From positions 366,501 through 430,500 of the forward strand of contig NZ_JAQTOD010000002.1 in NCBI RefSeq assembly GCF_028713515.1: a stretch of 64,000 bases of DNA, written 5' to 3'. Shown piece by piece: positions 1 to 64,000 of this stretch; position 1 is the first letter of the stretch, and each line of letters starts with the position of its first letter. The notes below the pieces were generated by a model. The model saw nothing but the letters and a program-made list of their open reading frames with translations, did no database searches and was not told the DNA's origin. A program made the translations under genes and the position numbers. Source of the DNA: Sulfurimonas sp. (lineage in GTDB: Bacteria; Campylobacterota; Campylobacteria; Campylobacterales; Sulfurimonadaceae).

Positions 1-483
1 CTGAACTCTTTTTACTTCCTCTTTTTTCTCATCTTTTCCGGTTGTATTTAACTTCACACTTATTTTAAATAACTTTAGCGTAGGAAGCATTATATAGTCA
101 TCTGCTCCTGTTGCTTTAGCTAATATCTCTAGAGTTTTTTCTAGTCCAAATTTAGAGTTTGGCGCAACTGCCAAAGTAAACCAGATATTAAAATCATGAT
201 TTCTCTCATAGTTATGAGAGATTCCAGGGTGAGAGTTGATAATTTTTACAGCATCACTTATCTTGTCCGCTGCAACTTTAAAAGCAACCAATGATGAGAT
301 ATAGCCTAATCTTTTTGTATCAAAAATTGCTGAAGTTTGACGAATAATATTTGCTTTTTTTTGCTCTTGTAAAATAGAGAGAACTTCTCCTTCTCTCATA
401 TTTAGCTCATCTGCTATCTCTTTAAATGGCCTTGCCACAAGTGGGAATTTTTTCTGGATTCTGGATAAAATTTCATCTTTCAT
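1..483 (-). CDS. Siroheme decarboxylase, Lrp/AsnC-like (NirD/L/G/H or AhbA type), 3' end cut by window
   Basis: The visible 161 codons run off the left edge. The N-terminus is a winged-helix segment (FPLVARPFKEIADELNM, about residues 8-25), followed by an AsnC-type ligand-binding fold containing SHNYERNHDFNIWFT (about residues 83-97). A Y-E-R-x-H-x-x-N-x-W motif is typical of the NirD/L/G/H and AhbA/B siroheme decarboxylases, which convert siroheme to 12,18-didecarboxysiroheme on the way to heme d1. It diverges from a precorrin-2 dehydrogenase gene and lies near nirS, nirJ and nirF, which fits heme d1 synthesis. An in-frame ATG at 504 is an alternative start. I prefer 483 because the predicted promoter would leave only about 9 nt of leader before 504. 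Which of the nirD/L/G/H names applies cannot be decided from a fragment. Confidence 0.85.
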   Translation of the reverse strand, partial: MKDEILSRIQKKFPLVARPFKEIADELNMREGEVLSILQEQKKANIIRQTSAIFDTKRLGYISSLVAFKVAADKISDAVKIINSHPGISHNYERNHDFNIWFTLAVAPNSKFGLEKTLEILAKATGADDYIMLPTLKLFKISVKLNTTGKDEKKEEVKRVQ

Positions 484-547
484 ACTGCTTATATTTCCGT
501 TCATACTTTTATTTTGTCGATTCTATTATAGTTTTAATTAATAGTAG

Positions 548-561
548 TTGATTTTTATCAA
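548..561. promoter_or_regulatory. FNR/DNR-type box serving two divergent genes
   Basis: TTGATTTTTATCAA is a perfect match to the FNR/DNR/NNR consensus TTGAT-N4-ATCAA, centred at 554.5. Counting 41.5 bp either way, as in class II activated promoters, predicts a plus-strand start near 596 with a -10-like GATACT at 584-589. It also predicts a minus-strand start near 513 with a -10-like TAGAAT (complement of 520-525). Both hexamers sit where they should, so one bound dimer could activate both the decarboxylase and the siroheme gene. The sequence match is direct; the regulator's identity is inferred. Confidence 0.8.
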
Positions 562-621
562 TTTAAAATATTTAAAATTATGTGATACTATGTCAAATAA
601 ACAGAGTAATAAGTGAGAGAA

Positions 622-1191
622 ATGAGTTATTTTCCGGCCTTTTTAAAACTTGATAATAAAAAAATCCTAATCGTTGGTGGAGGCTATATAGCTTATGAAA
701 AGTTAGAACATCTGCTTGATTTTACTACTGATATTTCGATTATTTCGATGGAACTATCCGAAGAGATGACAAAAACCATCAAAGAAAAATCTCTCTGTTT
801 TGAAAAAAGAGCTTATGAGGTAGGTGATATAAAAGATTTTGCTGTCGTTATTGTCGCGGTTGACGACATTTCGCTGCAAGCTAAAATTTTTGCAGAATCA
901 AAACTCTACAACTGCCTATGTAACTCTGTTGACTCTGTGGATTATTGTGATTTTATATTTCCATCTTATATAAAAAAAGATGACCTAACTATCGCTGTAT
1001 CAACTTCTGGGGCCTCTCCAGCCATGGCAAAACAGTTAAGAGCATATATAGAAAATTTAATTCCCACAACAATTGGTGAATTTCTAAGAGAGATGAGAGA
1101 ACTAAGAACAACATTGCCAAAAGGCAAAGAGAGAATGAAGATGCTTGAAGAAAAAGCAAGCAAATATATAAAAACATGGAGCAACAGATGA
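622..1191 (+). CDS. Precorrin-2 dehydrogenase / sirohydrochlorin ferrochelatase-like (SirC/Met8/CysG N-domain)
   Basis: A 189-aa protein with an N-terminal Rossmann fold (KKILIVGGGYIAYEKLEHLL, residues about 14-33) and the family signature TIAVSTSGASPAMAKQLRAYIE (about residues 123-144). It oxidises precorrin-2 to sirohydrochlorin with NAD+, and Met8-type members also insert iron to give siroheme, the precursor of heme d1. ATG at 622 is chosen over an in-frame GTG at 613 because GAGAG lies just upstream. Its stop overlaps the next start (ATGA). The SUMT that would supply precorrin-2 is at 12307-13038. Whether this short form has ferrochelatase activity cannot be read from sequence. Confidence 0.9.
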   Translation: MSYFPAFLKLDNKKILIVGGGYIAYEKLEHLLDFTTDISIISMELSEEMTKTIKEKSLCFEKRAYEVGDIKDFAVVIVAVDDISLQAKIFAESKLYNCLCNSVDSVDYCDFIFPSYIKKDDLTIAVSTSGASPAMAKQLRAYIENLIPTTIGEFLREMRELRTTLPKGKERMKMLEEKASKYIKTWSNR

Positions 1192-1565
1192 CACAAAAAA
1201 AAGTTTTAATTTTCGTATTTTTTACAGCATTTCTTATTTTAGGAATAGTTTCAATGCAACGAGCAATGCCTCCAGCAAAAGAGGCTCGAATCTACAAAGC
1301 CCTACATGTTTATAGTCCATACGAGATGGAAAAAAGAGTTGGCGGACTAGAAATTTTAGATAAGCGAGACAACACAAAAGAGAAACCAAGTTCAAAAGAG
1401 GTTCTTTTTAGATTTGATGAAGTAGAGGGACAATGGGGTAAGGAGCATTTTAAAATAGATGGAAATGAAATTTCAATCTCTGATGAGAAAAATCAAACCG
1501 TTGGTAAAGTTTTAATTGAAACAGAAAAAGAGAGAGCTTTTGTTAAAAGGTTTTACGGAATTTAA
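1188..1565 (+). CDS. Membrane-anchored hypothetical protein
   Basis: A 125-aa protein with one N-terminal hydrophobic segment (KVLIFVFFTAFLILGIVSM, about residues 4-22) and a charged remainder, so probably an inner-membrane-anchored periplasmic protein or one with an uncleaved signal. The start is ATG 1188, overlapping the previous TGA (ATGA), with GGAG at 1178-1181 as Shine-Dalgarno. Translational coupling to the siroheme gene suggests co-expression under the FNR-type box. I do not recognise a family. The C-terminal part (about residues 70-125) looks like a small beta-rich domain. Confidence 0.7.
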   Translation: MTQKKVLIFVFFTAFLILGIVSMQRAMPPAKEARIYKALHVYSPYEMEKRVGGLEILDKRDNTKEKPSSKEVLFRFDEVEGQWGKEHFKIDGNEISISDEKNQTVGKVLIETEKERAFVKRFYGI

Positions 1566-1614
1566 GATATCTTCAAATCCAACTAACTTAAAATTTTTCA
1601 AGAACTAACTAGCT

Positions 1615-2844
1615 TTAGTCTGAAGATTGATTTAGAAGATTTTCTTTTAGTTTAAGAGAGAAATAGAGCGCCCCAAGCAGAGTTAAAATTGCACTGTTAT
1701 ATAAAATCGTATAATTAAAATAGTGCAAAATCACCCCGCCGATTATAGAAAAAAACATTCCTAAAGAGACAATATTCATCTGAAGCGCTATGTAAATTGG
1801 TCTTTTTTGTGGTGGTGCAATTTTTAGTATAAGATTACTTGAGGCAATGCGACTTCCATCCATTGATGCACCAATTATAAAAAAGATAAGTGAATACTCA
1901 AATAGCGAAGATGCGTTTAGTGCTATAGCTATTGCTCCAAGCTGGAAAAGTATTGAGATTTGCGCCGTTAGTCTGTTTTTATCACTTCCACTAAGCTTCC
2001 CCCACAAAAAATTACTAACCATTGCGCCAACCATTTGAGTAGTAATCAAGCTACCAATAGCAACTCCATCAAGATCTATCTTCGTTTTTGCATCTAAGAT
2101 GATAAATGGCAAAGCAATCAGGTATCCATATGCCAAAAGAAAGGTTGTTATCTGGATTTGAAGATTCTTATCAGCCTTTAAAAGCACCCAAGAATTATGC
2201 AAAAATTCCTTAAATGAACTCTCTTTTTTAGATGTCTCCTTTTTAATTGGCTCATCAACCAAAGAAAATGCCAAATAACCAAAGCCCATGATAAATGAGC
2301 TGATGATAAAAAGATAGCCATAGCTATATGGCGGAGTGAAAGATTCTAAAATCCAAGCCGCCAACGCGCCACTGAGAAGTCCTCCTGCACCACTAAAAAA
2401 TTGACGATATGCCATAGTTTTTCCACGAAATTTATGGCTAAATATCTTAGCCATAATCTCCCTAAAATATATTGCAGCAAATCCAGCACTAAATGAGAAT
2501 AAAAATAACCCTAATCCCATAAAAAAAAGTGTTAGATTTGGGTAATCTTTACCAAAAATAACAATAGCAATACCAATAAAAAACCATGATAAAAATCTAA
2601 TAAAGAAAATACGACGAAGATATGGCAACATAAGTTGGTAACTTTGCGCATGAAAGGCAGCAAAAAGCTGAACTACAATAGCTCCACCACGAAGAAGAGA
2701 TGCAAAAAAACCAACAAGCATAGAACTTCCACCAAAGTAATTCACAATCAAAGGTAAGATAGTTGATGGCTCAGCTATTGTTGTACCAATAGCCAAAAAG
2801 AAGCCATGTAAAATATTTTTTACATGGTTAGAGAATTTATCCAT
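1615..2844 (-). CDS. MFS transporter
   Basis: A 409-aa polytopic protein with about twelve hydrophobic segments in two halves, split by a charged central loop (DEPIKKETSKKESSFKEF, about residues 199-216). An FRGKTMAYRQ stretch in the cytoplasmic loop region (about residues 138-147) resembles the loop 2-3 motif of the major facilitator superfamily. The substrate cannot be predicted. Its start overlaps the 3' end of the TrpD2-like gene by 8 bp, so the two are probably one minus-strand unit. It converges with the gene ending at 1565 across about 50 bp with no clear terminator. Confidence 0.85.
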   Translation of the reverse strand: MDKFSNHVKNILHGFFLAIGTTIAEPSTILPLIVNYFGGSSMLVGFFASLLRGGAIVVQLFAAFHAQSYQLMLPYLRRIFFIRFLSWFFIGIAIVIFGKDYPNLTLFFMGLGLFLFSFSAGFAAIYFREIMAKIFSHKFRGKTMAYRQFFSGAGGLLSGALAAWILESFTPPYSYGYLFIISSFIMGFGYLAFSLVDEPIKKETSKKESSFKEFLHNSWVLLKADKNLQIQITTFLLAYGYLIALPFIILDAKTKIDLDGVAIGSLITTQMVGAMVSNFLWGKLSGSDKNRLTAQISILFQLGAIAIALNASSLFEYSLIFFIIGASMDGSRIASSNLILKIAPPQKRPIYIALQMNIVSLGMFFSIIGGVILHYFNYTILYNSAILTLLGALYFSLKLKENLLNQSSD

Positions 2845-3745
2845 TTAATTTTTCAAAGCCCTCATCAATACTTTTTACCTTATCGCAAACAAAAAGTGAA
2901 ATCGCTGCGTTTAATTTTGCAAGTTTTAAAAATTCTGATGATGGGTTATTTATCTGCTCCAACGACTCATCAAGGGTGATTGCATCCCAAGATTTTGTGT
3001 AATTTATCCCGTATCTCTCAGTCTCTATGATAATCTCTTCAACTTCTGCACCTTTTACTATCCACAAGCGACCCTTACTAAAAAGCTCTGGAGTTCCTTC
3101 GTTACCTTGAAGCAGAGCAAATCTTTTATATCTATCTGAAAAAGTTTCAACATATTTTTTTACATAAGGTTTATGAAACACGCCAGTCATTGCATATTCG
3201 CTATTTGCAACTCTTGGGAGCTTTTCAATAGTATTTAATCCCGAACGAAGACCAAGCCTCATACGAAGATTGGTTAATTCGTGCATCTCTTTAAAAAAAT
3301 CTGCTCTATCAAAATAGTGAATATTGCTGCTAAGCTCTATGTTTGTAGCTATATTTTTTAATGTTATCCCTTTTTTCGCAGGTGTTAAATCATCACCAAT
3401 CACAACAATATTGAGCTCAGAATCTTTTAGCAGTTTTGCCACCAACGGAAACATATAGGGATTGTTCTCTTTGCCATCAAATGGATATCCTAGTTCAAGT
3501 GAGTTTTCAACCGTTGTCTTTCTTATAAACCCATCGCAGGCTTCAACGGCGCCTCTAAACTCCTCTGTCGTCTCTGGTTTTAGTCTCCACCCAAGTAAAA
3601 ATGCTGCTATTTGTTCATTGTGAGCACTTCTCTTTAAAATCTGCTCCATCATATCTTTTGACTCTTCAAAAGTTAAATCTCTATTTCCTTTTACACCTGT
3701 TCCTACTGCATGTATATACTTAAAAAAATCCATATTTTTACTCAC
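2837..3745 (-). CDS. Anthranilate phosphoribosyltransferase-like protein (TrpD2/YbiB type)
   Basis: A 302-aa protein with the helical N-domain of glycosyltransferase family 3 (FEESKDMMEQIL, then NEQIAAFLLGWRLKPETTEEF, about residues 22-60) and the later LRMRLGLRSGLNTIEKLPR segment (about residues 156-174), which matches the conserved R-x-x-L-G-x-R-T-x-x-N region. Where TrpD has the PRPP-binding GTGGD loop this protein reads DGKENNPYMFP, so it is unlikely to be an anthranilate phosphoribosyltransferase. YbiB/TrpD2 relatives bind nucleic acid, so that role is possible. It precedes and overlaps the MFS gene. Confidence 0.75.
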   Translation of the reverse strand: MSKNMDFFKYIHAVGTGVKGNRDLTFEESKDMMEQILKRSAHNEQIAAFLLGWRLKPETTEEFRGAVEACDGFIRKTTVENSLELGYPFDGKENNPYMFPLVAKLLKDSELNIVVIGDDLTPAKKGITLKNIATNIELSSNIHYFDRADFFKEMHELTNLRMRLGLRSGLNTIEKLPRVANSEYAMTGVFHKPYVKKYVETFSDRYKRFALLQGNEGTPELFSKGRLWIVKGAEVEEIIIETERYGINYTKSWDAITLDESLEQINNPSSEFLKLAKLNAAISLFVCDKVKSIDEGFEKLNG

Positions 3746-3860
3746 TTTTTACAATTTTTTTATTTTTTGTGTATGATATACTTATTTACTTAATATCAGA
3801 TAACAAAACATTGTTTGATATTTTATATAATAAGCTACAAAATAATATAAGGATTCAAGA

Positions 3861-4673
3861 ATGTCAAAAGTTGTTTTAATCACAGGTGCTTCTTCAGGGA
3901 TGGGCGAAATAAGTGCAAAATTTTTATCTGATAACGGATACGTAGTTTATGCCGGAACAAGAGATAAAGTTGCAATATCAGATAATGCAAAACTAAAAAA
4001 TATTTATGTTGATGTAACAAAAACAGAGAGTATAAAAAACGCGGTAAATTTAATCATTAAAAACGAGGGAAAAATTGATGTCCTTGTAAATAACGCAGGA
4101 TATGGTCTTTTATCAACGCTTGAAGATGGAACTGATGAAGAAATTTTTAACCAATTTGATGTAAATGTATTTGGACTTATCAAAACAACAAGAGAAGTTC
4201 TTCCATATATGAGAGAGGCAAAAAGCGGAGTGATAATTAACATCAGTTCGTTTTTAGGAAAGATGGGCCTTCCTCTTTTATCTCATTATAATGCTTCAAA
4301 GTATGCTGTTGAGGGGATTGTAGACTCTTTAAGATTTGAGGTACTTCCATTTGGCATAAGAGTACACTCAATCCAGTCAGGCCTTTTTGGCACAAATTTT
4401 GTTAAAAAAGGATTAGTTGCAAATGCTAAAACAACAAGCGAAACTTCTCCATACAAAGAGTTAGTATCTCACTTTGTTCCAATAGTTGCAAAAGCCATAA
4501 ACGAGGGCCCCTCTGCACAACCAATAGCTGACGCCATAAAGATGATTATTGAGGATGAAAATGCTGATATTTCAGTGCCGGTAGGCGCAGAAGCAGTAAC
4601 TTTTGTGCCGTTAAGAAAAGAGCTAAGCGACAAAGATTTTGAGCAAAAAATCAGAGATACTTTTAGCCTCTAA
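3861..4673 (+). CDS. Short-chain dehydrogenase/reductase
   Basis: A 270-aa classical SDR. It has the cofactor motif TGASSGMG (residues 7-14), the structural NNAG (about residues 77-80), a catalytic serine in INISSFLGK and the YNASK active-site motif (about residues 143-147). An NADP(H)- or NAD(H)-dependent oxidoreductase with no predictable substrate. A GC-rich hairpin plus T-run follows at 4722-4751, so it is probably monocistronic. It sits between the TrpD2-like gene (divergent) and the nor region without an obvious functional link. Confidence 0.9.
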   Translation: MSKVVLITGASSGMGEISAKFLSDNGYVVYAGTRDKVAISDNAKLKNIYVDVTKTESIKNAVNLIIKNEGKIDVLVNNAGYGLLSTLEDGTDEEIFNQFDVNVFGLIKTTREVLPYMREAKSGVIINISSFLGKMGLPLLSHYNASKYAVEGIVDSLRFEVLPFGIRVHSIQSGLFGTNFVKKGLVANAKTTSETSPYKELVSHFVPIVAKAINEGPSAQPIADAIKMIIEDENADISVPVGAEAVTFVPLRKELSDKDFEQKIRDTFSL

Positions 4674-4721
4674 CTGATTTTTTTAAACATAAAAAATAAT
4701 CATTCCATACCCATAATAAGT

Positions 4722-4751
4722 CCGCGTGCATCTGAGAAAGTGCGCGTTTTT
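4722..4751 (+). terminator. Rho-independent terminator after the SDR gene
   Basis: A GC-rich hairpin (CGCGTG paired with TGCGCG through four Watson-Crick and two wobble pairs) is followed directly by TTTTT. It lies 48 bp past the SDR stop and separates that gene from the nor-associated transcript. Confidence 0.65.
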
Positions 4752-4801
4752 ACGAATTTCTAAAAGTTTTTAAAATTTAAGATATTTAAAGAGTTAGTCG
4801 C

Positions 4802-4810
4802 TGATATAAT
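4802..4810 (+). promoter_or_regulatory. Extended -10 promoter for the 63-aa membrane protein gene
   Basis: TGATATAAT is an extended -10 element (TGn plus a perfect TATAAT at 4805-4810) in T/A-rich DNA. It places the transcription start near 4817, about 27 nt before the ATG at 4844. No FNR-type box is seen upstream of it. Confidence 0.55.
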
Positions 4811-4843
4811 TCTACTTAAAAAAATTATTTAAAAGAGTTCAAA

Positions 4844-5035
4844 ATGATTCAAGATATAGTTATGATTCTCGTAATGGGTGTTCCAATGCTACTTTTTTCC
4901 GTATATCCTGGAATTAAGATTGGCGAGTATCTTGAAGAAAAATATTGTATTAGTGAGAGAACAAAACGATTGGTGATGATTATATTTACAATACTGTTTA
5001 CGCTAACTATGTCCACGCTACTACATTTTATCTAG
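4844..5035 (+). CDS. Small two-helix membrane protein upstream of the nor genes
   Basis: A 63-aa protein with two hydrophobic segments (about residues 5-22 and 43-62) joined by a charged hairpin (GEYLEEKYCISERTKR). No family recognised. The N-terminal IQDI and the P/V-G-I-K-x-G pattern loosely resemble the next gene's IQDI and GIYTAVKVG, so the two may be diverged relatives. It has its own extended -10 promoter. Its place before norC suggests a role in NOR assembly or nitrogen-oxide respiration, but that is inference from position only. Confidence 0.65.
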   Translation: MIQDIVMILVMGVPMLLFSVYPGIKIGEYLEEKYCISERTKRLVMIIFTILFTLTMSTLLHFI

Positions 5036-5122
5036 CTATATTATTAAGTTTTCCTTATAATATGTTTCATATAGTTACAACAATTATAAAACAAATCTTA
5101 AAATTTAAATTAAGTTTGAAAC

Positions 5123-5164
5123 TTGATATATATCAACAAAGTTTAATCTAAATCAAACTAAAAT
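5123..5164 (+). promoter_or_regulatory. Class II-type FNR/DNR promoter of the nor/nir run
   Basis: TTGATATATATCAA at 5123-5136 is a perfect TTGAT-N4-ATCAA box centred at 5129.5. A TAAAAT hexamer at 5159-5164 sits exactly where a -10 element should lie for a start near 5171, putting the box at -41.5. The first gene downstream starts at 5210, followed by norC, norB and nirS. This is the geometry of activation by an FNR/DNR/NNR-family regulator under low oxygen or NO. Confidence 0.8.
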
Positions 5165-5209
5165 TCTATGTGATTCTGAAAAAGTATAACAATTGAAGGG
5201 GGTTTGAAG

Positions 5210-5536
5210 ATGGTTCAAGAGACTATAATAATTCAAGATATTATTGCTAATGATTTTTTAACAATATTTATATCTTCTTCTCTTGTTTTAGTATTTGGAG
5301 GATTCTATGTTGGTATATATACGGCTGTAAAAGTTGGGCTGCTTAAAAAATGGGCCATGCTTTTTGCTTACATTTTTTGGATATTAACTGATTACTGTTT
5401 ATATCTAATGGGAAGCTTAATGCATGTCAACGATTTTACGGGCAAGGCTTTAGTTATGGCCGCTATTGGATTGTTATTGCTTCCACATGCGGTTTATCAC
5501 ATGCAAAATCGAGTTCATGAAGAAAATGAACACTAG
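5210..5536 (+). CDS. NOR-associated membrane protein of unknown function
   Basis: A 108-aa protein with about three hydrophobic segments (about residues 17-38, 46-66 and 78-95) and a charged, His-rich C-terminus (HAVYHMQNRVHEENEH). ATG 5210 is chosen because the strong AAGGGGG at 5196-5202 lies 7 nt upstream; an in-frame TTG at 5204 would be too close. It is the first gene behind the FNR-type promoter, 43 bp before norC. I recognise no family. Position suggests it helps NOR assembly, heme or metal insertion, or electron delivery. Confidence 0.75.
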   Translation: MVQETIIIQDIIANDFLTIFISSSLVLVFGGFYVGIYTAVKVGLLKKWAMLFAYIFWILTDYCLYLMGSLMHVNDFTGKALVMAAIGLLLLPHAVYHMQNRVHEENEH

Positions 5537-5579
5537 ATTTAGTATATATGCAAACTTATAATTTATAGGAGGGTACACA

Positions 5580-6266
5580 GTGGCTAAAAAAACTGTATGG
5601 AGTGACAATCGTTTCTGGCAACGCTCAGCAGCTTGGATTACGGGCTTCGCATCAATCTTACTCATTTGGTTAACGTTTGATACGATACCACAAATAAAGA
5701 TGGGTAATGATGCTGATTTACAAAATGGTGTAACTAAGAGGGTTCCAGGACCAACGGTTATTAACTACAAGATTACTTATGAAATGAACACTAAGCGTGG
5801 ACATGAAATTCCAGTAATTGGCGGAATGAATGCAGAAGGAACTTCAGCTTTTCAAGAAAAAGAGAAATTCTTTGGTCGTGATGACTGGAGCCAAGATGAG
5901 GCTATGGAACTACTTGCTTTAGGTAAATTAGCTTCTCAATCAAAAAACTGTATGAATTGTCATACACTTCTTGGAAATGGAGCATATTATGCACCAGATT
6001 TAACTAAAGCTTGGTTAGATCCAGCGTGGGGACCAGAAGGTTCAATGCAATCAATGACAGGAAAAAGTACAAAAGAAGAAGCAATGGCTGAATTCTTACA
6101 ACATCCATCGCAATACCCTACTCACGCTCGTATGATGCCAAATCTTGGTATTACAGCTGCAGAGGCTAAAGGTTTGGTAGCTTTCTTGAAACATATGACA
6201 TCAATTGATACAAATGGTTTCCCGAGAAACTTCGCAAAAATTCAAGGAGCGGTTCATGGCAAATAA
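5580..6266 (+). CDS. norC: Nitric oxide reductase cytochrome c subunit NorC
   Basis: A 228-aa subunit of cNOR with an N-terminal membrane anchor (residues about 16-34), a periplasmic domain and one c-type heme site CMNCH (124-128). Methionines in HARMMPNLG (about 185-186) are candidate distal ligands. It passes electrons from periplasmic cytochromes to NorB. The start is GTG at 5580 behind a strong AGGAGGG at 5567-5573. Its last 11 bp overlap norB, which suggests translational coupling. Confidence 0.97.
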   Translation: MAKKTVWSDNRFWQRSAAWITGFASILLIWLTFDTIPQIKMGNDADLQNGVTKRVPGPTVINYKITYEMNTKRGHEIPVIGGMNAEGTSAFQEKEKFFGRDDWSQDEAMELLALGKLASQSKNCMNCHTLLGNGAYYAPDLTKAWLDPAWGPEGSMQSMTGKSTKEEAMAEFLQHPSQYPTHARMMPNLGITAAEAKGLVAFLKHMTSIDTNGFPRNFAKIQGAVHGK

Positions 6267-7680
6267 TTATTTAACTACAGAATCAAAAAAACTAGCAACA
6301 TGGTATTTTACTTTTGCTGCAATTATTTTTGGCGCGCAGTTGGTGTTTGGTCTAGTAGCTGCATTTCAATATGTAATGCCAGGTTTCTTATTTGAAATAG
6401 TTGACTTTTCTGTTGCTAGAATGATACATATTAATGCACTTGTTGTATGGATGGTATTTGCAATGATGGGTTCAGTTTATTGGTTATTACCTGATGAAAC
6501 AGGTATTGAAACAGTAGGAATTGGACTTGGAAAATTACTTTTCTGGGTATTTGCAGCAGCAATCGTTATTGTTGTTCTTGTATATCTATTAGTTCAAGTT
6601 GGACCAGCAGATCAAACTACTATCTGGTTTATCAATGAAGGTCGTGAATACTTAGAAGCACCTCGTTGGGCTGATATTGGTATTGTTGTTGTTGTTCTTG
6701 GTTTTGTATATAACCTTTATGCAACAGGAATGAAAGGTAACCGTTCAGGTATCGTTACTGTACTTATGGCTGATATGCTAGCATTTGCTGGTATCTACTT
6801 AGCTGGTATGGGTTATACTGATAATATCTCTATTGATCAATACTGGTGGTGGTGGGTAATTCACTTGTGGGTTGAGGCTACTTGGGAAGTTTTCGTTGGT
6901 TCGATTGCTGCTTATGGTCTTATCACTATGATTGGAGCACATCGTAAAGTTGTAGAAATGTGGTTATGGATTGAAGTAGCTATGTTATTTGGTTCAGGTA
7001 TCTTAGGTATCGGTCACCACTACTTCTGGATTGGAACACCTGAATACTGGTGGGAAATTGGAGCACTATTTAGTGCACTAGAGCCATTACCACTTGTTGC
7101 TATGTTCATCCATGTACTATATGACTGGGGTAAACAACAAGGTGCACAAGAAGCACAAGGAAAAGAGGTTTCTGTTATAGCTAACAAACCTGCATTTACT
7201 TGGTTCGTACTACAAGCTCTTGGTAACTTCTTGGGTGCTGGTGTATGGGGATTCTTTCATACATTCCCACAAGTTAACCTTTATACACACGGTACACAGT
7301 TTACATCGGCGCACGGTCACTTAGCGTTCTTTGGAGCTTATGCAACTATCTTGATAGGTATGTTTTATATAGCTGTTCAAGGTAAGCACGGTATTAAAGT
7401 TATGCATGCAACTAAAAAATCTATCTGGGCAACTAGTATGATATTTGGTGGTGTACTTGGTATGACTGCAGCGCTTACTATGTCTGGATATGTTCAAGTT
7501 CTTGTTGAGCGTGCTCAAATGGGTGCTAGTTGGTCAGGTTACTTTGATAGTCAAGCAAGTGTTTGGTTTGCGCAAGGTATGGATTGGAGACTTATAATGG
7601 GTATAGTTACATTCTTAGGTTTCGTAATTCTTGTAACAGATTTATTGAGTATCGGTAAAGCTACTCATCACGAACGTTAA
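6256..7680 (+). CDS. norB: Nitric oxide reductase large subunit NorB
   Basis: A 474-aa, about 12-helix heme-copper oxidase superfamily enzyme reducing two NO to N2O. Metal ligands are visible: H58 (RMIHIN), H203 in HLWVEATWE with E207/E211, H254-H255 (GHHYFW), E276 (SALEPLPL) and H353/H355 (SAHGHLAFF), which supply the low-spin heme b, heme b3 and FeB sites with their glutamates. It lacks the long N-terminal quinol-oxidising extension of qNOR, as expected with norC adjacent. ATG 6256 (AAGGAGC at 6244-6250 upstream) is preferred to the longer frame beginning at 6205. Confidence 0.98.
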   Translation: MANNYLTTESKKLATWYFTFAAIIFGAQLVFGLVAAFQYVMPGFLFEIVDFSVARMIHINALVVWMVFAMMGSVYWLLPDETGIETVGIGLGKLLFWVFAAAIVIVVLVYLLVQVGPADQTTIWFINEGREYLEAPRWADIGIVVVVLGFVYNLYATGMKGNRSGIVTVLMADMLAFAGIYLAGMGYTDNISIDQYWWWWVIHLWVEATWEVFVGSIAAYGLITMIGAHRKVVEMWLWIEVAMLFGSGILGIGHHYFWIGTPEYWWEIGALFSALEPLPLVAMFIHVLYDWGKQQGAQEAQGKEVSVIANKPAFTWFVLQALGNFLGAGVWGFFHTFPQVNLYTHGTQFTSAHGHLAFFGAYATILIGMFYIAVQGKHGIKVMHATKKSIWATSMIFGGVLGMTAALTMSGYVQVLVERAQMGASWSGYFDSQASVWFAQGMDWRLIMGIVTFLGFVILVTDLLSIGKATHHER

Positions 7681-7690
7681 GGAGACAGTT

Positions 7691-7846
7691 ATGTTTGAAC
7701 CATTTGTAGATATTGTTCCTAGTTTCTTTGGTTGGTTAAACCAAGGTCCTATGACTCTAACAATCTTTTTACACACTTTTATAGTACTTCCAATGTTTTG
7801 GATCTACAAACAAGAGAAAGCTCGTTTAGAAAAAGAAAATCACTAA
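7691..7846 (+). CDS. 51-aa single-helix membrane peptide between norB and nirS
   Basis: Eleven bases after norB, an ATG preceded by AAGGAGA (7679-7685) opens a 51-codon frame ending at TAA 7844-7846. The product has one hydrophobic helix (MTLTIFLHTFIVLPMFWIYK, residues 21-40) with a charged KQEKARLEKENH tail. Size and layout recall CcoQ/FixQ, the small subunit of the related cbb3 oxidases, but I cannot show homology. The strong ribosome site and tight spacing argue that it is translated. A structural or assembly partner of NorCB is the natural guess. Confidence 0.75.
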   Translation: MFEPFVDIVPSFFGWLNQGPMTLTIFLHTFIVLPMFWIYKQEKARLEKENH

Positions 7847-7868
7847 TTATTTTAGTGAAATAGTTCCT

Positions 7869-7882
7869 GGGCCTTTGGGCCC
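7869..7882 (+). other. Short GC hairpin in the norB-nirS intergenic region
   Basis: GGGCC (7869-7873) pairs with GGCCC (7878-7882) around a TTTG loop. No T-run follows, so it is not an intrinsic terminator. It lies 31 bp before nirS and could protect or mark a processed 5' end that sets the nirS to nor transcript ratio. Confidence 0.5.
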
Positions 7883-7912
7883 TAAATGTCTAATTTTAGA
7901 AGGAGAAATAAA

Positions 7913-9553
7913 ATGAGATTAAATAAATTAGTTATGTCTGTTGCTACTTTAGCGGTTGTTAGTTCTGGTTTACTTGCTGATACATCTGCAATGGATGTTG
8001 AAAAAGTTTTTGAAAAAGAGTGTCAAGGCTGTCATGGTCCTAACCACGAAGGTGGTGTTGGTTCAGACCTTCGTCCTGCGGTTGTTGCTAAGAAAAATTC
8101 TTACGCACTTGCTGATACAATTTTAAATGGTAGAGCTGGTACAGCAATGCCACAATTTAAAGAGAAGTTCTCAAAAGCTGATGCTGATAAAATGGTTGAT
8201 TATATTCAACACTTTAAAGGTAAAAAAATTGATACACTTACTTTAGATGCTGTAAAAAGTGGATGGAAAAAACTTAACGATAGAATGGCATTTTTCACAA
8301 AATATCCAAATCCAACGGATGTTGTCAGAAATACAGATATCTGTTTCGTAACAGAGAGAGATGCTGAGCGTGTTGCTTTCGTTGATGGTACTAACGGTAA
8401 AATCTTATCTAAGCACCCAGCTGGTTTTGCTGTGCATGTTACAGTAACTAACAAGCGCCAACCTCGTTATGCTTACTCAATCTCTCGTTCAGGTTTAGTA
8501 ACAATGTTCGACTTAAATACTCCAGGTCAACAAAAAATTGCTGAAGTTCAAGTTGGTTCTGACTCTCGTGGTCTTGCAGTTTCTCCAGATGGAAAATTCC
8601 TAATGGCTGGAAACTATGTACCAGGCGGAGCTATCTTAATGGACGCTATGACTCTTGAGCCATTAAAAGTTTACCCAACATCAAGCGTAATAAAAGCAAA
8701 TGGTGACATCGATTCATCTCGTGTAGCTGGTATTTTTGATACTCCGTACGGTCCTTATATTGCATTCGCACTTAAAGACGGTGGGCATGTTTATATCGTA
8801 GATTACTCTAAACCGAACTATCCAATTGTTGGAGATATTCCAAATATTGGTGAAATTCTTCATGATGGTTTCTTAAATGAAGGAAAAGAGATTGGTCGTT
8901 ATCTATTCATTGCATCTCAAGGTTCTGATGTTGTTGGTGTTGTAGACTTTAAAACTAAATCTTTAGTTACAAAAATCTATACAGGTCCATCATCTAAGCC
9001 ACATCCAGGTCAAGGTTCTTCTTGGTACAATGAAGGTTTAAGACAACAACTTGGTGCTACTGTTAACATGAACTTAGGTCAAGTAACTATCTGGGATAGC
9101 AATTTTGACGTAATTCGTCAAATCCCAACTGCTGGTGGTGGTCTATTTATTGGTACATCCGAGCATACTCCGTTCCTTTGGGCTGACAATGTTATCGGTG
9201 GAGAGTCTGCATGGAATCAAATTCACTTGATTAACAAGCAAACTCTTGAGCTAGACAGAATTCTTACTGTTGGCACCGAAAAAGGTACTATTACTCACCC
9301 TGTAACTCACAAAGTTATGCATGAGTGGAAAGTTCCTACGGTTAAAGACAAAGATGGAAAAGTTTTAACTCCTCGTATCCTTCACGCTGAGCCAGCAAAC
9401 CATGGTCACTGGCAAATGGTTTCTGAGTGGAATGCAGGTCGTATCGGTATCTATGAAGCTGAGACAGGAAAATTTGTTAAATATATCGAAGGTTTAACAA
9501 CTCCTACTTTCACTTACTCTATTGAGCACAGACAAACTATACCAGGCGCATAA
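7913..9553 (+). CDS. nirS: Cytochrome cd1 nitrite reductase NirS
   Basis: A 546-aa periplasmic enzyme reducing nitrite to NO. It has a signal peptide (about 1-22), an N-terminal cytochrome c domain with CQGCH at 37-41, and a C-terminal eight-bladed propeller for heme d1. Recognisable d1-domain landmarks are FAVHVTVTNKRQPRYAYSISRSG, SPDGKFLMAGNY, SSKPHPGQGSSW and GTSEHTPFLWADN, which hold the candidate heme and catalytic histidines. ATG 7913 follows AGGAG at 7901-7905. Arginine is mostly CGT, unlike the AGA-rich genes downstream, which suggests high expression. A terminator follows at 9562. Confidence 0.97.
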   Translation: MRLNKLVMSVATLAVVSSGLLADTSAMDVEKVFEKECQGCHGPNHEGGVGSDLRPAVVAKKNSYALADTILNGRAGTAMPQFKEKFSKADADKMVDYIQHFKGKKIDTLTLDAVKSGWKKLNDRMAFFTKYPNPTDVVRNTDICFVTERDAERVAFVDGTNGKILSKHPAGFAVHVTVTNKRQPRYAYSISRSGLVTMFDLNTPGQQKIAEVQVGSDSRGLAVSPDGKFLMAGNYVPGGAILMDAMTLEPLKVYPTSSVIKANGDIDSSRVAGIFDTPYGPYIAFALKDGGHVYIVDYSKPNYPIVGDIPNIGEILHDGFLNEGKEIGRYLFIASQGSDVVGVVDFKTKSLVTKIYTGPSSKPHPGQGSSWYNEGLRQQLGATVNMNLGQVTIWDSNFDVIRQIPTAGGGLFIGTSEHTPFLWADNVIGGESAWNQIHLINKQTLELDRILTVGTEKGTITHPVTHKVMHEWKVPTVKDKDGKVLTPRILHAEPANHGHWQMVSEWNAGRIGIYEAETGKFVKYIEGLTTPTFTYSIEHRQTIPGA

Positions 9554-9561
9554 TTTGCACC

Positions 9562-9586
9562 TTCTCTCCTTTTTGGAGAGAAAATT
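9562..9586 (+). terminator. Rho-independent terminator after nirS
   Basis: TTCTCTCC (9562-9569) pairs perfectly with GGAGAGAA (9575-9582) around a five-T loop, and is followed by A/T-rich AATTTATA. It likely ends the nor/nir transcript before the cytochrome c and heme d1 genes. Confidence 0.75.
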
Positions 9587-9697
9587 TATAAAACGCTCTA
9601 TATAATCCTCTATCCTTTTTTAAATACCAATAAAATCTTATATATCATTTAATTTAATAATTTAGCCTACTTATAGTGCATAATTCAAGTTTATTTT

Positions 9698-9706
9698 TGT
9701 TAGAAT
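9698..9706 (+). promoter_or_regulatory. Extended -10 promoter of the heme d1 gene run
   Basis: TGTTAGAAT (extended TGn with hexamer TAGAAT at 9701-9706) follows a T-rich stretch 25 bp before the cytochrome c ATG. No FNR-type box is visible here. The genes from 9731 to 15227 overlap or abut, so this could drive all of them. Confidence 0.5.
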
Positions 9707-9730
9707 AATGAACAAAACGAAAGATTTATT

Positions 9731-10036
9731 ATGAAAAAAATTATACTTATTTTATCGGTTGCCCTCTCTTGTTCCCTGTCAGCCGAGCCAGAAGGAAAAG
9801 CTGTTTTTGAAAAATATTGTTGGGGTTGTCACCATCAGACAGCCATGGCATTTGGTCCTCCATTTAACGAAATAGCAAAAAAGCGTTCGCTTGAAGAGAT
9901 TCAGGCATACATAACAGATCCAGAATCAATGTATAAAGCATTTGGATATAAACGAACCGCTATGACAAAACTAACACTAACAGACAAAGAGAGAGAAGTT
10001 GTCGCAAAATATATTCTTACATACAAAGGTAAATAA
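9731..10036 (+). CDS. Small periplasmic monoheme cytochrome c (NirC/NirM-like)
   Basis: A 101-aa protein with a signal peptide (about 1-18, cleaved near SLSA/EP), one heme site CWGCH at 30-34 and a candidate distal methionine M78 (KRTAMTKLT). It is a typical small class I cytochrome. Its stop shares a base with the nirJ start (TAATG). In other denitrifiers small cytochromes in nir clusters (NirC, NirM) deliver electrons to NirS or act in d1 maturation; the same role is inferred here from position. Confidence 0.88.
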   Translation: MKKIILILSVALSCSLSAEPEGKAVFEKYCWGCHHQTAMAFGPPFNEIAKKRSLEEIQAYITDPESMYKAFGYKRTAMTKLTLTDKEREVVAKYILTYKGK

Positions 10037-11163
10037 TGTTTAGACTATCAAACCTAATAGCTTCCGTAGTAGAAAATAAGCCGGAGAGGGTATTAAATGG
10101 CTCTATTGCGATATGGAATTTTACAAATAGATGTAATCTCTCATGCCTTCACTGCTACTCAAAATCAACTCTTGATGAAATCGATACGCTTACTACAGAG
10201 CAGATAAAAAAAACTATTTTAGAGATGAAAGAGAATGGTGTTAAGTTTATTATCTTCTCTGGTGGAGAGCCACTCACAAGAAAAGACCTGTTTGAGATTG
10301 CTGATTTTTGTAAAGAGAACAAGATAGTTACTTATCTTTCAAGCAATGGTCTATACTTTACAAAAAGCAATGTCCAAAGAATTGTTGACACTTTTGATTA
10401 TGTTGGTATAAGTATTGATGGTGATGAGTCTACACACGACTACTTTCGTGGCTTAAAAGGTGCTTTTAGAGAGACGCTGAAAGCTGTGCAGTTGGCCAAT
10501 GCAACTGGAGCCAAGGTTGGTATTCGTTTTACTGTAACGAAAGAAACCATAAACTCTCTGGAGTATATCTTTGACTTAGCAGAGAAAGAAAATATCCCAA
10601 AAATATATATATCACATCTTGTCTATTCTGGACGAGGACTTGATAATCTAAAAATGGATTTAACTAAAGAGCAAAGAAGAGGCTCTGTTGAGTTTATCTT
10701 AAAAAAAGCGTTTGAGTATTACGAAACAGGCAGGGATATAGAGATAGTAACTGGAAACATGGAGCAAGATGCAATTCTCTTTTTAAATGAATTTGCTCTT
10801 AAATATCCAGAGTTGAAAAGCATCATGAGAGAGAGATTGGTTAGTTGGGGCGGGAATAGTGCTGGAAGAAAATTGTTAAACATAAATAGTGAAGGCGATG
10901 TAAGACCAGACCCATTTTTTCCTTTTACAGCCGGCAATATTATAGAAAAAGATTTTGGCGATATTTGGAAGGGCGGCGAGCTACTTGATAAACTAAGAGT
11001 TCATCCACGCACATATATCAGCGGAATTTGTTCAGATTGCGAGCAGATAGATATATGTAATGGCGGCTCAAGAGCAAGAGCTTATGCAGTAACTGGCGAT
11101 TTGTGGAGTGAAGATCCATCGTGCTACTTAACAGAGAAAGAGAGAAAGAGAGAAAATGACTAA
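10036..11163 (+). CDS. nirJ: Radical SAM heme d1 biosynthesis protein NirJ
   Basis: A 375-aa radical SAM enzyme with the SAM cluster motif C33-x3-C37-x2-C40 (CNLSCLHC), FSGGEPL at about 74-80, and a C-terminal SPASM-like cysteine set (CSDCEQIDIC, then a later SCYL). NirJ removes two propionate side chains from didecarboxysiroheme to form the dioxo-isobacteriochlorin intermediate of heme d1. The gene is coupled to the cytochrome upstream (TAATG) and overlaps nirF by 8 bp. AhbC and AhbD heme enzymes are related; the nirF/nirS context favours NirJ. Confidence 0.92.
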   Translation: MFRLSNLIASVVENKPERVLNGSIAIWNFTNRCNLSCLHCYSKSTLDEIDTLTTEQIKKTILEMKENGVKFIIFSGGEPLTRKDLFEIADFCKENKIVTYLSSNGLYFTKSNVQRIVDTFDYVGISIDGDESTHDYFRGLKGAFRETLKAVQLANATGAKVGIRFTVTKETINSLEYIFDLAEKENIPKIYISHLVYSGRGLDNLKMDLTKEQRRGSVEFILKKAFEYYETGRDIEIVTGNMEQDAILFLNEFALKYPELKSIMRERLVSWGGNSAGRKLLNINSEGDVRPDPFFPFTAGNIIEKDFGDIWKGGELLDKLRVHPRTYISGICSDCEQIDICNGGSRARAYAVTGDLWSEDPSCYLTEKERKREND

Positions 11164-12307
11164 TATTATGAATAAAAAACTACCAATAATTTCTATTGCG
11201 CTAGCGCTTTTAATAGCCTTCTCTTCACTTTGTGCACAGTCACTAAACCCTATTCTTAGTGATTTAGATAAAGAAGAGAAGCTGTTTATAGTTGAGAGAG
11301 AGAAAAGTTCTCTTGCCATAGTTGAAACTGGATTAACCAAAGGTCATTTAGATGGCATGCATGATATGAGTCATGGCGTTGTTAAGTTTGATGGCAAAGA
11401 TGGCTATGCTATCTCTAGAGATGGGTATGTTATTAAATTTAATCCGGAGACAGAAAAAGTTATAAAAGATTTTAAAACAAGTGATAGTGCAATTGGGTTT
11501 ACGGTTGAGAAAAACTATATAGCAGTGGCAAACTATGCTAAAAAAAGTGTAGACATTTTAGATAGAAACTTAAACCCTATAAAATCATTTAGCACTAATT
11601 CAAAAAATGTTGGAATTAAAGCTTACAAAGATTACCTGATATTTGCTCAGATGGATAACGACAAAATTACTATATTAAAAGATAAAAACGATGGCAAAAC
11701 ACTTCCAAATTTTGAGATTTTTAAAGAGTTTGAAAATGTTGGAACAATGCCATTTGACGCAATGATAAAAAACAATAACTTTATTGTTGGATTTTTCAAA
11801 AGCGACTTTTTTGGTGTTGTAAATCTTGACACTATGGAGTACTCAAAAATTAAAATCCTACTTGAAGACAGAAAGCCTGTTTTAAAAGTTCCACATTTTG
11901 GCTTTTGGAGCATAAGCGAGGGGAATGTTTTCATCCCAGCTGTTGGCAATAACAAGGTTTTAGTTTATACATCTGACTTTAAATTTGTAAAAAGCATTGA
12001 AACAGAAGGTCTTCCGGTGTTTACCGCTCTTAGCCCTGATCAAAAATACATGGTGGTAACATTTAGTGGGGACAAATTTCCGGTGGTTCAAATCATTGAT
12101 ACACAAACACTAAAAATTATTAAAAGATTTGAGTTTGACGGAAAAGTTTTACATGCAAGATGGTCAAATCTAAGACCGAATTTATATCTATCTGTAAACG
12201 ACACAAACAAAGTTGCAGTTATTAACACTAAAGAGTGGTATTTAGCTCGTGAACTATTTGGCATAAATAAGCCATCTGGTATTTTTATCTATGAAGGAAC
12301 TAAATAA
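11156..12307 (+). CDS. nirF: Heme d1 biosynthesis protein NirF
   Basis: A 383-aa exported beta-propeller related to the d1 domain of NirS. The signal peptide covers about residues 1-26 (IISIALALLIAFSSLCA). The cysteine there does not sit in a good lipobox, so it looks like an ordinary signal rather than a lipoprotein. HGVVKFDGKDGYAISRDGYVIKF (about 72-94) matches the NirF/NirS histidine region. NirF acts late in heme d1 maturation in the periplasm. The start overlaps nirJ; ATG 11156 follows GAGAAAGAGAG. It is translationally coupled to the SUMT gene (TAATG). Confidence 0.92.
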   Translation: MTNIMNKKLPIISIALALLIAFSSLCAQSLNPILSDLDKEEKLFIVEREKSSLAIVETGLTKGHLDGMHDMSHGVVKFDGKDGYAISRDGYVIKFNPETEKVIKDFKTSDSAIGFTVEKNYIAVANYAKKSVDILDRNLNPIKSFSTNSKNVGIKAYKDYLIFAQMDNDKITILKDKNDGKTLPNFEIFKEFENVGTMPFDAMIKNNNFIVGFFKSDFFGVVNLDTMEYSKIKILLEDRKPVLKVPHFGFWSISEGNVFIPAVGNNKVLVYTSDFKFVKSIETEGLPVFTALSPDQKYMVVTFSGDKFPVVQIIDTQTLKIIKRFEFDGKVLHARWSNLRPNLYLSVNDTNKVAVINTKEWYLARELFGINKPSGIFIYEGTK

Positions 12308-13038
12308 TGGGTAGAGTTTATTTAACTGGCGCTGGTCCTGGGGACATAGAACTCTTAACCATAAAAGCACTAAGGGTCATCAAAGATGCTGATGTTATTA
12401 TATATGACCGTCTAGCAAATCCAGAAATTCTTGAAGAAGCAAAAAGTGGATGTGAGTTTGTCTATGTAGGAAAAGAGGATGGCAAACACATTGTTCCTCA
12501 AGATGATATAAACGAAATTATTTATCAAAATGCACTAAAACATGAGAGTGTAGTACGCCTAAAAGGTGGTGACCCGTTTGTTTTTGGTCGTGGTGGCGAA
12601 GAGGCAATATATCTACTTGAAAGAGGTATAAAGTTTGATATTATTCCAGGAATAACCTCTGCAATAAGTGCTCCTGCATATGCTGGAATTCCCGTAACTC
12701 ACCGCGGTGTTGCTGTTAGCTTTAGAGTCGTTACAGGGCATGAATCTCCACATAAAAAAGAGTCACAAATCCCTTGGGAGACATTTAAAACTGACGATAC
12801 TATTATTTTCTTAATGGGACTTCATAATCTACCCAAAATAAGTAAAAAGCTCATAGGCATTGGGAAATCTAGCGATTGCCCGTGTGCTGTAATCTCAAAA
12901 GGAACAACAAAAGATCAGAGTGTTGTTGTTGGAACACTTGAAAATATCGTTGAAATAGCCAAAGATGTCCCTACTCCAGCGTTAATTGTTGTTGGAAAAG
13001 TAGTAGAACTAAGAGAGCAGCTAAAGTGGTTTGAGTGA
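12307..13038 (+). CDS. Uroporphyrinogen-III C-methyltransferase (SUMT; CobA/NirE type)
   Basis: A 243-aa tetrapyrrole methylase with the family's N-terminal VYLTGAGPGDIELLTIKAL (residues 4-22), VRLKGGDPFVFGRGGEE and GITSAISAPAYAGIPVTHRG motifs. It uses two SAM to make precorrin-2, the entry to siroheme and heme d1. Length fits a stand-alone SUMT with no CysG fusion. Placement among nirJ and nirF suggests a NirE role, but it could also serve siroheme or cobalamin synthesis, so I leave the symbol empty. Confidence 0.93.
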   Translation: MGRVYLTGAGPGDIELLTIKALRVIKDADVIIYDRLANPEILEEAKSGCEFVYVGKEDGKHIVPQDDINEIIYQNALKHESVVRLKGGDPFVFGRGGEEAIYLLERGIKFDIIPGITSAISAPAYAGIPVTHRGVAVSFRVVTGHESPHKKESQIPWETFKTDDTIIFLMGLHNLPKISKKLIGIGKSSDCPCAVISKGTTKDQSVVVGTLENIVEIAKDVPTPALIVVGKVVELREQLKWFE

Positions 13039-13039
13039 G

Positions 13040-14551
13040 ATGCTTAAGAGACCAGACACAAATGAGGCGGTGCAAATCGCACCAAATATATATTGGGTTG
13101 GTATGCAACTGCCGAATGACCCATTTCAGTGTCACTCATATCTTATAAAAAACGGCAATGATTCAATCCTTATTGACCCTGGCTCAATGCTTGAGTTTGA
13201 TGAAACCGTTAGAAAAATAAAAAGCATTATTGATATAAAAGATATAAAATATATCATACTTCATCATCAAGATCCAGATTTAGCAGCAGCAGTTCCAGAG
13301 ATAGAAAAATTAATAAACAGAGATGACCTGCTTATTGTAACACACTCTAGAATATCTCCGTTAATCAAACACTATAAGATAAGCTCCAAATATTATGAGA
13401 TAGACAAAAGAAATAACGAATTAATAACAAGCAGTGGATTTAGACTTGAATTTTACACAACTCCATATTGTCACTCTCCTGGTGCCTTTGTTAGTTATGA
13501 CCCACTAAGTAAAACACTTTTTTCAGGTGATATTTTTGGCGGGATAGAGGAGTCATGGGAATTTTATGCAGATGAGACATATTTTTTTAAGGCAAAACTA
13601 TTTCATCAAGAGTATATGCCAAGCAAGGATATCTTTAATTATGCACTAAATAAAATAGAAAAACTAGATATAGAAATAATTGCCCCTCAGCACGGTTCCA
13701 TAATAGAAAAGAAGTATATTTATAAACTAATTAAAGATATGAAAAATCTAGATTGTGGACTTTATATAGAGAGCGGATACAACCGAGAACTCATAGACAC
13801 TATAAAAGAGCTCCAAAACAAGGAGCAAATATTAAAAGAGAGAGATTTACTACTTTTTGAGCAATCAAAAAGGGCAGAAATTGGAGAGATGATTGGTAAT
13901 ATTGCCCATCAATGGCGACAACCTTTGGCTATTATAAACGCCTCTGTTTCAATCTTAAAAGAGAAAAATGGTGCAAATATATTAACAAAAGAGGAAATTG
14001 CGCAAAAGCTCACTAGAATGGAAGAGAGGATAGTATATATGTCTGATACCATTGACGATTTTATGAACTATTATAAACCAAACAGAGGGTGTTCTCTATT
14101 TTTAATCTCAGATGCCATCAAAAAAGCGCTTGAAATAGTAAGTTTTTCTCATAAAAATACCAAAGTGAATGTAACTCTTGACCTTAATGATAACAATAAG
14201 CTATATGGACTTATTAATGAGTTTGTGCAGGTTATTGTATCTATACTATCAAATATAAACGATATTATTATAAGTGAAGCTCCAAAGGATGTTAACATTA
14301 TAATCTCACAAAAAAGCAATGAATTCTTCTCGACAGTAACAATAGAAGACGACTGTGGCGGGATTAGTGATGGAAATGTATCTAAAATTTTTGATCCCTA
14401 TTTTACAACAAAACACAAATCTATTGGGACAGGACTTGGGCTCTATATAGCAAAAATGATTATCCAAGATAAGATGAATGGTACTTTAAGCGCAAAAAAT
14501 AGCGGTAATGGTGCTAAGTTTACAATAAAGATGAAAAATGACAATAGATAA
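13040..14551 (+). CDS. Cytosolic sensor histidine kinase with N-terminal diiron MBL (ODP-like) domain
   Basis: A 503-aa fusion. Residues 1-235 are a metallo-beta-lactamase fold of the ODP/flavodiiron type with candidate metal ligands H76, D78 and D80 (HHQDPD), H145 (YCHSPG), D164 (FSGDIFGG) and H218 (APQHGS). The second histidine of the usual HxExDH motif is leucine. A coiled linker (about 250-280) leads to the kinase: phospho-His H290 in NIAHQWRQPL and an HATPase domain ending in FDPYFTTKH...GTGLGLYIAK. No membrane helix is present. ODP diiron sites bind O2 or NO, so a gas sensor for denitrification is a strong inference. ATG 13040 is chosen over TTG 13031. It overlaps the next gene by 14 bp. 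Confidence 0.9.
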   Translation: MLKRPDTNEAVQIAPNIYWVGMQLPNDPFQCHSYLIKNGNDSILIDPGSMLEFDETVRKIKSIIDIKDIKYIILHHQDPDLAAAVPEIEKLINRDDLLIVTHSRISPLIKHYKISSKYYEIDKRNNELITSSGFRLEFYTTPYCHSPGAFVSYDPLSKTLFSGDIFGGIEESWEFYADETYFFKAKLFHQEYMPSKDIFNYALNKIEKLDIEIIAPQHGSIIEKKYIYKLIKDMKNLDCGLYIESGYNRELIDTIKELQNKEQILKERDLLLFEQSKRAEIGEMIGNIAHQWRQPLAIINASVSILKEKNGANILTKEEIAQKLTRMEERIVYMSDTIDDFMNYYKPNRGCSLFLISDAIKKALEIVSFSHKNTKVNVTLDLNDNNKLYGLINEFVQVIVSILSNINDIIISEAPKDVNIIISQKSNEFFSTVTIEDDCGGISDGNVSKIFDPYFTTKHKSIGTGLGLYIAKMIIQDKMNGTLSAKNSGNGAKFTIKMKNDNR

Positions 14552-15227
14552 AATCAATGACATATCTATACTGGTAGCTGAAGATGAAACAGAGTTGTGC
14601 GAATATATTGTAGAGTATTTAGAAATATTCTTTAGTAGAGTTTATAGAGCAGAGGATGGCATAAAGGCACTAGATATCTATACGCAGAAGCGTCCAAACA
14701 TAATATTAACAGATATAAATATGCCGAATCTTGATGGACTATCACTTATTTCTAAAATCAGAGAAAAAGATAAAGAGACTAAAATCATCATAATGAGCGC
14801 CCATTCTGAGCAAGAAAAACTACTTGAAGCAATTAAACTTCAGCTAGAGGCATATCTCATAAAACCAATAAAAACCGATATGTTAAAAAAAACACTTATG
14901 GATAGTGTAGAGCTAATCAGAAAAACTCAAAGACAAATTCGCTTAAGTGAAAATACATACTGGAGCAAAAACGGCGATACGCTAATATTCAAGAACAAAG
15001 AGATTAAGCTAGTAAAAAAAGAGTATGAAATTATAAAACTACTTTTATCCCAACCGAATCATATTTTCTCTTCACAAGAAATTTTTAAACATCTTTGGCA
15101 AAAAAAGGGTGATAAAGAGTTTTCAAACAGCGCGATAACCTCTCTTATGAAAAGACTTCGCATAAAACTCTCAGAGGATGTGATTATTAATATTTATGGT
15201 GCTGGATACAAGATAGCCCAATTTTAG
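14538..15227 (+). CDS. OmpR-family response regulator, partner of the ODP kinase
   Basis: A 229-aa protein. The receiver domain has acidic residues in VAEDE (13-17), phospho-acceptor D59 (ILTDINMP) and K109 (LIKPI). A C-terminal winged helix (about 140-229) contains VKKEYEIIKLL and the terminal INIYGAGYKI typical of OmpR/PhoB DNA binding. It overlaps the kinase gene, so the pair is co-translated. Targets are unknown; nor/nir/heme d1 promoters are candidates alongside the FNR-type boxes. It is convergent with the Sel1 gene 23 bp away. Confidence 0.93.
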   Translation: MTIDKINDISILVAEDETELCEYIVEYLEIFFSRVYRAEDGIKALDIYTQKRPNIILTDINMPNLDGLSLISKIREKDKETKIIIMSAHSEQEKLLEAIKLQLEAYLIKPIKTDMLKKTLMDSVELIRKTQRQIRLSENTYWSKNGDTLIFKNKEIKLVKKEYEIIKLLLSQPNHIFSSQEIFKHLWQKKGDKEFSNSAITSLMKRLRIKLSEDVIINIYGAGYKIAQF

Positions 15228-15250
15228 ACTCTCTTGATACCCAAAAGTTT

Positions 15251-15952
15251 TCAGTACTTATTTAGTTTATACTTTTCATATAGCGCTGAAGCTTTTGGAT
15301 TACCATCTTCCATAGATTTTTTTGCCCACTTTTTCGCCTGTTTAAATTTTGATTGCTCACAATATATTTCAGCAAGAAGATAATACGCCTCTTTATCTCC
15401 GTCTTTGGCGTTAATCTCTAGCCATTTTGATGCTTTATCAAATTTTAGTATCTGCATATATAAGCGGCCAACATTTTTTATAGCCTCTTTGTGTCCTTGT
15501 AGCGCGGCACTCTCTAGAAGTTCAGCTGTTTTTGTTGCATTTATATCAACTGCATCGCCCTTATAGTACATTAACGCTAAATTAAATTTGGCGTTTGGAT
15601 TGTTTAATTTTGAAGATTTACTTAGGTAATTAAGTGCTTTTGTTTTATTTTGCTCAACATTATAGCCATCCAAGTACATCATACCAATATCATATTGTGC
15701 CGAAGCGTTAAATCCATCAGCTGCTTTTTCAAGCCAAAAGATTGATTTTTTGGTATCCTTTTCAACTCCCAGACCATTTGCATAAAGATAACTAAGTGCA
15801 CTCTGTGACGCACTATCTCCATCTTGTGCACTCTTCTCATAAAGCTCAAAAGCTTTCGCATACTCTTTATTTTTAAAAGCTTTTAAAGCATCGCTATCAA
15901 TTCCATAGAGATTAAAAAACAGTAAAAATCCAATAATAAAAACTCTAAACAT
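15251..15952 (-). CDS. Exported Sel1-repeat protein
   Basis: A 233-aa protein with a signal peptide (about 1-17, FNLYG) and about five to six Sel1/TPR-like repeats of roughly 36 residues (for example ALSYLYANGLGVEKDTKKSI and DIGMMYLDGYNVEQNKTKAL). Such solenoids mediate protein-protein contacts in the periplasm. The last repeats are more TPR-like (AYYLLAEIYCEQSKFKQAKKW). Function is not predictable; no link to the denitrification genes is evident. Confidence 0.88.
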   Translation of the reverse strand: MFRVFIIGFLLFFNLYGIDSDALKAFKNKEYAKAFELYEKSAQDGDSASQSALSYLYANGLGVEKDTKKSIFWLEKAADGFNASAQYDIGMMYLDGYNVEQNKTKALNYLSKSSKLNNPNAKFNLALMYYKGDAVDINATKTAELLESAALQGHKEAIKNVGRLYMQILKFDKASKWLEINAKDGDKEAYYLLAEIYCEQSKFKQAKKWAKKSMEDGNPKASALYEKYKLNKY

Positions 15953-15989
15953 ATATACTCCCTAATATTTTTTTCAATAACTCTTGCAT

Positions 15990-16943
15990 TTAAATCCACC
16001 CTTTTCGCTTAAAGATATAGACAGGTAAAATAGATGAGGCAATCATCATTGCGATTGATAAAAGATATCCATATTGCCAATGTAGCTCAGGCAACAAGTC
16101 AAAGTTCATCCCATAAATACTGGCTATCAATGTTGGTGGAAGAAACACCACATTTACAATGGTAAACATTTTTATAACTTTATTTTGCTCAATACTCAAA
16201 ACTCCAACAAATATATTTTGAAGATAATCTAGTCTCTCAAAATTAAAATCCGTATAATCAATTAGAGATTTAATATCTTTAAGCATAACAGTCACATCAT
16301 GTTTTAGATTATGTTTATATTTATTTGACTTTAAAAAAGAGCTAAGTATTCGTTGTTTATCGTTAAGATTTTCACGAAGCTGCATATTGAGGTCTTCAAG
16401 CGATGAAATTCTCTCTAGTATCTCTTCGTCATCATTTGTGTAGTCCGTTAAGACATGTTTACGCAAACGGGTGATGTCTCGTGAGAGTTTCTCTATTATG
16501 TCTGCATCAGCATCTATTCGTATATCTAAAATTTGGCAAAATATATCGTAACCTGTTTCAAACTGTTTTGGAGTAGCAAAAATCTTACGGTTAAACTCAT
16601 CAAATGTATATAGCTTTGTATAGCGGATTGAGATTAGCAGGTCATGGTACAAGATAAAAGAGACTGTTTCATTATGGGAGCTATCTTTCGCGGTTATTAG
16701 AAAGTAGCTGTTAATCTCAATCTTATCGCTCTCTTCCCAGTAACGAGAACTTATCTCAATCTCTTCTGTCTCTTGTTTGGTTGGAAATTTGATGTTAAAT
16801 GTATTTTCAATAAAAATAATCTCATCATATGTGGGCACCAACATATCTACCCAGACAACTTTATCTATTATTTCACCATCAAGCTCCGTCATTGTGTCAA
16901 TAAGGGCTATTGCATTCTCGTTGCGAATATAACATTTAATCAT
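15990..16943 (-). CDS. corA: CorA-family divalent cation transporter
   Basis: A 317-aa protein with a long cytoplasmic N-domain, a coiled helical stalk (about 165-250) and two C-terminal membrane helices. The signature GMN lies in IASIYGMNFDLLPEL just after the first helix (about 278-280). It imports Mg2+, and homologues can also carry Co2+ or Ni2+. Length and layout are canonical. It stands alone, with 37 bp to the Sel1 gene on the same strand. Confidence 0.93.
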   Translation of the reverse strand: MIKCYIRNENAIALIDTMTELDGEIIDKVVWVDMLVPTYDEIIFIENTFNIKFPTKQETEEIEISSRYWEESDKIEINSYFLITAKDSSHNETVSFILYHDLLISIRYTKLYTFDEFNRKIFATPKQFETGYDIFCQILDIRIDADADIIEKLSRDITRLRKHVLTDYTNDDEEILERISSLEDLNMQLRENLNDKQRILSSFLKSNKYKHNLKHDVTVMLKDIKSLIDYTDFNFERLDYLQNIFVGVLSIEQNKVIKMFTIVNVVFLPPTLIASIYGMNFDLLPELHWQYGYLLSIAMMIASSILPVYIFKRKGWI

Positions 16944-17081
16944 GGCTACTACTTATAGGAAATTATTATGGGAATTTTATCTGAATTTATAACATTTAGA
17001 TTATAAGAAAAAAAGTTTGCTTGTTTTAAAAATCTTTTACCATCAAAAAAGCGAAAGATTCACCAGCTAATTTATAAAAAA

Positions 17082-17573
17082 TTAATCTAAAAACAATCTT
17101 TTTGCAGTTACAAATCTAGTGACATAGTAAGCCTTGTCTATGCTGTCAACAACAACTTTTTTTAATTTGTAAGAGGCGTGTATCATCTTTCCATCGCCTA
17201 TATAGATACCTACATGACCGATTGCTACACCTCTTGTCTTGAAAAAGAGCAAATCTCCCGCCTGAATATTCTCTTTGTCAATTTTCGTTCCGAGCTGAGA
17301 TTGCTCCTGTGCGCTTCTTGGCAATAAAAACCCAAGATTTTCATATGTTTTTCTTGTAAAATTTGAACAATCAGTTAAAACATTCGAACTTGCACCAAAT
17401 CCATACTTGGCACCCTTCATATCAAAGGCATTTTCAAGAAGAGATTTGACTTGCGGGGATAGCTCTTTTGAGGATGTTTTTGGTTGATATACTAAAAACA
17501 TAGACTCTTCGTCCACTGTTGTGTCGGAAAACAAGATGGTTATTCCAAAAAACAGAATAAATAAAAATTTCAT
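17082..17573 (-). CDS. NlpC/P60 peptidoglycan endopeptidase
   Basis: A 163-aa exported peptidase with a signal peptide (about 1-17, FFGITILFS). The catalytic Cys lies in LTDCSNFTRKTYENLG (about residue 69), the His in RGVAIGHVGIYIGDGKMIHAS and the polar third residue in IHAS. C40-family enzymes cut D-Glu/mesoDAP bonds in stem peptides. At 163 aa it is essentially a single catalytic domain with no SH3 or LysM module. It follows the RND operon on the same strand but is separated by a strong hairpin. Confidence 0.92.
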   Translation of the reverse strand: MKFLFILFFGITILFSDTTVDEESMFLVYQPKTSSKELSPQVKSLLENAFDMKGAKYGFGASSNVLTDCSNFTRKTYENLGFLLPRSAQEQSQLGTKIDKENIQAGDLLFFKTRGVAIGHVGIYIGDGKMIHASYKLKKVVVDSIDKAYYVTRFVTAKRLFLD

Positions 17574-17589
17574 AATTACCCTTTCATGG

Positions 17590-17618
17590 GGGTACTTTTA
17601 CAAAAAAGCACCCTTTTT
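17590..17618. terminator. Hairpin with T-run between RND and NlpC/P60 genes
   Basis: A ten-position stem (GGGTACTTTT with AAAAGCACCC, one mismatch that becomes a G-U pair on the minus strand) is followed on the plus strand by TTTTT. Both flanking genes are on the minus strand, where an A-run precedes and no T-run follows. It would therefore stop plus-strand (antisense) transcripts best, or act as a read-through attenuator between the RND operon and the peptidase gene. Confidence 0.45.
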
Positions 17619-17636
17619 GCGAAGAATCTGTCTTTC

Positions 17637-20600
17637 TTACTTATTGATTATAGCGTCAATTTCATAAAACTTTCTTAAGTATCTATCTAGCGGGCTTATT
17701 ATCTTGTAAATAGCAGGGACAACCAAGAGCGTTAAAACCATAGAACTTAACAATCCGCCGATGATTGAGATTGCCATAGGCGCTTTAGTTTCACTTCCTA
17801 ATCCAGTTCCTAATGCCAGAGGAAGCATTGCGAAAACCATAGCGACTGTCGTCATTAAAATCGGACGAACTCTCTTCTCGCCTGCTTCTATAAGCGCTTT
17901 ATCTACATTTTTCCCATTCTCTATGGAGTTGTTTGCAAAATCAACAAGTAGCACGGCATTCTTGCCAACCATTCCCATAAGGAGCATAAATCCTATCATA
18001 ACAAACAGGCTAAATTGTAGTCCACTCACATATAAAGCTAGCATTACGCCGATGATACTCAAAGGTAGAGCAACCATAATGATAAGAGGCTGGATAAGAG
18101 ATTCGTAAAGCACAGCTAAAATTATAAACATCAAAATAACTGAGATACCAATTGCCACGCCAAAAGCTTTCGCCGTTTTTTCCATCTCTTCGGCAAAACC
18201 TGTAAATCTATAAGTTACACCTTTTGGTAATATTTGATCTATTTCGGCTTTTGTATAAGCCACCGCTCCACCCAAATCCAAACCAAACAGATCCGCAAAA
18301 ACAGTAACTTCTCTTTGTCTATCAAAGTGGTTTACGGTCGCTAAAGATTTGCTTTTAGTAAACTCAACCAAGCCATCAAGATAGACCAAATCTCCCTTTG
18401 AGGTTCTAAGTTGAAGTTTTTTAATATCTTCAATGCTCACTCTGTTTTTATCATCAAATCTAAGCGTTATGTTGTACTGTTTCGCTCTCTCCTCAAAGTA
18501 CGAGATCTCCAAATCACTTGAAAAAGCTATGGATATTGCCTCTGCTATTTGTGATGCGGTGATACCAAGATTTGACGCATTTTGCCTTAGTATGTTTATA
18601 TCTATTTGAGGCTTTGACTCATCCAAATCTGTATCTATATCAACAAATCCTTTTTTCTTGGTCAAATACTGCACAAGTTTGCTTTTTGCCTCGTTTAGCT
18701 CGCTAAATGAGTCTGATCTTAGAACTATCTGGTAAGGAACACTTGCACCGGCGCCTTTTATATCTGGGATTGCCGAAGCAGTTATAAACATATCTTTTTT
18801 GTATGGTTCGAGTTTTTCTCTAAATGCTTGAATAATCTTCTCTTGATTTAGTTTTCTATCGGTTTTTGCAATCAATTTTACATAAATACTCGCCTTGTTT
18901 TTCTCCTGCGAGGTATTGTAACCAACGCCTAAAGTAGTGTATTCTACATTTTTATCGACTTTAACAAGATCTTCTATTGTTTTTGATTTTCTTATCATCT
19001 CATCTAGCGATATGCCGGCATTTGCTTTGATTTTTATCTCAAACTCTCCCTTGTCCTCTTTTGGTATAAAATCCATCCCGATTTTTGGAAATAGACCAAG
19101 AGAGGCGAAAAAAAGTGCAAAAACAAGAATGATGGTTACATATTTAAACCTAAGAACAAGTTTTAAAATCTTCTCATAAAGGCTCTCAATACTCTTGAAA
19201 AATGGCTCTGTTACTGTGTAAAACTGGCTCTCTTTTTTATGTAGAACTCTCGAACCAAGTGCCGGGATAAAGCTAAGAGCTATGGTGTAAGAGATGATGA
19301 TAGCAAAACCGACCGTCATAGCAAAACTCTCGAAAAACTTACCAACTATTCCACTCATAAAAGATACAGGAACAAAAACCGCCAAAAGCATCGCAGAGAT
19401 TGCTAAAATAGTAAATGCCATCTCTTTTGTCCCCTCGTAGGATGCTTCGTACTTGCTCATACCTGCTTCCATTTTTTTATAAATATTTTCTATCACGACT
19501 ATTGCATCATCAATGATTATCCCAATCGCAAGGGTTAACCCAATGAGTGTCATTTTGTTGAGATCATACTTCATGTAGTCCATCAAAGCAAAAGTTCCCA
19601 TGATGGATGCAGGGATAGAGATTGCCGAAACAAGCGTGATTGTAAAGTTTCTTAAAAACAGAAAAACTATAAAAACCGCTAGTATAGAGCCGTAAATAAG
19701 GTCAAATTTAACATCTTCAAGCGAGTTGATTATAAAAGGGGATGTGTCATTTATGATTTTTACTTCAAATCTCTCGCCAGCCATCTTTTTCAACTCAGGG
19801 AATACTTTTTTCACACTACTAACAACATCAAGAGTGTTTGTTCCTGAAATCTTCTGAATCTCAAGCATAACACCCTGAACCCCATTGTACGAAGCGAAAC
19901 TTTTTGGATCACTTAACAAATCTTCAACGGTTGCAATATCTCCTAGTCTTACATTATTTTTTATTTTTATATCTCTAAGTTCTTGCATACTAAGTGCATC
20001 AGCTTTTGTTTTTAGCGTAATTTCTTCTGTTTTAGTGATTAATTTACCGCCGCCGACTTTTATATTCTCTTGCGCTATAATCGAGTTTAACTCCGCAACT
20101 GTGATGCCATATTTGTTCAAAGATAGAGCATTTGGAAATATTTTTATCTCTCTGTCTTTATAGCCGATTATATTTATACCGCCAACACCATTTATCTTTT
20201 GAAGTGCAGGTTTCACCTTCTCGTCCGCAAAAAGCATAAGATTTTTTACACTATCATTTTTGGCTGTTAAAAAGACATTTATAACGGGTGCACCACCGAT
20301 ATCAAGCTTGCTAACAAGTGGAGTTTTTGCATCTTTTGGAAGCGATACAGCCGAGACTTTATCTCTTACATCATTTGTTGCCTCGTCAATGCTTCGCTCT
20401 AGTAAAAACTTCACAGTCACCACGCTAATGCCATCGCTACTTGACGATGCTACGCTATCAACGCCACCAATCCTAGAGATTGCTTCTTCTATTTTATCTG
20501 TAACTTGTGACTCTATGGTGCCTGATTCGGCACCAGGGTAGAGCGTTTGGATTGTAACGATTGGAAAATCTACATTTGGAAAAAGAGCCGATGGCATTGA

Positions 20601-20684
20601 CTTAAAGCTGGCATATCCAAATATCATCAAGGTTATGACATACATCAAAGTGGCAATCGGTCTTCTTAGTGCTAATTTATACAT
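17637..20684 (-). CDS. RND multidrug efflux pump, inner-membrane subunit (AcrB/HAE1 type)
   Basis: A 1015-aa proton-driven transporter. It has the N-terminal helix (RPIATLMYVITLMIFGYAS), two large periplasmic porter loops, and the TM4 charged motif in IGLTLAIGIIIDDAIVVIENIYK (about 385-407), whose paired Asp residues carry protons. The second half repeats the fold (about 840-1000). The list ends with the typical PAIYKIISPLDRYLRKF tail. The gene is last in tetR-OMF-MFP-RND order on the minus strand, 6 bp after the MFP gene. Substrate cannot be predicted; the TetR regulator suggests small toxic molecules. Confidence 0.96.
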   Translation of the reverse strand: MYKLALRRPIATLMYVITLMIFGYASFKSMPSALFPNVDFPIVTIQTLYPGAESGTIESQVTDKIEEAISRIGGVDSVASSSSDGISVVTVKFLLERSIDEATNDVRDKVSAVSLPKDAKTPLVSKLDIGGAPVINVFLTAKNDSVKNLMLFADEKVKPALQKINGVGGINIIGYKDREIKIFPNALSLNKYGITVAELNSIIAQENIKVGGGKLITKTEEITLKTKADALSMQELRDIKIKNNVRLGDIATVEDLLSDPKSFASYNGVQGVMLEIQKISGTNTLDVVSSVKKVFPELKKMAGERFEVKIINDTSPFIINSLEDVKFDLIYGSILAVFIVFLFLRNFTITLVSAISIPASIMGTFALMDYMKYDLNKMTLIGLTLAIGIIIDDAIVVIENIYKKMEAGMSKYEASYEGTKEMAFTILAISAMLLAVFVPVSFMSGIVGKFFESFAMTVGFAIIISYTIALSFIPALGSRVLHKKESQFYTVTEPFFKSIESLYEKILKLVLRFKYVTIILVFALFFASLGLFPKIGMDFIPKEDKGEFEIKIKANAGISLDEMIRKSKTIEDLVKVDKNVEYTTLGVGYNTSQEKNKASIYVKLIAKTDRKLNQEKIIQAFREKLEPYKKDMFITASAIPDIKGAGASVPYQIVLRSDSFSELNEAKSKLVQYLTKKKGFVDIDTDLDESKPQIDINILRQNASNLGITASQIAEAISIAFSSDLEISYFEERAKQYNITLRFDDKNRVSIEDIKKLQLRTSKGDLVYLDGLVEFTKSKSLATVNHFDRQREVTVFADLFGLDLGGAVAYTKAEIDQILPKGVTYRFTGFAEEMEKTAKAFGVAIGISVILMFIILAVLYESLIQPLIIMVALPLSIIGVMLALYVSGLQFSLFVMIGFMLLMGMVGKNAVLLVDFANNSIENGKNVDKALIEAGEKRVRPILMTTVAMVFAMLPLALGTGLGSETKAPMAISIIGGLLSSMVLTLLVVPAIYKIISPLDRYLRKFYEIDAIINK

Positions 20685-20690
20685 TTTTAT

Positions 20691-21443
20691 CTACTTTTTC
20701 TCACCAGTTATTATGTAGCCATCACCAAAAAGTCCAACCAACAAATCTTTTGCCGATACTTCAGCTTTTAACTTTTTGCTATCCAATGAAGCGCTTGGAA
20801 ACAATTTTGTTATAACTCCGCTATGTATTTTTTCACTTCCATCCAGCTTATATTGAAAAATTTGTCCGACTTTAACACTTTTATAATATTTTTGGTCAAA
20901 CTCTAATATTAACTTTCTATCTTGAGCGCTTTGAATTTTAAAAACAGTTCTAAGCATCATGCCACTTACAACATCACCGACCTCAACACTCTTCTCATAT
21001 ATTACCCCATCGAACGGCGCATAAAGAGTAGTCTTTCGTAAAAGTGCTTCTTTAAGATGTAGATTTGCTTTTATTTCAGACAAATTTGCCTTTGCTGTTT
21101 CGTACGCCTTCTCATAAGCATCAAATCTGCCCTCATCAATAAGATTTCTAACTTTTAGCTGTCTCTCATAATCTCGCTGCGCGAACTTCAAAGTAACTTC
21201 TGCAGACTCCAGAGCAGCTTTTGCGGACTCTATGGACGCTCTTGTGTCATCATCAACAAGCTGTGCCAATTTCGCACCCTTTTTTACTCTACTTGCCACA
21301 TCAACAAAAACTTCCTTCACAACCCCACTAGCATCAAATGCCAAACTTGCATTTTTATTTGCTTCAACTGAAAAAGTTGCGTAAACATTGTCCGCGCTTA
21401 AACTAAAAACTATACAAATTAGCCCAATGAACACTCTTCTCAT
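20691..21443 (-). CDS. RND efflux periplasmic adaptor (membrane fusion protein)
   Basis: A 250-aa exported adaptor: signal peptide about 1-17, biotinyl-lipoyl-like segments (GVVKEVFVDVASRVKKGAKLAQL and the later LYAPFDGVIYEKSVEVGDVVSG) flanking a helical hairpin (about 68-133), then a beta-barrel region. It links the RND pump to the outer-membrane channel. At 250 aa it is shorter than AcrA-like proteins (about 370-400) because the final membrane-proximal domain is missing or reduced. It overlaps the upstream OMF gene by 4 bp. Confidence 0.92.
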   Translation of the reverse strand: MRRVFIGLICIVFSLSADNVYATFSVEANKNASLAFDASGVVKEVFVDVASRVKKGAKLAQLVDDDTRASIESAKAALESAEVTLKFAQRDYERQLKVRNLIDEGRFDAYEKAYETAKANLSEIKANLHLKEALLRKTTLYAPFDGVIYEKSVEVGDVVSGMMLRTVFKIQSAQDRKLILEFDQKYYKSVKVGQIFQYKLDGSEKIHSGVITKLFPSASLDSKKLKAEVSAKDLLVGLFGDGYIITGEKK

Positions 21444-22669
21444 TTTATAAACTCCCCTAAATCTTTTCCACTATAATAGTAATAAGTTGCATAAGCTACT
21501 TCCAAATCATTTTTGGCACTCTCATGAAGTGCGTCTGCTGCTGTTTTTGCGCTTAGAGCATCAAGAAAAACTACATTATCAACGATTCTAGCATCAAACT
21601 TTTGCTTGATAATCTCATACGCACTCGATGCTGATTTAAGCGCACTTGCCGCACTTGCAATCTGCAACTTTGTAGTTTTTATCTTCTCACGCGCTAGTTC
21701 TTGAGATATTTTTTGCTCTTCATTTTTATAATTTATCTCTTGCTCTAGTGCTTTTGCACTTAAGATTGTAGCCTGCTTAGTCTCTCTTGCAGAACCATAG
21801 TCAAAAAGTCTCATGCTTACACTAAGTGATAAAACATTCTGTTTATCTGCTAGCATTCCCGTCGCAATAGGGTCCACATCATTATAATCATAGATGTTGT
21901 AGCTATCTTCAACTCTTACTTTTGGATAATATACACTATCTATGGACTCCGAGCCACTTATAATTGCCTTTTGCCCAGAGATAAGTGATTTTATAGAATC
22001 TCTTTGCTCATAAACAACATCCCCTACCTCTTTAAAGCCAGAATCATCCAACGAATCTATATTTTTTGAAACCTTCAGTTCTAGATATTTCTTTACGCTA
22101 AGTATTTTAAATCTTATTGATTCAATCTCATAAATATTTGTATCATAACTAGCTTGAAGTCTCTCCACATCATCTTTTACTGCGAGCTTTGCTTCGTAAA
22201 ATTGCTTTACTCTGCTAAGTTGCTCTTCTAGCGACTTTTTAACATCCTCTTTCGATTTTAGAGTTGCTTGAAGAGTTTTAATGCTAAAAAAATCTTGAAC
22301 TATTTGAAAGTTTAAGCTCTGTTTTGTATCTTGCAGACTGTATTGACTTGCTTTTAGTTCATCTTTTGACCTGTTTAAAATAGCACTTCTTCTACCACCA
22401 TCATAGATATCAAATCCAACTTTTGCGAAACCATTATAAGTATCTCCGGCTTGAAAAGCACTTTTTTTATCAATATTTTGATATGTTCCACCTATATCCA
22501 AAGTTGGCATATATGCACCTCTGTTTGAATCCACCTCTTTTATTTTCGCATCTTTACTTAAACGACTTGACGCAACAATTTTGCTATTTTGGTTTGCATA
22601 ATCCAAAAGTGACTTTAGGTTTTCGCCAAACAACAATATCGGCAACACTAAAAACAGAACTCTTTTCAT
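21440..22669 (-). CDS. TolC-like outer-membrane efflux protein
   Basis: A 409-aa exported protein with signal peptide (about 1-15) and two OEP repeats rich in long heptad helices (LKDAKIKEVDSNRGAYMPTLDIGG near the N-terminus; the second repeat has SVYYPKVRVEDSYN). It forms the trimeric outer-membrane tunnel of the pump. Its start overlaps tetR by 4 bp and its stop overlaps the MFP gene by 4 bp, so the set is translated as one operon. Confidence 0.93.
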   Translation of the reverse strand: MKRVLFLVLPILLFGENLKSLLDYANQNSKIVASSRLSKDAKIKEVDSNRGAYMPTLDIGGTYQNIDKKSAFQAGDTYNGFAKVGFDIYDGGRRSAILNRSKDELKASQYSLQDTKQSLNFQIVQDFFSIKTLQATLKSKEDVKKSLEEQLSRVKQFYEAKLAVKDDVERLQASYDTNIYEIESIRFKILSVKKYLELKVSKNIDSLDDSGFKEVGDVVYEQRDSIKSLISGQKAIISGSESIDSVYYPKVRVEDSYNIYDYNDVDPIATGMLADKQNVLSLSVSMRLFDYGSARETKQATILSAKALEQEINYKNEEQKISQELAREKIKTTKLQIASAASALKSASSAYEIIKQKFDARIVDNVVFLDALSAKTAADALHESAKNDLEVAYATYYYYSGKDLGEFIK

Positions 22670-23262
22670 TTCTTTACCTCCACTAATTTAAACAACGCAT
22701 CAACAAAACTGTCAATCTCATCTTTAACATTGACAATAGCATTTGTAGCCAAACTCGATATAAACATCCCTTCTGCAAAGACAAAAAGACCTTTGCAGAA
22801 CTGTTTTGACTCCGCTATTATCTCACCACTATTGATTGCATGTTCTATTGTTTTTTCAAACCATAAATAGTATAAATTAAAACACTCAGTCTGAAACTTT
22901 ATCATCTCCTCATCAGGAGAACTTAGCGCAATAGATATAAATTCCTTATAGAGCCCTCTAAGCTGGGCATCTTCATCACTATAAAAGAAACTACCAAATA
23001 ATTTTATTTTATCTTTTGTTGATTTTGTACCAGAAATTAAAGTCTCTAATGTTTTGTTTCTTTCTTGTATCATTATATTTACTATCTCAAAAACAATATC
23101 ATCTTTATTTCTAAAATAGTCATAAATGGTTCCTTTTCCAATCCCTGCGGTTTTAGCTATCTGGGATATCGTTAAGTTTCTTATACCATTTTCAAAAAAT
23201 ATATCTCTACATGAAAGAGCAATATCTCTCTTTTTTTGTACTTTATCTACGATAATTGCCAT
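22666..23262 (-). CDS. TetR-family repressor of the RND operon
   Basis: A 198-aa regulator with an N-terminal helix-turn-helix (LTISQIAKTAGIGKGTIYDYFRNKDDIVFEI, about residues 29-59) and a divergent ligand-binding domain. It is the first gene of the efflux operon and has a palindromic operator 19 bp upstream of its start, so autorepression and control of the whole operon are likely. The inducer is unknown. Confidence 0.94.
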   Translation of the reverse strand: MAIIVDKVQKKRDIALSCRDIFFENGIRNLTISQIAKTAGIGKGTIYDYFRNKDDIVFEIVNIMIQERNKTLETLISGTKSTKDKIKLFGSFFYSDEDAQLRGLYKEFISIALSSPDEEMIKFQTECFNLYYLWFEKTIEHAINSGEIIAESKQFCKGLFVFAEGMFISSLATNAIVNVKDEIDSFVDALFKLVEVKK

Positions 23263-23280
23263 TTTTACCTCATCTTTATA

Positions 23281-23301
23281 AATGACCGACCATCAGTCAT
23301 T
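23281..23301. promoter_or_regulatory. Palindromic TetR operator upstream of the efflux operon
   Basis: A 21-bp inverted repeat with outer arms AATGAC (23281-23286) and GTCATT (23296-23301) and an internal TGACCGAC half resembling known TetR-family operators. It lies between the tetR start (23262, minus) and the SYLF gene (23406, plus), close to the tetR gene. Confidence 0.75.
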
Positions 23302-23405
23302 AAAAAATTGTACACTTTAACATCTTTGTTGAATATAAAACTAGCATAAATTTTTTCAATAAATTATGATATTATTTTTTAAAATAAATTAAAGGTTGCA
23401 CCATC

Positions 23406-23990
23406 ATGAAACATCTTAAAGTAATTATTGCTCTTGCTCTTGCTCTTGTATTTTTCTCTGGGTTTTGGGATGGGAAAACTAAAAAAGAGCTTTTTAAGGA
23501 GAAGATTGAAGCTAGAGTAGAGAGAATCAAAACAGGTAATGAGACACTTCAACTACTATTTAACTATGACCCAAAATCACAAGAAATTCTAAATCATGCT
23601 TATGGATATGCAACTTTTACAAACGTTGGGGTAAATCTTATACTCCTCTCTGCCGAGGGTGGCAAAGGGATGGCACATAACAACAGAACAGGAATAAACA
23701 CATATATGAACATGGGCTCCGGAGGGCTTGGCATTGGGCTTGGCGTTAAGGATTTTAGAATTGTATTTTTATTTGAAAACAGAGCGGTATATGAGTCATT
23801 TATAAATGCAGGATGGGAAGCAAACGCACAAGCTGATTTAGCTGCAAAATATGGCGAAACTGGTGGAGAAATCAATGGTGCTATTACCATAGCTCCTGGA
23901 GTTAAACTCTACAAACTAACACAAAATGGTCTCGCAGCTCAGGCAACAATTCAGGGGACGAAATATTGGATAGATAGCGACTTGAATTAA
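23406..23990 (+). CDS. Exported SYLF/Ysc84-domain protein
   Basis: A 194-aa protein with a signal peptide (about 1-20, IALALALVFFSGF) and the SYLF (DUF500) lipid-binding fold. Visible landmarks are the AYGYATFTNVGVNL strand, GGGKGMA-like GGKGMAHN, and the glycine-rich MGSGGLGIGLGVKDFRIVFLF (about 99-119). Bacterial SYLF proteins are periplasmic and bind phosphoinositide-like or other lipids. The next genes are DUF3015 and DUF4105, which also look like envelope proteins. A terminator follows. Confidence 0.88.
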   Translation: MKHLKVIIALALALVFFSGFWDGKTKKELFKEKIEARVERIKTGNETLQLLFNYDPKSQEILNHAYGYATFTNVGVNLILLSAEGGKGMAHNNRTGINTYMNMGSGGLGIGLGVKDFRIVFLFENRAVYESFINAGWEANAQADLAAKYGETGGEINGAITIAPGVKLYKLTQNGLAAQATIQGTKYWIDSDLN

Positions 23991-23991
23991 G

Positions 23992-24019
23992 CAAGTTTTT
24001 TTTCTAAAGAACTTGTTTT
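23992..24019 (+). terminator. Terminator after the SYLF gene
   Basis: CAAGTT (23992-23997) pairs with AACTTG (24010-24015), followed by TTTT. The stem is short and AT-rich, as is common in this group. Confidence 0.5.
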
Positions 24020-24066
24020 AAGCTAACGAATCATAAAATACAACTATCTTATCTTTAGGAGTTTAA

Positions 24067-24513
24067 ATGAAAAAAATTTTAGTAAGTATTGCAGCGATTA
24101 TTGCTCTCTCGTCGTCTCTTGTGGCAAATGTAAACAACCAAACTGGTTGTGGACTTGGTTCTTTGATTATTAAAGATGATTCTACTGCAATCATGTTGGC
24201 ACTTCAAGCTACAACAAATGGTATTTTTGGAAATCAAACTTTTGGTATCACTTCTGGAACGCTTGGATGTAAAAAAACTCAATTTGTTATGAACAAACAA
24301 GTTCAAGAGTTTGTTGCTTCAAATATGGATCAACTAGCAAAAGAGATAGCTATCGGGCATGGCGAGAGTATTGATACTTTGGCCGAACTTTTAAGTGTAT
24401 CAGATAAAGTTGCTTTTTCTGCATCACTTCAAGAAAACTATAACAAAATCTACACAAGCCAAAATGTAAAAATGGCTGATGTTCTAGATAACATCTCTAT
24501 AACTTCTATATAA
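24067..24513 (+). CDS. DUF3015 exported protein
   Basis: A 148-aa protein with signal peptide (about 1-20, ALSSSLVA) and the DUF3015 pattern: NQTGCGLGSLI (about 24-34), TNGIFGNQTFGITSGTLGC (about 51-69) and a C-terminal helical region (QEFVASNMDQLAKEIAIGHGE). Two conserved cysteines could form a disulfide. Function is unknown. It is followed by a DUF4105 gene; the two families are often neighbours, which suggests a joint envelope role. Confidence 0.88.
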   Translation: MKKILVSIAAIIALSSSLVANVNNQTGCGLGSLIIKDDSTAIMLALQATTNGIFGNQTFGITSGTLGCKKTQFVMNKQVQEFVASNMDQLAKEIAIGHGESIDTLAELLSVSDKVAFSASLQENYNKIYTSQNVKMADVLDNISITSI

Positions 24514-24519
24514 AAATCT

Positions 24520-24544
24520 CACTCAAGCTAAAATTGCTTGAGTG
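24520..24544 (+). terminator. Hairpin between DUF3015 and DUF4105 genes
   Basis: CACTCAAGC (24520-24528) pairs perfectly with GCTTGAGTG (24536-24544) around a 7-nt loop. The T-rich stretch (CTCTTTTTTAC) begins about 12 nt later, so it is an imperfect intrinsic terminator or an attenuator. Confidence 0.5.
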
Positions 24545-24587
24545 TTAGAACTTAGCTCTCTTTTTTACATCAATTTAGGAATCTAAT

Positions 24588-26414
24588 ATTTTATTTAAAA
24601 TCACTATTTTTATATTTTTTTGCGCAACCCTCCTCTTCTCTTCAACTAAAGATTACAAACAAAAAGCAGATGAGTTAAATCTCGCACAATCAAGATATTG
24701 GCAACTACTTCTTCATATAAAAAATGGCGTTAGCGAGATAGATGATAAAAGATTTTTTTTAGCACAAGACGGCAAGTACGATTCTGGTAGTGAGCTAAAT
24801 GCCACAATAGACGCTCTGTTAAATGAGGTAAGCTTTGATGATAACTCAACTGCATGTAAATTCCCAGCAAGGAAAATCTGGCTTCAAGAGAGCCTAAATA
24901 TGACTGATTTACCAAAAGTTGATTGTGCTGAGTATGATAAAATAGTGCAGACTCTAAACCCAAAATCTATAACTCTTGTTTTTCCAGCGGCACATGTAAA
25001 TTCACCGGCATCAATGTTTGGTCACACATTTTTACGCGTAAACTCACAATATGACTCAAAACTCCTATCTTACGCAGTGAACTATGCAGCCGATGCAGAT
25101 CCAGATAAGGAAAATGCGGCTCTTTTTGCCATAAAAGGTCTTTTTGGTGGATACTTTGGTAAATATTCGCTAATGCCTTACTATGAGAAGTTAAAAGAGT
25201 ACAGAGATAGTGAACAAAGAGACATTTGGGAGTATGATTTAGACTTAAGTAAAGAGGAGACTATGGCTATGGTTAGGCATATCTGGGAGCTTAATGAAAC
25301 CCGTTCATACTACTATTTCTTCACACAAAACTGCTCTTACAATATGCTTTGGTTTTTAGAAGTTGCACGACCGACTCTTCATCTAAGAGAAAAATTTAAC
25401 TTTCAGGTAATTCCATTTGAGACTGTTCAAGTGGTTCAAGATGAAAATATAGTTACCAATAAATCTTATAGACCATCAAAAAGAACACTACTTCTAAAAT
25501 ACGAAGAACTTATTTTAGAGAGAGATATAAAACTACCGATGCTTCTATCTGATTTAAAGATTGAAGTAAATAGTGTAATTAATGATGAGACAATCGATGC
25601 GCAACAAAAAAAGTATATTTTAGAAGCCTCAATAGAGCTGCTCCAATACAAACGAAGTAAAAATAAAATAGATGAAAAAAGTTATATTAAGCGATTCCAT
25701 GAACTCTCAAAAGCTAGAGCAACTCTTAAACAAGGCGATATTATTAGCGTGACTCCCCCAGAGAATCCAATCAATGGGCATAGAGCGATAAGAGCGATAG
25801 TTGGTGCTGGCTTAAGAGAAGGCAGAGGGATAGCCTACCTAGGTGTCCGTCCAGCATATCATGACTTAACAGATAGTAATGTTGGCTACTTTAGAGGCAC
25901 GCAGATAGAATTTTTAGATTTTGAACTTTCCAAAACTGGGAACAAAACCGAGCTAGAAAAACTAACGCTTCTCTCAATTGCCTCCCTTGCCCAACAGAGC
26001 AAATTTTTTAGCAACTTCTCATGGAGGACAAAATTTGGATGGGACAAGGATTTAACAAACCACAAAACTAACTTTAGCGGAACTGTTGGTGCTGGAGCAA
26101 ACTATGGAGGAAAATCAGCCTATACATATATGATGGTTGATCCACTTTTTTATTATGACAATGGCTTCAAAGCCGCAATTGGTGGAAGCATTGGTCTGAT
26201 TGTTGACAAATATAACTTCTCAAATACAAAGCTTGAAGCCACAAAAAGATTTTATGACAGCGGATTTGAACAAAATATTTTCACAATCATACAAGGCTTC
26301 AGAAGCTCTAAAAACAGTCAAGTGCAGTTTGGATATGAATTTAAGGATAGGCTGTTAAACAATAAAAAGCGGAGTGATGATAGTTTTAGAGTAAATCTTA
26401 ACTACTATTTCTAA
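24588..26414 (+). CDS. DUF4105 (Lnb-like) envelope protein with apparent AUU start
   Basis: A 608-aa exported protein. The frame is open from 24579. From ATT 24588 it encodes a signal peptide (LFKITIFIFFCATLLFSS) and then the family's N-terminal pattern (AQSRYWQLLLH, RFFLAQDGKYDSGSELNATIDALL, CKFPARKIWLQ). The core DUF4105 region has PAAHVNSPASMFGHTFLRV and FFTQNCSYNMLWFLE with the conserved Ser, His and Cys. The C-terminal part (about 380-608) is a beta-rich outer-membrane-like region ending in aromatic YYF. No ATG/GTG/TTG lies in frame before 24900, which would delete the signal peptide; TTAGGA at 24575-24580 is suitably placed for AUU 24588. Confidence 0.85.
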   Translation: MLFKITIFIFFCATLLFSSTKDYKQKADELNLAQSRYWQLLLHIKNGVSEIDDKRFFLAQDGKYDSGSELNATIDALLNEVSFDDNSTACKFPARKIWLQESLNMTDLPKVDCAEYDKIVQTLNPKSITLVFPAAHVNSPASMFGHTFLRVNSQYDSKLLSYAVNYAADADPDKENAALFAIKGLFGGYFGKYSLMPYYEKLKEYRDSEQRDIWEYDLDLSKEETMAMVRHIWELNETRSYYYFFTQNCSYNMLWFLEVARPTLHLREKFNFQVIPFETVQVVQDENIVTNKSYRPSKRTLLLKYEELILERDIKLPMLLSDLKIEVNSVINDETIDAQQKKYILEASIELLQYKRSKNKIDEKSYIKRFHELSKARATLKQGDIISVTPPENPINGHRAIRAIVGAGLREGRGIAYLGVRPAYHDLTDSNVGYFRGTQIEFLDFELSKTGNKTELEKLTLLSIASLAQQSKFFSNFSWRTKFGWDKDLTNHKTNFSGTVGAGANYGGKSAYTYMMVDPLFYYDNGFKAAIGGSIGLIVDKYNFSNTKLEATKRFYDSGFEQNIFTIIQGFRSSKNSQVQFGYEFKDRLLNNKKRSDDSFRVNLNYYF

Positions 26415-26466
26415 TAGTAACTGCCCCATAAAAGGCAGAGACTATTTGCGGAGAAGCCTAAATTAA

Positions 26467-26781
26467 TTACTCTCCATAAACAGTTACACAGTTTTTGTGT
26501 CCACTACTCCAAAACAAGAAAGTGCTATACTCGTATGAGTTATCAACATGCTTTATTTTAGATATTCCTGCTGCTTTTGCGGCAGCAACAATCGTTGTAT
26601 CTCCACTTGCGTCAGTAACATACTTGCAAACTTTTGAGACCTTCATCTGGTCAATCTTTGAGTAATCTACAGAACTTCCATCATAAGACATTACTGCTGG
26701 TGTATTTGCGATTCTATTAGAACATCCACTAAAAAACAAGATAGATGCAACAGTTACAATTAATAAAGATTTTTTTAACAT
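26467..26781 (-). CDS. TRL-like lipoprotein
   Basis: A 104-aa lipoprotein with a lipobox FFSGC (cysteine at 20) and a C-terminal TRL-like segment (KVCKYVTDASGDTTIVAAAKAAGISKIKHVD, about residues 51-81). Proteins with this domain are small envelope proteins of unknown function. It is convergent with the DUF4105 gene. Confidence 0.8.
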   Translation of the reverse strand: MLKKSLLIVTVASILFFSGCSNRIANTPAVMSYDGSSVDYSKIDQMKVSKVCKYVTDASGDTTIVAAAKAAGISKIKHVDNSYEYSTFLFWSSGHKNCVTVYGE

Positions 26782-26838
26782 TTTAAATTTCCTTTCATTT
26801 AAACTTTTAATTGTAACAAAATATTTATGCTAACAAAA

Positions 26839-27555
26839 TTAATAAAGAGCAAACTCATAACCACTATTTGTTTTATATTGAGTGTATTTATAATTTCCAT
26901 CAAGTTCTATTACTGTTCTATAAAAATCTCCGTGATTTCCAATTTTAACTGCTTTAAAAATGGGACCCGAAACTTTTCTTGTTTCATTTTTTACATCAAG
27001 AGTCGTACTAAAGTCAGCAACAATTCTGTTTGGATTTGTTAATATAAAATTTCTTATCATTGAGTCTTTTGTTATTATTTTTATCTTTTTATCATTTGTT
27101 ACAAAATCTATATTTCCAGTAGAAATTTTATTTTTTTTAGATATTTTTTCTGCTTTATTACTCTCCTTTTTTGTATGTATTGCTGTGGTGTTTATTTCTT
27201 CTGAAAGTACTTTAGTGCTATTTTTTTTATTTTTTTGTTCAGTTGTTGAACTATTTAAAATTGAAGTACTGTAGCTTTGGGATATAAAAATAGGAAGATG
27301 CCAGTCAATGGAGTTATCAAGATTTATACTTTTTGTCTGGATAGATCCATCAAGATTTTTATACTCTATTGTAACTTTTTGGAGCACTCTAGCTTCAGCA
27401 GGTATAGAGATTGCCGCTCTTCTGAGTGGTTCTTTGTTCCTATTTTCATTTGATGTAAATGGTGTATCTGTTTCAACAGTTGATGGAAAAAATGGGTTTT
27501 CTCTGGCGTCTAAAGCAGACAAGAATAGCAGAGTCGCAAGTAAAGTTTTAATCAA
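26839..27555 (-). CDS. AMIN-domain exported protein
   Basis: A 238-aa protein with signal peptide (about 1-17, FLSALDA), a low-complexity Ser/Lys/Asn-rich middle (about 100-145) and a C-terminal AMIN domain (ITKDSMIRNFILTNPNRIVADFSTTL...FYRTVIELDG, about 160-225). AMIN domains localise proteins to peptidoglycan or the septum. In Helicobacter an AMIN protein also lies downstream of recA and eno, so the neighbourhood is conserved. It may work with the FtsB-like protein next to it. Confidence 0.85.
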   Translation of the reverse strand: MIKTLLATLLFLSALDARENPFFPSTVETDTPFTSNENRNKEPLRRAAISIPAEARVLQKVTIEYKNLDGSIQTKSINLDNSIDWHLPIFISQSYSTSILNSSTTEQKNKKNSTKVLSEEINTTAIHTKKESNKAEKISKKNKISTGNIDFVTNDKKIKIITKDSMIRNFILTNPNRIVADFSTTLDVKNETRKVSGPIFKAVKIGNHGDFYRTVIELDGNYKYTQYKTNSGYEFALY

Positions 27556-27690
27556 AATAGAGCCTATTTAAAATATTATTGTAAATCAATAGATATTATG
27601 CCCAACTTAGCTAATAGAGTTCTTATATATTAAAAAAAGAGGGAATAAAAGCGAAAAAAATGTTGAAAATATCTTGCTATGCAAATTTAA

Positions 27691-27969
27691 TTATTTAGCA
27701 GAGATCTCTTTTAGCTCAAAATACTCTCTTTGCAGTTCTGCATTTTCGTTTTTTAATCTATGTATTTCAGATTGGAGGTACTCTTGATAATCTTGTAATC
27801 CAAAAAGAATCTCTAGTGAGTTTGTTCCATAAAATATAATACCTAGGTATATACCAATTACTAAGACAGCAAAAGTAAGAACTAGAAATTTGTAAAGAGA
27901 GAGCCCAAGATATTTTTGTGTTATGCTTTGAGGCTCATCATACTTTTCTAGTAGTTCTTCAATTGCCAT
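27691..27969 (-). CDS. FtsB/DivIC-like septum protein
   Basis: A 92-aa bitopic protein: short cytoplasmic N-terminus, one membrane helix (FLVLTFAVLVIGIYLGIIFYG, about 29-49) and a periplasmic coiled coil (LQSEIHRLKNENAELQREYFELK, about 65-87). This is the build of FtsB/DivIC, which with FtsL and FtsQ activates septal peptidoglycan synthesis. It sits 8 bp downstream of eno, and ftsB directly follows eno in many Proteobacteria, which strengthens the call. Confidence 0.75.
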   Translation of the reverse strand: MAIEELLEKYDEPQSITQKYLGLSLYKFLVLTFAVLVIGIYLGIIFYGTNSLEILFGLQDYQEYLQSEIHRLKNENAELQREYFELKEISAK

Positions 27970-27977
27970 ACTGTCTC

Positions 27978-29246
27978 TTATCTAAAAAGTGTTGAACCTA
28001 AGTATTCGCCATAAGCAATTTCATTTTCTATCTCTAAAAGACGGTTGTATTTTGCAGTCCTCTCGCCTCTTGCAGTTGAGCCTGTTTTAATCTCACCACA
28101 ATTTAGCGCAACAGCAAAATCAGCTATAAAAGCATCTTCACTCTCTCCTGAACGATGGCTCATAACGCACTTATAGCCATTTCTTTGGGCAAGACGAACT
28201 GTCTGCATTGTCTCGCTAACTGAACCAATTTGGTTTGGTTTAATAAGGATAGAGTTTGCAATATTCTTTTGAATTCCTTCATTTAAAATAGTTGCATTTG
28301 TCACAAAGAGATCATCTCCAACAAGCTGAATTTTGTCTCCTAATTTTTCAGTTAAAAGCTTCCATCCATCCCAATCGTCTTCACTAAGTCCATCTTCTAT
28401 AGATACAATTGGATATTTAGAACATAAATCAACATAATAATCTACTAGTTGTGCAGAAGTAACTGTACGATTTTCACTATCAAGTCTATATCCACCATCA
28501 GCTACAAGCTCACTAGCGGCTACATCAAGTGCTATTGCAATCTGCCCTCCAGCTCTATATCCTGCTTTTTCTATCGCTTCCATAATGATTTGGATTGGCT
28601 CTTCATTTGAACCTAAGTCTGGAGCAAAACCGCCCTCGTCACCAAGCGCAGTATTATGTTTTCTTGTCTTTAGTATTGCTTTTAGGTTGTGATAAACCTC
28701 GGCAGACGCTTGAAGTGCAGTTGCAAAATCTTCAAAACCAATAGGCATAATCATATACTCTTGAAAATCTACAGAGTTATCAGCGTGACTTCCACCATTT
28801 ATGATATTTAGCATAGGGACAGGAACAACCATGGCATTAGCGCCCCCCAGATAGCGATAAAGTGGGATTCCTAGGCTTGTTGCTGCTGCACGAGCCACTG
28901 CCATAGATGCGCCAAGAACCGCGTTTGCCCCTAAGTTTTCATAGTTATCAGTTCCATCTAGCTCTTTCATAATCGCATCAATTATGGCTTGATTAAAAGG
29001 CGAGAGGCCAATAAGTGCATCAGAGATCTGAGAGTTTACATTTTCAACTGCCTTTAAAACGCCCTTCCCCATATATCTACTGCCACCATCACGAAGCTCT
29101 AGTGCTTCTCTTTTGCCAGTACTTGCCCCCGAGGGTACAATTGCACTCTCTCTTGTTCCATCACTCAACTCTACTGTTGTTTTAACTGTCGGATTTCCTC
29201 GAGAGTCCATAACTTCAATTGCACTTACGCTATCTATAAATATCAT
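27978..29246 (-). CDS. eno: Enolase
   Basis: A 422-aa enzyme converting 2-phosphoglycerate to phosphoenolpyruvate in glycolysis/gluconeogenesis. It has the N-terminal [16 protein letters not shown], the Mg2+ ligand regions ([30 protein letters not shown]), the catalytic lysine segment [11 protein letters not shown] and the signature [10 protein letters not shown]. Full length. It lies 22 bp after recA and 8 bp before the FtsB-like gene, all on the minus strand. Confidence 0.98.
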
Positions 29247-29268
29247 TTGTCCGCCTTTTATTTTCTAT

Positions 29269-30309
29269 CTATTGTTCTTCTTCTTCTTCGATGTCAGCAC
29301 TGCCCATAATCATAATATTATTCATGCCCATGGCAGTTTTTATCTTCTCTTCAATCTCTCGAGCTAAAGCTGGTTCTTCTTTGAACTTAGCCTTGACATT
29401 TTCACGCCCTTGACCTAATTTTATATCTTCATAAGAGAACCATGCGCCACTTTTATCTATGATATCAAGCTTGACGCCATAATCGACTAGTTCGCCCTCT
29501 TTTGAAATACCTTCGCCAAACATTATATCAAACTCTGCCTGACGAAATGGAGGTGCGACTTTATTTTTTATAACTTTTGCTTTAACACGATTGCCGATGT
29601 TATTCTCGCCCTGTTTAAGTGATGCTATTCGTCTTACATCAATTCTAACCGATGCGTAAAATTTAAGCGCGTTCCCACCAGTTGTTGTCTCCGGAGAACC
29701 ATAGCCCATCATACCGATTTTCATACGGATCTGGTTAATAAATATAACAGTACAGTTCATCTTGTGTAAAATACCAGTCAATTTACGAAGTGCTTTTGAC
29801 ATAAGCCTAGCTTGAACTCCTACATTCTGATCAGACATTTCGCCCTCAATTTCAGATTTTGGTGTAAGCGCTGCAACCGAGTCAATTACTATTAGATCAA
29901 CTGCTCCACTTCTTGCAATTGTCTCAACAATGTCAAGAGCCTGTTCTCCGTAATCCGGCTGAGAAACAAGAAGATTGTCTATATCGACACCAAGATTTCT
30001 GGCATAAATAACATCAAGAGCATGCTCTGCATCTATAAACGCACAAACCCCACCAGCTTTTTGACACTCTGCTGTTATCTGAAGAGCTAAAGTTGTTTTA
30101 CCAGAACTCTCAGGTCCATAAATTTCAATCACTCTTCCCTGAGGAACGCCACCAATGCCAAGAGCTAAATCCAGCCCAAGTGAGCCAGTACTAATTGACT
30201 CAATAGGCACTATCTCTTTGTCGCCAAGTCTCATTAAAGCACCTTTTCCAAATGCTTTGTCTATCTGTTTCATTGCCAAGTCTAATGATTTTTGTTTATT
30301 TGCATCCAT
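29269..30309 (-). CDS. recA: Recombinase RecA
   Basis: A 346-aa recombinase with Walker [10 protein letters not shown] (about 66-74), the [12 protein letters not shown] Walker B region, [31 protein letters not shown] (loops L1/L2) and an acidic C-terminal tail (EEEEEQ) that typically tunes DNA binding. No LexA-type SOS box is recognisable upstream, as expected for Campylobacterota lacking a classical SOS system. First gene of recA-eno-FtsB-like. Confidence 0.98.
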
Positions 30310-30398
30310 TTTGGACTCACTTATTTTAAATTTAGACTATTGTATGTTAATTTATGACATTGGTTAAAAAATATTGCAAATTGTCATATTTATCTTTT

Positions 30399-30422
30399 TT
30401 TATATAGAAATTCCTATATAAA
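30399..30422. promoter_or_regulatory. 24-bp inverted repeat between recA and mqnD
   Basis: Nine-base perfect arms TTTATATAG and CTATATAAA flank a 6-bp centre (AAATTC) in the divergent recA/mqnD intergenic region. It could be an operator for either gene or simply AT-rich promoter DNA; I cannot name a regulator. Confidence 0.4.
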
Positions 30423-30474
30423 TTAGTGAGATTTTATCCTTATTTGGTTAAAATTTAGCTAATACTAATAATGG

Positions 30475-31347
30475 ATGAAAAACTTGAAAAAAACCCTTAT
30501 TGCACACTCTCCAGACGCTGATGATATCTTTATGTACTATGCCATTAAATTTGGATGGGTTGATATGGATGGTGTTACATTTGAGAATATTGCCGAAGAT
30601 ATTCAGACTTTAAATGAAAAAGCTCTCTCAAGTAGCTACGAAATTGTTGCCATAAGTTTTGCTCTATATCCGCACATAAGAGATAATTATGCTCTGCTTC
30701 GAACCGCTGTAAGCTTTGGCGAGGGCTATGGACCAAAAATTATTAAAAGAAAAGGCGTGACACTAAAGAGAAATTTCAAAGTTGCCCTTAGTGGAAAAGA
30801 GACCACGAACGCCATGCTTTTTCGCATAGCATACCCAGATGCAAGAGTTACTTATATGAACTTTTTAGAGATTGAACAGGCTGTTCTTGATGGGGTTGTC
30901 GATGCTGGTGTTTTGATTCATGAGAGCATTTTAACTTACGGCAATGAACTTGAAGTAGAGCGAGAGATGTGGGATATCTGGCAAGAACTAGCAGGAGATG
31001 AACTTCCTCTTCCTCTTGGTGGCATGGCAATTATCCGCTCTATCCCCTTAAATAAGGCTATTACCTATGAAGAAACTCTAACAAAAGCAGTTAGAGTCGC
31101 GAGAGAGCACAAAGAAAAATTATCTCAAATGCTATTAGAGAGAGATTTGGTTCGCATAGATGCAAAAACTTTGGAAAAATACTTAGAACTGTATGCAAAC
31201 GATGACTCAATTTCGTTAAGTGAAATCCAGTACCGCGCTATAAACAAACTTTTTGAACTAGGCTACAAGCACGGTCTTTATGATGCACCTATAAAAGCTG
31301 AAGATTTTACAATACCGACAGACTACAAAGAACTGAGAAACTCATAA
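30475..31347 (+). CDS. mqnD: 1,4-dihydroxy-6-naphthoate synthase MqnD
   Basis: A 290-aa periplasmic-binding-fold enzyme of the futalosine route to menaquinone, converting cyclic dehypoxanthine futalosine to 1,4-dihydroxy-6-naphthoate. Landmarks: the N-terminal AHSPDADDIFMYYAI (9-23), YGPKIIKRKG, DAGVLIHESILTYG with a conserved His (about 143-156) and LPLPLGGMAI. Campylobacterota depend on this pathway for their only quinone, which NorCB and other respiratory enzymes use indirectly. Its stop shares a base with the fliQ start (TAATG). Confidence 0.95.
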   Translation: MKNLKKTLIAHSPDADDIFMYYAIKFGWVDMDGVTFENIAEDIQTLNEKALSSSYEIVAISFALYPHIRDNYALLRTAVSFGEGYGPKIIKRKGVTLKRNFKVALSGKETTNAMLFRIAYPDARVTYMNFLEIEQAVLDGVVDAGVLIHESILTYGNELEVEREMWDIWQELAGDELPLPLGGMAIIRSIPLNKAITYEETLTKAVRVAREHKEKLSQMLLERDLVRIDAKTLEKYLELYANDDSISLSEIQYRAINKLFELGYKHGLYDAPIKAEDFTIPTDYKELRNS

Positions 31348-31613
31348 TGGAAGCAAAATTAATAGCGCTTGGGATTGAGACATTTAAAGTCGCCATCATC
31401 CTAGCACTTCCAGGACTTTTAACTGGTATGCTTTTGGGTTTGGCGGTTAGTATATTTCAAGCCACCACACAGATAAACGAGATGACGCTAAGTTTTATCC
31501 CCAAAATACTTGGTGTTGTTGTTGTGATAATTTTAACTATGCCATGGATGATAAACACGATGGTCGATTTTTCGCTTCATGTATTTAATATGATTCCAAC
31601 TTTTGTTGATTGA
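31347..31613 (+). CDS. fliQ: Flagellar export apparatus protein FliQ
   Basis: An 88-aa protein with two hydrophobic hairpin helices (about 14-38 and 50-72) and the family core LPGLLTGMLLGLAVSIFQATTQINEMTLSFIPKI. FliQ forms part of the FliPQR export gate of the flagellar type III secretion system. It is the only flagellar gene in the window, squeezed between mqnD and murB (overlapping both), an arrangement with murB also seen in Helicobacter. Confidence 0.96.
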   Translation: MEAKLIALGIETFKVAIILALPGLLTGMLLGLAVSIFQATTQINEMTLSFIPKILGVVVVIILTMPWMINTMVDFSLHVFNMIPTFVD

Positions 31614-32446
31614 TGAGTAAAAAAAGCATAGACTTCTCTAAATTTTCCTCCTTTAAAATTGGGGGCATTTTTGAGGTATCTCTTTTGAATGCGTGCGAAG
31701 AACTGCCTCAAAACTACTATCTTATCGGCTCATGCAACAATATTTTGGTTGGTAAAAAGCCACCACCACTCGTTAAACTAAGCAAAGTTTATGACTATAT
31801 AAAAATCAAAAACAGCACTTTGATTATCGGCGGAGCAACTCCCTCTGGTAAAATTGCCTCATTTTGTAAAAAAAACAACATTGCAAATTTTGAATTTTTA
31901 TCTCACCTCCCTGGCACACTCGGCGGCATTGTCTATATGAACGCCGGACTTAAAGAGTATGAGATTTTCAATTATCTTATCGCTATTGAAACTTGTAAAG
32001 GTACTATAGAAAAAAAAGATATTGATTTTGGATATAGATATGCGAAGATAGATAGCCCTATTTTAGAGGCTTCATTTGAGATTGACTATGGATTTGACAG
32101 TTTAAAAGTTGAAATGTTTAAAAAAATGCGCGCGAATCAACCAAGTACGCCGAGTGCTGGAAGTTGCTTTAAAAACCCAGCTGGAAATTATGCGGGCAGA
32201 CTAATTGAAGAAGTCGGACTAAAAGGTTTCAGGGTTGGCGGAATGGAGTTTAGCACAGAACATGCGAACTTTTTAGTAAACGCTGGGAATGGGGTATTTG
32301 AAGATGCCGTTTTCTTGATTCAAGAGGCACAAAAAAGAGTTTATGAGAAGTTTAAAATTTGGCTTGAGTGTGAGATTGTAATTTTAGATATTAACTACAT
32401 GGGAGAGCAATCACCATTTATGACTCCCCCTCAAAGAGAGAGTTAA
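31613..32446 (+). CDS. murB: UDP-N-acetylenolpyruvoylglucosamine reductase MurB
   Basis: A 277-aa flavoenzyme making UDP-MurNAc for peptidoglycan. It has a short FAD-binding region (LIGSCNNILVG, about 35-45), LPGTLGGIVYMNAG (about 101-114), the catalytic serine in TPSAGSCFKNP (about 180-190), and a late glutamate in LECEIVIL. ATG 31613 overlaps the fliQ TGA. The compact length matches the short type II-like MurB of Helicobacter rather than the longer E. coli enzyme. It converges with nifU, overlapping by 4 bp. Confidence 0.94.
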   Translation: MSKKSIDFSKFSSFKIGGIFEVSLLNACEELPQNYYLIGSCNNILVGKKPPPLVKLSKVYDYIKIKNSTLIIGGATPSGKIASFCKKNNIANFEFLSHLPGTLGGIVYMNAGLKEYEIFNYLIAIETCKGTIEKKDIDFGYRYAKIDSPILEASFEIDYGFDSLKVEMFKKMRANQPSTPSAGSCFKNPAGNYAGRLIEEVGLKGFRVGGMEFSTEHANFLVNAGNGVFEDAVFLIQEAQKRVYEKFKIWLECEIVILDINYMGEQSPFMTPPQRES

Positions 32447-33417
32447 ATCGGAAGAACTCTGATTTTTTTAGATAATTTCTCTTTTAGTGTTGCTTCAATA
32501 GCGTAGAGTGTACCGGTTGCAGAACTGGCACAACCATTACACGCACCTAAATATCTGATATAGACATCTATGTATTCATCACTTGTTTTTACATCAATAA
32601 CTTCCATATTTCCGCCATCCATAATTAAGAATTGACGAACATTCTCATCCACAACTGCATCTATTGCTTTGATTTTTTGAACCAAAGTCATAGCTTCAAA
32701 ACTTCCGCCACTTCCTGCATCGGCTGCCGCTTTCATCTTCTCTTCATCCATCTCACGACGAGTATCCGCTAAAATATCCACTAAATAGTACTCCCTTTTT
32801 TCATGTCCACCTGGCTTGATACAACTCTTACAAAAACCACCAGCTTTTGTGTAGTCTGTTATCTGCTCGATTGTTGTTAAATCGTTCAATCTGATAACTT
32901 CTTGAAGTGTTCTTAAGCTAACGCGAGCACACTCACAGACGATAATCTCCTCTTCAAAACTCTCAGAATCAACTCCAAGATAAAGACTTGCCGCTTTTTT
33001 TATAACATCATATGCCATAACCGAGCAGTGCATTTTTTGAGGTGGAACAGCTGGGATTTCTGGGCTATCACGAAGAGCGAACTCAACATCAATATTTGTA
33101 ATTTTTACAGCCTCTTGAACTTTTTTTCCAATACAAAGCTCGGTCATAATATCTGAACTAGCAATAGCTGTCCCACATCCAAAACTCTTAAATTTAGAGT
33201 TAACGATAATATCTGTTTTTGGATCAACTTCCCAGTAAAGACGCACCGCATCCCCACAGCTCTCAGCACCAAAATCGGCGACGATAAGTTTGTTTCCGTG
33301 AGTTTCAGCTTCAGCTTCAGTTATCTCACCCTGGTGATTCGGATTGTTCATAAGAGTTGTTACTTTATTTGAGTACGCATCCCATAAAGAAGCGCCAAGC
33401 AAGTCATTTTTTGCCAT
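32443..33417 (-). CDS. nifU: Fe-S cluster scaffold protein NifU
   Basis: A 324-aa three-part scaffold. The IscU-like N-domain has cysteines in GAESCGDAVRLYWE, KSFGCGTAIASS and KMHCSVMAYD. The central [2Fe-2S] domain carries CECARVS and GGFCKSC. The C-terminal Nfu domain has GACNGCASS. It assembles clusters from NifS-derived sulfur. In Campylobacterota NifU/NifS is the general Fe-S machinery, so this does not imply nitrogen fixation. It follows nifS after 148 bp that include a hairpin. Confidence 0.96.
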   Translation of the reverse strand: MAKNDLLGASLWDAYSNKVTTLMNNPNHQGEITEAEAETHGNKLIVADFGAESCGDAVRLYWEVDPKTDIIVNSKFKSFGCGTAIASSDIMTELCIGKKVQEAVKITNIDVEFALRDSPEIPAVPPQKMHCSVMAYDVIKKAASLYLGVDSESFEEEIIVCECARVSLRTLQEVIRLNDLTTIEQITDYTKAGGFCKSCIKPGGHEKREYYLVDILADTRREMDEEKMKAAADAGSGGSFEAMTLVQKIKAIDAVVDENVRQFLIMDGGNMEVIDVKTSDEYIDVYIRYLGACNGCASSATGTLYAIEATLKEKLSKKIRVLPI

Positions 33418-33529
33418 AATATTTTATTTCCTTTAATTTATTTTATAAATTCAAGGAAACTTTTTCCCTGATTTGTCCGTAAAAGGAACCCGTCCCTTTC
33501 ACTACGCTAGCCACTATGACACTGAAGCT

Positions 33530-33545
33530 TGACACATTTGTGTCA
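33530..33545 (-). terminator. Perfect hairpin between nifS and nifU
   Basis: A 16-bp perfect inverted repeat (TGACACA-TT-TGTGTCA), 20 bp past the nifS stop. Minus-strand transcription from nifS to nifU crosses it; no T-run follows, so partial termination or an RNA processing point is more likely than full termination. Confidence 0.45.
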
Positions 33546-33565
33546 GATTATTTTTAACTGTTTAA

Positions 33566-34780
<1,215 letters not shown>

Positions 34781-35005
34781 TTATTACCTTATTTTTTTGG
34801 GTTATTTAATTCAGACAAAATTAGTCTTGTTTAACTTTTGATATGATAATTCATTTGTTATTATGATACGCTTAAACTTATATACCAAACTCAATCAGCT
34901 GTGCATGTTTAAGAGTTAAAAAGAGCCTTTGGCTGTGCTTACATTTGTTTTAAGCTATAATTCCATAACTTCAAGTCTATGCAACTTGGCTACCAAAGGA
35001 CAAAT

Positions 35006-35515
35006 ATGTGTAATTTCAATAAACAAGATGAAGAGACAAAAGCATTTCTTCATATTTTTATGACAAAAATAGCCGAGGCTCTAGGTGGAGCGAACTTTCT
35101 TCTAGGGCTTACAGAGGCGCTTCGGGCAGTAAAACCACATCCATTAACCGCAAAAAGATGTGAGATAAAATCTCCAAACCTAGTAATAAACTGGAACAAA
35201 GTAGTTTTTCAAGATAAACTTATAGCACTTGAGGAGACACTCTTTATCCATAAAAGTTCAGAAAATCATGATTTTAATCTTATTGGCATTGATAATCAAA
35301 AAAAGAAAAAAAGAGCTATAAATATGGTTAAAACGCTAGCACCAATAAAATTTATTATCACTCCACTCAACAAAGATATAGGCGGCGGATTTGAATTTTC
35401 TATCTTTGAGACAGTTGATTTTGAAAAAGATTATGTAAAGATAAATCCTATTTTTACAGCTCTGTTTTTTTGCTCAACTGAATATATGAAAAAAGCACTA
35501 AAATTTGAAGCTTAG
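35006..35515 (+). CDS. Hypothetical cytosolic protein
   Basis: A 169-aa soluble protein with no signal peptide or membrane helix. The N-terminal half is helical (EETKAFLHIFMTKIAEALGGANFLLGLTEALRAV), followed by a mixed alpha/beta part with a KKKKRA basic patch. Start ATG 35006 follows AAAGGA at 34995-35000; a longer frame from 34979 lacks such a site. I do not recognise a family. It stands alone between nifS (divergent) and an O-antigen ligase-like gene. Confidence 0.7.
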   Translation: MCNFNKQDEETKAFLHIFMTKIAEALGGANFLLGLTEALRAVKPHPLTAKRCEIKSPNLVINWNKVVFQDKLIALEETLFIHKSSENHDFNLIGIDNQKKKKRAINMVKTLAPIKFIITPLNKDIGGGFEFSIFETVDFEKDYVKINPIFTALFFCSTEYMKKALKFEA

Positions 35516-35651
35516 TTTTTAGCTAAGGATACCAAAATCAAAAGAGCTTATTTCAAATGTATTTTTGGCAAGTTTTTTTATTGTTATTATTTCAACATCA
35601 TGATAATCAACCAAAAAAATTCAAGCAATGTTATTACAGAAGGAAATTTAT

Positions 35652-36899
35652 ATGCTATTACTTAAAGGCTCTCTTAGCACTTTGGATTTTAAATCATTTA
35701 ATAAAAACAAACTTTTCAACTACCTAACCATCTTACTCGCATTTTCTATACCACTCTCTAAGGGAAGTCACGCCATCTTATTTAGTGCCCTCGCAATTAT
35801 ATGGATTATTGAGGGAGACTGGCAAAAAAAATGGAAAATGATTCGCAGTGAACCTCTGTTTAAAGTAATTTTAGTTTTTTACACTTACCTTGTACTCAGC
35901 CTATTGTGGAGCAATAATTGGCATTTAGGGATAACACATCTACTTAAATACTATTTTTTATTATTGTTACCTATGTTTTATACTTCAATAAATCGTTATT
36001 TCTTTCCATATATAATTAGTGCTTTTTTAGCTGCCATGGCCATAAGCGAAACACTCTCTTATCTAATAATGTTTAATGTCATACACTTCAAGCAAAGTTG
36101 GTCATCAGCCGATCCGAGTCCATTTATGCACCACACCATCTATAGCATTTTTTTAGTTCTTGCAATTTTTATATTAGCAATAAGGCTTTTTCGTGAAACA
36201 AAAACTTTATTTCAGAAAGCAATCTTTATTTTTTTTATCACAACAATGATGGCAAATCTTTTTCTTAATGTCGGAAGGACTGGACAACTATCATTTGCGC
36301 TTGCATTAATTATTTTTTTATTGATTCAATTTCGATTAAGTATACTAAAAACACTTATTATTATTATTCCAGTATTAACTACTGTATTTTTTCTTGCTTT
36401 TAATTTCAGTACTATTTTTAAAAATCGAACCATCGAAACATATCGCTCTATCGACCATCTAATAACTCATCGCACAGCCATGAGTGACAGTACTGGACTT
36501 CGTTTTATGATGTGGCACACAGCATATGAGATTATACGGGAAGAGCCTTTTTTTGGTGTTGGAATAGGAGACGACATAGATGCTCTTCATAAAGTGCTTA
36601 CAACAAAAAAGATTCAATACCAAGCAGATATTGGCAATATCAGTGATTTTCATAACTCCTATATTCAGATTACTCTTTACGGTGGTATAGTTGGATTATT
36701 TTTATGGTTAATCACGATTGCTGTAATGTTTCGTCAACTAGATGATAATCGTGATATAAAAACGATTGGATCTATTATGCTCGCATTGCTTACACTGTAT
36801 ATGTTTATAGGAAATTTTCCAGTTTCATATTTGACAATTTTATTTACACTTATTATAGGTATAACTCTTAAGAGACCAAATAAGCAAATGGCATTATAA
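35652..36899 (+). CDS. O-antigen ligase / Wzy-like membrane protein
   Basis: A 415-aa polytopic protein with about ten to eleven membrane helices. The large periplasmic loop contains RFMMWHTAYEIIREEPFFGVGIGD and FHNSYIQITLYGG, matching the Wzy_C region of O-antigen ligases and polymerases, including the conserved H and the G-x-G. The start is ATG 35652 behind AGAAGGA at 35638-35644. It could be a lipid A-core:O-antigen ligase (WaaL) or a polymerase; no other glycan genes are adjacent to decide. Confidence 0.85.
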   Translation: MLLLKGSLSTLDFKSFNKNKLFNYLTILLAFSIPLSKGSHAILFSALAIIWIIEGDWQKKWKMIRSEPLFKVILVFYTYLVLSLLWSNNWHLGITHLLKYYFLLLLPMFYTSINRYFFPYIISAFLAAMAISETLSYLIMFNVIHFKQSWSSADPSPFMHHTIYSIFLVLAIFILAIRLFRETKTLFQKAIFIFFITTMMANLFLNVGRTGQLSFALALIIFLLIQFRLSILKTLIIIIPVLTTVFFLAFNFSTIFKNRTIETYRSIDHLITHRTAMSDSTGLRFMMWHTAYEIIREEPFFGVGIGDDIDALHKVLTTKKIQYQADIGNISDFHNSYIQITLYGGIVGLFLWLITIAVMFRQLDDNRDIKTIGSIMLALLTLYMFIGNFPVSYLTILFTLIIGITLKRPNKQMAL

Positions 36900-37021
36900 T
36901 GTTTATATTAGTATAAGCTTTACTCCAAGAACAACTACTTATTAAAATTATATGCGTCAGCAAAGCATAAGATTGAAAGAATGTTTTAAAACTACTTTTG
37001 CTTGACAATAAACAATCAATC

Positions 37022-37708
37022 CTATATTGCAATAATCATAAACTCTCCAAAAGCTAACTCTTCTACACTATATACATCAAAGTTTACTCTATGAAGCGCT
37101 ATTACCTTATTGCCAACAGCTCCAAACATTCTTTTTACTTGATGATATTTCCCCTCACAAATCTCTAATCTTACTTTTGTTGGTAATAACATCTCCATTT
37201 TAGCCGGAAGAAGTGGTTTTTTTTCTCCATTTAGCATCAATTTTCCACTTGCAAAAATCTCTGCTTCATCACCTCTAAGCGGAGTAGCGAGAGTCGCTTC
37301 ATAAATTTTAGAAACTGTACTTTTTGGGCTTGTTAGGCGATGATTCAGATCTCCGTCATCAGTAAGCAAAATTGCCCCTGTTGTGTCAATATCGAGTCTG
37401 CCAACAGTTGATATTTTTGGATTTCTTCCTTGATAACGAAGAGGAAGTAACGCGTAAATAAGCTCTCCAGCGTCATCATGAGAACAGATAACACCGCTTG
37501 GTTTATTCATAAGAATGGTTATGGTCTCGGCATCAAGAGGTTCATTTTCTACTGTTATTTGAGTGTGATATGCTTTTTTGGTTGGATCTAAAACTCTTAC
37601 TCCATCAATACGGACAAGATTTTTCTTAAGAAACAGCTTTGCCTCACTTCTTGTGCAGTACCCCAAACTAGAGAGATGCGCATCAACCCTTTTATAACTA
37701 TTTTTCAT
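37022..37708 (-). CDS. RsuA-family pseudouridine synthase
   Basis: A 228-aa enzyme with an N-terminal S4 RNA-binding domain (RVDAHLSSLGYCTRSEAKLFLKKNLVRIDG, about 6-35) and the catalytic motif GRLDIDTTGAILLTDDGDLNHRL (about 103-125), whose first Asp is the nucleophile. RsuA/RluB/E/F-type enzymes modify single uridines in rRNA or tRNA. The exact site is not predictable; KYHQVKRMFGAVGNKV is the second conserved block. Confidence 0.93.
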   Translation of the reverse strand: MKNSYKRVDAHLSSLGYCTRSEAKLFLKKNLVRIDGVRVLDPTKKAYHTQITVENEPLDAETITILMNKPSGVICSHDDAGELIYALLPLRYQGRNPKISTVGRLDIDTTGAILLTDDGDLNHRLTSPKSTVSKIYEATLATPLRGDEAEIFASGKLMLNGEKKPLLPAKMEMLLPTKVRLEICEGKYHQVKRMFGAVGNKVIALHRVNFDVYSVEELAFGEFMIIAI

Positions 37709-37813
37709 ATTTTATTTCTCTCTTTTTAAGAAGATAAAATAATACCAATTTTAGATTAAACAAACAGTGTGATGGTATAATTGCGAATTAAATCAAACTT
37801 TCAAAGGCTCGTA

Positions 37814-39073
37814 ATGGGACAAACTATAACTGAAAAAATATTCTCCGAGCATGTAGGGCATAAAGTTTTTGCTGGTGAAATTATCCGTTGCAACATCGAT
37901 ATGGTAATAGGAAATGACATCACAACTCCAATATCTATAAAAGCTTTTGAAGATAGTGGTGCTACTAAACTTGAAAATCCAGATGGATTTTCTATAGTAC
38001 TTGATCACTTTATCCCTGCAAAGGATATAGCTTCTGCGAATCAAGCTAGAATCTCTCGTGATTTTGCAAAAAAATATGACCTTAAAAACTTTTTTGATGA
38101 AAAAGACATGGGGATTGAACATGCACTTTTGCCAGAAAAAGGACTTGTTGTCCCTGGAGATGTGATTATCGGTGCTGATAGCCATACTTGTACTCACGGC
38201 GCACTTGGAGCATTCTCTACTGGCATGGGCTCAACTGATTTGGCGTTTGCTATGGTAACTGGCGGAAACTGGTTTAAAGTTCCTGAATCTATCAAAGTAA
38301 ACCTAAGCGGAAAACCTGCTAAATACACAACCGGTAAAGATATTATCTTAGAGATTATCCGCCTTATCGGTGTTGATGGAGCACTTTATAAAACTTTGGA
38401 GTTTACTGGAAGCACGATTGAGCATTTGAGTATGGATGACAGATTTTCAATGTGCAACATGGCGATTGAGGCTGGTGCAAAAAGCGGAATCGTCGCCTAT
38501 GACGCTATAACAAAAGAGTTTTTAAGTGATAAAAATCTTGCTCGTGAGCCGAGAATCCACCACTCTGATGCTGATGCAAAATATGAGATGATTTTAGAGA
38601 TTGATGTTGCAAATCTTGACCCAGTCATAGCTTATCCATTTTTACCATCAAACGGACACAGCGTAAATCAAGCAGTAAAAGACAGAATCAAGATAGACCA
38701 AGCATTCATCGGAAGTTGCACAAACGGAAGATTAAGTGATTTAAAAGTTGCTTCTGAGATACTAAAAGGTAAAAAAGTTCATCCTGATGTTCGTCTTATT
38801 GTAACCCCTGGAACACAAATGATACTCAGAGAAGCAAACAAGCTTGGCTATATTGATATTATAGTAGATGCTGGCGGAGTTGTGAGCAATCCTACATGTG
38901 GGGCTTGTCTTGGTGGATATATGGGAATTCTTGGAGACAATGAAGTGGCAGTTGCTACAACGAATCGTAACTTTGTTGGACGAATGGGAAGCAGAAGCTC
39001 AAAAGTATATCTGGCTAACTCTGCAGTTGCGGCAATCTCCGCTGTTGATGGCTATATAGCCGACCCTAGATAA
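37814..39073 (+). CDS. leuC: 3-isopropylmalate dehydratase large subunit LeuC
   Basis: A 419-aa aconitase-superfamily subunit for leucine synthesis. Cluster cysteines lie in FIGSCTNGRLSDL (about 295-307) and NPTCGACLGGYMG (about 356-368); GADSHTCTHGALGAFSTGMGSTDLA is the substrate-side block. The start ATG 37814 follows AAAGG; an in-frame TTG at 37781 is not needed. It is the shorter bacterial/archaeal-type LeuC, and leuD is not next to it. Homoaconitase is an alternative in this family. Confidence 0.93.
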   Translation: MGQTITEKIFSEHVGHKVFAGEIIRCNIDMVIGNDITTPISIKAFEDSGATKLENPDGFSIVLDHFIPAKDIASANQARISRDFAKKYDLKNFFDEKDMGIEHALLPEKGLVVPGDVIIGADSHTCTHGALGAFSTGMGSTDLAFAMVTGGNWFKVPESIKVNLSGKPAKYTTGKDIILEIIRLIGVDGALYKTLEFTGSTIEHLSMDDRFSMCNMAIEAGAKSGIVAYDAITKEFLSDKNLAREPRIHHSDADAKYEMILEIDVANLDPVIAYPFLPSNGHSVNQAVKDRIKIDQAFIGSCTNGRLSDLKVASEILKGKKVHPDVRLIVTPGTQMILREANKLGYIDIIVDAGGVVSNPTCGACLGGYMGILGDNEVAVATTNRNFVGRMGSRSSKVYLANSAVAAISAVDGYIADPR

Positions 39074-39145
39074 GTAAAAAAAATATCTATGAGCCCTCCA
39101 AGCTTAACGGTATATAATTCACAAAATTTAAAATAAGGTCAAAAA

Positions 39146-40252
39146 ATGAAAAAACTACTACTAATTCCAGCTCTTTTACTTGGTGGCGCACTATCTGCGC
39201 AAGATTACAAATATGAAATCACACCTGTTGTTGGTTACGATATTGCCGAGGGCAACATCAACCTAGACAATCAACTTCTTCTTGGTGCTGAACTTCAGTA
39301 CAACACAGACACTTACTTAAAGCCTGAGCTTACTCTTTTATATACTAACTCAGATTATGAGAACTCTTCTGCTAGCACAGACATTTACCGCATGGCAATC
39401 AATGGTGTTCATGAGTTTAACTCAATCGGCATGTTTGTTCCATTAGCAAAAATTGGTGCTGGATACGAGACGCTTAACAATCGCTTCTCGGGTAACAGAG
39501 ATAGCGTTTTTGTTGATGCTGGTGTTGGAGCAAAACTTCCACTTACAAGCAACATAGCTCTAAAACTAGAGGCTATCTACATGCTTAAAGACAATAGCAA
39601 CAGATGGGATAATAACTTAGCTCTTCTAGCTGGTATCAACTTCGCATTTGGTGGAACTACTAAAACAGAAGCACCTAAGCAAGAGCCTGTTGTAGTTAAA
39701 GAAGAGCCTAAAGCTGCACCTGCTGTAGTTAAAGAAGAACCAAAAGCAGAACCTGTAAAACAACAAGAACCTCTTAAAGAAGAAGTTGTTGCAGCAGTTG
39801 CAGCATCAGTAGCCGTAGTTGATGGCGATGATGATAAAGATGGAGTTTTAAACTCTGTTGATAAGTGCCCAACAACTCCAGCTGGTGATAAAGTTGATGA
39901 AAATGGTTGTTCAAAAATCGTAAATTTACATGTTAATTTTGAGACTGCTTCAAGCAAAGTTGATACAGCTTCAAAAGTTAATATCAAAGAGTTTGCTGAT
40001 TTCTTAAAAGCTAGAACAGAGTACAGCGCAGAGATAGTTGGTCATACAGATAATGCTGGCAAAAAAGCATCTAACCAAAAACTATCAGAAAAAAGAGCAG
40101 CGGCTGTTAAAAAACTAATCGTTGCTGAGGGTGTTGATGTAAAAAGAATCAAAGCATCTGGCATGGGTCAAATGGCTCCAATCGCTGATAACAAAACAGC
40201 AGAAGGTAAAGCTCAAAACAGAAGAATTGAAGCTAAACTAATCAAAAACTAA
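39146..40252 (+). CDS. OmpA-family outer-membrane protein
   Basis: A 368-aa protein: signal peptide (about 1-18, GGALSA), an N-terminal eight-strand beta-barrel (about 20-170), a Pro/Lys/Glu-rich linker with near repeats of VKEEPKA (about 175-210), a calcium-type thrombospondin-3 repeat (DGDDDKDGVLNSVDKCPTTP) and a C-terminal OmpA peptidoglycan-binding domain (VNFETASSKVDTAS...EIVGHTDNAGKKASNQKLSEKRA). It anchors the outer membrane to peptidoglycan. The linker repeats make indel variation likely. mobA follows after 3 bp. Confidence 0.95.
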   Translation: MKKLLLIPALLLGGALSAQDYKYEITPVVGYDIAEGNINLDNQLLLGAELQYNTDTYLKPELTLLYTNSDYENSSASTDIYRMAINGVHEFNSIGMFVPLAKIGAGYETLNNRFSGNRDSVFVDAGVGAKLPLTSNIALKLEAIYMLKDNSNRWDNNLALLAGINFAFGGTTKTEAPKQEPVVVKEEPKAAPAVVKEEPKAEPVKQQEPLKEEVVAAVAASVAVVDGDDDKDGVLNSVDKCPTTPAGDKVDENGCSKIVNLHVNFETASSKVDTASKVNIKEFADFLKARTEYSAEIVGHTDNAGKKASNQKLSEKRAAAVKKLIVAEGVDVKRIKASGMGQMAPIADNKTAEGKAQNRRIEAKLIKN

Positions 40253-40255
40253 AAA

Positions 40256-40828
40256 ATGATTGAGATTCCATGTGTTATATTTGCAGGTGGAAAATCAAGC
40301 CGGATGGGAGAGGACAAAGCTCTTCTTCCCTTTGGCAACTTTGACACACTCACAGAGTTTCAACTCTTTCATCTAAGTAAAATTTTCAAAACAGTATACA
40401 TCTCATGTAAACATAGATCCAAATTCAACTTTAATGCAAACTTTATAGAAGATGTTAGTTCAAACTCTATATTTGCTCCAACAGCTGGATTTGTAGCTAT
40501 TTTTAAAGCGTTAAAATGTGAGAGATTTTTTGCCATTAGTGTTGACTCGCCTTTTGTAGGACAAGAAGAGATAGACGCAATTATGTTAAAAGATACGCCT
40601 CTCTCAGATGCAACAATTGCAAAAACAGGATTTGGGATTCAACCAATGTGTGGGGTTTATCACCGCTCACTTGAGGATAGATTTATAGATATGCTCGAAA
40701 AAGATAACCATAAATTGGGGCTTTTACTAAACTCTGCAAAGACAAACTTCGTAGAGTTTAGTAATGAGGCGACATTTTTAAACCTTAATAATCCAGGCGA
40801 GTATCAAGAAGCTCTAAAACTTCTTTAA
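40256..40828 (+). CDS. mobA: Molybdenum cofactor guanylyltransferase MobA
   Basis: A 190-aa nucleotidyltransferase with the N-terminal GTP-binding loop [19 protein letters not shown] (about residues 9-27) and the VDSPFVG metal-binding region. It attaches GMP to molybdopterin to give the bis-MGD cofactor needed by nitrate reductase and other DMSO-reductase family enzymes, which fits a denitrifier. It directly follows the OmpA gene and converges with ccoG. Confidence 0.93.
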
Positions 40829-40829
40829 A

Positions 40830-42266
40830 TTACTGCGCATTCTTAATCACATCGTCCCTCGGATAGGTAAATGTTGATTCTCTAAAAACTACTATCTTAT
40901 CTTCATGTCCAACAGCGTAAGCCCGGATAGTTATTGGGATAATAGTGTCATGTCTTGCGTCTTTGACTAAAGCATCAAAGGTTCTTAAAACTACAATCTT
41001 TTTCTTTTTGATATCTGGAATAACACTGAACGATTCGCTCGGTTTAGCAATCTCGATTTTATCTTTTAAATCTTTTGGAGCAATAACTTCAAAGTAAAAA
41101 TTCATCTTTTCGTTTTGAGTATTTTGAAGTAAAAATTCATAAGCGTTTTCTACTTTTACCCTACCATCGCCCATTTTTTCAACCGAGTAGAGGCGATTTT
41201 CTTTATTTATATTTAAAAGCATATGCTCTTTTTTGCTTCCCATAAGTCCCATGCCAACCATCAAACCAATAAGTAAAACAATATACGCAACAACCTTAGG
41301 GCGGAAATATTGAGTTTTGCCTTTTTTCTCTATTATCTCATATTCGCTCGACCATGTAACAAGTGATGGTTTACCGAGTTTACCCATAACAACAGTACAA
41401 GCATCAACGCACTCAAGACAGTTTATACACTCAAGTTGAAGCCCCTTTCGAATATCTATGTGCGTTGGACAAACCGTCACACAACTCTCACATGCAGTAC
41501 ACTCAGCGTGAGGCTCATTTACTTGCAAATCTTTTTGTTTTGTGAACTGCTTTACTTTCTCCTCATCATAGATATGTCCACCTCTATTTGTATTGTAAAG
41601 CGCCATAACGGTGCTCTCATCATAAAGAACCGACTGGATTCTTGAGTAAGGACAAACATAGATACAATAATCCTCTTTCAGATAGACAATATCATAAATG
41701 AGAAATATAGCCGATGAGAGAAGAGTTCCAAAGAGAATTATATGTTCCATTGGATTCATGAGATAACGGAAAAAATCTTCAGGCGGAACAAAAAACCAGA
41801 TCAAATCAGCACTTGCAAGAAGTGACAAAAATGTCCAAATTAAAACCGCTACCACTTTTTTAATCTTATTTTTTGCAAGAGTCATATCTGGCTCTTGCTG
41901 TTTGTTCTTAATCCGTTTTCTAAGTCCTAGCATCTTCGTCTCTATAAGGTCTCTATAAATTACACGAAAAATTGTTTGAGGGCAAATCCATCCACAAAAC
42001 ACGCGCCCACCAACTACAGTCATTCCAAAAATACCCAAAAAAAGTATCATAAGAAGAAATGGCAGGAGATAAAGCTCTTGCATATCAAAAGGAATAAAAA
42101 ACAGATGAAGCTTTAAGTTATCAAAACTTAACAAAAAGAAGTAGCTCTCATTTATCTTTATCCATGGAAGAACTAGCAGAAAAGCTGTTATAAATATAAA
42201 AAGATAGTATCTATTTATCCTCCATGCAGTCGGTATTTTAAAATTTGCTTTAGATTCACTCATCAC
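40830..42266 (-). CDS. ccoG: Cytochrome oxidase accessory protein CcoG (FixG/RdxA)
   Basis: A 478-aa membrane ferredoxin with about five to six helices. It carries the FCGWICPQTIFR motif (about 99-110), then two [4Fe-4S] ferredoxin motifs in CTACESCVTVCP (about 256-267) and CINCLECVDAC (about 279-289), and a C-terminal periplasmic immunoglobulin-like domain (about 365-475). CcoG supports assembly of the CuB centre of cbb3 oxidase by reducing copper. No ccoNOQP gene is in the window. Confidence 0.95.
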   Translation of the reverse strand: MMSESKANFKIPTAWRINRYYLFIFITAFLLVLPWIKINESYFFLLSFDNLKLHLFFIPFDMQELYLLPFLLMILFLGIFGMTVVGGRVFCGWICPQTIFRVIYRDLIETKMLGLRKRIKNKQQEPDMTLAKNKIKKVVAVLIWTFLSLLASADLIWFFVPPEDFFRYLMNPMEHIILFGTLLSSAIFLIYDIVYLKEDYCIYVCPYSRIQSVLYDESTVMALYNTNRGGHIYDEEKVKQFTKQKDLQVNEPHAECTACESCVTVCPTHIDIRKGLQLECINCLECVDACTVVMGKLGKPSLVTWSSEYEIIEKKGKTQYFRPKVVAYIVLLIGLMVGMGLMGSKKEHMLLNINKENRLYSVEKMGDGRVKVENAYEFLLQNTQNEKMNFYFEVIAPKDLKDKIEIAKPSESFSVIPDIKKKKIVVLRTFDALVKDARHDTIIPITIRAYAVGHEDKIVVFRESTFTYPRDDVIKNAQ

Positions 42267-42480
42267 TCAACTCCTATGACATTTTTCTGACAAAATTATA
42301 TCAAAATATTTTGTTATTATAATTGTTATAACTAAACCATATAAAAGTATTATATTTTATATCATTATAACTACAAACGATTAAAGTTATTTTACGCTCC
42401 AGTGAAACCTCTTTGTCAAAAGCCCTCTTTATGTTCAAATGAGATAAAATCATCCCTTATTTCAACAAAAGATCTTTATT

Positions 42481-45400
42481 ATGGCAACAAAAAATTACAT
42501 TTTAAACACTATAAAAACTCGTCCGCTTATCATTGATGGTGCGATGGGGACACAGCTTCAACAAAGAGATGAAAAAATTCCAAAAGAGGCATGGGAGGGG
42601 AACGAAGGGTGTAATGAACTTCTAAATGTCACATGCCCTGAAGTTTTAAGCGAAATTTTTCATGCCTACTTAACGGCTGGGGCTGACTTTATCACAACCA
42701 ACACCTTTGGTTCATTTAGTTGGGTTTTAGAGGAGTACGGCATAGGTCATCGTGCTTATGAGCTAACAAAGGCTGGAGCAGAACTTGTAAAAAAAGAGAT
42801 AGAAAAATTCCAAACTCCAGAACATCCAAGATTTTGTCTAGGCTCTATTGGACCAGGAACGAAACTTCCATCTTTAGGACATATTGCTTATGATGAGATG
42901 TTTGCTGGCTATACAGAGTTTTGTTTAGCCCTCATAGATGGTGGGGTTGATGTTTTCCTGCTTGAGACTTGCCAAGACCCACTCCAAATAAAAGTAGCAC
43001 TTCATGCTTGTGCTGAGGCAAATAAGCAAAGAGGAGTTGAGATTCCAGTTATGGTTTCTGTAACCATAGAACTTAGTGGCGGTATGCTCATTGGAACAGA
43101 TGTGCAAACTATCACAACTATACTCGAACCTTTTGATATTTTAAGTCTTGGATTTAACTGTGGAACAGGACCAGAACAGGTTGAAAAACATGTAAAAACT
43201 CTGAGCGAGCTTTGGAGAAAGCCTATAAGTGTTCATGCAAACGCTGGACTTCCTCAAAATCGTGGAGGATACACCTACTACCCGATGGGACCAGATGAGT
43301 TTGCAGATAAACAAGAGAGATTTTTAAACTATGATGGTGTTAGTTTTCTGGGTGGATGCTGCGGCACAACACCTCAACATATTCGCGCTCTTGTCAATCG
43401 AGTAAGTAAAATAGTTCCAAAAGCTGCATCAGGAGAGCAACCAAATTCATTAGCTTCACTTTTTTCAACTGTTCCACTAATGCAAGAGCCCGCACCTCTT
43501 CTTATTGGCGAGAGAAGTAACGCAACAGGTTCGAAAGCATTTCGAGAACTTCTTTTAGCTGGGAACTATGAAGGTACACTTAGCGTGGCTCAAGAGCAGG
43601 TTCGCTCTGGCGCTCATGTTCTTGATGTGAGCGTTGGTTTTGCTGGGCGAGATGAGACAAAAGATATGAACTCTGTTATGAGTCTCTATGCTCAAAAAAT
43701 TGCACTTCCCCTGATGCCAGATTCCACACAAACAGCTGCTCTTGAAGAGGCACTAAAGCTTATTGGTGGCAAACCTATCATTAACTCCGTAAATCTTGAA
43801 GATGGGATAGAGAAGTTCGATGTTGTCTGCTCTTTGGCTAAAAAATATGGCGCTTCTCTTGTTTGTCTGACAATTGATGAAGTCGGAATGGCAAAAACAG
43901 TTGAAGATAAGTTAAAAATTGCAGAGCGTATCTACGATCTTGCAACCAAAAAACATGGAATTAATCCTGAGGATTTAGTGTTTGACCTGCTAACATTTAC
44001 ACTAGGAAGTGGTGATAGTGAGTATTTTGAAGCAGGGATAAACACAATCGAAGCCATAAGAGAGTTGCGAAAGCGACACCCTGAAGTTGGCGCAGTTTTA
44101 GGACTCTCAAATATCTCATTCGGACTTGACAAGGACGCAAGACCATATCTTAACTCTATGTTTTTGCATCACTGCATCGAGGCTGGATTAACAAGCGTTA
44201 TTATAAATGTAAAACATATCATTCCGTTAAATAAAATCTCTAAAGAAGAACAGGAGATTTGTGATGATTTGATTTTCAACCGCAAACCAAACGGAGAGGC
44301 TCTTTTTGCATTTATAGAGCATTTTAGTACCAAAGAAGTGGTTGACAATGAGGCAGAAGATGAAGCTTATCTAAACATGAGCCATGAAGAAAAAATCGCA
44401 AAACTCCTTATGGACGGTGATAAAGAGAGGATGATTCCACTTGTTGAAGAGGCCAGACACACAGTAGCACCAGAGAAGATAGTAAATGAGATTCTTATAG
44501 ATGCCATGAAAGTAGTCGGCGAGCTTTTCGGCTCTGGGCAGATGCAACTTCCATTTGTTCTGCAGAGTGCTGAGACGATGAAAAAAACAGTTGATTATCT
44601 AAATCCTTATCTTCCTAAAATTGATAAAGCGGTTGATACTAGACTAATTCTTGGAACCGTAAAAGGGGATGTTCATGATGTTGGGAAAAATTTAGTTGAC
44701 ATTATTCTCTCAAATAATGGATATAAAGTCGCAAACTTAGGCATAAAAGTAGATATTGAGCAGTTTATACAGTCACTAAAAGAGTCAAATGGTAGCGCAA
44801 TTGGAATGAGCGGACTTTTAGTAAAATCAACGCAAGTCATGAAAGAAAATCTTTTGGCTCTTCAAAGTGCAGGAATCAAAATCCCAGTTCTTCTAGGTGG
44901 TGCCGCACTTACTCGCTCTTTTATAGATGATTTCTGCCGTCCAATTTATGATGGCCCTATTTTTTACTGTAAAGATGCTTTTGATGGTGTAACCGCCATG
45001 AGCAGGATTGAAAAGGGAAATTTTGATACCAATCTTCATGGAAAAGATGAGCAAGAAAAGGTTATAAAAGAGCAAAAAGAGGTTGTAATACCACCATTTG
45101 CGGAGCTAAAAATGCCCTCTCGAGATGTTAAAATTCCTACTCCTCCATTTTGGGGAAGGCGAGAAATAAAACTAACAAGAGCACAAAAAGAGCTAGCATT
45201 TGAGTGGATAAACCATAAGCTACTCTTTAAGTCTCGCTGGGGATATGGCTCAAAAGGAATGAGTGAAGAGGCGTATGAGAAACAGTTAAATGAGCTTGTT
45301 TGGCCTGCGTATGAAAAACTTAAAAAACGATTTTTGGATGAAGAACTTTTTGAACCAACTATTATTTATGGCTACTGGCCATGCAGAAGTGATGATAACA

Positions 45401-45972
45401 AACTTCTAATTTTTGATGAATCAAGAGGTTATAACAGCAATGCAGAGGTAAATAGAGAACCTCTGCTAACAGTAAAAGCGGATGCAATCAAAGAGTTCAG
45501 TTTCCCTCGCCAGTCAAAACAGCCACACCGCGCTCTTAGTGACTTTTTTCACAGTGACAGAGATGATGTTGTGGCATTTACTTGCGTGAGCGCTGGAGCA
45601 AAACTTAGCGAGATTGAGCGAGAGATATATGCAGAGGGTAATTTTACAGAGTATTACCAGTTTCATGGACTTGGAGTTGAGTTAGCAGAAGCGCTCGCAG
45701 AGATGGCTCACAAACAAATCAGACTAGATTTAAACATAAGCGATGGAGAGAAAAATTCACTTGCAGATGTTCAGATGAACAGATATCAAGGGAGTCGTTA
45801 TTCGTTTGGCTATGCCGCTTGTCCGGATTTGGAACTTAATCGTCCTCTTTTTGACCTACTAAGACCAGAAGAGTTTGGGATTGAACTGAGTGAAACATTT
45901 CAGATTCATCCAGAACAATCAACTTCAGCACTTGTAGTTTACCATCCAAATGCAACCTACTACAATGTGTAG
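42481..45972 (+). CDS. metH: Cobalamin-dependent methionine synthase MetH
   Basis: A 1163-aa four-module enzyme. The homocysteine domain (about 1-320) has zinc cysteines in GFNCGTG and GGCCGTTPQH. The pterin domain (about 340-620) starts at IGERSNATGSKAF. The cobalamin-binding module contains the cap and GTVKGDVHDVGKNLVD, whose His is the cobalt ligand (about 745). The activation domain (about 880-1163) ends with SRYSFGYAACPDLELN for SAM reactivation. Full length. No cobalamin riboswitch was recognisable upstream. A structured repeat starts at its stop codon. Confidence 0.97.
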   Translation: MATKNYILNTIKTRPLIIDGAMGTQLQQRDEKIPKEAWEGNEGCNELLNVTCPEVLSEIFHAYLTAGADFITTNTFGSFSWVLEEYGIGHRAYELTKAGAELVKKEIEKFQTPEHPRFCLGSIGPGTKLPSLGHIAYDEMFAGYTEFCLALIDGGVDVFLLETCQDPLQIKVALHACAEANKQRGVEIPVMVSVTIELSGGMLIGTDVQTITTILEPFDILSLGFNCGTGPEQVEKHVKTLSELWRKPISVHANAGLPQNRGGYTYYPMGPDEFADKQERFLNYDGVSFLGGCCGTTPQHIRALVNRVSKIVPKAASGEQPNSLASLFSTVPLMQEPAPLLIGERSNATGSKAFRELLLAGNYEGTLSVAQEQVRSGAHVLDVSVGFAGRDETKDMNSVMSLYAQKIALPLMPDSTQTAALEEALKLIGGKPIINSVNLEDGIEKFDVVCSLAKKYGASLVCLTIDEVGMAKTVEDKLKIAERIYDLATKKHGINPEDLVFDLLTFTLGSGDSEYFEAGINTIEAIRELRKRHPEVGAVLGLSNISFGLDKDARPYLNSMFLHHCIEAGLTSVIINVKHIIPLNKISKEEQEICDDLIFNRKPNGEALFAFIEHFSTKEVVDNEAEDEAYLNMSHEEKIAKLLMDGDKERMIPLVEEARHTVAPEKIVNEILIDAMKVVGELFGSGQMQLPFVLQSAETMKKTVDYLNPYLPKIDKAVDTRLILGTVKGDVHDVGKNLVDIILSNNGYKVANLGIKVDIEQFIQSLKESNGSAIGMSGLLVKSTQVMKENLLALQSAGIKIPVLLGGAALTRSFIDDFCRPIYDGPIFYCKDAFDGVTAMSRIEKGNFDTNLHGKDEQEKVIKEQKEVVIPPFAELKMPSRDVKIPTPPFWGRREIKLTRAQKELAFEWINHKLLFKSRWGYGSKGMSEEAYEKQLNELVWPAYEKLKKRFLDEELFEPTIIYGYWPCRSDDNKLLIFDESRGYNSNAEVNREPLLTVKADAIKEFSFPRQSKQPHRALSDFFHSDRDDVVAFTCVSAGAKLSEIEREIYAEGNFTEYYQFHGLGVELAEALAEMAHKQIRLDLNISDGEKNSLADVQMNRYQGSRYSFGYAACPDLELNRPLFDLLRPEEFGIELSETFQIHPEQSTSALVVYHPNATYYNV

Positions 45973-46106
45973 CACCAAAACGAACAAGTCCATTTTGGTG
46001 GGAGGGACTCACCGCCCCTTCCAACCCTCTAAAGCTACAAAACAAGCAAAAGCGGTTTTTGCATAGCAAAAATGTTTCTTTAGAAAAAACAAATTTTTCG
46101 AGAATT
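45972..46106 (-). repeat. Structured intergenic repeat, copy 1 (with internal insertion)
   Basis: Read on the minus strand it begins AATTCTCGAAAAA, continues to GTAGCTTTAG-AGGGTTGGAAGG, and ends in two hairpins. The last pairs ACCAAAATG with CGTTTTGGT (plus positions 45974-45982 and 45991-45999), next to the metH stop. Compared with copy 2 it has about 45 extra bases between the first arm and GTAGCTT. It lies between convergent metH and comM, so its hairpins may stop transcription from both sides. Confidence 0.8.
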
Positions 46107-46162
46107 TTATAGTTGATTTTGATATTGACTGGCTCTAAAAGTATCATGTAAAAGGCTTAGTA

Positions 46163-47671
46163 TTATCTTCTTCTATAGCTAAGCGCCTCTAAAATATGTC
46201 TTTTTTCTATACTCTCTGAACTATCCAAATCGGCGATAGTTCGAGATACTTTTTGTATTTTTTTAATACTTCTAAAAGAGAGTGTAAACTTATCTACCGC
46301 TATAGCAAGCGTCGATTTTGCTTCATTATCTAGTTTGCAAAACTGCTCAATCTGGGCGTCGTTAAGTTTTGCATTAAACTCAACTTGTCCTCTTTTTTTT
46401 GAAAATGCATGAGCCTTTACGACCATTTTATGCAGTTCAAGTGAGCTAAAGCTTGATTTATCATCTATGCCAACGGCTTGCATAGTCACGCTTATGTCTA
46501 TTCTGTCTAGAAATGGTTCGGAGAGTCTATTTTTATATCTTAAAATCTCCAAATCACTACATCTACACTCTTTTCGTCTGTCAAGCAGGTTTCCACATGG
46601 GCAGGGATTCATGGCTCCTATAAACAAAAAATTACTTGGATACTCTACTTTTGAATTTACTCTTGAGATGCGTATTTTGTTATCCTGCATAGGTTCTCTG
46701 AGCGCTTCTAAAACATTTTTTTGAAAATATGGAAGTTCATCAAACATTAAAATTCCAAAATTTGCCAAACCGACTTCACCAATCATGGCCTTGTGTGTTC
46801 CACCGCCAAAAATACTGGCAAGCGTCGATGTATGATGTGGGCTTCGCATATTTCTGTGCGGCTTAAACTGCGGTTCTTTTGACTCCATTACATCAAGCTT
46901 AGCGACATCAAGTATCTCATCAAACCTCATCGGTGGCAGGATATACCTCATTCTTGAGGCAATCATACTTTTTCCACAACCAGGACTTCCCTCAAAAAGT
47001 ATATTGTGAAAACCAACTGCACTTATTAGAGCAGCTCTTTTTGCAATCTCTTGTCCTTTAACATCCGAAAAATCAAGCTCATACTCTTTGGCGTAGTAAT
47101 ATTTTTCTCCATTTACCTCATAAAAGGGATACTCGATTGAGCTCTGTTGTGAATTTGGCACAATTTTATTTAAATTTTTTAGAAGCCCCATCGCCTCTTG
47201 TAGATTTTTAACGCCATAAAAATCTATATTTGGAATTTTTGAGAGTTTTTCTAGCGACTCAAACGGAACGATTGCTTTTTTGATTCTTTGCTGATTTGCA
47301 AGTGATAGTACGAGGGGATAGAGTTGGTTGTTCTCCTTAACACTGCCATCAAGTCCCAACTCCCCAAAAACAAACCATTCACTCAAATCATCACTCAAAT
47401 AATCAAGTGCAATAAGAAGCGCAATACTAAGATCAAATTGACTCCCCTCCTTTCTTACATCACTCGGGGATAGATTTATAGTGATTCTCTTTGGTGGAAA
47501 TGAGAACTCATTGCTCAAAAGTGCTGACTTTACCCGCTCTTTAGCCTCAGTGATGGAAGCTGATGCCATACCAACTATGGAAAAAGATGGCAACCCTTTT
47601 GTAAGCGTTGACTCAACTTGAACAATCTTGGCATCCATTCCCTCATAAGTAGCACAACAGACAGTTTTCAT
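46163..47671 (-). CDS. comM: ComM/YifB-type AAA+ Mg-chelatase-like protein
   Basis: A 502-aa protein with an N-terminal LonC-like domain (ERVKSALLSNEFSFPPKRITINLSPSDVRKEG), Walker A FEGSPGCGKSMIASR (about 216-230), the Walker B region LANFGILMFDELPYF and a zinc-type MNPCPCGNLLDRRKECRCS cluster of cysteines. ComM is a hexameric helicase promoting branch migration during natural transformation. It stands after def on the same strand, separated by a terminator-like hairpin. Confidence 0.94.
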   Translation of the reverse strand: MKTVCCATYEGMDAKIVQVESTLTKGLPSFSIVGMASASITEAKERVKSALLSNEFSFPPKRITINLSPSDVRKEGSQFDLSIALLIALDYLSDDLSEWFVFGELGLDGSVKENNQLYPLVLSLANQQRIKKAIVPFESLEKLSKIPNIDFYGVKNLQEAMGLLKNLNKIVPNSQQSSIEYPFYEVNGEKYYYAKEYELDFSDVKGQEIAKRAALISAVGFHNILFEGSPGCGKSMIASRMRYILPPMRFDEILDVAKLDVMESKEPQFKPHRNMRSPHHTSTLASIFGGGTHKAMIGEVGLANFGILMFDELPYFQKNVLEALREPMQDNKIRISRVNSKVEYPSNFLFIGAMNPCPCGNLLDRRKECRCSDLEILRYKNRLSEPFLDRIDISVTMQAVGIDDKSSFSSLELHKMVVKAHAFSKKRGQVEFNAKLNDAQIEQFCKLDNEAKSTLAIAVDKFTLSFRSIKKIQKVSRTIADLDSSESIEKRHILEALSYRRR

Positions 47672-47734
47672 CTTAGAATCCTAAGTTTAGATTTTATTGT
47701 TAATCATAGTGAAATTATTTTATAGCGGAGGAAA

Positions 47735-47755
47735 ATATGACAAAGTGTCATATTT
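47735..47755 (-). terminator. Terminator after def
   Basis: AATATGACA (47735-47743) and TGTCATATT (47747-47755) form a perfect 9-bp stem with a 3-base loop. On the minus strand it follows the def stop by 11 bp and runs into TTTTCC, so intrinsic termination is plausible. Confidence 0.6.
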
Positions 47756-47766
47756 ATTGGTGGAAG

Positions 47767-48291
47767 TTATTTTAACTCTTTTTTCTCTTTGAGCATTTTT
47801 TTATACTCTTTTTCAAATTTTTTTCTTTTTGCATAGGTTAGTTTGTCTATAAAAAGTATTCCATCAAGATGATCTATCTCGTGCTGGATTGCAATACTAA
47901 GCAAACCATCTGCTTCTACCTGTTTTGTGTTGCCATCTCTATCTTGATAACTTACAAAAATAGTCTCAAATCTTTTTATATCTTCATAAAATGTAGGGAC
48001 GCTCAAACATCCCTCTTGGTAGACAGTTTCTCCAACTTTTTTTGTTATAACAGGATTTATCATCTCAATAAGCCCATCAAAACTCTGTGTGTCACTCTCA
48101 TCTGGAATATTTATAAGTAGTACTCGTTTAGGGTGAGAGACTTGGATAGCCGCAAGACCTATACCATTTGACTTTATCATAACTCTATTCATACTGTCTA
48201 AAAGAGCATGAAGTTCTGCATCAAACTTCTCAACTTCTTTGGATTTTTCTTTTAATCTTTTATCTGGGTACTCAATTATTACCAAATTCAT
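47767..48291 (-). CDS. def: Peptide deformylase
   Basis: A 174-aa iron metallopeptidase removing N-formyl groups. All three motifs are intact: GIGLAAIQ (about 43-50), EGCLSVP (about 93-99, metal Cys) and QHEIDHLDG (about 135-143, metal His pair and catalytic Glu). A lysine-rich C-terminal tail follows. It is downstream of clpP with a degenerate GGDEF gene between. Confidence 0.97.
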   Translation of the reverse strand: MNLVIIEYPDKRLKEKSKEVEKFDAELHALLDSMNRVMIKSNGIGLAAIQVSHPKRVLLINIPDESDTQSFDGLIEMINPVITKKVGETVYQEGCLSVPTFYEDIKRFETIFVSYQDRDGNTKQVEADGLLSIAIQHEIDHLDGILFIDKLTYAKRKKFEKEYKKMLKEKKELK

Positions 48292-48306
48292 ACTCTAAAA
48301 ATCTCC

Positions 48307-49371
48307 TTAGGTCTTTCTAAGTGCAACGGCAAAATCTACCTCTTTATCATTATAAGCTTTTTCCATAGCATCCATTGAGCTAACGATAATCTCTTGTGCT
48401 GAGCAATTTTCAGTTATGTCTGTTATTCCGATCGAAATTTTCAACTGTACCTCATAGTCCCCTAGGAAAAAGTTACTACTTGAGACAAGATCACAAAGTC
48501 TCTCGCTAGCTTTTTTTGCACTATTGATATCCGTATGCTTTAAAAGCATTGCAAATATTCCACTACCGTAGTATGCGACCATATCGCTTCTTCTTGATGT
48601 CTTAAGCAGAAGTCTAGCAATAGTTTTTGTCATAAGTAAAATAGCTTTTTCATTTGTTATACTGCTTTTTAAATCCTTAGATAGCTCTATCATAATCAAA
48701 GAGCTTTTATGATTTAGTTTTTGTATAAGAGCACTCTCTTGCTCTATTTTTGCTACTAAATATCGTTTGTTATAAACACCGAACTGATTATCAAAAATTG
48801 TTTCACTCTCCACAGTTTTGATAATATCAGCAGTATTATCATACATACTCTTGATATTTACACTCTGTTTTTTTAAAATTGAGTTTAGTTTTGATATATC
48901 GGACTCCAAAGAAGCGGTAATACTAAGAGAGTCGTTTACCCCGGAAGATGCCTGAAGTTCTTCTTTTCTTTTCTCTAAGATTTTAGTCATAAGATTCATA
49001 TTTTTATAAAGATTTGCTATTACACCTAAAATATCTCTTATTGATGAGAATCCACTTTTGAGATTCTGTTCTAGCGTCATACTGTTTTCGTTTTCATTAC
49101 TCTCTTCTAGCTCAAGTATAGAAACTATTTGTTTGCGAGTATTTTGGCTCTTGTCGTCTAAATGTCTATCAAAATAGAGTGAGAAATTATTAGGGGTTGG
49201 TGGCAATCCATCTTTTATAAGTGAACTTAAAACTTCTTTTGCATACGCTTCTATATCACCTTCGAGCTCTTCAACAACTATCTTTTGTTCCATAGGCTTC
49301 GGCGTAACACTCTCGGTAGTCTGAGTGCCAGTAATGTTTCTGCGAGTTCTGCTTCTTAAAATATCCGCCAT
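48307..49371 (-). CDS. Degenerate GGDEF-domain protein
   Basis: A 354-aa cytosolic protein. The N-terminal part (about 30-190) is helical and coiled. The C-terminal part has the fold of a diguanylate cyclase (FGVYNKRYLVAKIEQE, MTKTIARLLLKTSRRSDMVAYYGSGIFAMLL, LKISIGITDITE), but the active-site GGDEF is replaced by YGSGIF. Catalysis is therefore unlikely; a binding or structural role is more probable. It sits 15 bp from def and 18 bp from clpP, so it is co-transcribed with protein-quality-control genes. Confidence 0.85.
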   Translation of the reverse strand: MADILRSRTRRNITGTQTTESVTPKPMEQKIVVEELEGDIEAYAKEVLSSLIKDGLPPTPNNFSLYFDRHLDDKSQNTRKQIVSILELEESNENENSMTLEQNLKSGFSSIRDILGVIANLYKNMNLMTKILEKRKEELQASSGVNDSLSITASLESDISKLNSILKKQSVNIKSMYDNTADIIKTVESETIFDNQFGVYNKRYLVAKIEQESALIQKLNHKSSLIMIELSKDLKSSITNEKAILLMTKTIARLLLKTSRRSDMVAYYGSGIFAMLLKHTDINSAKKASERLCDLVSSSNFFLGDYEVQLKISIGITDITENCSAQEIIVSSMDAMEKAYNDKEVDFAVALRKT

Positions 49372-49389
49372 GTCAACTCCTAATACAAT

Positions 49390-49980
49390 CTATTTTTTAC
49401 TACTCTTAATTAAAACTTCATCAATCATGCCATAAATTCTGGCTTCTTCTGCACTCATAAAGTTATCTCTATCTGTATCATCTTCCACTTTCTTCATACT
49501 TTGGCCTGTATTACTTGCAAGAATTTTATTTAACTCCTCTTTCATACGAAGAATCTCTTTGGCTTGAATGGCTATATCAGTTGCTTGTCCTTGCGCACCA
49601 CCTAAGGGTTGATGAATCATAATTCTTGCATGAGGAAGCGCATATCTTTTGCCCTTCGTACCACTTGATAGTAAAAAAGCACCCATTGAGGCAGCTTGAC
49701 CGATACATATAGTTGCAATATCTGGGCGGATATAATTCATAGTGTCAAATATAGCCATTCCAGATGTAACAACTCCGCCTGGAGAGTTTATATAAAAATA
49801 GATATCTTTTTCTGGATCTTCTGCCTCTAAAAATAGCATTTGAGCAACTATTGAAGAAGCGACAGCGTCATTAACTTCTCCACTTAACATAATGATTCTA
49901 TCCTTTAAAAGACGAGAATAAATATCATAAGATCTCTCGCCTCTTGCTGTTTTTTCTATTACATATGGAACATAACTCAT
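49390..49980 (-). CDS. clpP: ATP-dependent Clp protease proteolytic subunit
   Basis: A 196-aa serine protease subunit with catalytic Ser in [14 protein letters not shown] (about 97), His in [17 protein letters not shown] (about 122) and the downstream Asp (about 171). It forms the tetradecameric barrel used with ClpX/ClpA. Full length, 5 bp after tig on the same strand. Confidence 0.98.
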
Positions 49981-49985
49981 ACTGC

Positions 49986-51287
49986 TTAAGCTTCTTTAGT
50001 TTTTGAGTTTAGTATCTGAGTAAGAACTTTATCCTCTACCATTGACATCTGAATAGCTGGTAAATAACCAGCATTTTTGTACTTGTCATAAGATACTTTA
50101 GGATCTTGTCCCATCTGCATTGCTTCGTAGTAGATAGTTTGCATTACTTCATTTTCTGTAACTTTTACATTTTCAGCAGTTGCCAAAGAATCAATTATAA
50201 ATGTTGCACGAACACTTCTTTGTGCATCTTCACGAAAAGTCTCACGAAGCGCTTCTAGTTTTTCTGTGCTCTCACGAAGCTCTTTTATCTCATCTTCACT
50301 CATCATACTTGCTTTTTTATTTAGCGACACATCTATCTCTTGCTCAACAACAAACTCAGGCAGATCAAACTTAATACTCTCAACAAGAGTCTCTAAAAGA
50401 GCAGGTTTTAGCTCATCATTATAAAGTTTTGCAAGTGCTTCGTGGCTCATCTGTGCTTTAATTTGAGCTTTTAAGTTCTCTAGTGAAGTATCATCTTGAC
50501 CAGCTAACATTTTAGCGGCAAATGCTTCATCTATTTCAGCTTTAATCTTCTCTTGGATATTATGAAGAGTAACTTTAAACTCTGCATCTTTTCCTGATAG
50601 AGCATCTGAGCCGTAATTTTCTGGGAATTTTACTTTTACAATTTTCTCTTCCCCAATATTCATACCAACAACTTGATCTTCAAATCCAGGGATAAATTGG
50701 TTAGAACCAAGAACTAATGCAAACTCTTTTGCAGCGCCACCATCAAACAACACACCATCAATAGAGCCTTCAAAATCGATTATTGCACTATCTCCATTTT
50801 TAGCAGCTCTTTTCTTTTTAAGGTCTACAAATTTTCCCTGAGAATCAGCAAGTCTCTCAAGTCTAACTTCAACCTCTTTTTCATCAATAACAGGCTTCTC
50901 AAAATCTTTAACCATATCAGCATAATTACCAAGGTCAATATCTGGTCTAAGTGCAATTTTTACAGTTACAGAAATTCCAGCATCATTTTTATCAAATTTA
51001 GAGATATTTGGCTCCCCGATAAGTCTATCACTTGAAATTTTTAACTCATCAAGCCCTCTATTTAAAACATCACGAAGTGCCTCTGCTTCAGCATCTTGAA
51101 GTAGACGATTGCCGTACTGTTTTTTTACTACAGCAACAGGAACCTTGCCTTTACGAAAACCCTGAACGGCTACAGTTTTAGTTAACTCTTTTGCTATTTT
51201 CTCTAAGTTTGTGTCTATTGTCTTGTTTGAAATCTCAGCTTCTATCTCTGCATTTGCACTATTGATTTTGTTTGTTTTGATTTTCAT
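49986..51287 (-). CDS. tig: Trigger factor
   Basis: A 433-aa ribosome-associated chaperone: N-terminal ribosome-binding domain with the signature GFRKGKVP (about 44-51), a central FKBP-type PPIase domain ([21 protein letters not shown], about 160-180) and a C-terminal helical chaperone domain. The start is ATG 51287 behind AAAGGAA; the frame extends 30 codons further upstream without a better start. tig-clpP-def order is typical for Campylobacterota. Confidence 0.96.
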
Positions 51288-51360
51288 CAATTTCCTTTTA
51301 TCTTTTTTTGTAATAACTAAATTTGAAGCCATTTTATCAAAAATCTGCTTTTTTATATCT

Positions 51361-51822
51361 TTAGAGGGATTTCTCACAAAATTTTGGTTTAAAATTCAGC
51401 ACCAAAAACCAAACCACAGCCACATCTATCATCACATCAGCAAAATTAAATATTGCAAAATCAAAGCCGCAATGCCAGTAAACCATATCCACTACGCCAC
51501 CATAAATAAATCTATCATATATGTTTGAAAACGCTCCGCCTAGCATCAGCCCAGCTGGAAATGCATAACACAACTCTTTTTTATATATCAGATACCCGAG
51601 TACTCCAAAAACAAGAACAAGCTGGATATATTTTAACCACTCCTGCAAAAATGAAAACATTGAAAACGCAACGCCTTTGTTGTAAACCAAAACAAGGTCT
51701 ATGCACTCAGCGTAGTATCTAAAACCCTCTACAAAAAGTGTTTTTATATTTTGGTCAATCACAAAAACACCAATCATACTAAAGAGTAAAATTGCTAAAA
51801 AACGAAGACTTTGATTATACAT
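51361..51822 (-). CDS. lspA: Lipoprotein signal peptidase
   Basis: A 153-aa membrane aspartic peptidase with four helices. The catalytic aspartates lie in [19 protein letters not shown] and [13 protein letters not shown] (conserved N-x-A-D). It cleaves prolipoprotein signal peptides, for example those of the two lipoproteins in this window. It overlaps glmM by 8 bp. Confidence 0.95.
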
Positions 51823-53155
51823 TTAGATCTTTCTCAAAAAACTTTATCATATCGTCCATGTAAAAATCCATCTCTTTGGCATTTTTTCCCTCCAAAAGCA
51901 CTCTTAGCTTGTTCTCGGTACCAGAGTAGCGGATAAGATGGCGGATATGCTTTGCGTCGAGTTCTTTTAGTTTATCTTCTAGACCTACTATATCTTTTAG
52001 AGGTTTTTTATTTTTTACATGTATATTTACAAGTTTTTGGGGATAGAGTTTAAATGGGCGAAGTGCGACTGAAGCACTCTTTTTTGTTTTTATTAAAAGC
52101 GCAAGAACCTGAAGAGCCGTAACAAGCCCATCTCCAGTTTTTGCAAAGTCGTTAACAATAACATGTCCACTCTGCTCACCACCAAAGTTAATTCCCTCTT
52201 TTTTCATAACCTCTAAAACATTTTTATCACCGACATCTGAACGAAAAAGCTTCAAACCATTTTCATTCATAAAATCATCCAACCCTTGATTGCTCATAAC
52301 AGTTGAGACGATTCCCCCTCCTCTTAATGTACCACTCTTGCTCATATACACACCAAGCGCACCTAAAAGATGATCACCATCAACTACTTCACCGCGTTCA
52401 TCAACCACTACAACTCTATCAGCATCTCCATCAAGAGCGATACCTAAATCTGCTCTATACTTAACAACACTCTCTTGCAGATCTTTTGTATGAAGAGCAC
52501 CACAATCCTCATTTATATTAAATCCATCTGGCTTGTTGTGCAAAACTATAACCTCAGCGCCTAACTCTTCTAACACTGTTGGTCCAACTATATATCCAGC
52601 ACCATTAGCAGCATCTAAAACAATTCTAAGATCTTTTAATGACAAGTCTCGAGGAAAAGAGTTTTTCAGCTGAACAATATATCGCCCAACAACATCATCA
52701 ATTCTTTTAGCTTTTCCTATCTTTTTTTCACGAACTTGCGCTTCGAGTAACTTTTCTTCATTAAAATATATCTCCTCTATCTCTTGCTCAACATCATGGG
52801 ATAGCTTATCTCCATTGGCATCAAAAAATTTGATTCCATTATCTTCAAAAGAGTTATGAGAAGCACTAATCATTATTCCAGCATCACATCTCATATTTCC
52901 TGCTATATACGCAATTGCAGGAGTTGGCATCGGTCCAATCTGAATAACATCATATCCAATTGCAGTCAAACCACTGACTATGGCATTTTCTATCATGTAA
53001 CCACTTCTTCTAGTATCTTTACCAACTAAAATTTTATTACTTTTCGAGTGAGCTTTAAAATATATTCCAGCTGCCATCGCCAGTCTCATAGCGAGTCCAG
53101 CCGTTAAAAATGAACCAGCTTCGCCCCTTACACCATCTGTTCCAAAAAGTTTCAT
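51815..53155 (-). CDS. glmM: Phosphoglucosamine mutase
   Basis: A 446-aa enzyme converting GlcN-6-P to GlcN-1-P for UDP-GlcNAc. It has [11 protein letters not shown] at the N-terminus, the phosphoserine loop [12 protein letters not shown] (about 97-108), the Mg2+ loop DGDADRV (about 240-246) and C-terminal [15 protein letters not shown]. glmM-lspA pairing is common in this phylum. A structured repeat lies upstream of its start. Confidence 0.97.
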
Positions 53156-53223
53156 ACCATATCCTTTATGAGAGTTAAACTGATGTTATGCACTTCCATA
53201 AAAAAGAGCGTAAAGCACCTTAG

Positions 53224-53321
53224 AATTCTCGAAAAACTAGTTTTTCGTAGCTTCAGGGGGTTGGAAGGGACGAGGAGTCCCTCCCACCAAGACGGACTCG
53301 TTCGTTTTGGTGCGTAACATC
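53224..53321 (+). repeat. Structured intergenic repeat, copy 2
   Basis: The clearest copy. It shows three hairpins in a row: CGAAAAACTAGTTTTTCG (53230-53247, an 18-bp palindrome), GGAAGGGAC paired with GTCCCTCCC (53263-53271 and 53277-53285), and ACCAAGACG paired with CGTTTTGGT (53286-53294 and 53303-53311). Between them is GTAGCTTCAGGGGGTTGG, shared with copies 1 and 3. It lies between divergent glmM and rpsT. Confidence 0.85.
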
Positions 53322-53441
53322 AAGTAAAAAGTGTTGTATTTTAACATAACTAATCCATAATTATTTATTTACCTTGTCTTTAACTTAAATTTAATTATTT
53401 TTAAGCTAATATTGCGGACTTAAATTTATAGAAGGACTATT

Positions 53442-53702
53442 ATGGCAAATCATAAGTCATCAGTTAAGAGAATTCGTCAAACTATCGTTCGTGCAGAGCG
53501 AAATCGTTTTTACAGAACTCGTCTTAAAAACATTGTAAAGGGTGTTCGTTCTGCAATTGATGCAGGCAACAGAGCAGAAGCTACTGACGCATTAAAAGTG
53601 GCTAATAAACAAATTCAAAAATTTGTAAGCAAAGGTATCCTCAAAAAAGAGACTGCTGCTAGAAAAATCAGTCGTCTTCACTTAGCTGTAAACGCTATAT
53701 AA
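53442..53702 (+). CDS. rpsT: 30S ribosomal protein S20
   Basis: An 86-aa basic, helical ribosomal protein with the S20 N-terminus [20 protein letters not shown] and the LHLAVNAI C-terminus. It binds 16S rRNA early in 30S assembly. It follows a good ribosome site (GAAGGA) and precedes prfA by 12 bp, the usual order in this phylum. Confidence 0.98.
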
Positions 53703-53714
53703 GGCTAACTATTA

Positions 53715-54782
53715 ATGTTAGCTGATAAACTAAACCCGTTTATCAACCGCTATAATGAACTTGGCAATTTGCTAAGTTCTCCTGACATAACCTCCGACAT
53801 CAAAAGAATGACAGACCTCTCAAGAGAACAATCTTCACTTTCAACTATTGTTGAAAAAGCAACCGAGTACCACGCTTTATTGGCAGCAATTGCTGATTCA
53901 AAAAGTATGTTAGGCGATTCTGAAATGTTTGAAATGGCAAAAGAGGAGTTAAAATCTCTTGAGCCAAGAGTTCCAGAGCTAGAAGAAGAGATAAAACTTC
54001 TTCTAATTCCAAAAGACCCAAATGATGACAGAAACACAATTATCGAGCTTCGTGCTGGTGCTGGTGGAGATGAGGCAGGTATTTTTGTTGGAAATCTATT
54101 TGAAGCATATTGCAGATACGCTGAAATCAGAGATTGGAAAGTTGAGATACTCAGCACTTCTCCATCAGATTCTGGTGGTTTCAAAGAGGTTATCGCGCTT
54201 ATAAAAGGCGACAAAGTTTATAGCAGGTTGAAGTACGAAGGTGGAACTCACCGTGTTCAAAGGGTTCCTCTAACAGAGTCTCAAGGTCGTGTTCACACAT
54301 CTGCAATAACAGTTGCCATAATGGCAGAGGTTGAAGATGTGGAAGTAATCATAAATGAAAACGACCTAAAAGTGGATGTTATGCGCTCTTCTGGTTGTGG
54401 TGGACAAAGTGTTAACACCACTGATTCAGCGGTTCGTATAACTCACTTACCAACTGGAATCGTTGTGACAAATCAAGATCAAAAGTCACAACATAAAAAC
54501 AAAGAAAAAGCCATGAAGGTTCTAAAAGCTAGAATCTACGACTTAGAGATGCAAGAAGCTCTCGCAAAAGATAGTGCAAATCGCGCATCTCAGGTCGGGA
54601 CTGGTGATAGAAGTGGAAGAATCAGAACTTATAACTATCCACAAAATCGCATAAGCGATCACAGAATAACTTTAACGCTCTATAGACTTACAGAGATTAT
54701 GCAAGGTGGACTTTTTGATGAAATCATTGACCCGCTTATCGCAAATCATCAAGCTAGAATAGTAGAAGAAGCAGGGCTTTAG
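53715..54782 (+). CDS. prfA: Peptide chain release factor 1
   Basis: A 355-aa class I release factor. The GGQ motif that triggers peptide hydrolysis is in [21 protein letters not shown] (about 224-244). [15 protein letters not shown] (about 178-192) holds the PxT-type stop-codon reading motif of RF1 (UAA/UAG). Full length and standard. Confidence 0.98.
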
Positions 54783-54809
54783 TTCTGCTTAACTCTCTTA
54801 CTATTTAGA

Positions 54810-55556
54810 TTATACACTCAAACACGAAGCTTCAAAAACCTTTTTAACTGCACCTTTAAAAGTGATAGTTTTCTCATTTACTCCAAGATAAAGCGTCTCG
54901 TTGCTTGCTGGATAAACTTCTATCTCATCTCCGACCATCTTGTTCTCATTTGCTACAAAAAAACAAGCTGCCATACCAGTTCCACATGCAAGAGTCTCAC
55001 CTTCAACCCCTCGCTCATATGTTCTAACCCTTATATTTTTACCTTCCACGAATGCTATATTTACATTCGCGTTGTATTTTTGTCTAAGCTCTCTTGCCTC
55101 TTCTACATCAAAAAAATCTATGTTATCAGTAAAATGCACAAGATGAGGCACTCCAGTATCTACAAGCCACCACGACTTCTCATTTTGTTCTATATTTTTC
55201 TCAATCACAATCGGTGGAGTTAGCTCACTTAAAACCATATCTCCATTAACCTTAGCACCAATCACCCCAGCACCAGTAAGAAAACTCATCTCATTTGAAG
55301 CTATATCATTATTGGCGGCATAATGTGCAGCGGCCCTACTTCCATTGCCACACATATTGGCTTCACTGCCATCAGAGTTATAAAACTGCCACTCAAAGTC
55401 ATATCTCTCATGTGGTAAAATTACTATCAATCCATCGGCACCAACACCATTTTGTCTATGGCATAGCTTTTTAGCAAGAAGGCTTCTATCCTCTTTTATA
55501 AATGTATGAAAAATTACAAAATCATTTCCATTTGCACTATATTTTGAAAGAATCAT
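54810..55556 (-). CDS. dapF: Diaminopimelate epimerase
   Basis: A 248-aa cofactor-free epimerase interconverting LL- and meso-DAP for lysine and peptidoglycan. Both catalytic cysteines are visible: EANMCGNGSRAAAHYA (about residue 69) and GETLACGTGMAACFF (about residue 191). The N-terminal KYSANGNDFVIF is also canonical. It is the last gene of a minus-strand SpeE-like/coaE/dapF run. Confidence 0.96.
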   Translation of the reverse strand: MILSKYSANGNDFVIFHTFIKEDRSLLAKKLCHRQNGVGADGLIVILPHERYDFEWQFYNSDGSEANMCGNGSRAAAHYAANNDIASNEMSFLTGAGVIGAKVNGDMVLSELTPPIVIEKNIEQNEKSWWLVDTGVPHLVHFTDNIDFFDVEEARELRQKYNANVNIAFVEGKNIRVRTYERGVEGETLACGTGMAACFFVANENKMVGDEIEVYPASNETLYLGVNEKTITFKGAVKKVFEASCLSV

Positions 55557-55565
55557 CTTTTTTTC

Positions 55566-56162
55566 CTATTTTGCATATTCAGTTTTTATAGTCTCAACAA
55601 ACTCTTCACACTCTTCTTGAAGATGTTTAAGATCTTTTGAGTTATCAATCACCCAAGTCGCTTTTACTTTTTTCTCTTCTATGGGCATCTGAGACTCTAT
55701 CCTTCTAATGGATTCCTCTCTTGAGTAGCCATTTCGCTTCATAAATCTCTCTAGCTGTATCTCTGGCGGGGTGTAGACCACTACACTTTTTTTTATATCG
55801 TAGCCAGATTTTTCAAAAAAAAGTGGTATGTCTATAAGGTATGGAAACTTAAAACTATCCTGCTTTATGCTTCTTTGCTCAATCTCAGCTCTTATCTTGG
55901 GATGTAAAAAACTCTCTAACTTCTCTTTAGCTTGAGTATCGGAAAATATCAGAGTTCCTAGTTTTGCCCTGTTTACTCTATTTCCATCAAGAAACTCATC
56001 TCCAAAATTATCTCTAACCCAGCCAGATGAAGCATCCAAAATCTCATGTGAAATCTTATCTGCGTCTATTACTCTCATCCCATTTAATCCGAGCAGAGAT
56101 GCAACGCTACTTTTACCAGTAGCAATACCGCCAGTTAAAGCAATCGCATACTCAAATGCCAT
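55566..56162 (-). CDS. coaE: Dephospho-CoA kinase
   Basis: A 198-aa kinase for the last step of coenzyme A synthesis, with P-loop LTGGIATGKSSVASLL (about 9-24), DADKISHEIL and the lid region RFMKRNGYSREESIRRIESQMP (about 135-156). It shares a base region with the SpeE-like gene stop (56162), an order also found in Helicobacter. Confidence 0.96.
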   Translation of the reverse strand: MAFEYAIALTGGIATGKSSVASLLGLNGMRVIDADKISHEILDASSGWVRDNFGDEFLDGNRVNRAKLGTLIFSDTQAKEKLESFLHPKIRAEIEQRSIKQDSFKFPYLIDIPLFFEKSGYDIKKSVVVYTPPEIQLERFMKRNGYSREESIRRIESQMPIEEKKVKATWVIDNSKDLKHLQEECEEFVETIKTEYAK

Positions 56163-56707
56163 TAATTTTTTATAACTCCAAGGTACTCTTTTCTTATATA
56201 ATTGCCCATAGCAAAAGCAGCAGGATGGATATCACAATTGTAGTAACTAAGCCCATCAAGCATATCGGCCCTTTGCAAAATTATATCCGCCGTTGGGTGA
56301 TACTCTTTTGATGCAAAAAGAGCAGTTGAGCAATCTCCCAGATTATAAGGCATTACAACTTTAAAAAATCTAGAGATTTTTTTTATAAGACTCTTGTTGG
56401 TATCAATATTTTCCAAAGATTCATGAGTTGTTACAAACTGCCCATCATCTCTTAAAATTCGGTTTATTTGGGCTAGCAAAAGCTCATCACACGGCATCTC
56501 AGAGATTATTACATCGTAAGATTTATCTCCATGTGAACTTATCTCCTCTAAATTACAAGGTGAGATTTTAAAAGTTGCTTGTGCATGTCTTGATGCTTCA
56601 GCACTTAATCTCTCGGGATTATTGCTAATAATCAACAAACTATTTGCCATTTTACTTGTGCACATTGGTACATGCACCATCATTTCACTATATATAATAT
56701 TTTTCAT
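56162..56707 (-). CDS. Shortened spermidine synthase-like protein
   Basis: A 181-aa protein that by position and partial similarity corresponds to SpeE (DVIISEMP; DGQFVTTHES; HPAAFAMGNYIRKE near the C-terminus). It is about 80 residues shorter than standard spermidine synthase, and the glycine-rich decarboxy-SAM loop (GGGDG) is missing; the equivalent strand reads SLLIISNNPERL. Aminopropyltransferase activity is thus doubtful. It overlaps coaE by one base. Confidence 0.7.
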   Translation of the reverse strand: MKNIIYSEMMVHVPMCTSKMANSLLIISNNPERLSAEASRHAQATFKISPCNLEEISSHGDKSYDVIISEMPCDELLLAQINRILRDDGQFVTTHESLENIDTNKSLIKKISRFFKVVMPYNLGDCSTALFASKEYHPTADIILQRADMLDGLSYYNCDIHPAAFAMGNYIRKEYLGVIKN

Positions 56708-56797
56708 TAGTTTTCCAAATTTAAGTTATTGCGATTCTATCATATTTGGATTAAAAAGCTTTAAAAAGCCAAACAACAACATATAATTAAGCAAAAA

Positions 56798-56848
56798 TTG
56801 ATAAAAATGTGATAAAAAATAAGCTATTGATAAGTTGAAAAGTGATAA
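56798..56848 (+). repeat. Four KTGATAA half-site-like repeats upstream of fccB-like gene
   Basis: TTGATAA (56798), GTGATAA (56809), TTGATAA (56827) and GTGATAA (56842) occur in alternating order within 51 bp, 34 bp before the flavoprotein start. They could be direct-repeat binding sites for a regulator; AT-rich chance similarity is the alternative. Confidence 0.4.
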
Positions 56849-56881
56849 CCTAATCTCAAAATATTATATTAAGGAATTTTA

Positions 56882-58225
56882 ATGGCTATTTCAAGAAGAG
56901 ATGTTTTTAAACTCTCGGGCATAGCGGTTGCCTCTTCTGCGCTAAATGCGAGCGCTAATGTCGTGAACGCAAAACCAACTAAAAATACCAATCCAACAAC
57001 TGATTATAATGCACCATTAGCACCTACTAAAAAACCGAGGGTTGTTATTGTAGGTGGCGGATGGTCTGGATTATCAATTGCAAAATATACAAAAATATTT
57101 GCTCCAAATGCGGATGTAATTTTAGTAGAACAGAGACATGAGTTCATCTCCTGCCCACTTAGTAACTTGTGGCTAGTGGACAAGGTAAAGCTTGAATACC
57201 TAACACATGACTATCTTCAAGCAGCTAGAGAAAACAAATATACATATTTTCACGCGACTGCAGTTGATTTAGATAAAAAAAATCAGATTTTAAAAACAAG
57301 CAATGGCAATATTAAATATGATTATTTAGTTTTTGCTCCAGGGATTGACTACGACTACTCTAGATGGACAAAAGATATAGCTTTTGAAAACAGACTAAGA
57401 CAAGAGTATCCTGCAGGATTTATCCCAGGCTCTGAGCATATGACGCTAAAAAATAAAGTTTTAAATTTTAAAGGTGGTAATTTCATACTTACAGTTCCAG
57501 GTGGAAATTACAGATGTCTTCCTGCGCCGTATGAGAGAGCTTGTATCATAGCTGACTATTTCAAAGAGAAAAAACTAGATGCTAAAGTAATTTTACTTGA
57601 TGAAAATAGCACTATCACCATCAAAGAAAAAGGCTTTCAGTCTGCTTTTGATGAGCTGTACGCTGATTATATTCAGTATGTTCCGGGAACAACCATAACG
57701 CAAATAGACTTAGACAAAAAAATCGTTCGTACAGAATTTGATCAGTTTGAGTTTAATGATGCTGCTTTTTATCCTCATGTACGAGGTGCTAAAATTTTAG
57801 AGAGAGTAGGTCTCGCAAAAGAGGGCAAAAATATGTTAGAAGCGCATATTAACCCACTTACATACGAAGCTATAGATGCGAAGAATATTTTTATTACAGG
57901 CGATTCTCGTCCAATGGGCTTTTCAAAATCCGGTAACACCTCAAACTCAGAGGGGCATTTTGTTGCATCATTAATCGCACAGAAAATCAATAAAAACCAA
58001 AAAATTAAGTGGGAGTCACCAACCACAACCTGTTTTTCCGCCGTCTCAATTGCTCCAGAAAAAGCGATTTACATATATACTCAATACTCATATGACAAAG
58101 TAAGTGATACTTTTGATTTTGCAGATACCACCAGCAGTGAAGATTGGAAAAAAGATGGGATAAAAAATGCAAGCTCTCTTTATGATTGGGCGGATGCTCT
58201 TTATGCAGATATGTTTAATTCATAA
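56882..58225 (+). CDS. Tat-exported flavocytochrome c sulfide dehydrogenase flavoprotein (FccB/SoxF-like)
   Basis: A 447-aa periplasmic flavoprotein. It starts with a twin-arginine signal (SRRDVFKLSG, residues 4-13), then the FAD-binding VVIVGGGWSGLSIAKY (54-69). C91 in EFISCPLSNLW matches the cysteine that links FAD covalently in FccB. C212 and C221 and a later Cys (TTTCFSAVS) may form the redox disulfide. FccB oxidises sulfide and passes electrons to a FccA cytochrome, which is not next to it here. SoxF or a sulfide:quinone oxidoreductase relative is the alternative. Confidence 0.88.
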   Translation: MAISRRDVFKLSGIAVASSALNASANVVNAKPTKNTNPTTDYNAPLAPTKKPRVVIVGGGWSGLSIAKYTKIFAPNADVILVEQRHEFISCPLSNLWLVDKVKLEYLTHDYLQAARENKYTYFHATAVDLDKKNQILKTSNGNIKYDYLVFAPGIDYDYSRWTKDIAFENRLRQEYPAGFIPGSEHMTLKNKVLNFKGGNFILTVPGGNYRCLPAPYERACIIADYFKEKKLDAKVILLDENSTITIKEKGFQSAFDELYADYIQYVPGTTITQIDLDKKIVRTEFDQFEFNDAAFYPHVRGAKILERVGLAKEGKNMLEAHINPLTYEAIDAKNIFITGDSRPMGFSKSGNTSNSEGHFVASLIAQKINKNQKIKWESPTTTCFSAVSIAPEKAIYIYTQYSYDKVSDTFDFADTTSSEDWKKDGIKNASSLYDWADALYADMFNS

Positions 58226-58397
58226 ATAATTACCTTTTCTCAGATAAGCACTTTATAATCTTATCTGGGCTCCACCCCACTACGCAATACTCCTGTAAAA
58301 AATCTTTAAATTTAAAACAACACTCTAGTTTAGTATATGTCTGGAATAGGTCCAAATTTTGGTACAATTTCATTAAATTTCACACAATGGATTCACA

Positions 58398-58577
58398 ATG
58401 AATTACAACAAAATAAAAACTACTTGCAGGTATGTTCGTATTATTTTAGGTTTAGCTCTTATAGTAACTGGATTTATAACTGGTAATGCTTGGTTTTACC
58501 TAGGAGTGCTTCCTCTTATTGCTGGAATAGTAAATTTTTGTCCACTATGCCTAATTACTAAAAAATGTTCAATCTAA
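58398..58577 (+). CDS. DUF2892 small membrane protein
   Basis: A 59-aa protein with two hydrophobic helices (VRIILGLALIVTGFI, about 13-27; WFYLGVLPLIAGIVNF, about 32-47) ending in FCPLCLITKKCS. This is the DUF2892 pattern (YgaP C-terminal membrane domain) with its conserved C-P-x-C. The domain often accompanies rhodanese or sulfur-handling proteins, and here it follows the sulfide dehydrogenase gene. It has no strong ribosome site. Confidence 0.8.
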   Translation: MNYNKIKTTCRYVRIILGLALIVTGFITGNAWFYLGVLPLIAGIVNFCPLCLITKKCSI

Positions 58578-58632
58578 GACCAATAGTAACCCCACAGAAT
58601 ATATTATTTTATAACCCAAAATGGAGCCTTGA

Positions 58633-59628
58633 ATGAGCCAAATTAGTTACAAAGATGCTGGTGTAGATATAGACACAGGCAATAGTTTCGTTGAAAATAT
58701 CAAACCTCTAGTGAAGTCAACAAGAATCCCGGGGGTTCTAGGTGGAATTGGCTCTTTTGCAGGGGCCTTTGAGCTTCCTACGGGCTTTAAAGAACCTGTA
58801 ATGCTTGCTGCAACTGATGGTGTTGGAACAAAACTGAAACTTGCAATCGACAGTGGCATATACAATACAGTAGGGATTGACCTCGTTGCTATGTGCGTAA
58901 ACGATCTACTATGCAACTTTGGTACGCCATCTTTCTTTTTAGATTACTACGCCACTGGAAAACTTGATATCAATGTCGCCACAGCAGTTGTAGCAGGCAT
59001 TGCCGAAGGTTGCATAAGAAGCGAGTGTGCACTTATTGGTGGAGAGACAGCTGAAATGCCAGGAATGTATAGTGAAAATGATTTTGATTTAGCTGGTTTT
59101 GCTGTTGGCGTTGCTGAGAAGTCGGAGATGGACAGAGTCTCAATGGTAAGAGCAGGACATAAACTGATAGCATTACCTAGCTCAGGACTTCACTCAAATG
59201 GTTTTTCACTTGCTAGAAAGGTTCTGTTTGAGAAGATGAAACTAAATTTCAGTGATGATTTTAATGGCAAACCACTCATCCAAACTCTACTTGAGCCTAC
59301 AAATATCTATGTAAAAACTTTTAAAGAGTTAAAAAACGAGATAGTTGCAATGGCTCACATCACAGGTGGTGGTATAGTTGAGAACTTACCTCGCGTACTG
59401 CCAGAAAACTTAAGAGCAGAGATTAAAAAAGATTCTATAAAAGTTCTACCTATATTTGAACTAATATCAAAGCATGTTGATGGCGATGAGATGTACAGAG
59501 CGTTTAACATGGGAGTTGGAATGATACTTGTTGTTGAAGATAAAAATGTAGATAAAGTTCTGTCTAAAACTGATGGCTATCTGATAGGTGAGATTAAAGA
59601 TGGGGAAAGAGAAGCCGTAATGATTTAG
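58633..59628 (+). CDS. purM: Phosphoribosylaminoimidazole synthetase (AIR synthase)
   Basis: A 331-aa ATP-dependent purine biosynthesis enzyme making AIR from FGAM. Landmarks: YKDAGVDIDTGN (6-17), ATDGVGTKLKLA (about 60-71), ALIGGETAEMPGMY (about 136-149) and MAHITGGGIVENLPRVLP (about 238-255). Complete. A structured repeat follows before the convergent gene at 59777. Confidence 0.97.
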   Translation: MSQISYKDAGVDIDTGNSFVENIKPLVKSTRIPGVLGGIGSFAGAFELPTGFKEPVMLAATDGVGTKLKLAIDSGIYNTVGIDLVAMCVNDLLCNFGTPSFFLDYYATGKLDINVATAVVAGIAEGCIRSECALIGGETAEMPGMYSENDFDLAGFAVGVAEKSEMDRVSMVRAGHKLIALPSSGLHSNGFSLARKVLFEKMKLNFSDDFNGKPLIQTLLEPTNIYVKTFKELKNEIVAMAHITGGGIVENLPRVLPENLRAEIKKDSIKVLPIFELISKHVDGDEMYRAFNMGVGMILVVEDKNVDKVLSKTDGYLIGEIKDGEREAVMI

Positions 59629-59681
59629 ATGTTTTTTGCGTCTAAATCTGTCGTAATATTTTTATGCTACTTACTAATTGA

Positions 59682-59773
59682 AATTCTCAAAAAACCAATT
59701 TTTCGTAGCTTTAGGGGAGAGAGTCCTCGTCTCTCCCGCTAAAGAGAACTTGTTCCCTTTAGCGCATAGCATC
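59682..59773 (+). repeat. Structured intergenic repeat, copy 3
   Basis: It shares AATTCTC, the TTTTTCGTAGCTT-AGGGG core and the GCG...AGCATC end with copy 2. The two stems have different sequence: GGGAGAGA with TCTCTCCC (59715-59722 and 59730-59737), and GCTAAAGAGAAC with GTTCCCTTTAGC (59738-59749 and 59752-59763, one mismatch). Both arms changed together relative to copy 2. It lies between convergent purM and the gene ending at 59777. Confidence 0.85.
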
Positions 59774-59776
59774 CAG

Positions 59777-60625
59777 TTACTTAAATGGCTTTGATAAGTC
59801 TTTGATAACATCCCCAGGAACAGTTGCTATTCCGGCAAATTGTCCCATACCAAGCAAAGGATAGTTCATTGCGATATAGTACTCTGCTTGAAGCATAGTC
59901 GCTTTTCCACCGCTTACAACTATTGGCCAAGGCATTAAACCAGCATTAGCACGACCAATTTTATCCACAAATCTTTTTGTTCCAGCACCAACACCGTAAC
60001 CAACTAAAGTTGTGTCATTAGAAATCTTAAGTTCAAATGCAAAGTCTTTGCCACCTTTGTAAGCCTTCAGTTTTGCTAGCAAGTCAGCATTATTGCCCTC
60101 ACCAAGAACTTTAGCATCCTCATAATAAGGCATACCTATAGTAAAATGAAAACCTGCTAAATCTTTAAACTTCATTTTGTCTTCAGAATCTTTAAGACCA
60201 GGAAATGCTTTTTCAAGTTTAGCTTTTACAGCTGCAAAAGTTGCATGATTGTAATCCTTTTGCATATAAGCTTTGCCAAAATAAAGTGGATTTGTCAAAG
60301 ATATTGTTTTTTCTTTATCATCAACAAAAAGTCTCATTGCAGCAATATTTGCACGATTGGGCTTAGCTGCCTCTTTTTTTAGTGTAGGGCAAGTAAATAC
60401 GATAGTCTTACCATCTTTTACACTCTCAAAAGTGGATATTACTTCAAATCCAGCAGCGTTGAGCTTGCTCTGTGCATCAGCAACACTAATATATGCACCT
60501 TGAAGATAAGCACTAACTTCCCCACTTGGCTCGCCGCTACTTGCTTGTGCTTCAGTGCTATTTCCTGCCCAACCAAAAAAAGTTAGTACAAACGCCCCAA
60601 ATAAAATAGTTAATAATTTTTTCAT
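59777..60625 (-). CDS. Exported protein of unknown function in the FadL/DUF302 cluster
   Basis: A 282-aa protein with signal peptide (about 1-20, VLTFFGWAG) and a short acidic/Ser linker before the folded part. The conserved-looking C-terminus (AGLMPWPIVVSGGKATMLQAEYYIAMNYPLLGMGQF) suggests a single domain with an aromatic-rich core. I do not recognise the family. It overlaps the previous gene by 4 bp, so it is translated with it, and is probably a partner of the DUF302-like protein. Confidence 0.75.
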   Translation of the reverse strand: MKKLLTILFGAFVLTFFGWAGNSTEAQASSGEPSGEVSAYLQGAYISVADAQSKLNAAGFEVISTFESVKDGKTIVFTCPTLKKEAAKPNRANIAAMRLFVDDKEKTISLTNPLYFGKAYMQKDYNHATFAAVKAKLEKAFPGLKDSEDKMKFKDLAGFHFTIGMPYYEDAKVLGEGNNADLLAKLKAYKGGKDFAFELKISNDTTLVGYGVGAGTKRFVDKIGRANAGLMPWPIVVSGGKATMLQAEYYIAMNYPLLGMGQFAGIATVPGDVIKDLSKPFK

Positions 60626-61635
60626 ACTTCTTTTGCTCCTAAACTAATCATAATGCTTCTGATTTTAGCATCCATCTCTTTGATATATTGAATCTGCTTT
60701 GGATCAGTTAATTTACCAAAAGTTATCCAATTTTCTACGCTTGGCATACCCACATGTAGTACATTTTTACCTTTTTCAACATACATATACATTGAACAAG
60801 GAGCAGATGCACCTAATTCAGGATGCTGCCATACATTAAACACTGTATATGAAAATGTGAAGTGGCAAAGTGAATACACCCAATAAGCATCATATCTATC
60901 AAATTTTAAGTTATTATCGGCGTAATATTCACCAAAATCCCTCTTGCCTGCAATGATGTAATCTTCAGCTTCAAATGCTTTTTCAAATTTACCCATAAAA
61001 TCAAATTTAGCTTCTAAAATATCACTTCCTCTATCAAAAGGAATCTCAAACTGCATCATAGTTTTATCATTAAGCTTGTTTATCTCAACATACTCAACTT
61101 TTCCCTTCATTCCAGCATCAGTAATAGCAGATAAGCCATCAATATATTTAGTAAATTCTGCTCTAATCGCAGGATCTTTTACCTTAGTAATATCAAGCAT
61201 TGCTTGAGGTGTTAAAGTACCAACAAAAGTCTTATCATCACTTTTTTTCTTATATATAAGATAGTTAAGAGGAGCGAAACCACCAAGAGTTGGCTCTTTT
61301 AAAAGCATCTCTCTTATTTTTGGCTCACCAGCTATTGTTATAAAACCAAGATTATCTAAATTCTCAACATAATCTGTTTTAAACTTAGGATTTGGCTTGC
61401 CATCTTTTAGTAGTTTAGTACCGTAGAAGAGATTGTAGTAAAACTCTATTCCTGGATGAGAATCTTTTGGAGTAAATCCAGCATCCTCTAAATCAACTTC
61501 TAATATTCCATTAAAAGCATCATTTCTCTCTTTTTTATCTCCGCTAGACACATTAAGTCTGATAGCCTGATAGCCAAACGCAACAGTAGCACTAAGCGAT
61601 AACGCAACTGCTAATTTTAAGAATGTCTTTAACAT
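60622..61635 (-). CDS. Exported DUF302-like protein
   Basis: A 337-aa periplasmic protein. The signal peptide covers about 1-21 (LAVALSLSATVAFG); ATG 61635 is chosen because AAGGAAG lies 4 nt upstream, while the longer frame from 61674 runs through the palindromic leader. The C-terminal half contains CHFTFSYTVFN and APCSMYMYVEKGKNVLHVGMPSVENWI, which matches the DUF302 cysteine-strand-helix pattern. Function unknown; it is expressed from a leader duplicated in front of the DUF302 lipoprotein. Confidence 0.75.
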   Translation of the reverse strand: MLKTFLKLAVALSLSATVAFGYQAIRLNVSSGDKKERNDAFNGILEVDLEDAGFTPKDSHPGIEFYYNLFYGTKLLKDGKPNPKFKTDYVENLDNLGFITIAGEPKIREMLLKEPTLGGFAPLNYLIYKKKSDDKTFVGTLTPQAMLDITKVKDPAIRAEFTKYIDGLSAITDAGMKGKVEYVEINKLNDKTMMQFEIPFDRGSDILEAKFDFMGKFEKAFEAEDYIIAGKRDFGEYYADNNLKFDRYDAYWVYSLCHFTFSYTVFNVWQHPELGASAPCSMYMYVEKGKNVLHVGMPSVENWITFGKLTDPKQIQYIKEMDAKIRSIMISLGAKEV

Positions 61636-61660
61636 TGTCTTCCTTTTTCTATTTAAGTTA

Positions 61661-61703
61661 ACTTTGTGATACATTTATCACAAAGTAAATCTGAAATATT
61701 ATA
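61661..61703 (-). promoter_or_regulatory. Promoter-leader with 26-bp palindrome, copy A
   Basis: Perfect arms ACTTTGTGATA (61661-61671) and TATCACAAAGT (61676-61686) around CATT. Just upstream on the minus strand is an extended -10 TGATATAAT (hexamer complement of 61698-61703). The palindrome therefore lies at or after the start site, in the leader of the gene at 61635. It can act as an operator or as an RNA hairpin. Confidence 0.75.
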
Positions 61704-61828
61704 TCACATAAATCTGTAACTTGTCTGAATAATATATTTTCATAAGAGCCAAAAGTCATGATACAGACAGCTTGTAAATGTGAGAGCTTAGTTCTAATTT
61801 TATAGGATGCAAAATGAAGTATAAGATA

Positions 61829-61850
61829 TTTTCACGCAAAGGCGTGAAAA
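61829..61850. terminator. Terminator after the DUF302 lipoprotein gene
   Basis: TTTTCACGC (61829-61837) and GCGTGAAAA (61842-61850) form a perfect 9-bp stem with an AAAG loop. A/T ends on both sides allow bidirectional function. On the minus strand it follows the lipoprotein stop (61875) by 24 bp. Confidence 0.7.
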
Positions 61851-61874
61851 CTAAAAACTATTACTGTGTAGTAA

Positions 61875-62459
61875 TTATTCGCCTGATGCAGCTTTAGCTG
61901 GAATCTCTTCCATTGCTTTTTTAACATTTAGCATATCTGCGAAAAGATCTGGATCAATCGGTTTTTTACTAGTTCCGCCATAGAGTGCAAGCGTCATATC
62001 CATAGAAATCAGATATCTTCTCCCGTCACCATACTCAACATATAGAACCCTACATGGCATAAAACCACCATAATAACGAGAATGATTTAACATTTTCTTG
62101 GCGATACTTAAAGAGCAGAATTCACCAATTCTAGCATGAACAACCTCATTAGGTTTTCCATCTTTGATTCTGTACATATTTTTCTCACCAACAAATCTCA
62201 TATTATAGTTTTCTGCTAGCTCTTTCATATTCTCAAAAAGATCATCCTCAGTTACATTATCTGCAACTTTCCACTCTTTCATCATGGCTTGCGCTGGATC
62301 ACCAGTTTTACCAATTACACCCATCATATCAGCGTATGCTGTTCTTGTTTCTCCTGAAAAGTCAAACACAAACACTTTACCCATATTCATATATGAACAA
62401 CCACTAAACATAGCTGCCGTTAGAATAGGTAAAAAAGTTATAACTATCTTCTTTAACAT
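61875..62459 (-). CDS. DUF302-domain lipoprotein
   Basis: A 194-aa lipoprotein with lipobox MFSGC (cysteine at about 21). The rest matches DUF302: GEFCSLSIAKKMLNHSRYYGGFMPCRVLYVEYGDGRRYLISMDM (about 112-155), with conserved cysteines in FCS and PCR. DUF302 proteins are small alpha/beta domains of unknown role. It has its own copy of the palindromic leader and terminator, separating it from its neighbours. Confidence 0.82.
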   Translation of the reverse strand: MLKKIVITFLPILTAAMFSGCSYMNMGKVFVFDFSGETRTAYADMMGVIGKTGDPAQAMMKEWKVADNVTEDDLFENMKELAENYNMRFVGEKNMYRIKDGKPNEVVHARIGEFCSLSIAKKMLNHSRYYGGFMPCRVLYVEYGDGRRYLISMDMTLALYGGTSKKPIDPDLFADMLNVKKAMEEIPAKAASGE

Positions 62460-62483
62460 TTTCTTCCTTTTTTATTTAAGTTG

Positions 62484-62526
62484 ATTTTGTGATACATTTA
62501 TCACAAAATAAATCTAAAATATTATA
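62484..62526 (-). promoter_or_regulatory. Promoter-leader with 26-bp palindrome, copy B
   Basis: Arms ATTTTGTGATA (62484-62494) and TATCACAAAAT (62499-62509) around CATT, with a TATAAT -10 (complement of 62521-62526) preceded by TGA. It is nearly identical to copy A over about 75 bp. The second base pair of the stem changed from C-G to T-A in both arms, keeping the symmetry. Confidence 0.75.
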
Positions 62527-62652
62527 TCACATAAATCTGTAAGTTATCTGAAATTTTTTTTGTTTAACTTTTTTTTGTTTACTTTAGCCGGCTCGTTGCG
62601 TTGGGCTTTTTCGATGATTTGATTTGAGTAAAATAATATTGGGGTTTAAAAA

Positions 62653-62678
62653 GTAACATCACAAAGAAGTGATGCTAC
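62653..62678 (-). terminator. Terminator after the FadL gene
   Basis: CATCAC (62657-62662) pairs with GTGATG (62669-62674), extended by GTA/TAC across one mismatch. On the minus strand it runs into ACTTTTTAAA, giving a good intrinsic terminator 18 bp past the stop. Confidence 0.65.
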
Positions 62679-62695
62679 AAAGATATAGATATCTC

Positions 62696-63892
62696 TTAGA
62701 AGTTATAGTTAAGTTGAGCACTATAGCTTGATTCAGAGTGCTTAGTTGTGATAGTACCACCACCAAAATATCCAGTAGTTGTCTCATTTTCTAAGCCATA
62801 AACAGCTGCAAGGTCAAGTGAAAGCGTTTTGTTTAAATTTACAGTTCCACCAAAAGTTATGTGAGTCTCTTCAGAGCCTGGGAAACCTAGTTGATTAAAT
62901 GTATTTCCTAAGTTTGCCGGTCCACCAGTTAAAGCTGCTGAATTTGCATTATTTTGAATTGCACTCTTTGCGTATTGGTAACCTGCACGAAGAGCCCAAC
63001 CAGTTGTTGCATACTCATAACCAATAGCCATTACATTTTGATCTTCCCAACTAAAATCTTTATAAGTTTCAGCATCTGACCACATGATTCTTCTATAGTC
63101 AATAGCTAAAGTATGATTATCCATTTTATAACTTGCACCTACACCATATTGAGCAGGAGATGAGAGTTTATTATTTGTATAACCTCCACTAGTCATTGCG
63201 CCAACAGCAGTACTTAAAACATTATCAAAATTCATCTCTATTTCAGAGATATAAACAGCCCCGAGAGTTAATCCAGCTGCCGTGTAAGATAGACCCAAGT
63301 TATAACCAAAAGCTAAATCATCAGCTACACCTGTTCCAACATTTCCTGCTAATGGATGATTATAATTAATATCTAATGAACCATACTGAACAATTGGAGT
63401 AATAGCTACAGCAAATCCATTTGTTGTATATGCTAATGGTACACCAAACTGCATAAGTTGAAGTGAAGTTGTCATATTCATTAAGGTAGGATCAGTGCTC
63501 TCTCTATAATCTACACCTAATCCACCAGTTCCCCACATACCTACACCAAAATAGAAGTTGTCATTCACCTTGCTTGCAACTGAAACAGATGGGATAACAA
63601 ACATATCTGCAGCACTATTAGACTCTACATTACCGCCAGCTGATGTTGATGTTGATACATCTGGCATAAACACAGTTCCACCGAAAGAGATTTCATTGTC
63701 AGATTTAATCTTAGTTATCATTGCTGGATTTGAAAGTGCAGACTCAGCACCATGACTAACACCGATTCCAGTTCCACCCATACCACGAGTTTTTGCCCCC
63801 ATACCAATCATCACTGAACCGTTTGTTGCAAATGCAGAAGTTGCACCTAAAGCTAAAGCAGCTACAACTGCTAGTTTAATTGTTCTTTTCAT
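62696..63892 (-). CDS. FadL/OmpP1-family outer-membrane transporter
   Basis: A 398-aa beta-barrel precursor with signal peptide (about 1-22, ALALGATSAFA) and the FadL N-terminal hatch pattern TNGSVMIGMGAKTRGMGGTGIGVSHGAESALSNPAMI (about 23-59). It ends in SYSAQLNYNF, a C-terminal aromatic typical of outer-membrane barrels. The family imports hydrophobic molecules such as long-chain fatty acids or aromatics. Low Cys, many Gly/Asn/Thr. It heads the same-strand FadL/DUF302 group. Confidence 0.92.
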   Translation of the reverse strand: MKRTIKLAVVAALALGATSAFATNGSVMIGMGAKTRGMGGTGIGVSHGAESALSNPAMITKIKSDNEISFGGTVFMPDVSTSTSAGGNVESNSAADMFVIPSVSVASKVNDNFYFGVGMWGTGGLGVDYRESTDPTLMNMTTSLQLMQFGVPLAYTTNGFAVAITPIVQYGSLDINYNHPLAGNVGTGVADDLAFGYNLGLSYTAAGLTLGAVYISEIEMNFDNVLSTAVGAMTSGGYTNNKLSSPAQYGVGASYKMDNHTLAIDYRRIMWSDAETYKDFSWEDQNVMAIGYEYATTGWALRAGYQYAKSAIQNNANSAALTGGPANLGNTFNQLGFPGSEETHITFGGTVNLNKTLSLDLAAVYGLENETTTGYFGGGTITTKHSESSYSAQLNYNF

Positions 63893-64000
63893 TTATTCTC
63901 CTATTTCTCTTTTTAAGATAGAAGTATTATAGAGGAGTATTTTTTAACTCAATCTTAAATGAATAGTAAACAAGCATAAATAAAGGATATATTTATCATA

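Follow-up and report, generated by a model that had tools for sequence, protein, structure and literature searches.

We propose that a soluble histidine kinase carrying a diiron ODP sensor domain, together with its OmpR/PhoB-type response regulator, controls the norCB-nirS-heme d1 operon in Sulfurimonas; on comparative sequence evidence we give this reading a probability of about 0.65. The kinase-regulator pair closes the norCB-nirS-nirJFE operon, in which all genes have one orientation, in the 64,000-nucleotide stretch of Sulfurimonas sp. DNA that we analyzed (hereafter, the window; Table 1). Through it, these bacteria probably adjust denitrification to O2 or NO. The Sulfurimonas group makes and consumes NO and N2O, yet next to nothing is known of how it regulates denitrification; according to one review, expression of the respiratory complexes of S. 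denitrificans seems to be mostly constitutive (PMC6682613). The locus described here supplies a testable sensor, a regulator, a predicted regulator site, and a promoter.

Table 1. Features of the operon, its promoter, and the kinase-regulator pair (window coordinates unless a locus is named).
Feature	Position	Strand	Basis and remarks
Predicted regulator site: 10-nt tandem direct repeat TGTTTCATATAGTTAC, OmpR/PhoB-style	5063..5078	+	comparative genomics; putative binding
A+T-rich half of the element (CTTAA...TTAA), possible second response regulator contact	5096..5114	+	conserved block in alignment of cassette-bearing promoters; putative contact
CRP/FNR-type box TTGATATATATCAA	5123..5136	+	in all operon promoters with and without cassette
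-10-like hexamer TAAAAT	5159..5164	+	fixed spacing from FNR-like box
First operon gene: conserved small membrane protein, 108 aa	5210..5536	+	same place in 54 loci
norC-like cytochrome c subunit of NO reductase	5580..6266	+	ORF, order in relatives; named from position and sequence
norB, NO reductase	6205..7680	+	ORF; 77-93% identical homologues in same order; start probably downstream of 6205
nirS, cytochrome cd1 nitrite reductase	7886..9553	+	PF02239 2.5e-59
Small cytochrome c	9731..10036	+	Pfam PF00034
nirJ, heme d1 radical SAM	10036..11163	+	Radical_SAM; TIGR04051 6.1e-110, below its curated cut-off
nirF	11156..12307	+	PF02239 2.9e-25
SUMT/nirE-type uroporphyrinogen-III C-methyltransferase	12307..13038	+	TIGR01469 5.6e-90
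ODP-histidine kinase, 503 aa	13040..14551	+	ATG at 13040, stop ends at 14551; Pfam, PDB and fold matches
ODP diiron sensor domain (predicted), residues 29-219	13124..13696	+	Pfam; invariant ligands, Q217
Linker/signalling helix, about residues 245-281	13772..13882	+	AlphaFold2 helices 245-261 and 266 onward, low confidence
HisKA + HATPase_c, residues 282-500; phospho-acceptor H290, box HQWRQP	13883..14539	+	Pfam, alignments
OmpR/PhoB-type response regulator, 229 aa; E15, D16, phospho-acceptor D59	14538..15227	+	Pfam
Sulfurovum ODP-wHTH one-component regulator	L233 6992-8053; L217 6989-8050; L230 2866-3927		

The kinase gene begins 1 nt after the SUMT stop codon and overlaps the regulator gene by 14 nt. 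The original prediction had placed both genes at these coordinates directly downstream of nirJ-nirF-SUMT, and it had described the kinase as soluble and closely joined to an OmpR-type regulator; each of these points is borne out. The protein matches the Pfam ODP family PF19583 over the entire profile (1-194 of 194; 1.6e-62; 211.3 bits against a curated cut-off of 27.2), followed by HisKA (residues 282-348, 1.2e-07) and HATPase_c (residues 396-500, 2.8e-15), and by hydropathy it contains no transmembrane segment, the highest 19-residue mean being 1.45. Kinase residues H290, N405, D437, G440, G441, G465, and G467 are invariant in one of our alignments (A2), and the N and G boxes are present. The regulator matches Response_reg (PF00072, 4e-25) and Trans_reg_C (PF00486, 2.5e-14), and the motifs of both proteins are intact. 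At the other end of the operon, the opening membrane protein has no NCBIfam match. A small membrane ORF of about 50 aa (MFEPFVDIVPSFFGWLNQGPM...) lies between norB and nirS, at about 7691-7846 of the window. FNR-like boxes were absent from the norB-nirS and nirS-cytochrome c intervals and from the sequence before the kinase gene; a sigma-70 scan for extra promoters in the operon gave matches at chance level, and there was no plasmid match at 1e-60.

Is the metal site of the sensor intact? It had been predicted that the domain retains most of a diiron site and that Leu81 marks a lost histidine ligand. The six residues named as ligands (H76, D78, D80, H145, D164, and H218) stand, and are invariant in 61/61 homologues. 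The reading of Leu81 does not: the T. maritima and T. denticola ODPs have HQDPDV where the window protein has HQDPDL, and position 81 is Leu, Val, or Ile across the 61 homologues. In the T. maritima ODP, the Gln of motif 5 replaces the third His of motif 2 (PMC7785958). We take this Gln to be the equivalent of window residue Q217, which is invariant in both of our alignments (A1 and A2). Because ODPs carry Val, Leu, or Ile at position 81 and the Gln is reported to stand in, Leu81 is no defect; judged by the ODP pattern, the predicted metal site is complete, with Leu81 an ODP signature rather than a lost ligand.

The structural comparisons concern the same domain. The best PDB matches are the solved ODPs of T. 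maritima (2.3e-29, the value of the top match, 6qrq) and T. denticola (2.4e-20), a similarity far greater than chance would give. An AlphaFold2 model of moderate quality (pLDDT 72, with the linker and the loop 144-148, which contains H145, below 50) aligns with 6qwo at Z 27.4 and an rmsd of 2.7 Å over 238 residues, a score that the cores of flavodiiron proteins (FDPs) nearly reach; it aligns with the peroxo-diiron ODP 6r9n at Z 25.7 and with 6qrq at TMt 0.80. From the complete ligand set and the fold, we infer that the ODP domain binds two irons. The MBL-type (metallo-beta-lactamase-type) diiron fold is shared with FDPs such as ROO and flavorubredoxin NorV, but the window protein has HisKA/HATPase in place of their C-terminal flavodoxin-like FMN domain and HQDPDL (HxDxDL) rather than HxExDH, and by its architecture it would be no enzyme. 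We consider it very improbable that the domain is a zinc hydrolase of the MBL type, or a degenerate FDP, sensing a small-molecule substrate. The domain does match the MBL fold (PF00753, 1e-16), but the MBL motif HxHxDH is absent, the acidic ODP diiron ligands are present along with Q217, and sequence and fold are both nearest to ODPs.

How widely is the pair associated with the operon? Within the family Sulfurimonadaceae (18 GTDB genera, 228 genomes searched), tblastn on the loci showed the order norC-norB-nirS-cytochrome c-nirJ-nirF-SUMT-ODP kinase-regulator, as far as contigs reach, in 40 relatives besides the window. At 18 other loci, a count that leaves out L107 (the first 5 kb of which are N) and L112 (a lone nirS), the same operon ends after SUMT and has no kinase-regulator pair; the pair is therefore an accessory regulator and not part of the enzymes. 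Three cassette-less loci were read gene by gene (L093, L108, and L105), and in each a convergent Sel1-repeat gene comes after SUMT; in the window, a gene of the same kind comes after the regulator. Since these three operons meet a neighbour of like kind, the pair is a cassette that has been gained or lost at the operon end. The original prediction had considered that homologues might be consistently unlinked to nitrogen-oxide genes, which is not so in Sulfurimonadaceae but does describe the physical arrangement elsewhere (see below). As for co-occurrence with nirS, which it had proposed as an in silico check, the two share an operon in 40 relatives, and in G088 and G099 the pair is retained in genomes that have no nirS. 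In G099, the pair adjoins a precorrin-2 dehydrogenase-like gene and SUMT.

Two relatives have unusual operon arrangements. In L085 (genome G029, 1-5943), two nirJ-nirF-SUMT sets stand head to head on one contig, and their NirF proteins are 66% and 73% identical to that of the window, which argues against a recent copy. In L039 (genome G116, 2242-4096), the operon nirS is in two separate pieces, and the same genome has a further cd1-type match within an 856-aa frame (C15:29286-30317).

What DNA element would the regulator recognize? OmpR/PhoB-type regulators bind tandem repeats with about 10-nt phasing. The promoter upstream of the operon contains a tandem repeat that suits this type of protein (in cassette-bearing operons GTTTC-N5-GTTAC, or GTTWC-N5-GTWAC in degenerate form), and we therefore predict that it is a regulator site; comparison among genomes makes it likely to be the site of the cassette regulator. 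The repeat is found in 32/36 cassette-bearing operons and in 1/17 cassette-less operons (Fisher 3.8e-9, calculated from an initial count of 32/35 versus 1/16 with kinship ignored). In every case it starts 59-60 nt before an FNR-like box (59 in the window), and its occurrence at this fixed spacing has a chance of 0.0002 per promoter. The FNR-like box itself (TTGA-N6-TCAA) is present in 36/36 promoters with the cassette and 17/17 without, and in 35 of the 36 cassette promoters a TAAACT-like -10 lies 29 nt from the box centre, a distance that places the box near -41.5. This box, so placed on the operon promoter, is the point of likeness with the CRP/FNR-type regulators of denitrification (DNR, NnrR, and FNR). 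The CRP/FNR layer is present in cassette-bearing and cassette-less operons alike; the ODP pair would add a second input upstream of it.

When 228 whole genomes were searched, the composite of tandem repeat and FNR-like box turned up in 40 genomes, a single time in each and all of the window's genus, and 0 times in the reversed control. Comparison by hand shows that 36 of these 40 genomes have the cassette; among the other four, G206 has an N gap at that place, G128 and G138 are incomplete, and G155 is a true absence. Among genomes of the genus that contain nirS, the element is present in 36/40 with the cassette versus 4/44 without it (p = 1e-14, from a hand-made table that ignores kinship). 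Both the cassette and the element cluster on the NirS-NirJ-SUMT tree, with 7 and 3 changes, respectively, and the five independent contrasts available on well-supported branches, an underpowered set, divide into 1-2 that agree, 0 that disagree, and 3-4 with no difference. Exceptions to the association are L129, L131, L132, and L143, which have the cassette and lack the exact repeat, and L105, which has the repeat and lacks the cassette; in the sister pair L132/L110, the cassette differs and the promoters are alike. In G218 (L059/L148), norCB is absent from the operon and a near-match, GACTCATTTAGTTAC, stands directly before nirS with the 59-nt spacing to the box. A search of the window's own genome for further regulon members using the single repeat gave, at 2 mismatches, as many matches as the reversed control, mostly at unrelated genes, and one such match before a small cytochrome c gene (L153) was dropped as a candidate member because it is within chance.

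Outside the operon, relatives of the pair indicate where the output of the sensor is directed. In Sulfurovum, the kinase-regulator pair is separate from nir and is flanked by ilvB and gppA-like genes, and in genus g11 it is likewise unlinked to nir. Three Sulfurovum species have at the ilvB-gppA locus a single 353-aa gene in which the ODP domain is joined straight to a winged helix (ODP-wHTH; Table 1), the kinase and receiver having been lost in frame. The same length in three species argues against an assembly error. Over 107 aa, this winged helix shares 64-65% identity with the DNA-binding domain of the L214 partner regulator. Since the ODP domain is fused there to the DNA-binding domain of the regulator, we propose that ODP feeds that regulator, and at the sequence level the fusion is strong evidence that the ODP output is DNA binding by the partner-regulator lineage. 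More broadly, the same ODP clade is found on kinases (including hybrid kinases), GGDEF, SpoIIE phosphatase, and wHTH outputs; thus, the domain acts as a sensor module. The ODP kinase or ODP-wHTH occurs in 15 of 117 Sulfurovaceae genomes, and a NorB homologue is encoded in 15/15 of these (14 close, 1 divergent only) as compared with 49/102 of the remainder (p = 1e-4, kinship ignored). The tandem repeat was not found in the Sulfurovum nor promoters. A weaker block in these promoters, TATAAT-N-CTTA (9/14 with versus 1/11 without, p = 0.012), was picked post hoc, and we make no claim for it.

We propose the following mechanism for the window system. The diferrous site would react with a diatomic gas, most likely O2, and pass into a peroxo/diferric state as in the solved ODP. 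The linker helix would relay this change to the HisKA dimer and alter either autophosphorylation at H290 or phosphatase activity. Judging from the gene overlap and co-conservation, the phosphate would be passed to D59 of the OmpR-type regulator, which would bind the tandem repeat and act with a CRP/FNR protein on one promoter. Because the kinase and regulator genes are the last of the operon, the pair would also control its own level, provided that the operon is transcribed as a unit. Most likely, O2 would switch co-activation off, so that nir and nor would rise as O2 falls.

What does the ODP domain sense? If the ODP kinase does control the operon, O2 is the ligand that we favor, by somewhat better than even odds, because characterized ODPs are described as O2/Fe sensors (PMC7319448, PMC7666581). 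NO is appreciably less probable and stays a candidate because of the operon content and the NorB association; Fe(II) or another redox signal is an unlikely choice. The suggestion that an NO or O2 sensor here adjusts denitrification is supported in part, by the sensor-kinase architecture, the operon linkage, the promoter element, and the NorB co-occurrence; the idea that a Leu had taken the place of a ligand is not borne out. A more specific proposal, to which we would give only tentative credence, is that ODP is specialized for sensing NO: the diferrous site would bind NO that NirS has produced, and the kinase would balance nir against nor and so keep NO low. The system would then be a non-heme diiron NO sensor measuring the NO produced by its own operon, and the Sulfurovum version would be the two-component system reduced to one component, a transcription factor whose DNA-binding domain is gated directly by the diiron domain, a possibility that we hold just as tentatively. 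The operon does encode both an NO maker and an NO remover; NorB accompanies the ODP kinase or ODP-wHTH in all 15 Sulfurovaceae, and the nirS-less G088 and G099 have the pair alongside a divergent NorCB. The domain is also distantly related to flavorubredoxin NO reductase (4.5e-11), and flavodiiron NO reductases bind NO at a diferrous site. Yet the family has been characterized for O2 and Fe, a report of NO binding by an ODP was not found in the open-licence literature that we searched, cassette-less operons manage without the pair, and the NorCB genes of G088 adjoin a gene for an Rrf2-type regulator, a more usual family of NO sensor.

Another explanation is that the sensor reports iron itself (apo versus loaded site) and so restricts production of a nir operon costly in iron and heme to conditions in which Fe(II) can be had. 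The operon requires heme c, heme d1, and non-heme iron, and the T. denticola ODP appears as an Fe[II] and oxygen sensor in the title of a study cited in PMC10653840 and PMC9665402, but the loci that we read link the pair to denitrification and not to iron uptake, and we regard this explanation as improbable. We also doubt, if less strongly, that the pair merely hitch-hikes in the operon with its targets elsewhere, the promoter element belonging to another regulator. Such an arrangement would be in keeping with the pairs unlinked to nir in Sulfurovum and genus g11, with the pairs kept in the absence of nirS in G088 and G099, and with the few independent events behind the association of cassette and element. 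It fits poorly with the strict operon-end position in 40 relatives, with the restriction of the composite element to one copy per genome in the cassette-bearing genus, and with the lack of an excess of similar single sites elsewhere in the window's own genome. Control of the operon by an ODP kinase, with O2 as the favored ligand, is the reading that we retain.

The closest known relatives of the sensor domain are the ODPs of Treponema denticola (TDE2498) and Thermotoga maritima (PDB 6qnm, 6r9n, 6qrq, and 6qwo), with which it shares the fold, HQDPD(V/L), the metal ligands, the motif-5 Gln, and a signalling role. The known proteins, however, are free ODPs that act on chemotaxis, whereas the window domain is fused to a kinase, has its own regulator, and is encoded in a denitrification operon. 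FixL and NreB, kinases that sense O2 through heme or FeS and control respiration, resemble the window system as sensor kinases with a gas-binding cofactor and a regulator; in contrast, the window system would use a non-heme diiron sensor of the MBL fold and an OmpR-type regulator. If this is true, a diiron MBL-fold sensor dedicated to a respiratory operon would join heme and iron-sulfur sensors as one more sensing chemistry. Fusions of ODPs to signal-transduction domains were described by Muok et al. 2019, and they are alike in attaching ODP, as the sensor module, to a signalling output; the summary of that work in PMC7319448 names no nir linkage, cis-element, or ODP-wHTH protein. The fusion at a nir locus had been thought little described. 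ODP-signalling fusions were in fact already known, but we found neither an ODP kinase at a nir locus nor an ODP-wHTH protein described in the open-licence papers that we searched, and the denitrification link, the cis-site, and the one-component form appear to be new. Operons with and without the cassette provide natural controls for this system, and the kinase-free form should show the effect of the diiron domain on the DNA-binding domain.

Finally, we note several neighbours and fusions observed in the course of the survey. In the nirS-less genome G088 (L312, 12-2871), a divergent norCB stands beside genes for an Rrf2-type regulator and a hemerythrin-like protein, a different design of NO control. 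ODP-GGDEF fusions are found in gammaproteobacterial MAGs and in Campylobacterota (L213, L221, L269, L268, and L082). ODP-SpoIIE proteins are encoded in Spirochaetaceae and Magnetobacteriaceae MAGs (L229 and L243), and a similar long protein is encoded in Leptospiraceae (L231).

Follow-up and report, generated by a model that had tools for sequence, protein, structure and literature searches.

Co-inheritance of a FadL channel with secreted DUF302 partners in sulfur bacteria points to a possible undescribed route of solid-sulfur uptake or activation

Background

Four genes in a Sulfurimonas sp. genome raise the question of what an outer-membrane channel of the FadL family does in the company of secreted DUF302 proteins. 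FadL channels serve the passage of hydrophobic molecules (fatty acids and hydrocarbons are known substrates), and to our knowledge the known channels work without dedicated periplasmic DUF302 partners. Sulfur bacteria must bring water-insoluble elemental sulfur through the outer membrane and activate it, and how they do so is an open question (PMC3440390, PMC10045233). For the activation of S8, outer-membrane proteins with thiols are presumed to be required, described as "not yet identified" (PMC3440390), and the route of S0 uptake in Campylobacterota is unknown (PMC10045233). Here, the co-inheritance of FadL with secreted DUF302 partners in sulfur bacteria points to a possible undescribed system of solid-sulfur uptake or activation.

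Results and Discussion

A four-gene set of exported proteins

A check of open reading frames places all four genes on the minus strand, each with an exported product, as the initial annotation had described (Table 1). They lie in the window, the whole stretch of 64,000 nucleotides that was analysed; the contig ends 646 bp beyond the window end. The host genome is 2.0 Mb in size and 99.97% complete, and its gene content was checked by profile searches. We call the proteins FadL, L194 (a DUF302 lipoprotein of 194 aa), D350 (a tandem DUF302 protein) and P282 (282 aa). The protein L194 differs from the locus that bears the label L194.

Table 1. Coordinates of the genes and associated elements in the window
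Feature	Coordinates	Strand	Details
Whole gene set	59777-63892	minus	four ORFs, all with exported products
P282, exported, two divergent domains	59777..60625	-	282 aa; no Pfam family
D350, exported, tandem DUF302	60622..61635	-	337 aa; PF03625 E 1.4e-5; C-terminal SLCH...APC motif
D350 leader	61645..61729	-	palindrome GTGATACATTTATCAC at 61666-61681; -10-like TATAAT, second hexamer ends at 61698
L194, DUF302 lipoprotein	61875..62459	-	194 aa; PF03625 E 1.9e-7; signal/lipobox MFSGC; C-x(about 20)-PC = GEFCSLSIAKKMLNHSRYYGGFMPCRV
L194 leader	62468..62552	-	second repeat copy; palindrome at 62489-62504
Terminator-like hairpin	62653..62678	-	after FadL stop; 10-pair stem then TTTTT; consensus scan only
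FadL-family outer-membrane channel	62696..63892	-	398 aa; PF03349 E 2.1e-21

By profile, the channel is of the same family as the FadL/TodX transporters (PF03349). It passes the curated cut-off of 29.7 bits with 76.4 bits over residues 20-320, most of the barrel, and is the single PF03349 match in the whole host genome. Scores are low for this branch of the family, at 72 bits in the window, many other Campylobacterales FadL proteins reaching 150-330 bits. FadL proteins without DUF302 or P282 partners are common in other Campylobacterales.

Three partners of the DUF302 fold class

Both L194 (31.3 bits) and D350 (25.3 bits) pass the PF03625 cut-off of 23, and the profile is matched by 17 of 18 D350 relatives. 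The mechanical reading frame of D350 spans 60622-61674 (350 aa), but translation most likely starts at an internal ATG, the second Met, at 61635, giving 337 aa, because an AGGAAG ribosome site precedes it and it matches the start of the homologues. Structural evidence for D350 comes from a natural D350+P282 fusion homologue of 617 aa (L026), modelled at pLDDT 90 and pTM 0.77. In a fold search with this model, residues 24-159 align with 1q9u at Z 13.3 (rmsd 1.9, 128 residues aligned), and its first domain matches three solved DUF302-type structures at Z 13.3/12.7/11.6; as modelled through this homologue, the first domain of D350 is a DUF302 fold. The second domain has no distinct fold match listed. 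AcrB and adaptin also appeared in the fold searches with L026 and P282 and were set aside as background.

P282 is a more divergent case. The Pfam DUF302 profile matches neither the window protein nor any of the 37 family members, and a Pfam scan of those 37 gave chance-level matches only. A model of window P282 alone (pLDDT 88.6, pTM 0.84) places residues 36-144 on 1j3m/1q9u/7tj1 at Z 11.1/10.9/9.8, the next unrelated match standing at 7.0. Profile comparison of this domain with single-domain DUF302 proteins (hhalign 73%, E 3.2e-5) scores about as strongly as that of the first domain of D350 with DUF302. The predicted first domain of P282 is thus of the DUF302 fold class, though not of Pfam family PF03625. 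Its second domain repeats the helix and strand order of the first, with a weak profile score (E 0.04) and no separate structural match. For neither protein does the lack of a distinct match to the second domain amount to evidence of a new fold. When the two profiles were searched against the sequences of solved structures, nothing was found. The solved DUF302 structures (PF03625; 1q9u, 1j3m) therefore share their fold with the first domains of D350 (Z 13.3) and P282 (Z 11). The initial annotation had counted two DUF302 proteins. Pfam bears out both, and the count rises to three, since the first domain of P282 brings all three partners into the fold class.

P282 is present in 49 of 248 Campylobacterales genomes, and a sample of 397 drawn from the whole phylum shows it in that order only; its closest relative, from a Sulfurimonas MAG, is 71% identical. 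Most FadL-linked relatives carry a lipobox (FSGC, FTGC or FCGC), whereas the signal peptide of window P282 has Trp in place of the lipobox Cys. That the lipoprotein L194 compensates for this loss in the window is speculation. P282 contains no conserved cysteine.

Conservation of the module

The set was followed through 80 loci from named genomes of Sulfurimonas, Sulfuricurvum and Sulfurovum and from MAGs labelled Arcobacter or Sulfurospirillum. Of 32 genomes with an orthologous D350, 30 also have P282 (Fisher p 2e-23). In these loci the two genes overlap by exactly 4 bp in 51 of 58 pairs. In several families and many genomes the two form a single polypeptide, arranged D-P or D-D-P. Among the 42 D350-P282 pairs with enough sequence to be testable, 36 have FadL directly upstream on the same strand, 3-319 bp away; in fused D-P loci FadL can sit on the other side (L168, L050). 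Counting all gene clusters, FadL is the commonest neighbour within 5 kb (42 loci, 49/49 proteins on the same strand). The next, purM, occurs at 22 loci, always on the opposite strand. The flanks of FadL-D350-P282 differ among groups (purM, sox, other), and the internal order is kept.

L194 behaves differently. At the purM site, two congeners (G180, locus L090; G114, locus L091) have FadL and L194 without D350 or P282, another locus (L039) has FadL and D350-P282 without L194, and the window has all four. L194 was rejected as an obligatory partner, being missing from the sampled FadL-D350-P282 loci. FadL with its DUF302 partners very probably constitutes a functional module and not a chance neighbourhood, because of the overlap, the fusion, the upstream position of FadL and the swap of L194 beside it. 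The initial grouping of FadL with periplasmic and lipoprotein partners accordingly holds by gene order, co-occurrence and fusion elsewhere, except that L194 is optional; neighbourhood conservation, the check proposed for it, extends to FadL-D350-P282 and not always to L194.

A conserved cysteine pair and linkage to sox genes

The spacing C-x(about 20-26)-PC occurs in all 70 full-length D350 relatives and in 16/16 L194 relatives, as well as in those sox-type D proteins (from soxXYZAB and soxCDYZ clusters) whose loci were sampled. It is absent from the exported single-domain DUF302 proteins of Campylobacterales that were compared. Set against the solved DUF302 proteins, D350 differs also in being exported, tandem and FadL-coupled. 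In the L026 model, Cys 240 and Cys 264 mark the end and the start of consecutive strands. A Cys-His metal site common to the group is unlikely, as the His of LCH is replaced by Lys in sox-type D proteins and by Ser or Asn in L194.

Distant D paralogues in Campylobacterales lie within 15 kb of soxY in 60 of 83 cases, against a chance level that we estimate at a few per cent (2-Mb genome, one or two soxY); the remainder are mostly on contigs without soxY. It is mainly these paralogues that show the linkage, and most D-P pairs themselves are not near sox. At one locus (L046), however, D-P is followed by soxC, soxD, soxY, soxZ, a thioredoxin gene and two more tandem-DUF302 genes, and one congener has D both after soxXYZAB (L222) and after soxCDYZ (L223). 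Relatives of L194 occur inside or beside soxCDYZ (L218, L219, L220, L221), for instance following soxZ (L218) or separating soxD from soxY (L220), but a broad sox linkage was rejected, just 7 of 46 relatives lying within 15 kb of soxY, a weaker association than for the D paralogues. The host has soxCDYZ on another contig (C3, locus L224), with no DUF302 gene within the cluster, and the window genes lie outside it. Across genomes, SoxY is found in 34 of 49 with P282 versus 67 of 199 others (p 8e-6). Because the other 15 of the 49 have no detectable SoxY, Sox would not be an obligatory acceptor, and sulfur reduction could take its place. Conservation of the two cysteines, together with linkage to sox genes, favours a sulfur substrate.

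Comparison with described systems

A literature search found no FadL system with DUF302 partners, nothing on DUF302 together with Sulfurimonas and nothing on COG3439, in keeping with the earlier remark that the layout was not recognised as a described system. DUF302 genes in sox clusters are already known: in Acidithiobacillia one separates soxA from soxB (PMC5037610), and Sulfitobacter has the order soxF-DUF302-soxH (PMC11034169). Those genes, like the relatives described here, sit in sulfur-oxidation clusters, but reports on them mention neither a FadL partner nor P282 and assign no function. What is new here would be the FadL route with dedicated periplasmic partners. The Sulfurovum transcriptome on S0 points to OprD-like porins, not FadL, which counts against a sulfur-conducting FadL (PMC10045233). 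An outer-membrane role, in S0 uptake, is proposed for those porins, as for window FadL, although they belong to a different barrel family and no DUF302 partners are described for them.

Proposed function and alternatives

As the most economical reading, we tentatively propose that FadL and its DUF302 partners import zero-valent sulfur (S8 or long polysulfanes) and prime it for oxidation. FadL would provide a hydrophobic entry path across the outer membrane, at whose inner face D350 and/or the lipoprotein L194 would meet the substrate. The cysteine pair of D350 or L194 could open the sulfur ring or chain and keep a persulfide, while P282, which is a lipoprotein in most cases and frequently fused with D350, may dock or shield the carrier. 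Bound sulfane sulfur might then pass to the Sox system; the sox clusters of the phylum contain DUF302 relatives that share this pair of cysteines. A more ambitious version is doubtful: that FadL and the cysteine-bearing DUF302 proteins are the missing outer-membrane S8-opening machine of Campylobacterota, handing persulfide sulfur on either to Sox or to sulfur reductases, and that P282 is a new partner family of DUF302 fold. What was computed is the fold class, the order and fusion of the genes, the conservation of the cysteines and the linkage to sox; direction, substrate, chemistry and the order of steps we infer from them. The module is far more certain than the substrate. Counting against the sulfur reading, besides the Sulfurovum transcriptome, are the P282 genomes in which SoxY was not detected, the lack of a conserved cysteine in P282, the distance of most D-P pairs from sox genes, and the many Campylobacterales FadL proteins that have no such partners. 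Of the uptake or export route for a hydrophobic substrate with periplasmic carriers that the initial annotation had suggested, gene order, co-occurrence and fusion uphold FadL with dedicated DUF302 partners, and uptake over export, like the substrate and its hydrophobic nature, belongs to our interpretation. The module supplies named genes and a strictly conserved cysteine pair, with culturable relatives in Sulfurimonas and Sulfuricurvum, and would give DUF302 and the unnamed P282 family their first functional context.

An unlikely alternative is that the DUF302 proteins are general accessories of Sox or sulfur transfer, carrying persulfides or polythionates, and that FadL is there for some other reason, with no S8 crossing. 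The strongest sox linkage is indeed that of DUF302 paralogues not adjoining FadL, and a role in trithionate oxidation has been suggested for sox-linked DUF302 (PMC5037610); yet no other neighbour of D-P is as conserved as FadL, and L194 on its own adjoins FadL too. It is improbable that the system takes up a hydrophobic organic compound (fatty acid, alkane or aromatic) in classical FadL style with DUF302 proteins as lipid carriers, even though the channel comes from a family known for fatty acids and hydrocarbons and genes for molybdopterin/4Fe-4S oxidoreductases, resembling type II DMSO reductase, lie near D-P in Sulfuricurvum-type loci. Lipid carriage needs no conserved thiol pair, and the relatives of the host are sulfur-oxidising autotrophs. 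Profile searches of the host genome found no acyl-CoA dehydrogenase and no 3-hydroxyacyl-CoA dehydrogenase (3HCDH) match above cut-off, which disfavours fatty-acid catabolism; with a single FadL and no acyl-CoA dehydrogenase, growth on fatty acids is unlikely.

We consider equally improbable a structural disulfide in proteins for outer-membrane upkeep, whether they would assemble FadL, keep lipids in balance, or export sulfur or toxic compounds. Such a role would suit the resemblance of P282 and L194 to outer-membrane lipoproteins in most relatives, the RND efflux system near fused D-P in several genomes, and BamC as a weak structural neighbour of P282 (Z 4.7). That Z value is at background, though, the RND linkage holds in part of the families only and with housekeeping genes between, and the sox linkage is left unexplained. 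Least probable is conserved synteny alone, neighbours by common descent with no shared function: many loci do come from related genera, but both flanks vary while the FadL-D350-P282 order persists, and neither the D-P fusion, the 4-bp overlap nor the partner swap at the purM site fits such a reading.

Leaders and transcription units

The leaders of D350 and L194 form an 85-bp direct repeat, 92% identical, and together they hold every copy in the window of the perfect palindrome that they share, against an expected 0.07; the -10-like hexamer of the D350 leader comes from a promoter scan. In G180, too, the palindrome core immediately precedes L194, and in G114 it is near the L194 start, so D350 probably received its leader from L194. 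The common leader suggests one shared regulator for L194 and D350; alternatively, the palindrome could act as an mRNA hairpin. A single four-gene operon was rejected, since a terminator-like hairpin follows FadL and a separate copy of the duplicated leader precedes each of L194 and D350. The four genes are probably organised as three transcription units, D350 and P282 being the sole overlapping pair (ATGA).

Repeats and copy number of the DUF302 genes

The 85-bp leader repeat shared by D350 (the exported tandem-DUF302 protein) and the lipoprotein L194 contains a perfect palindrome, GTGATA-N4-TATCAC. Elsewhere, three relatives of the D350 gene lie near soxY (G140:C1:1763642-1772271) with identical scores and a spacing of exactly 3883 bp, and probably represent a tandem triplication. 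The locus of P282 (the exported DUF302-fold protein) at G425:C7:3264-4803 is a decaying copy, broken into several pieces, one of them with stop codons.

Coordinates of features associated with DUF302 genes
Feature	Location	Strand	Remarks
Direct repeat, 85 bp, copies 92% alike	window 61645-61729 and 62468-62552		Upstream of D350 and L194
Flavocytochrome-c-sulfide-dehydrogenase-like flavoprotein	window 56882-58225	+	Two genes from P282
Single DUF302 protein	L008 2954-3337		Host genome; no signal peptide, C..PC pair

Gene neighborhoods

Homologs of the window flavoprotein, 52% and 68% identical to it, adjoin soxCDYZ and DUF302 genes at loci L219 and L221. At L044, L045, and L054, three opposite-strand genes come after the D350-P282 pair; beyond them lie a rhodanese gene and a molybdopterin/4Fe-4S oxidoreductase cluster, which resembles type II DMSO reductases. 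An RND efflux operon occurs near the D350-P282 genes, mostly fused there, at L048, L050, L051, L052, and L053, a nearness that may be background synteny. At L008 in the host genome, the single DUF302 protein has an ArsR-type regulator on one side and an efflux operon on the other. In other genomes of the Sulfurimonas group (L096, L102), relatives of the DUF302 lipoprotein are found between purL-like and purH-like genes, not adjoining FadL.

Structural match

The predicted structure of a natural D350-P282 fusion matches a chain of PDB 7tj1 (Z 12.7) titled "fluoride ion transporter CrcB"; because this chain has the DUF302 fold, the title looks wrong.
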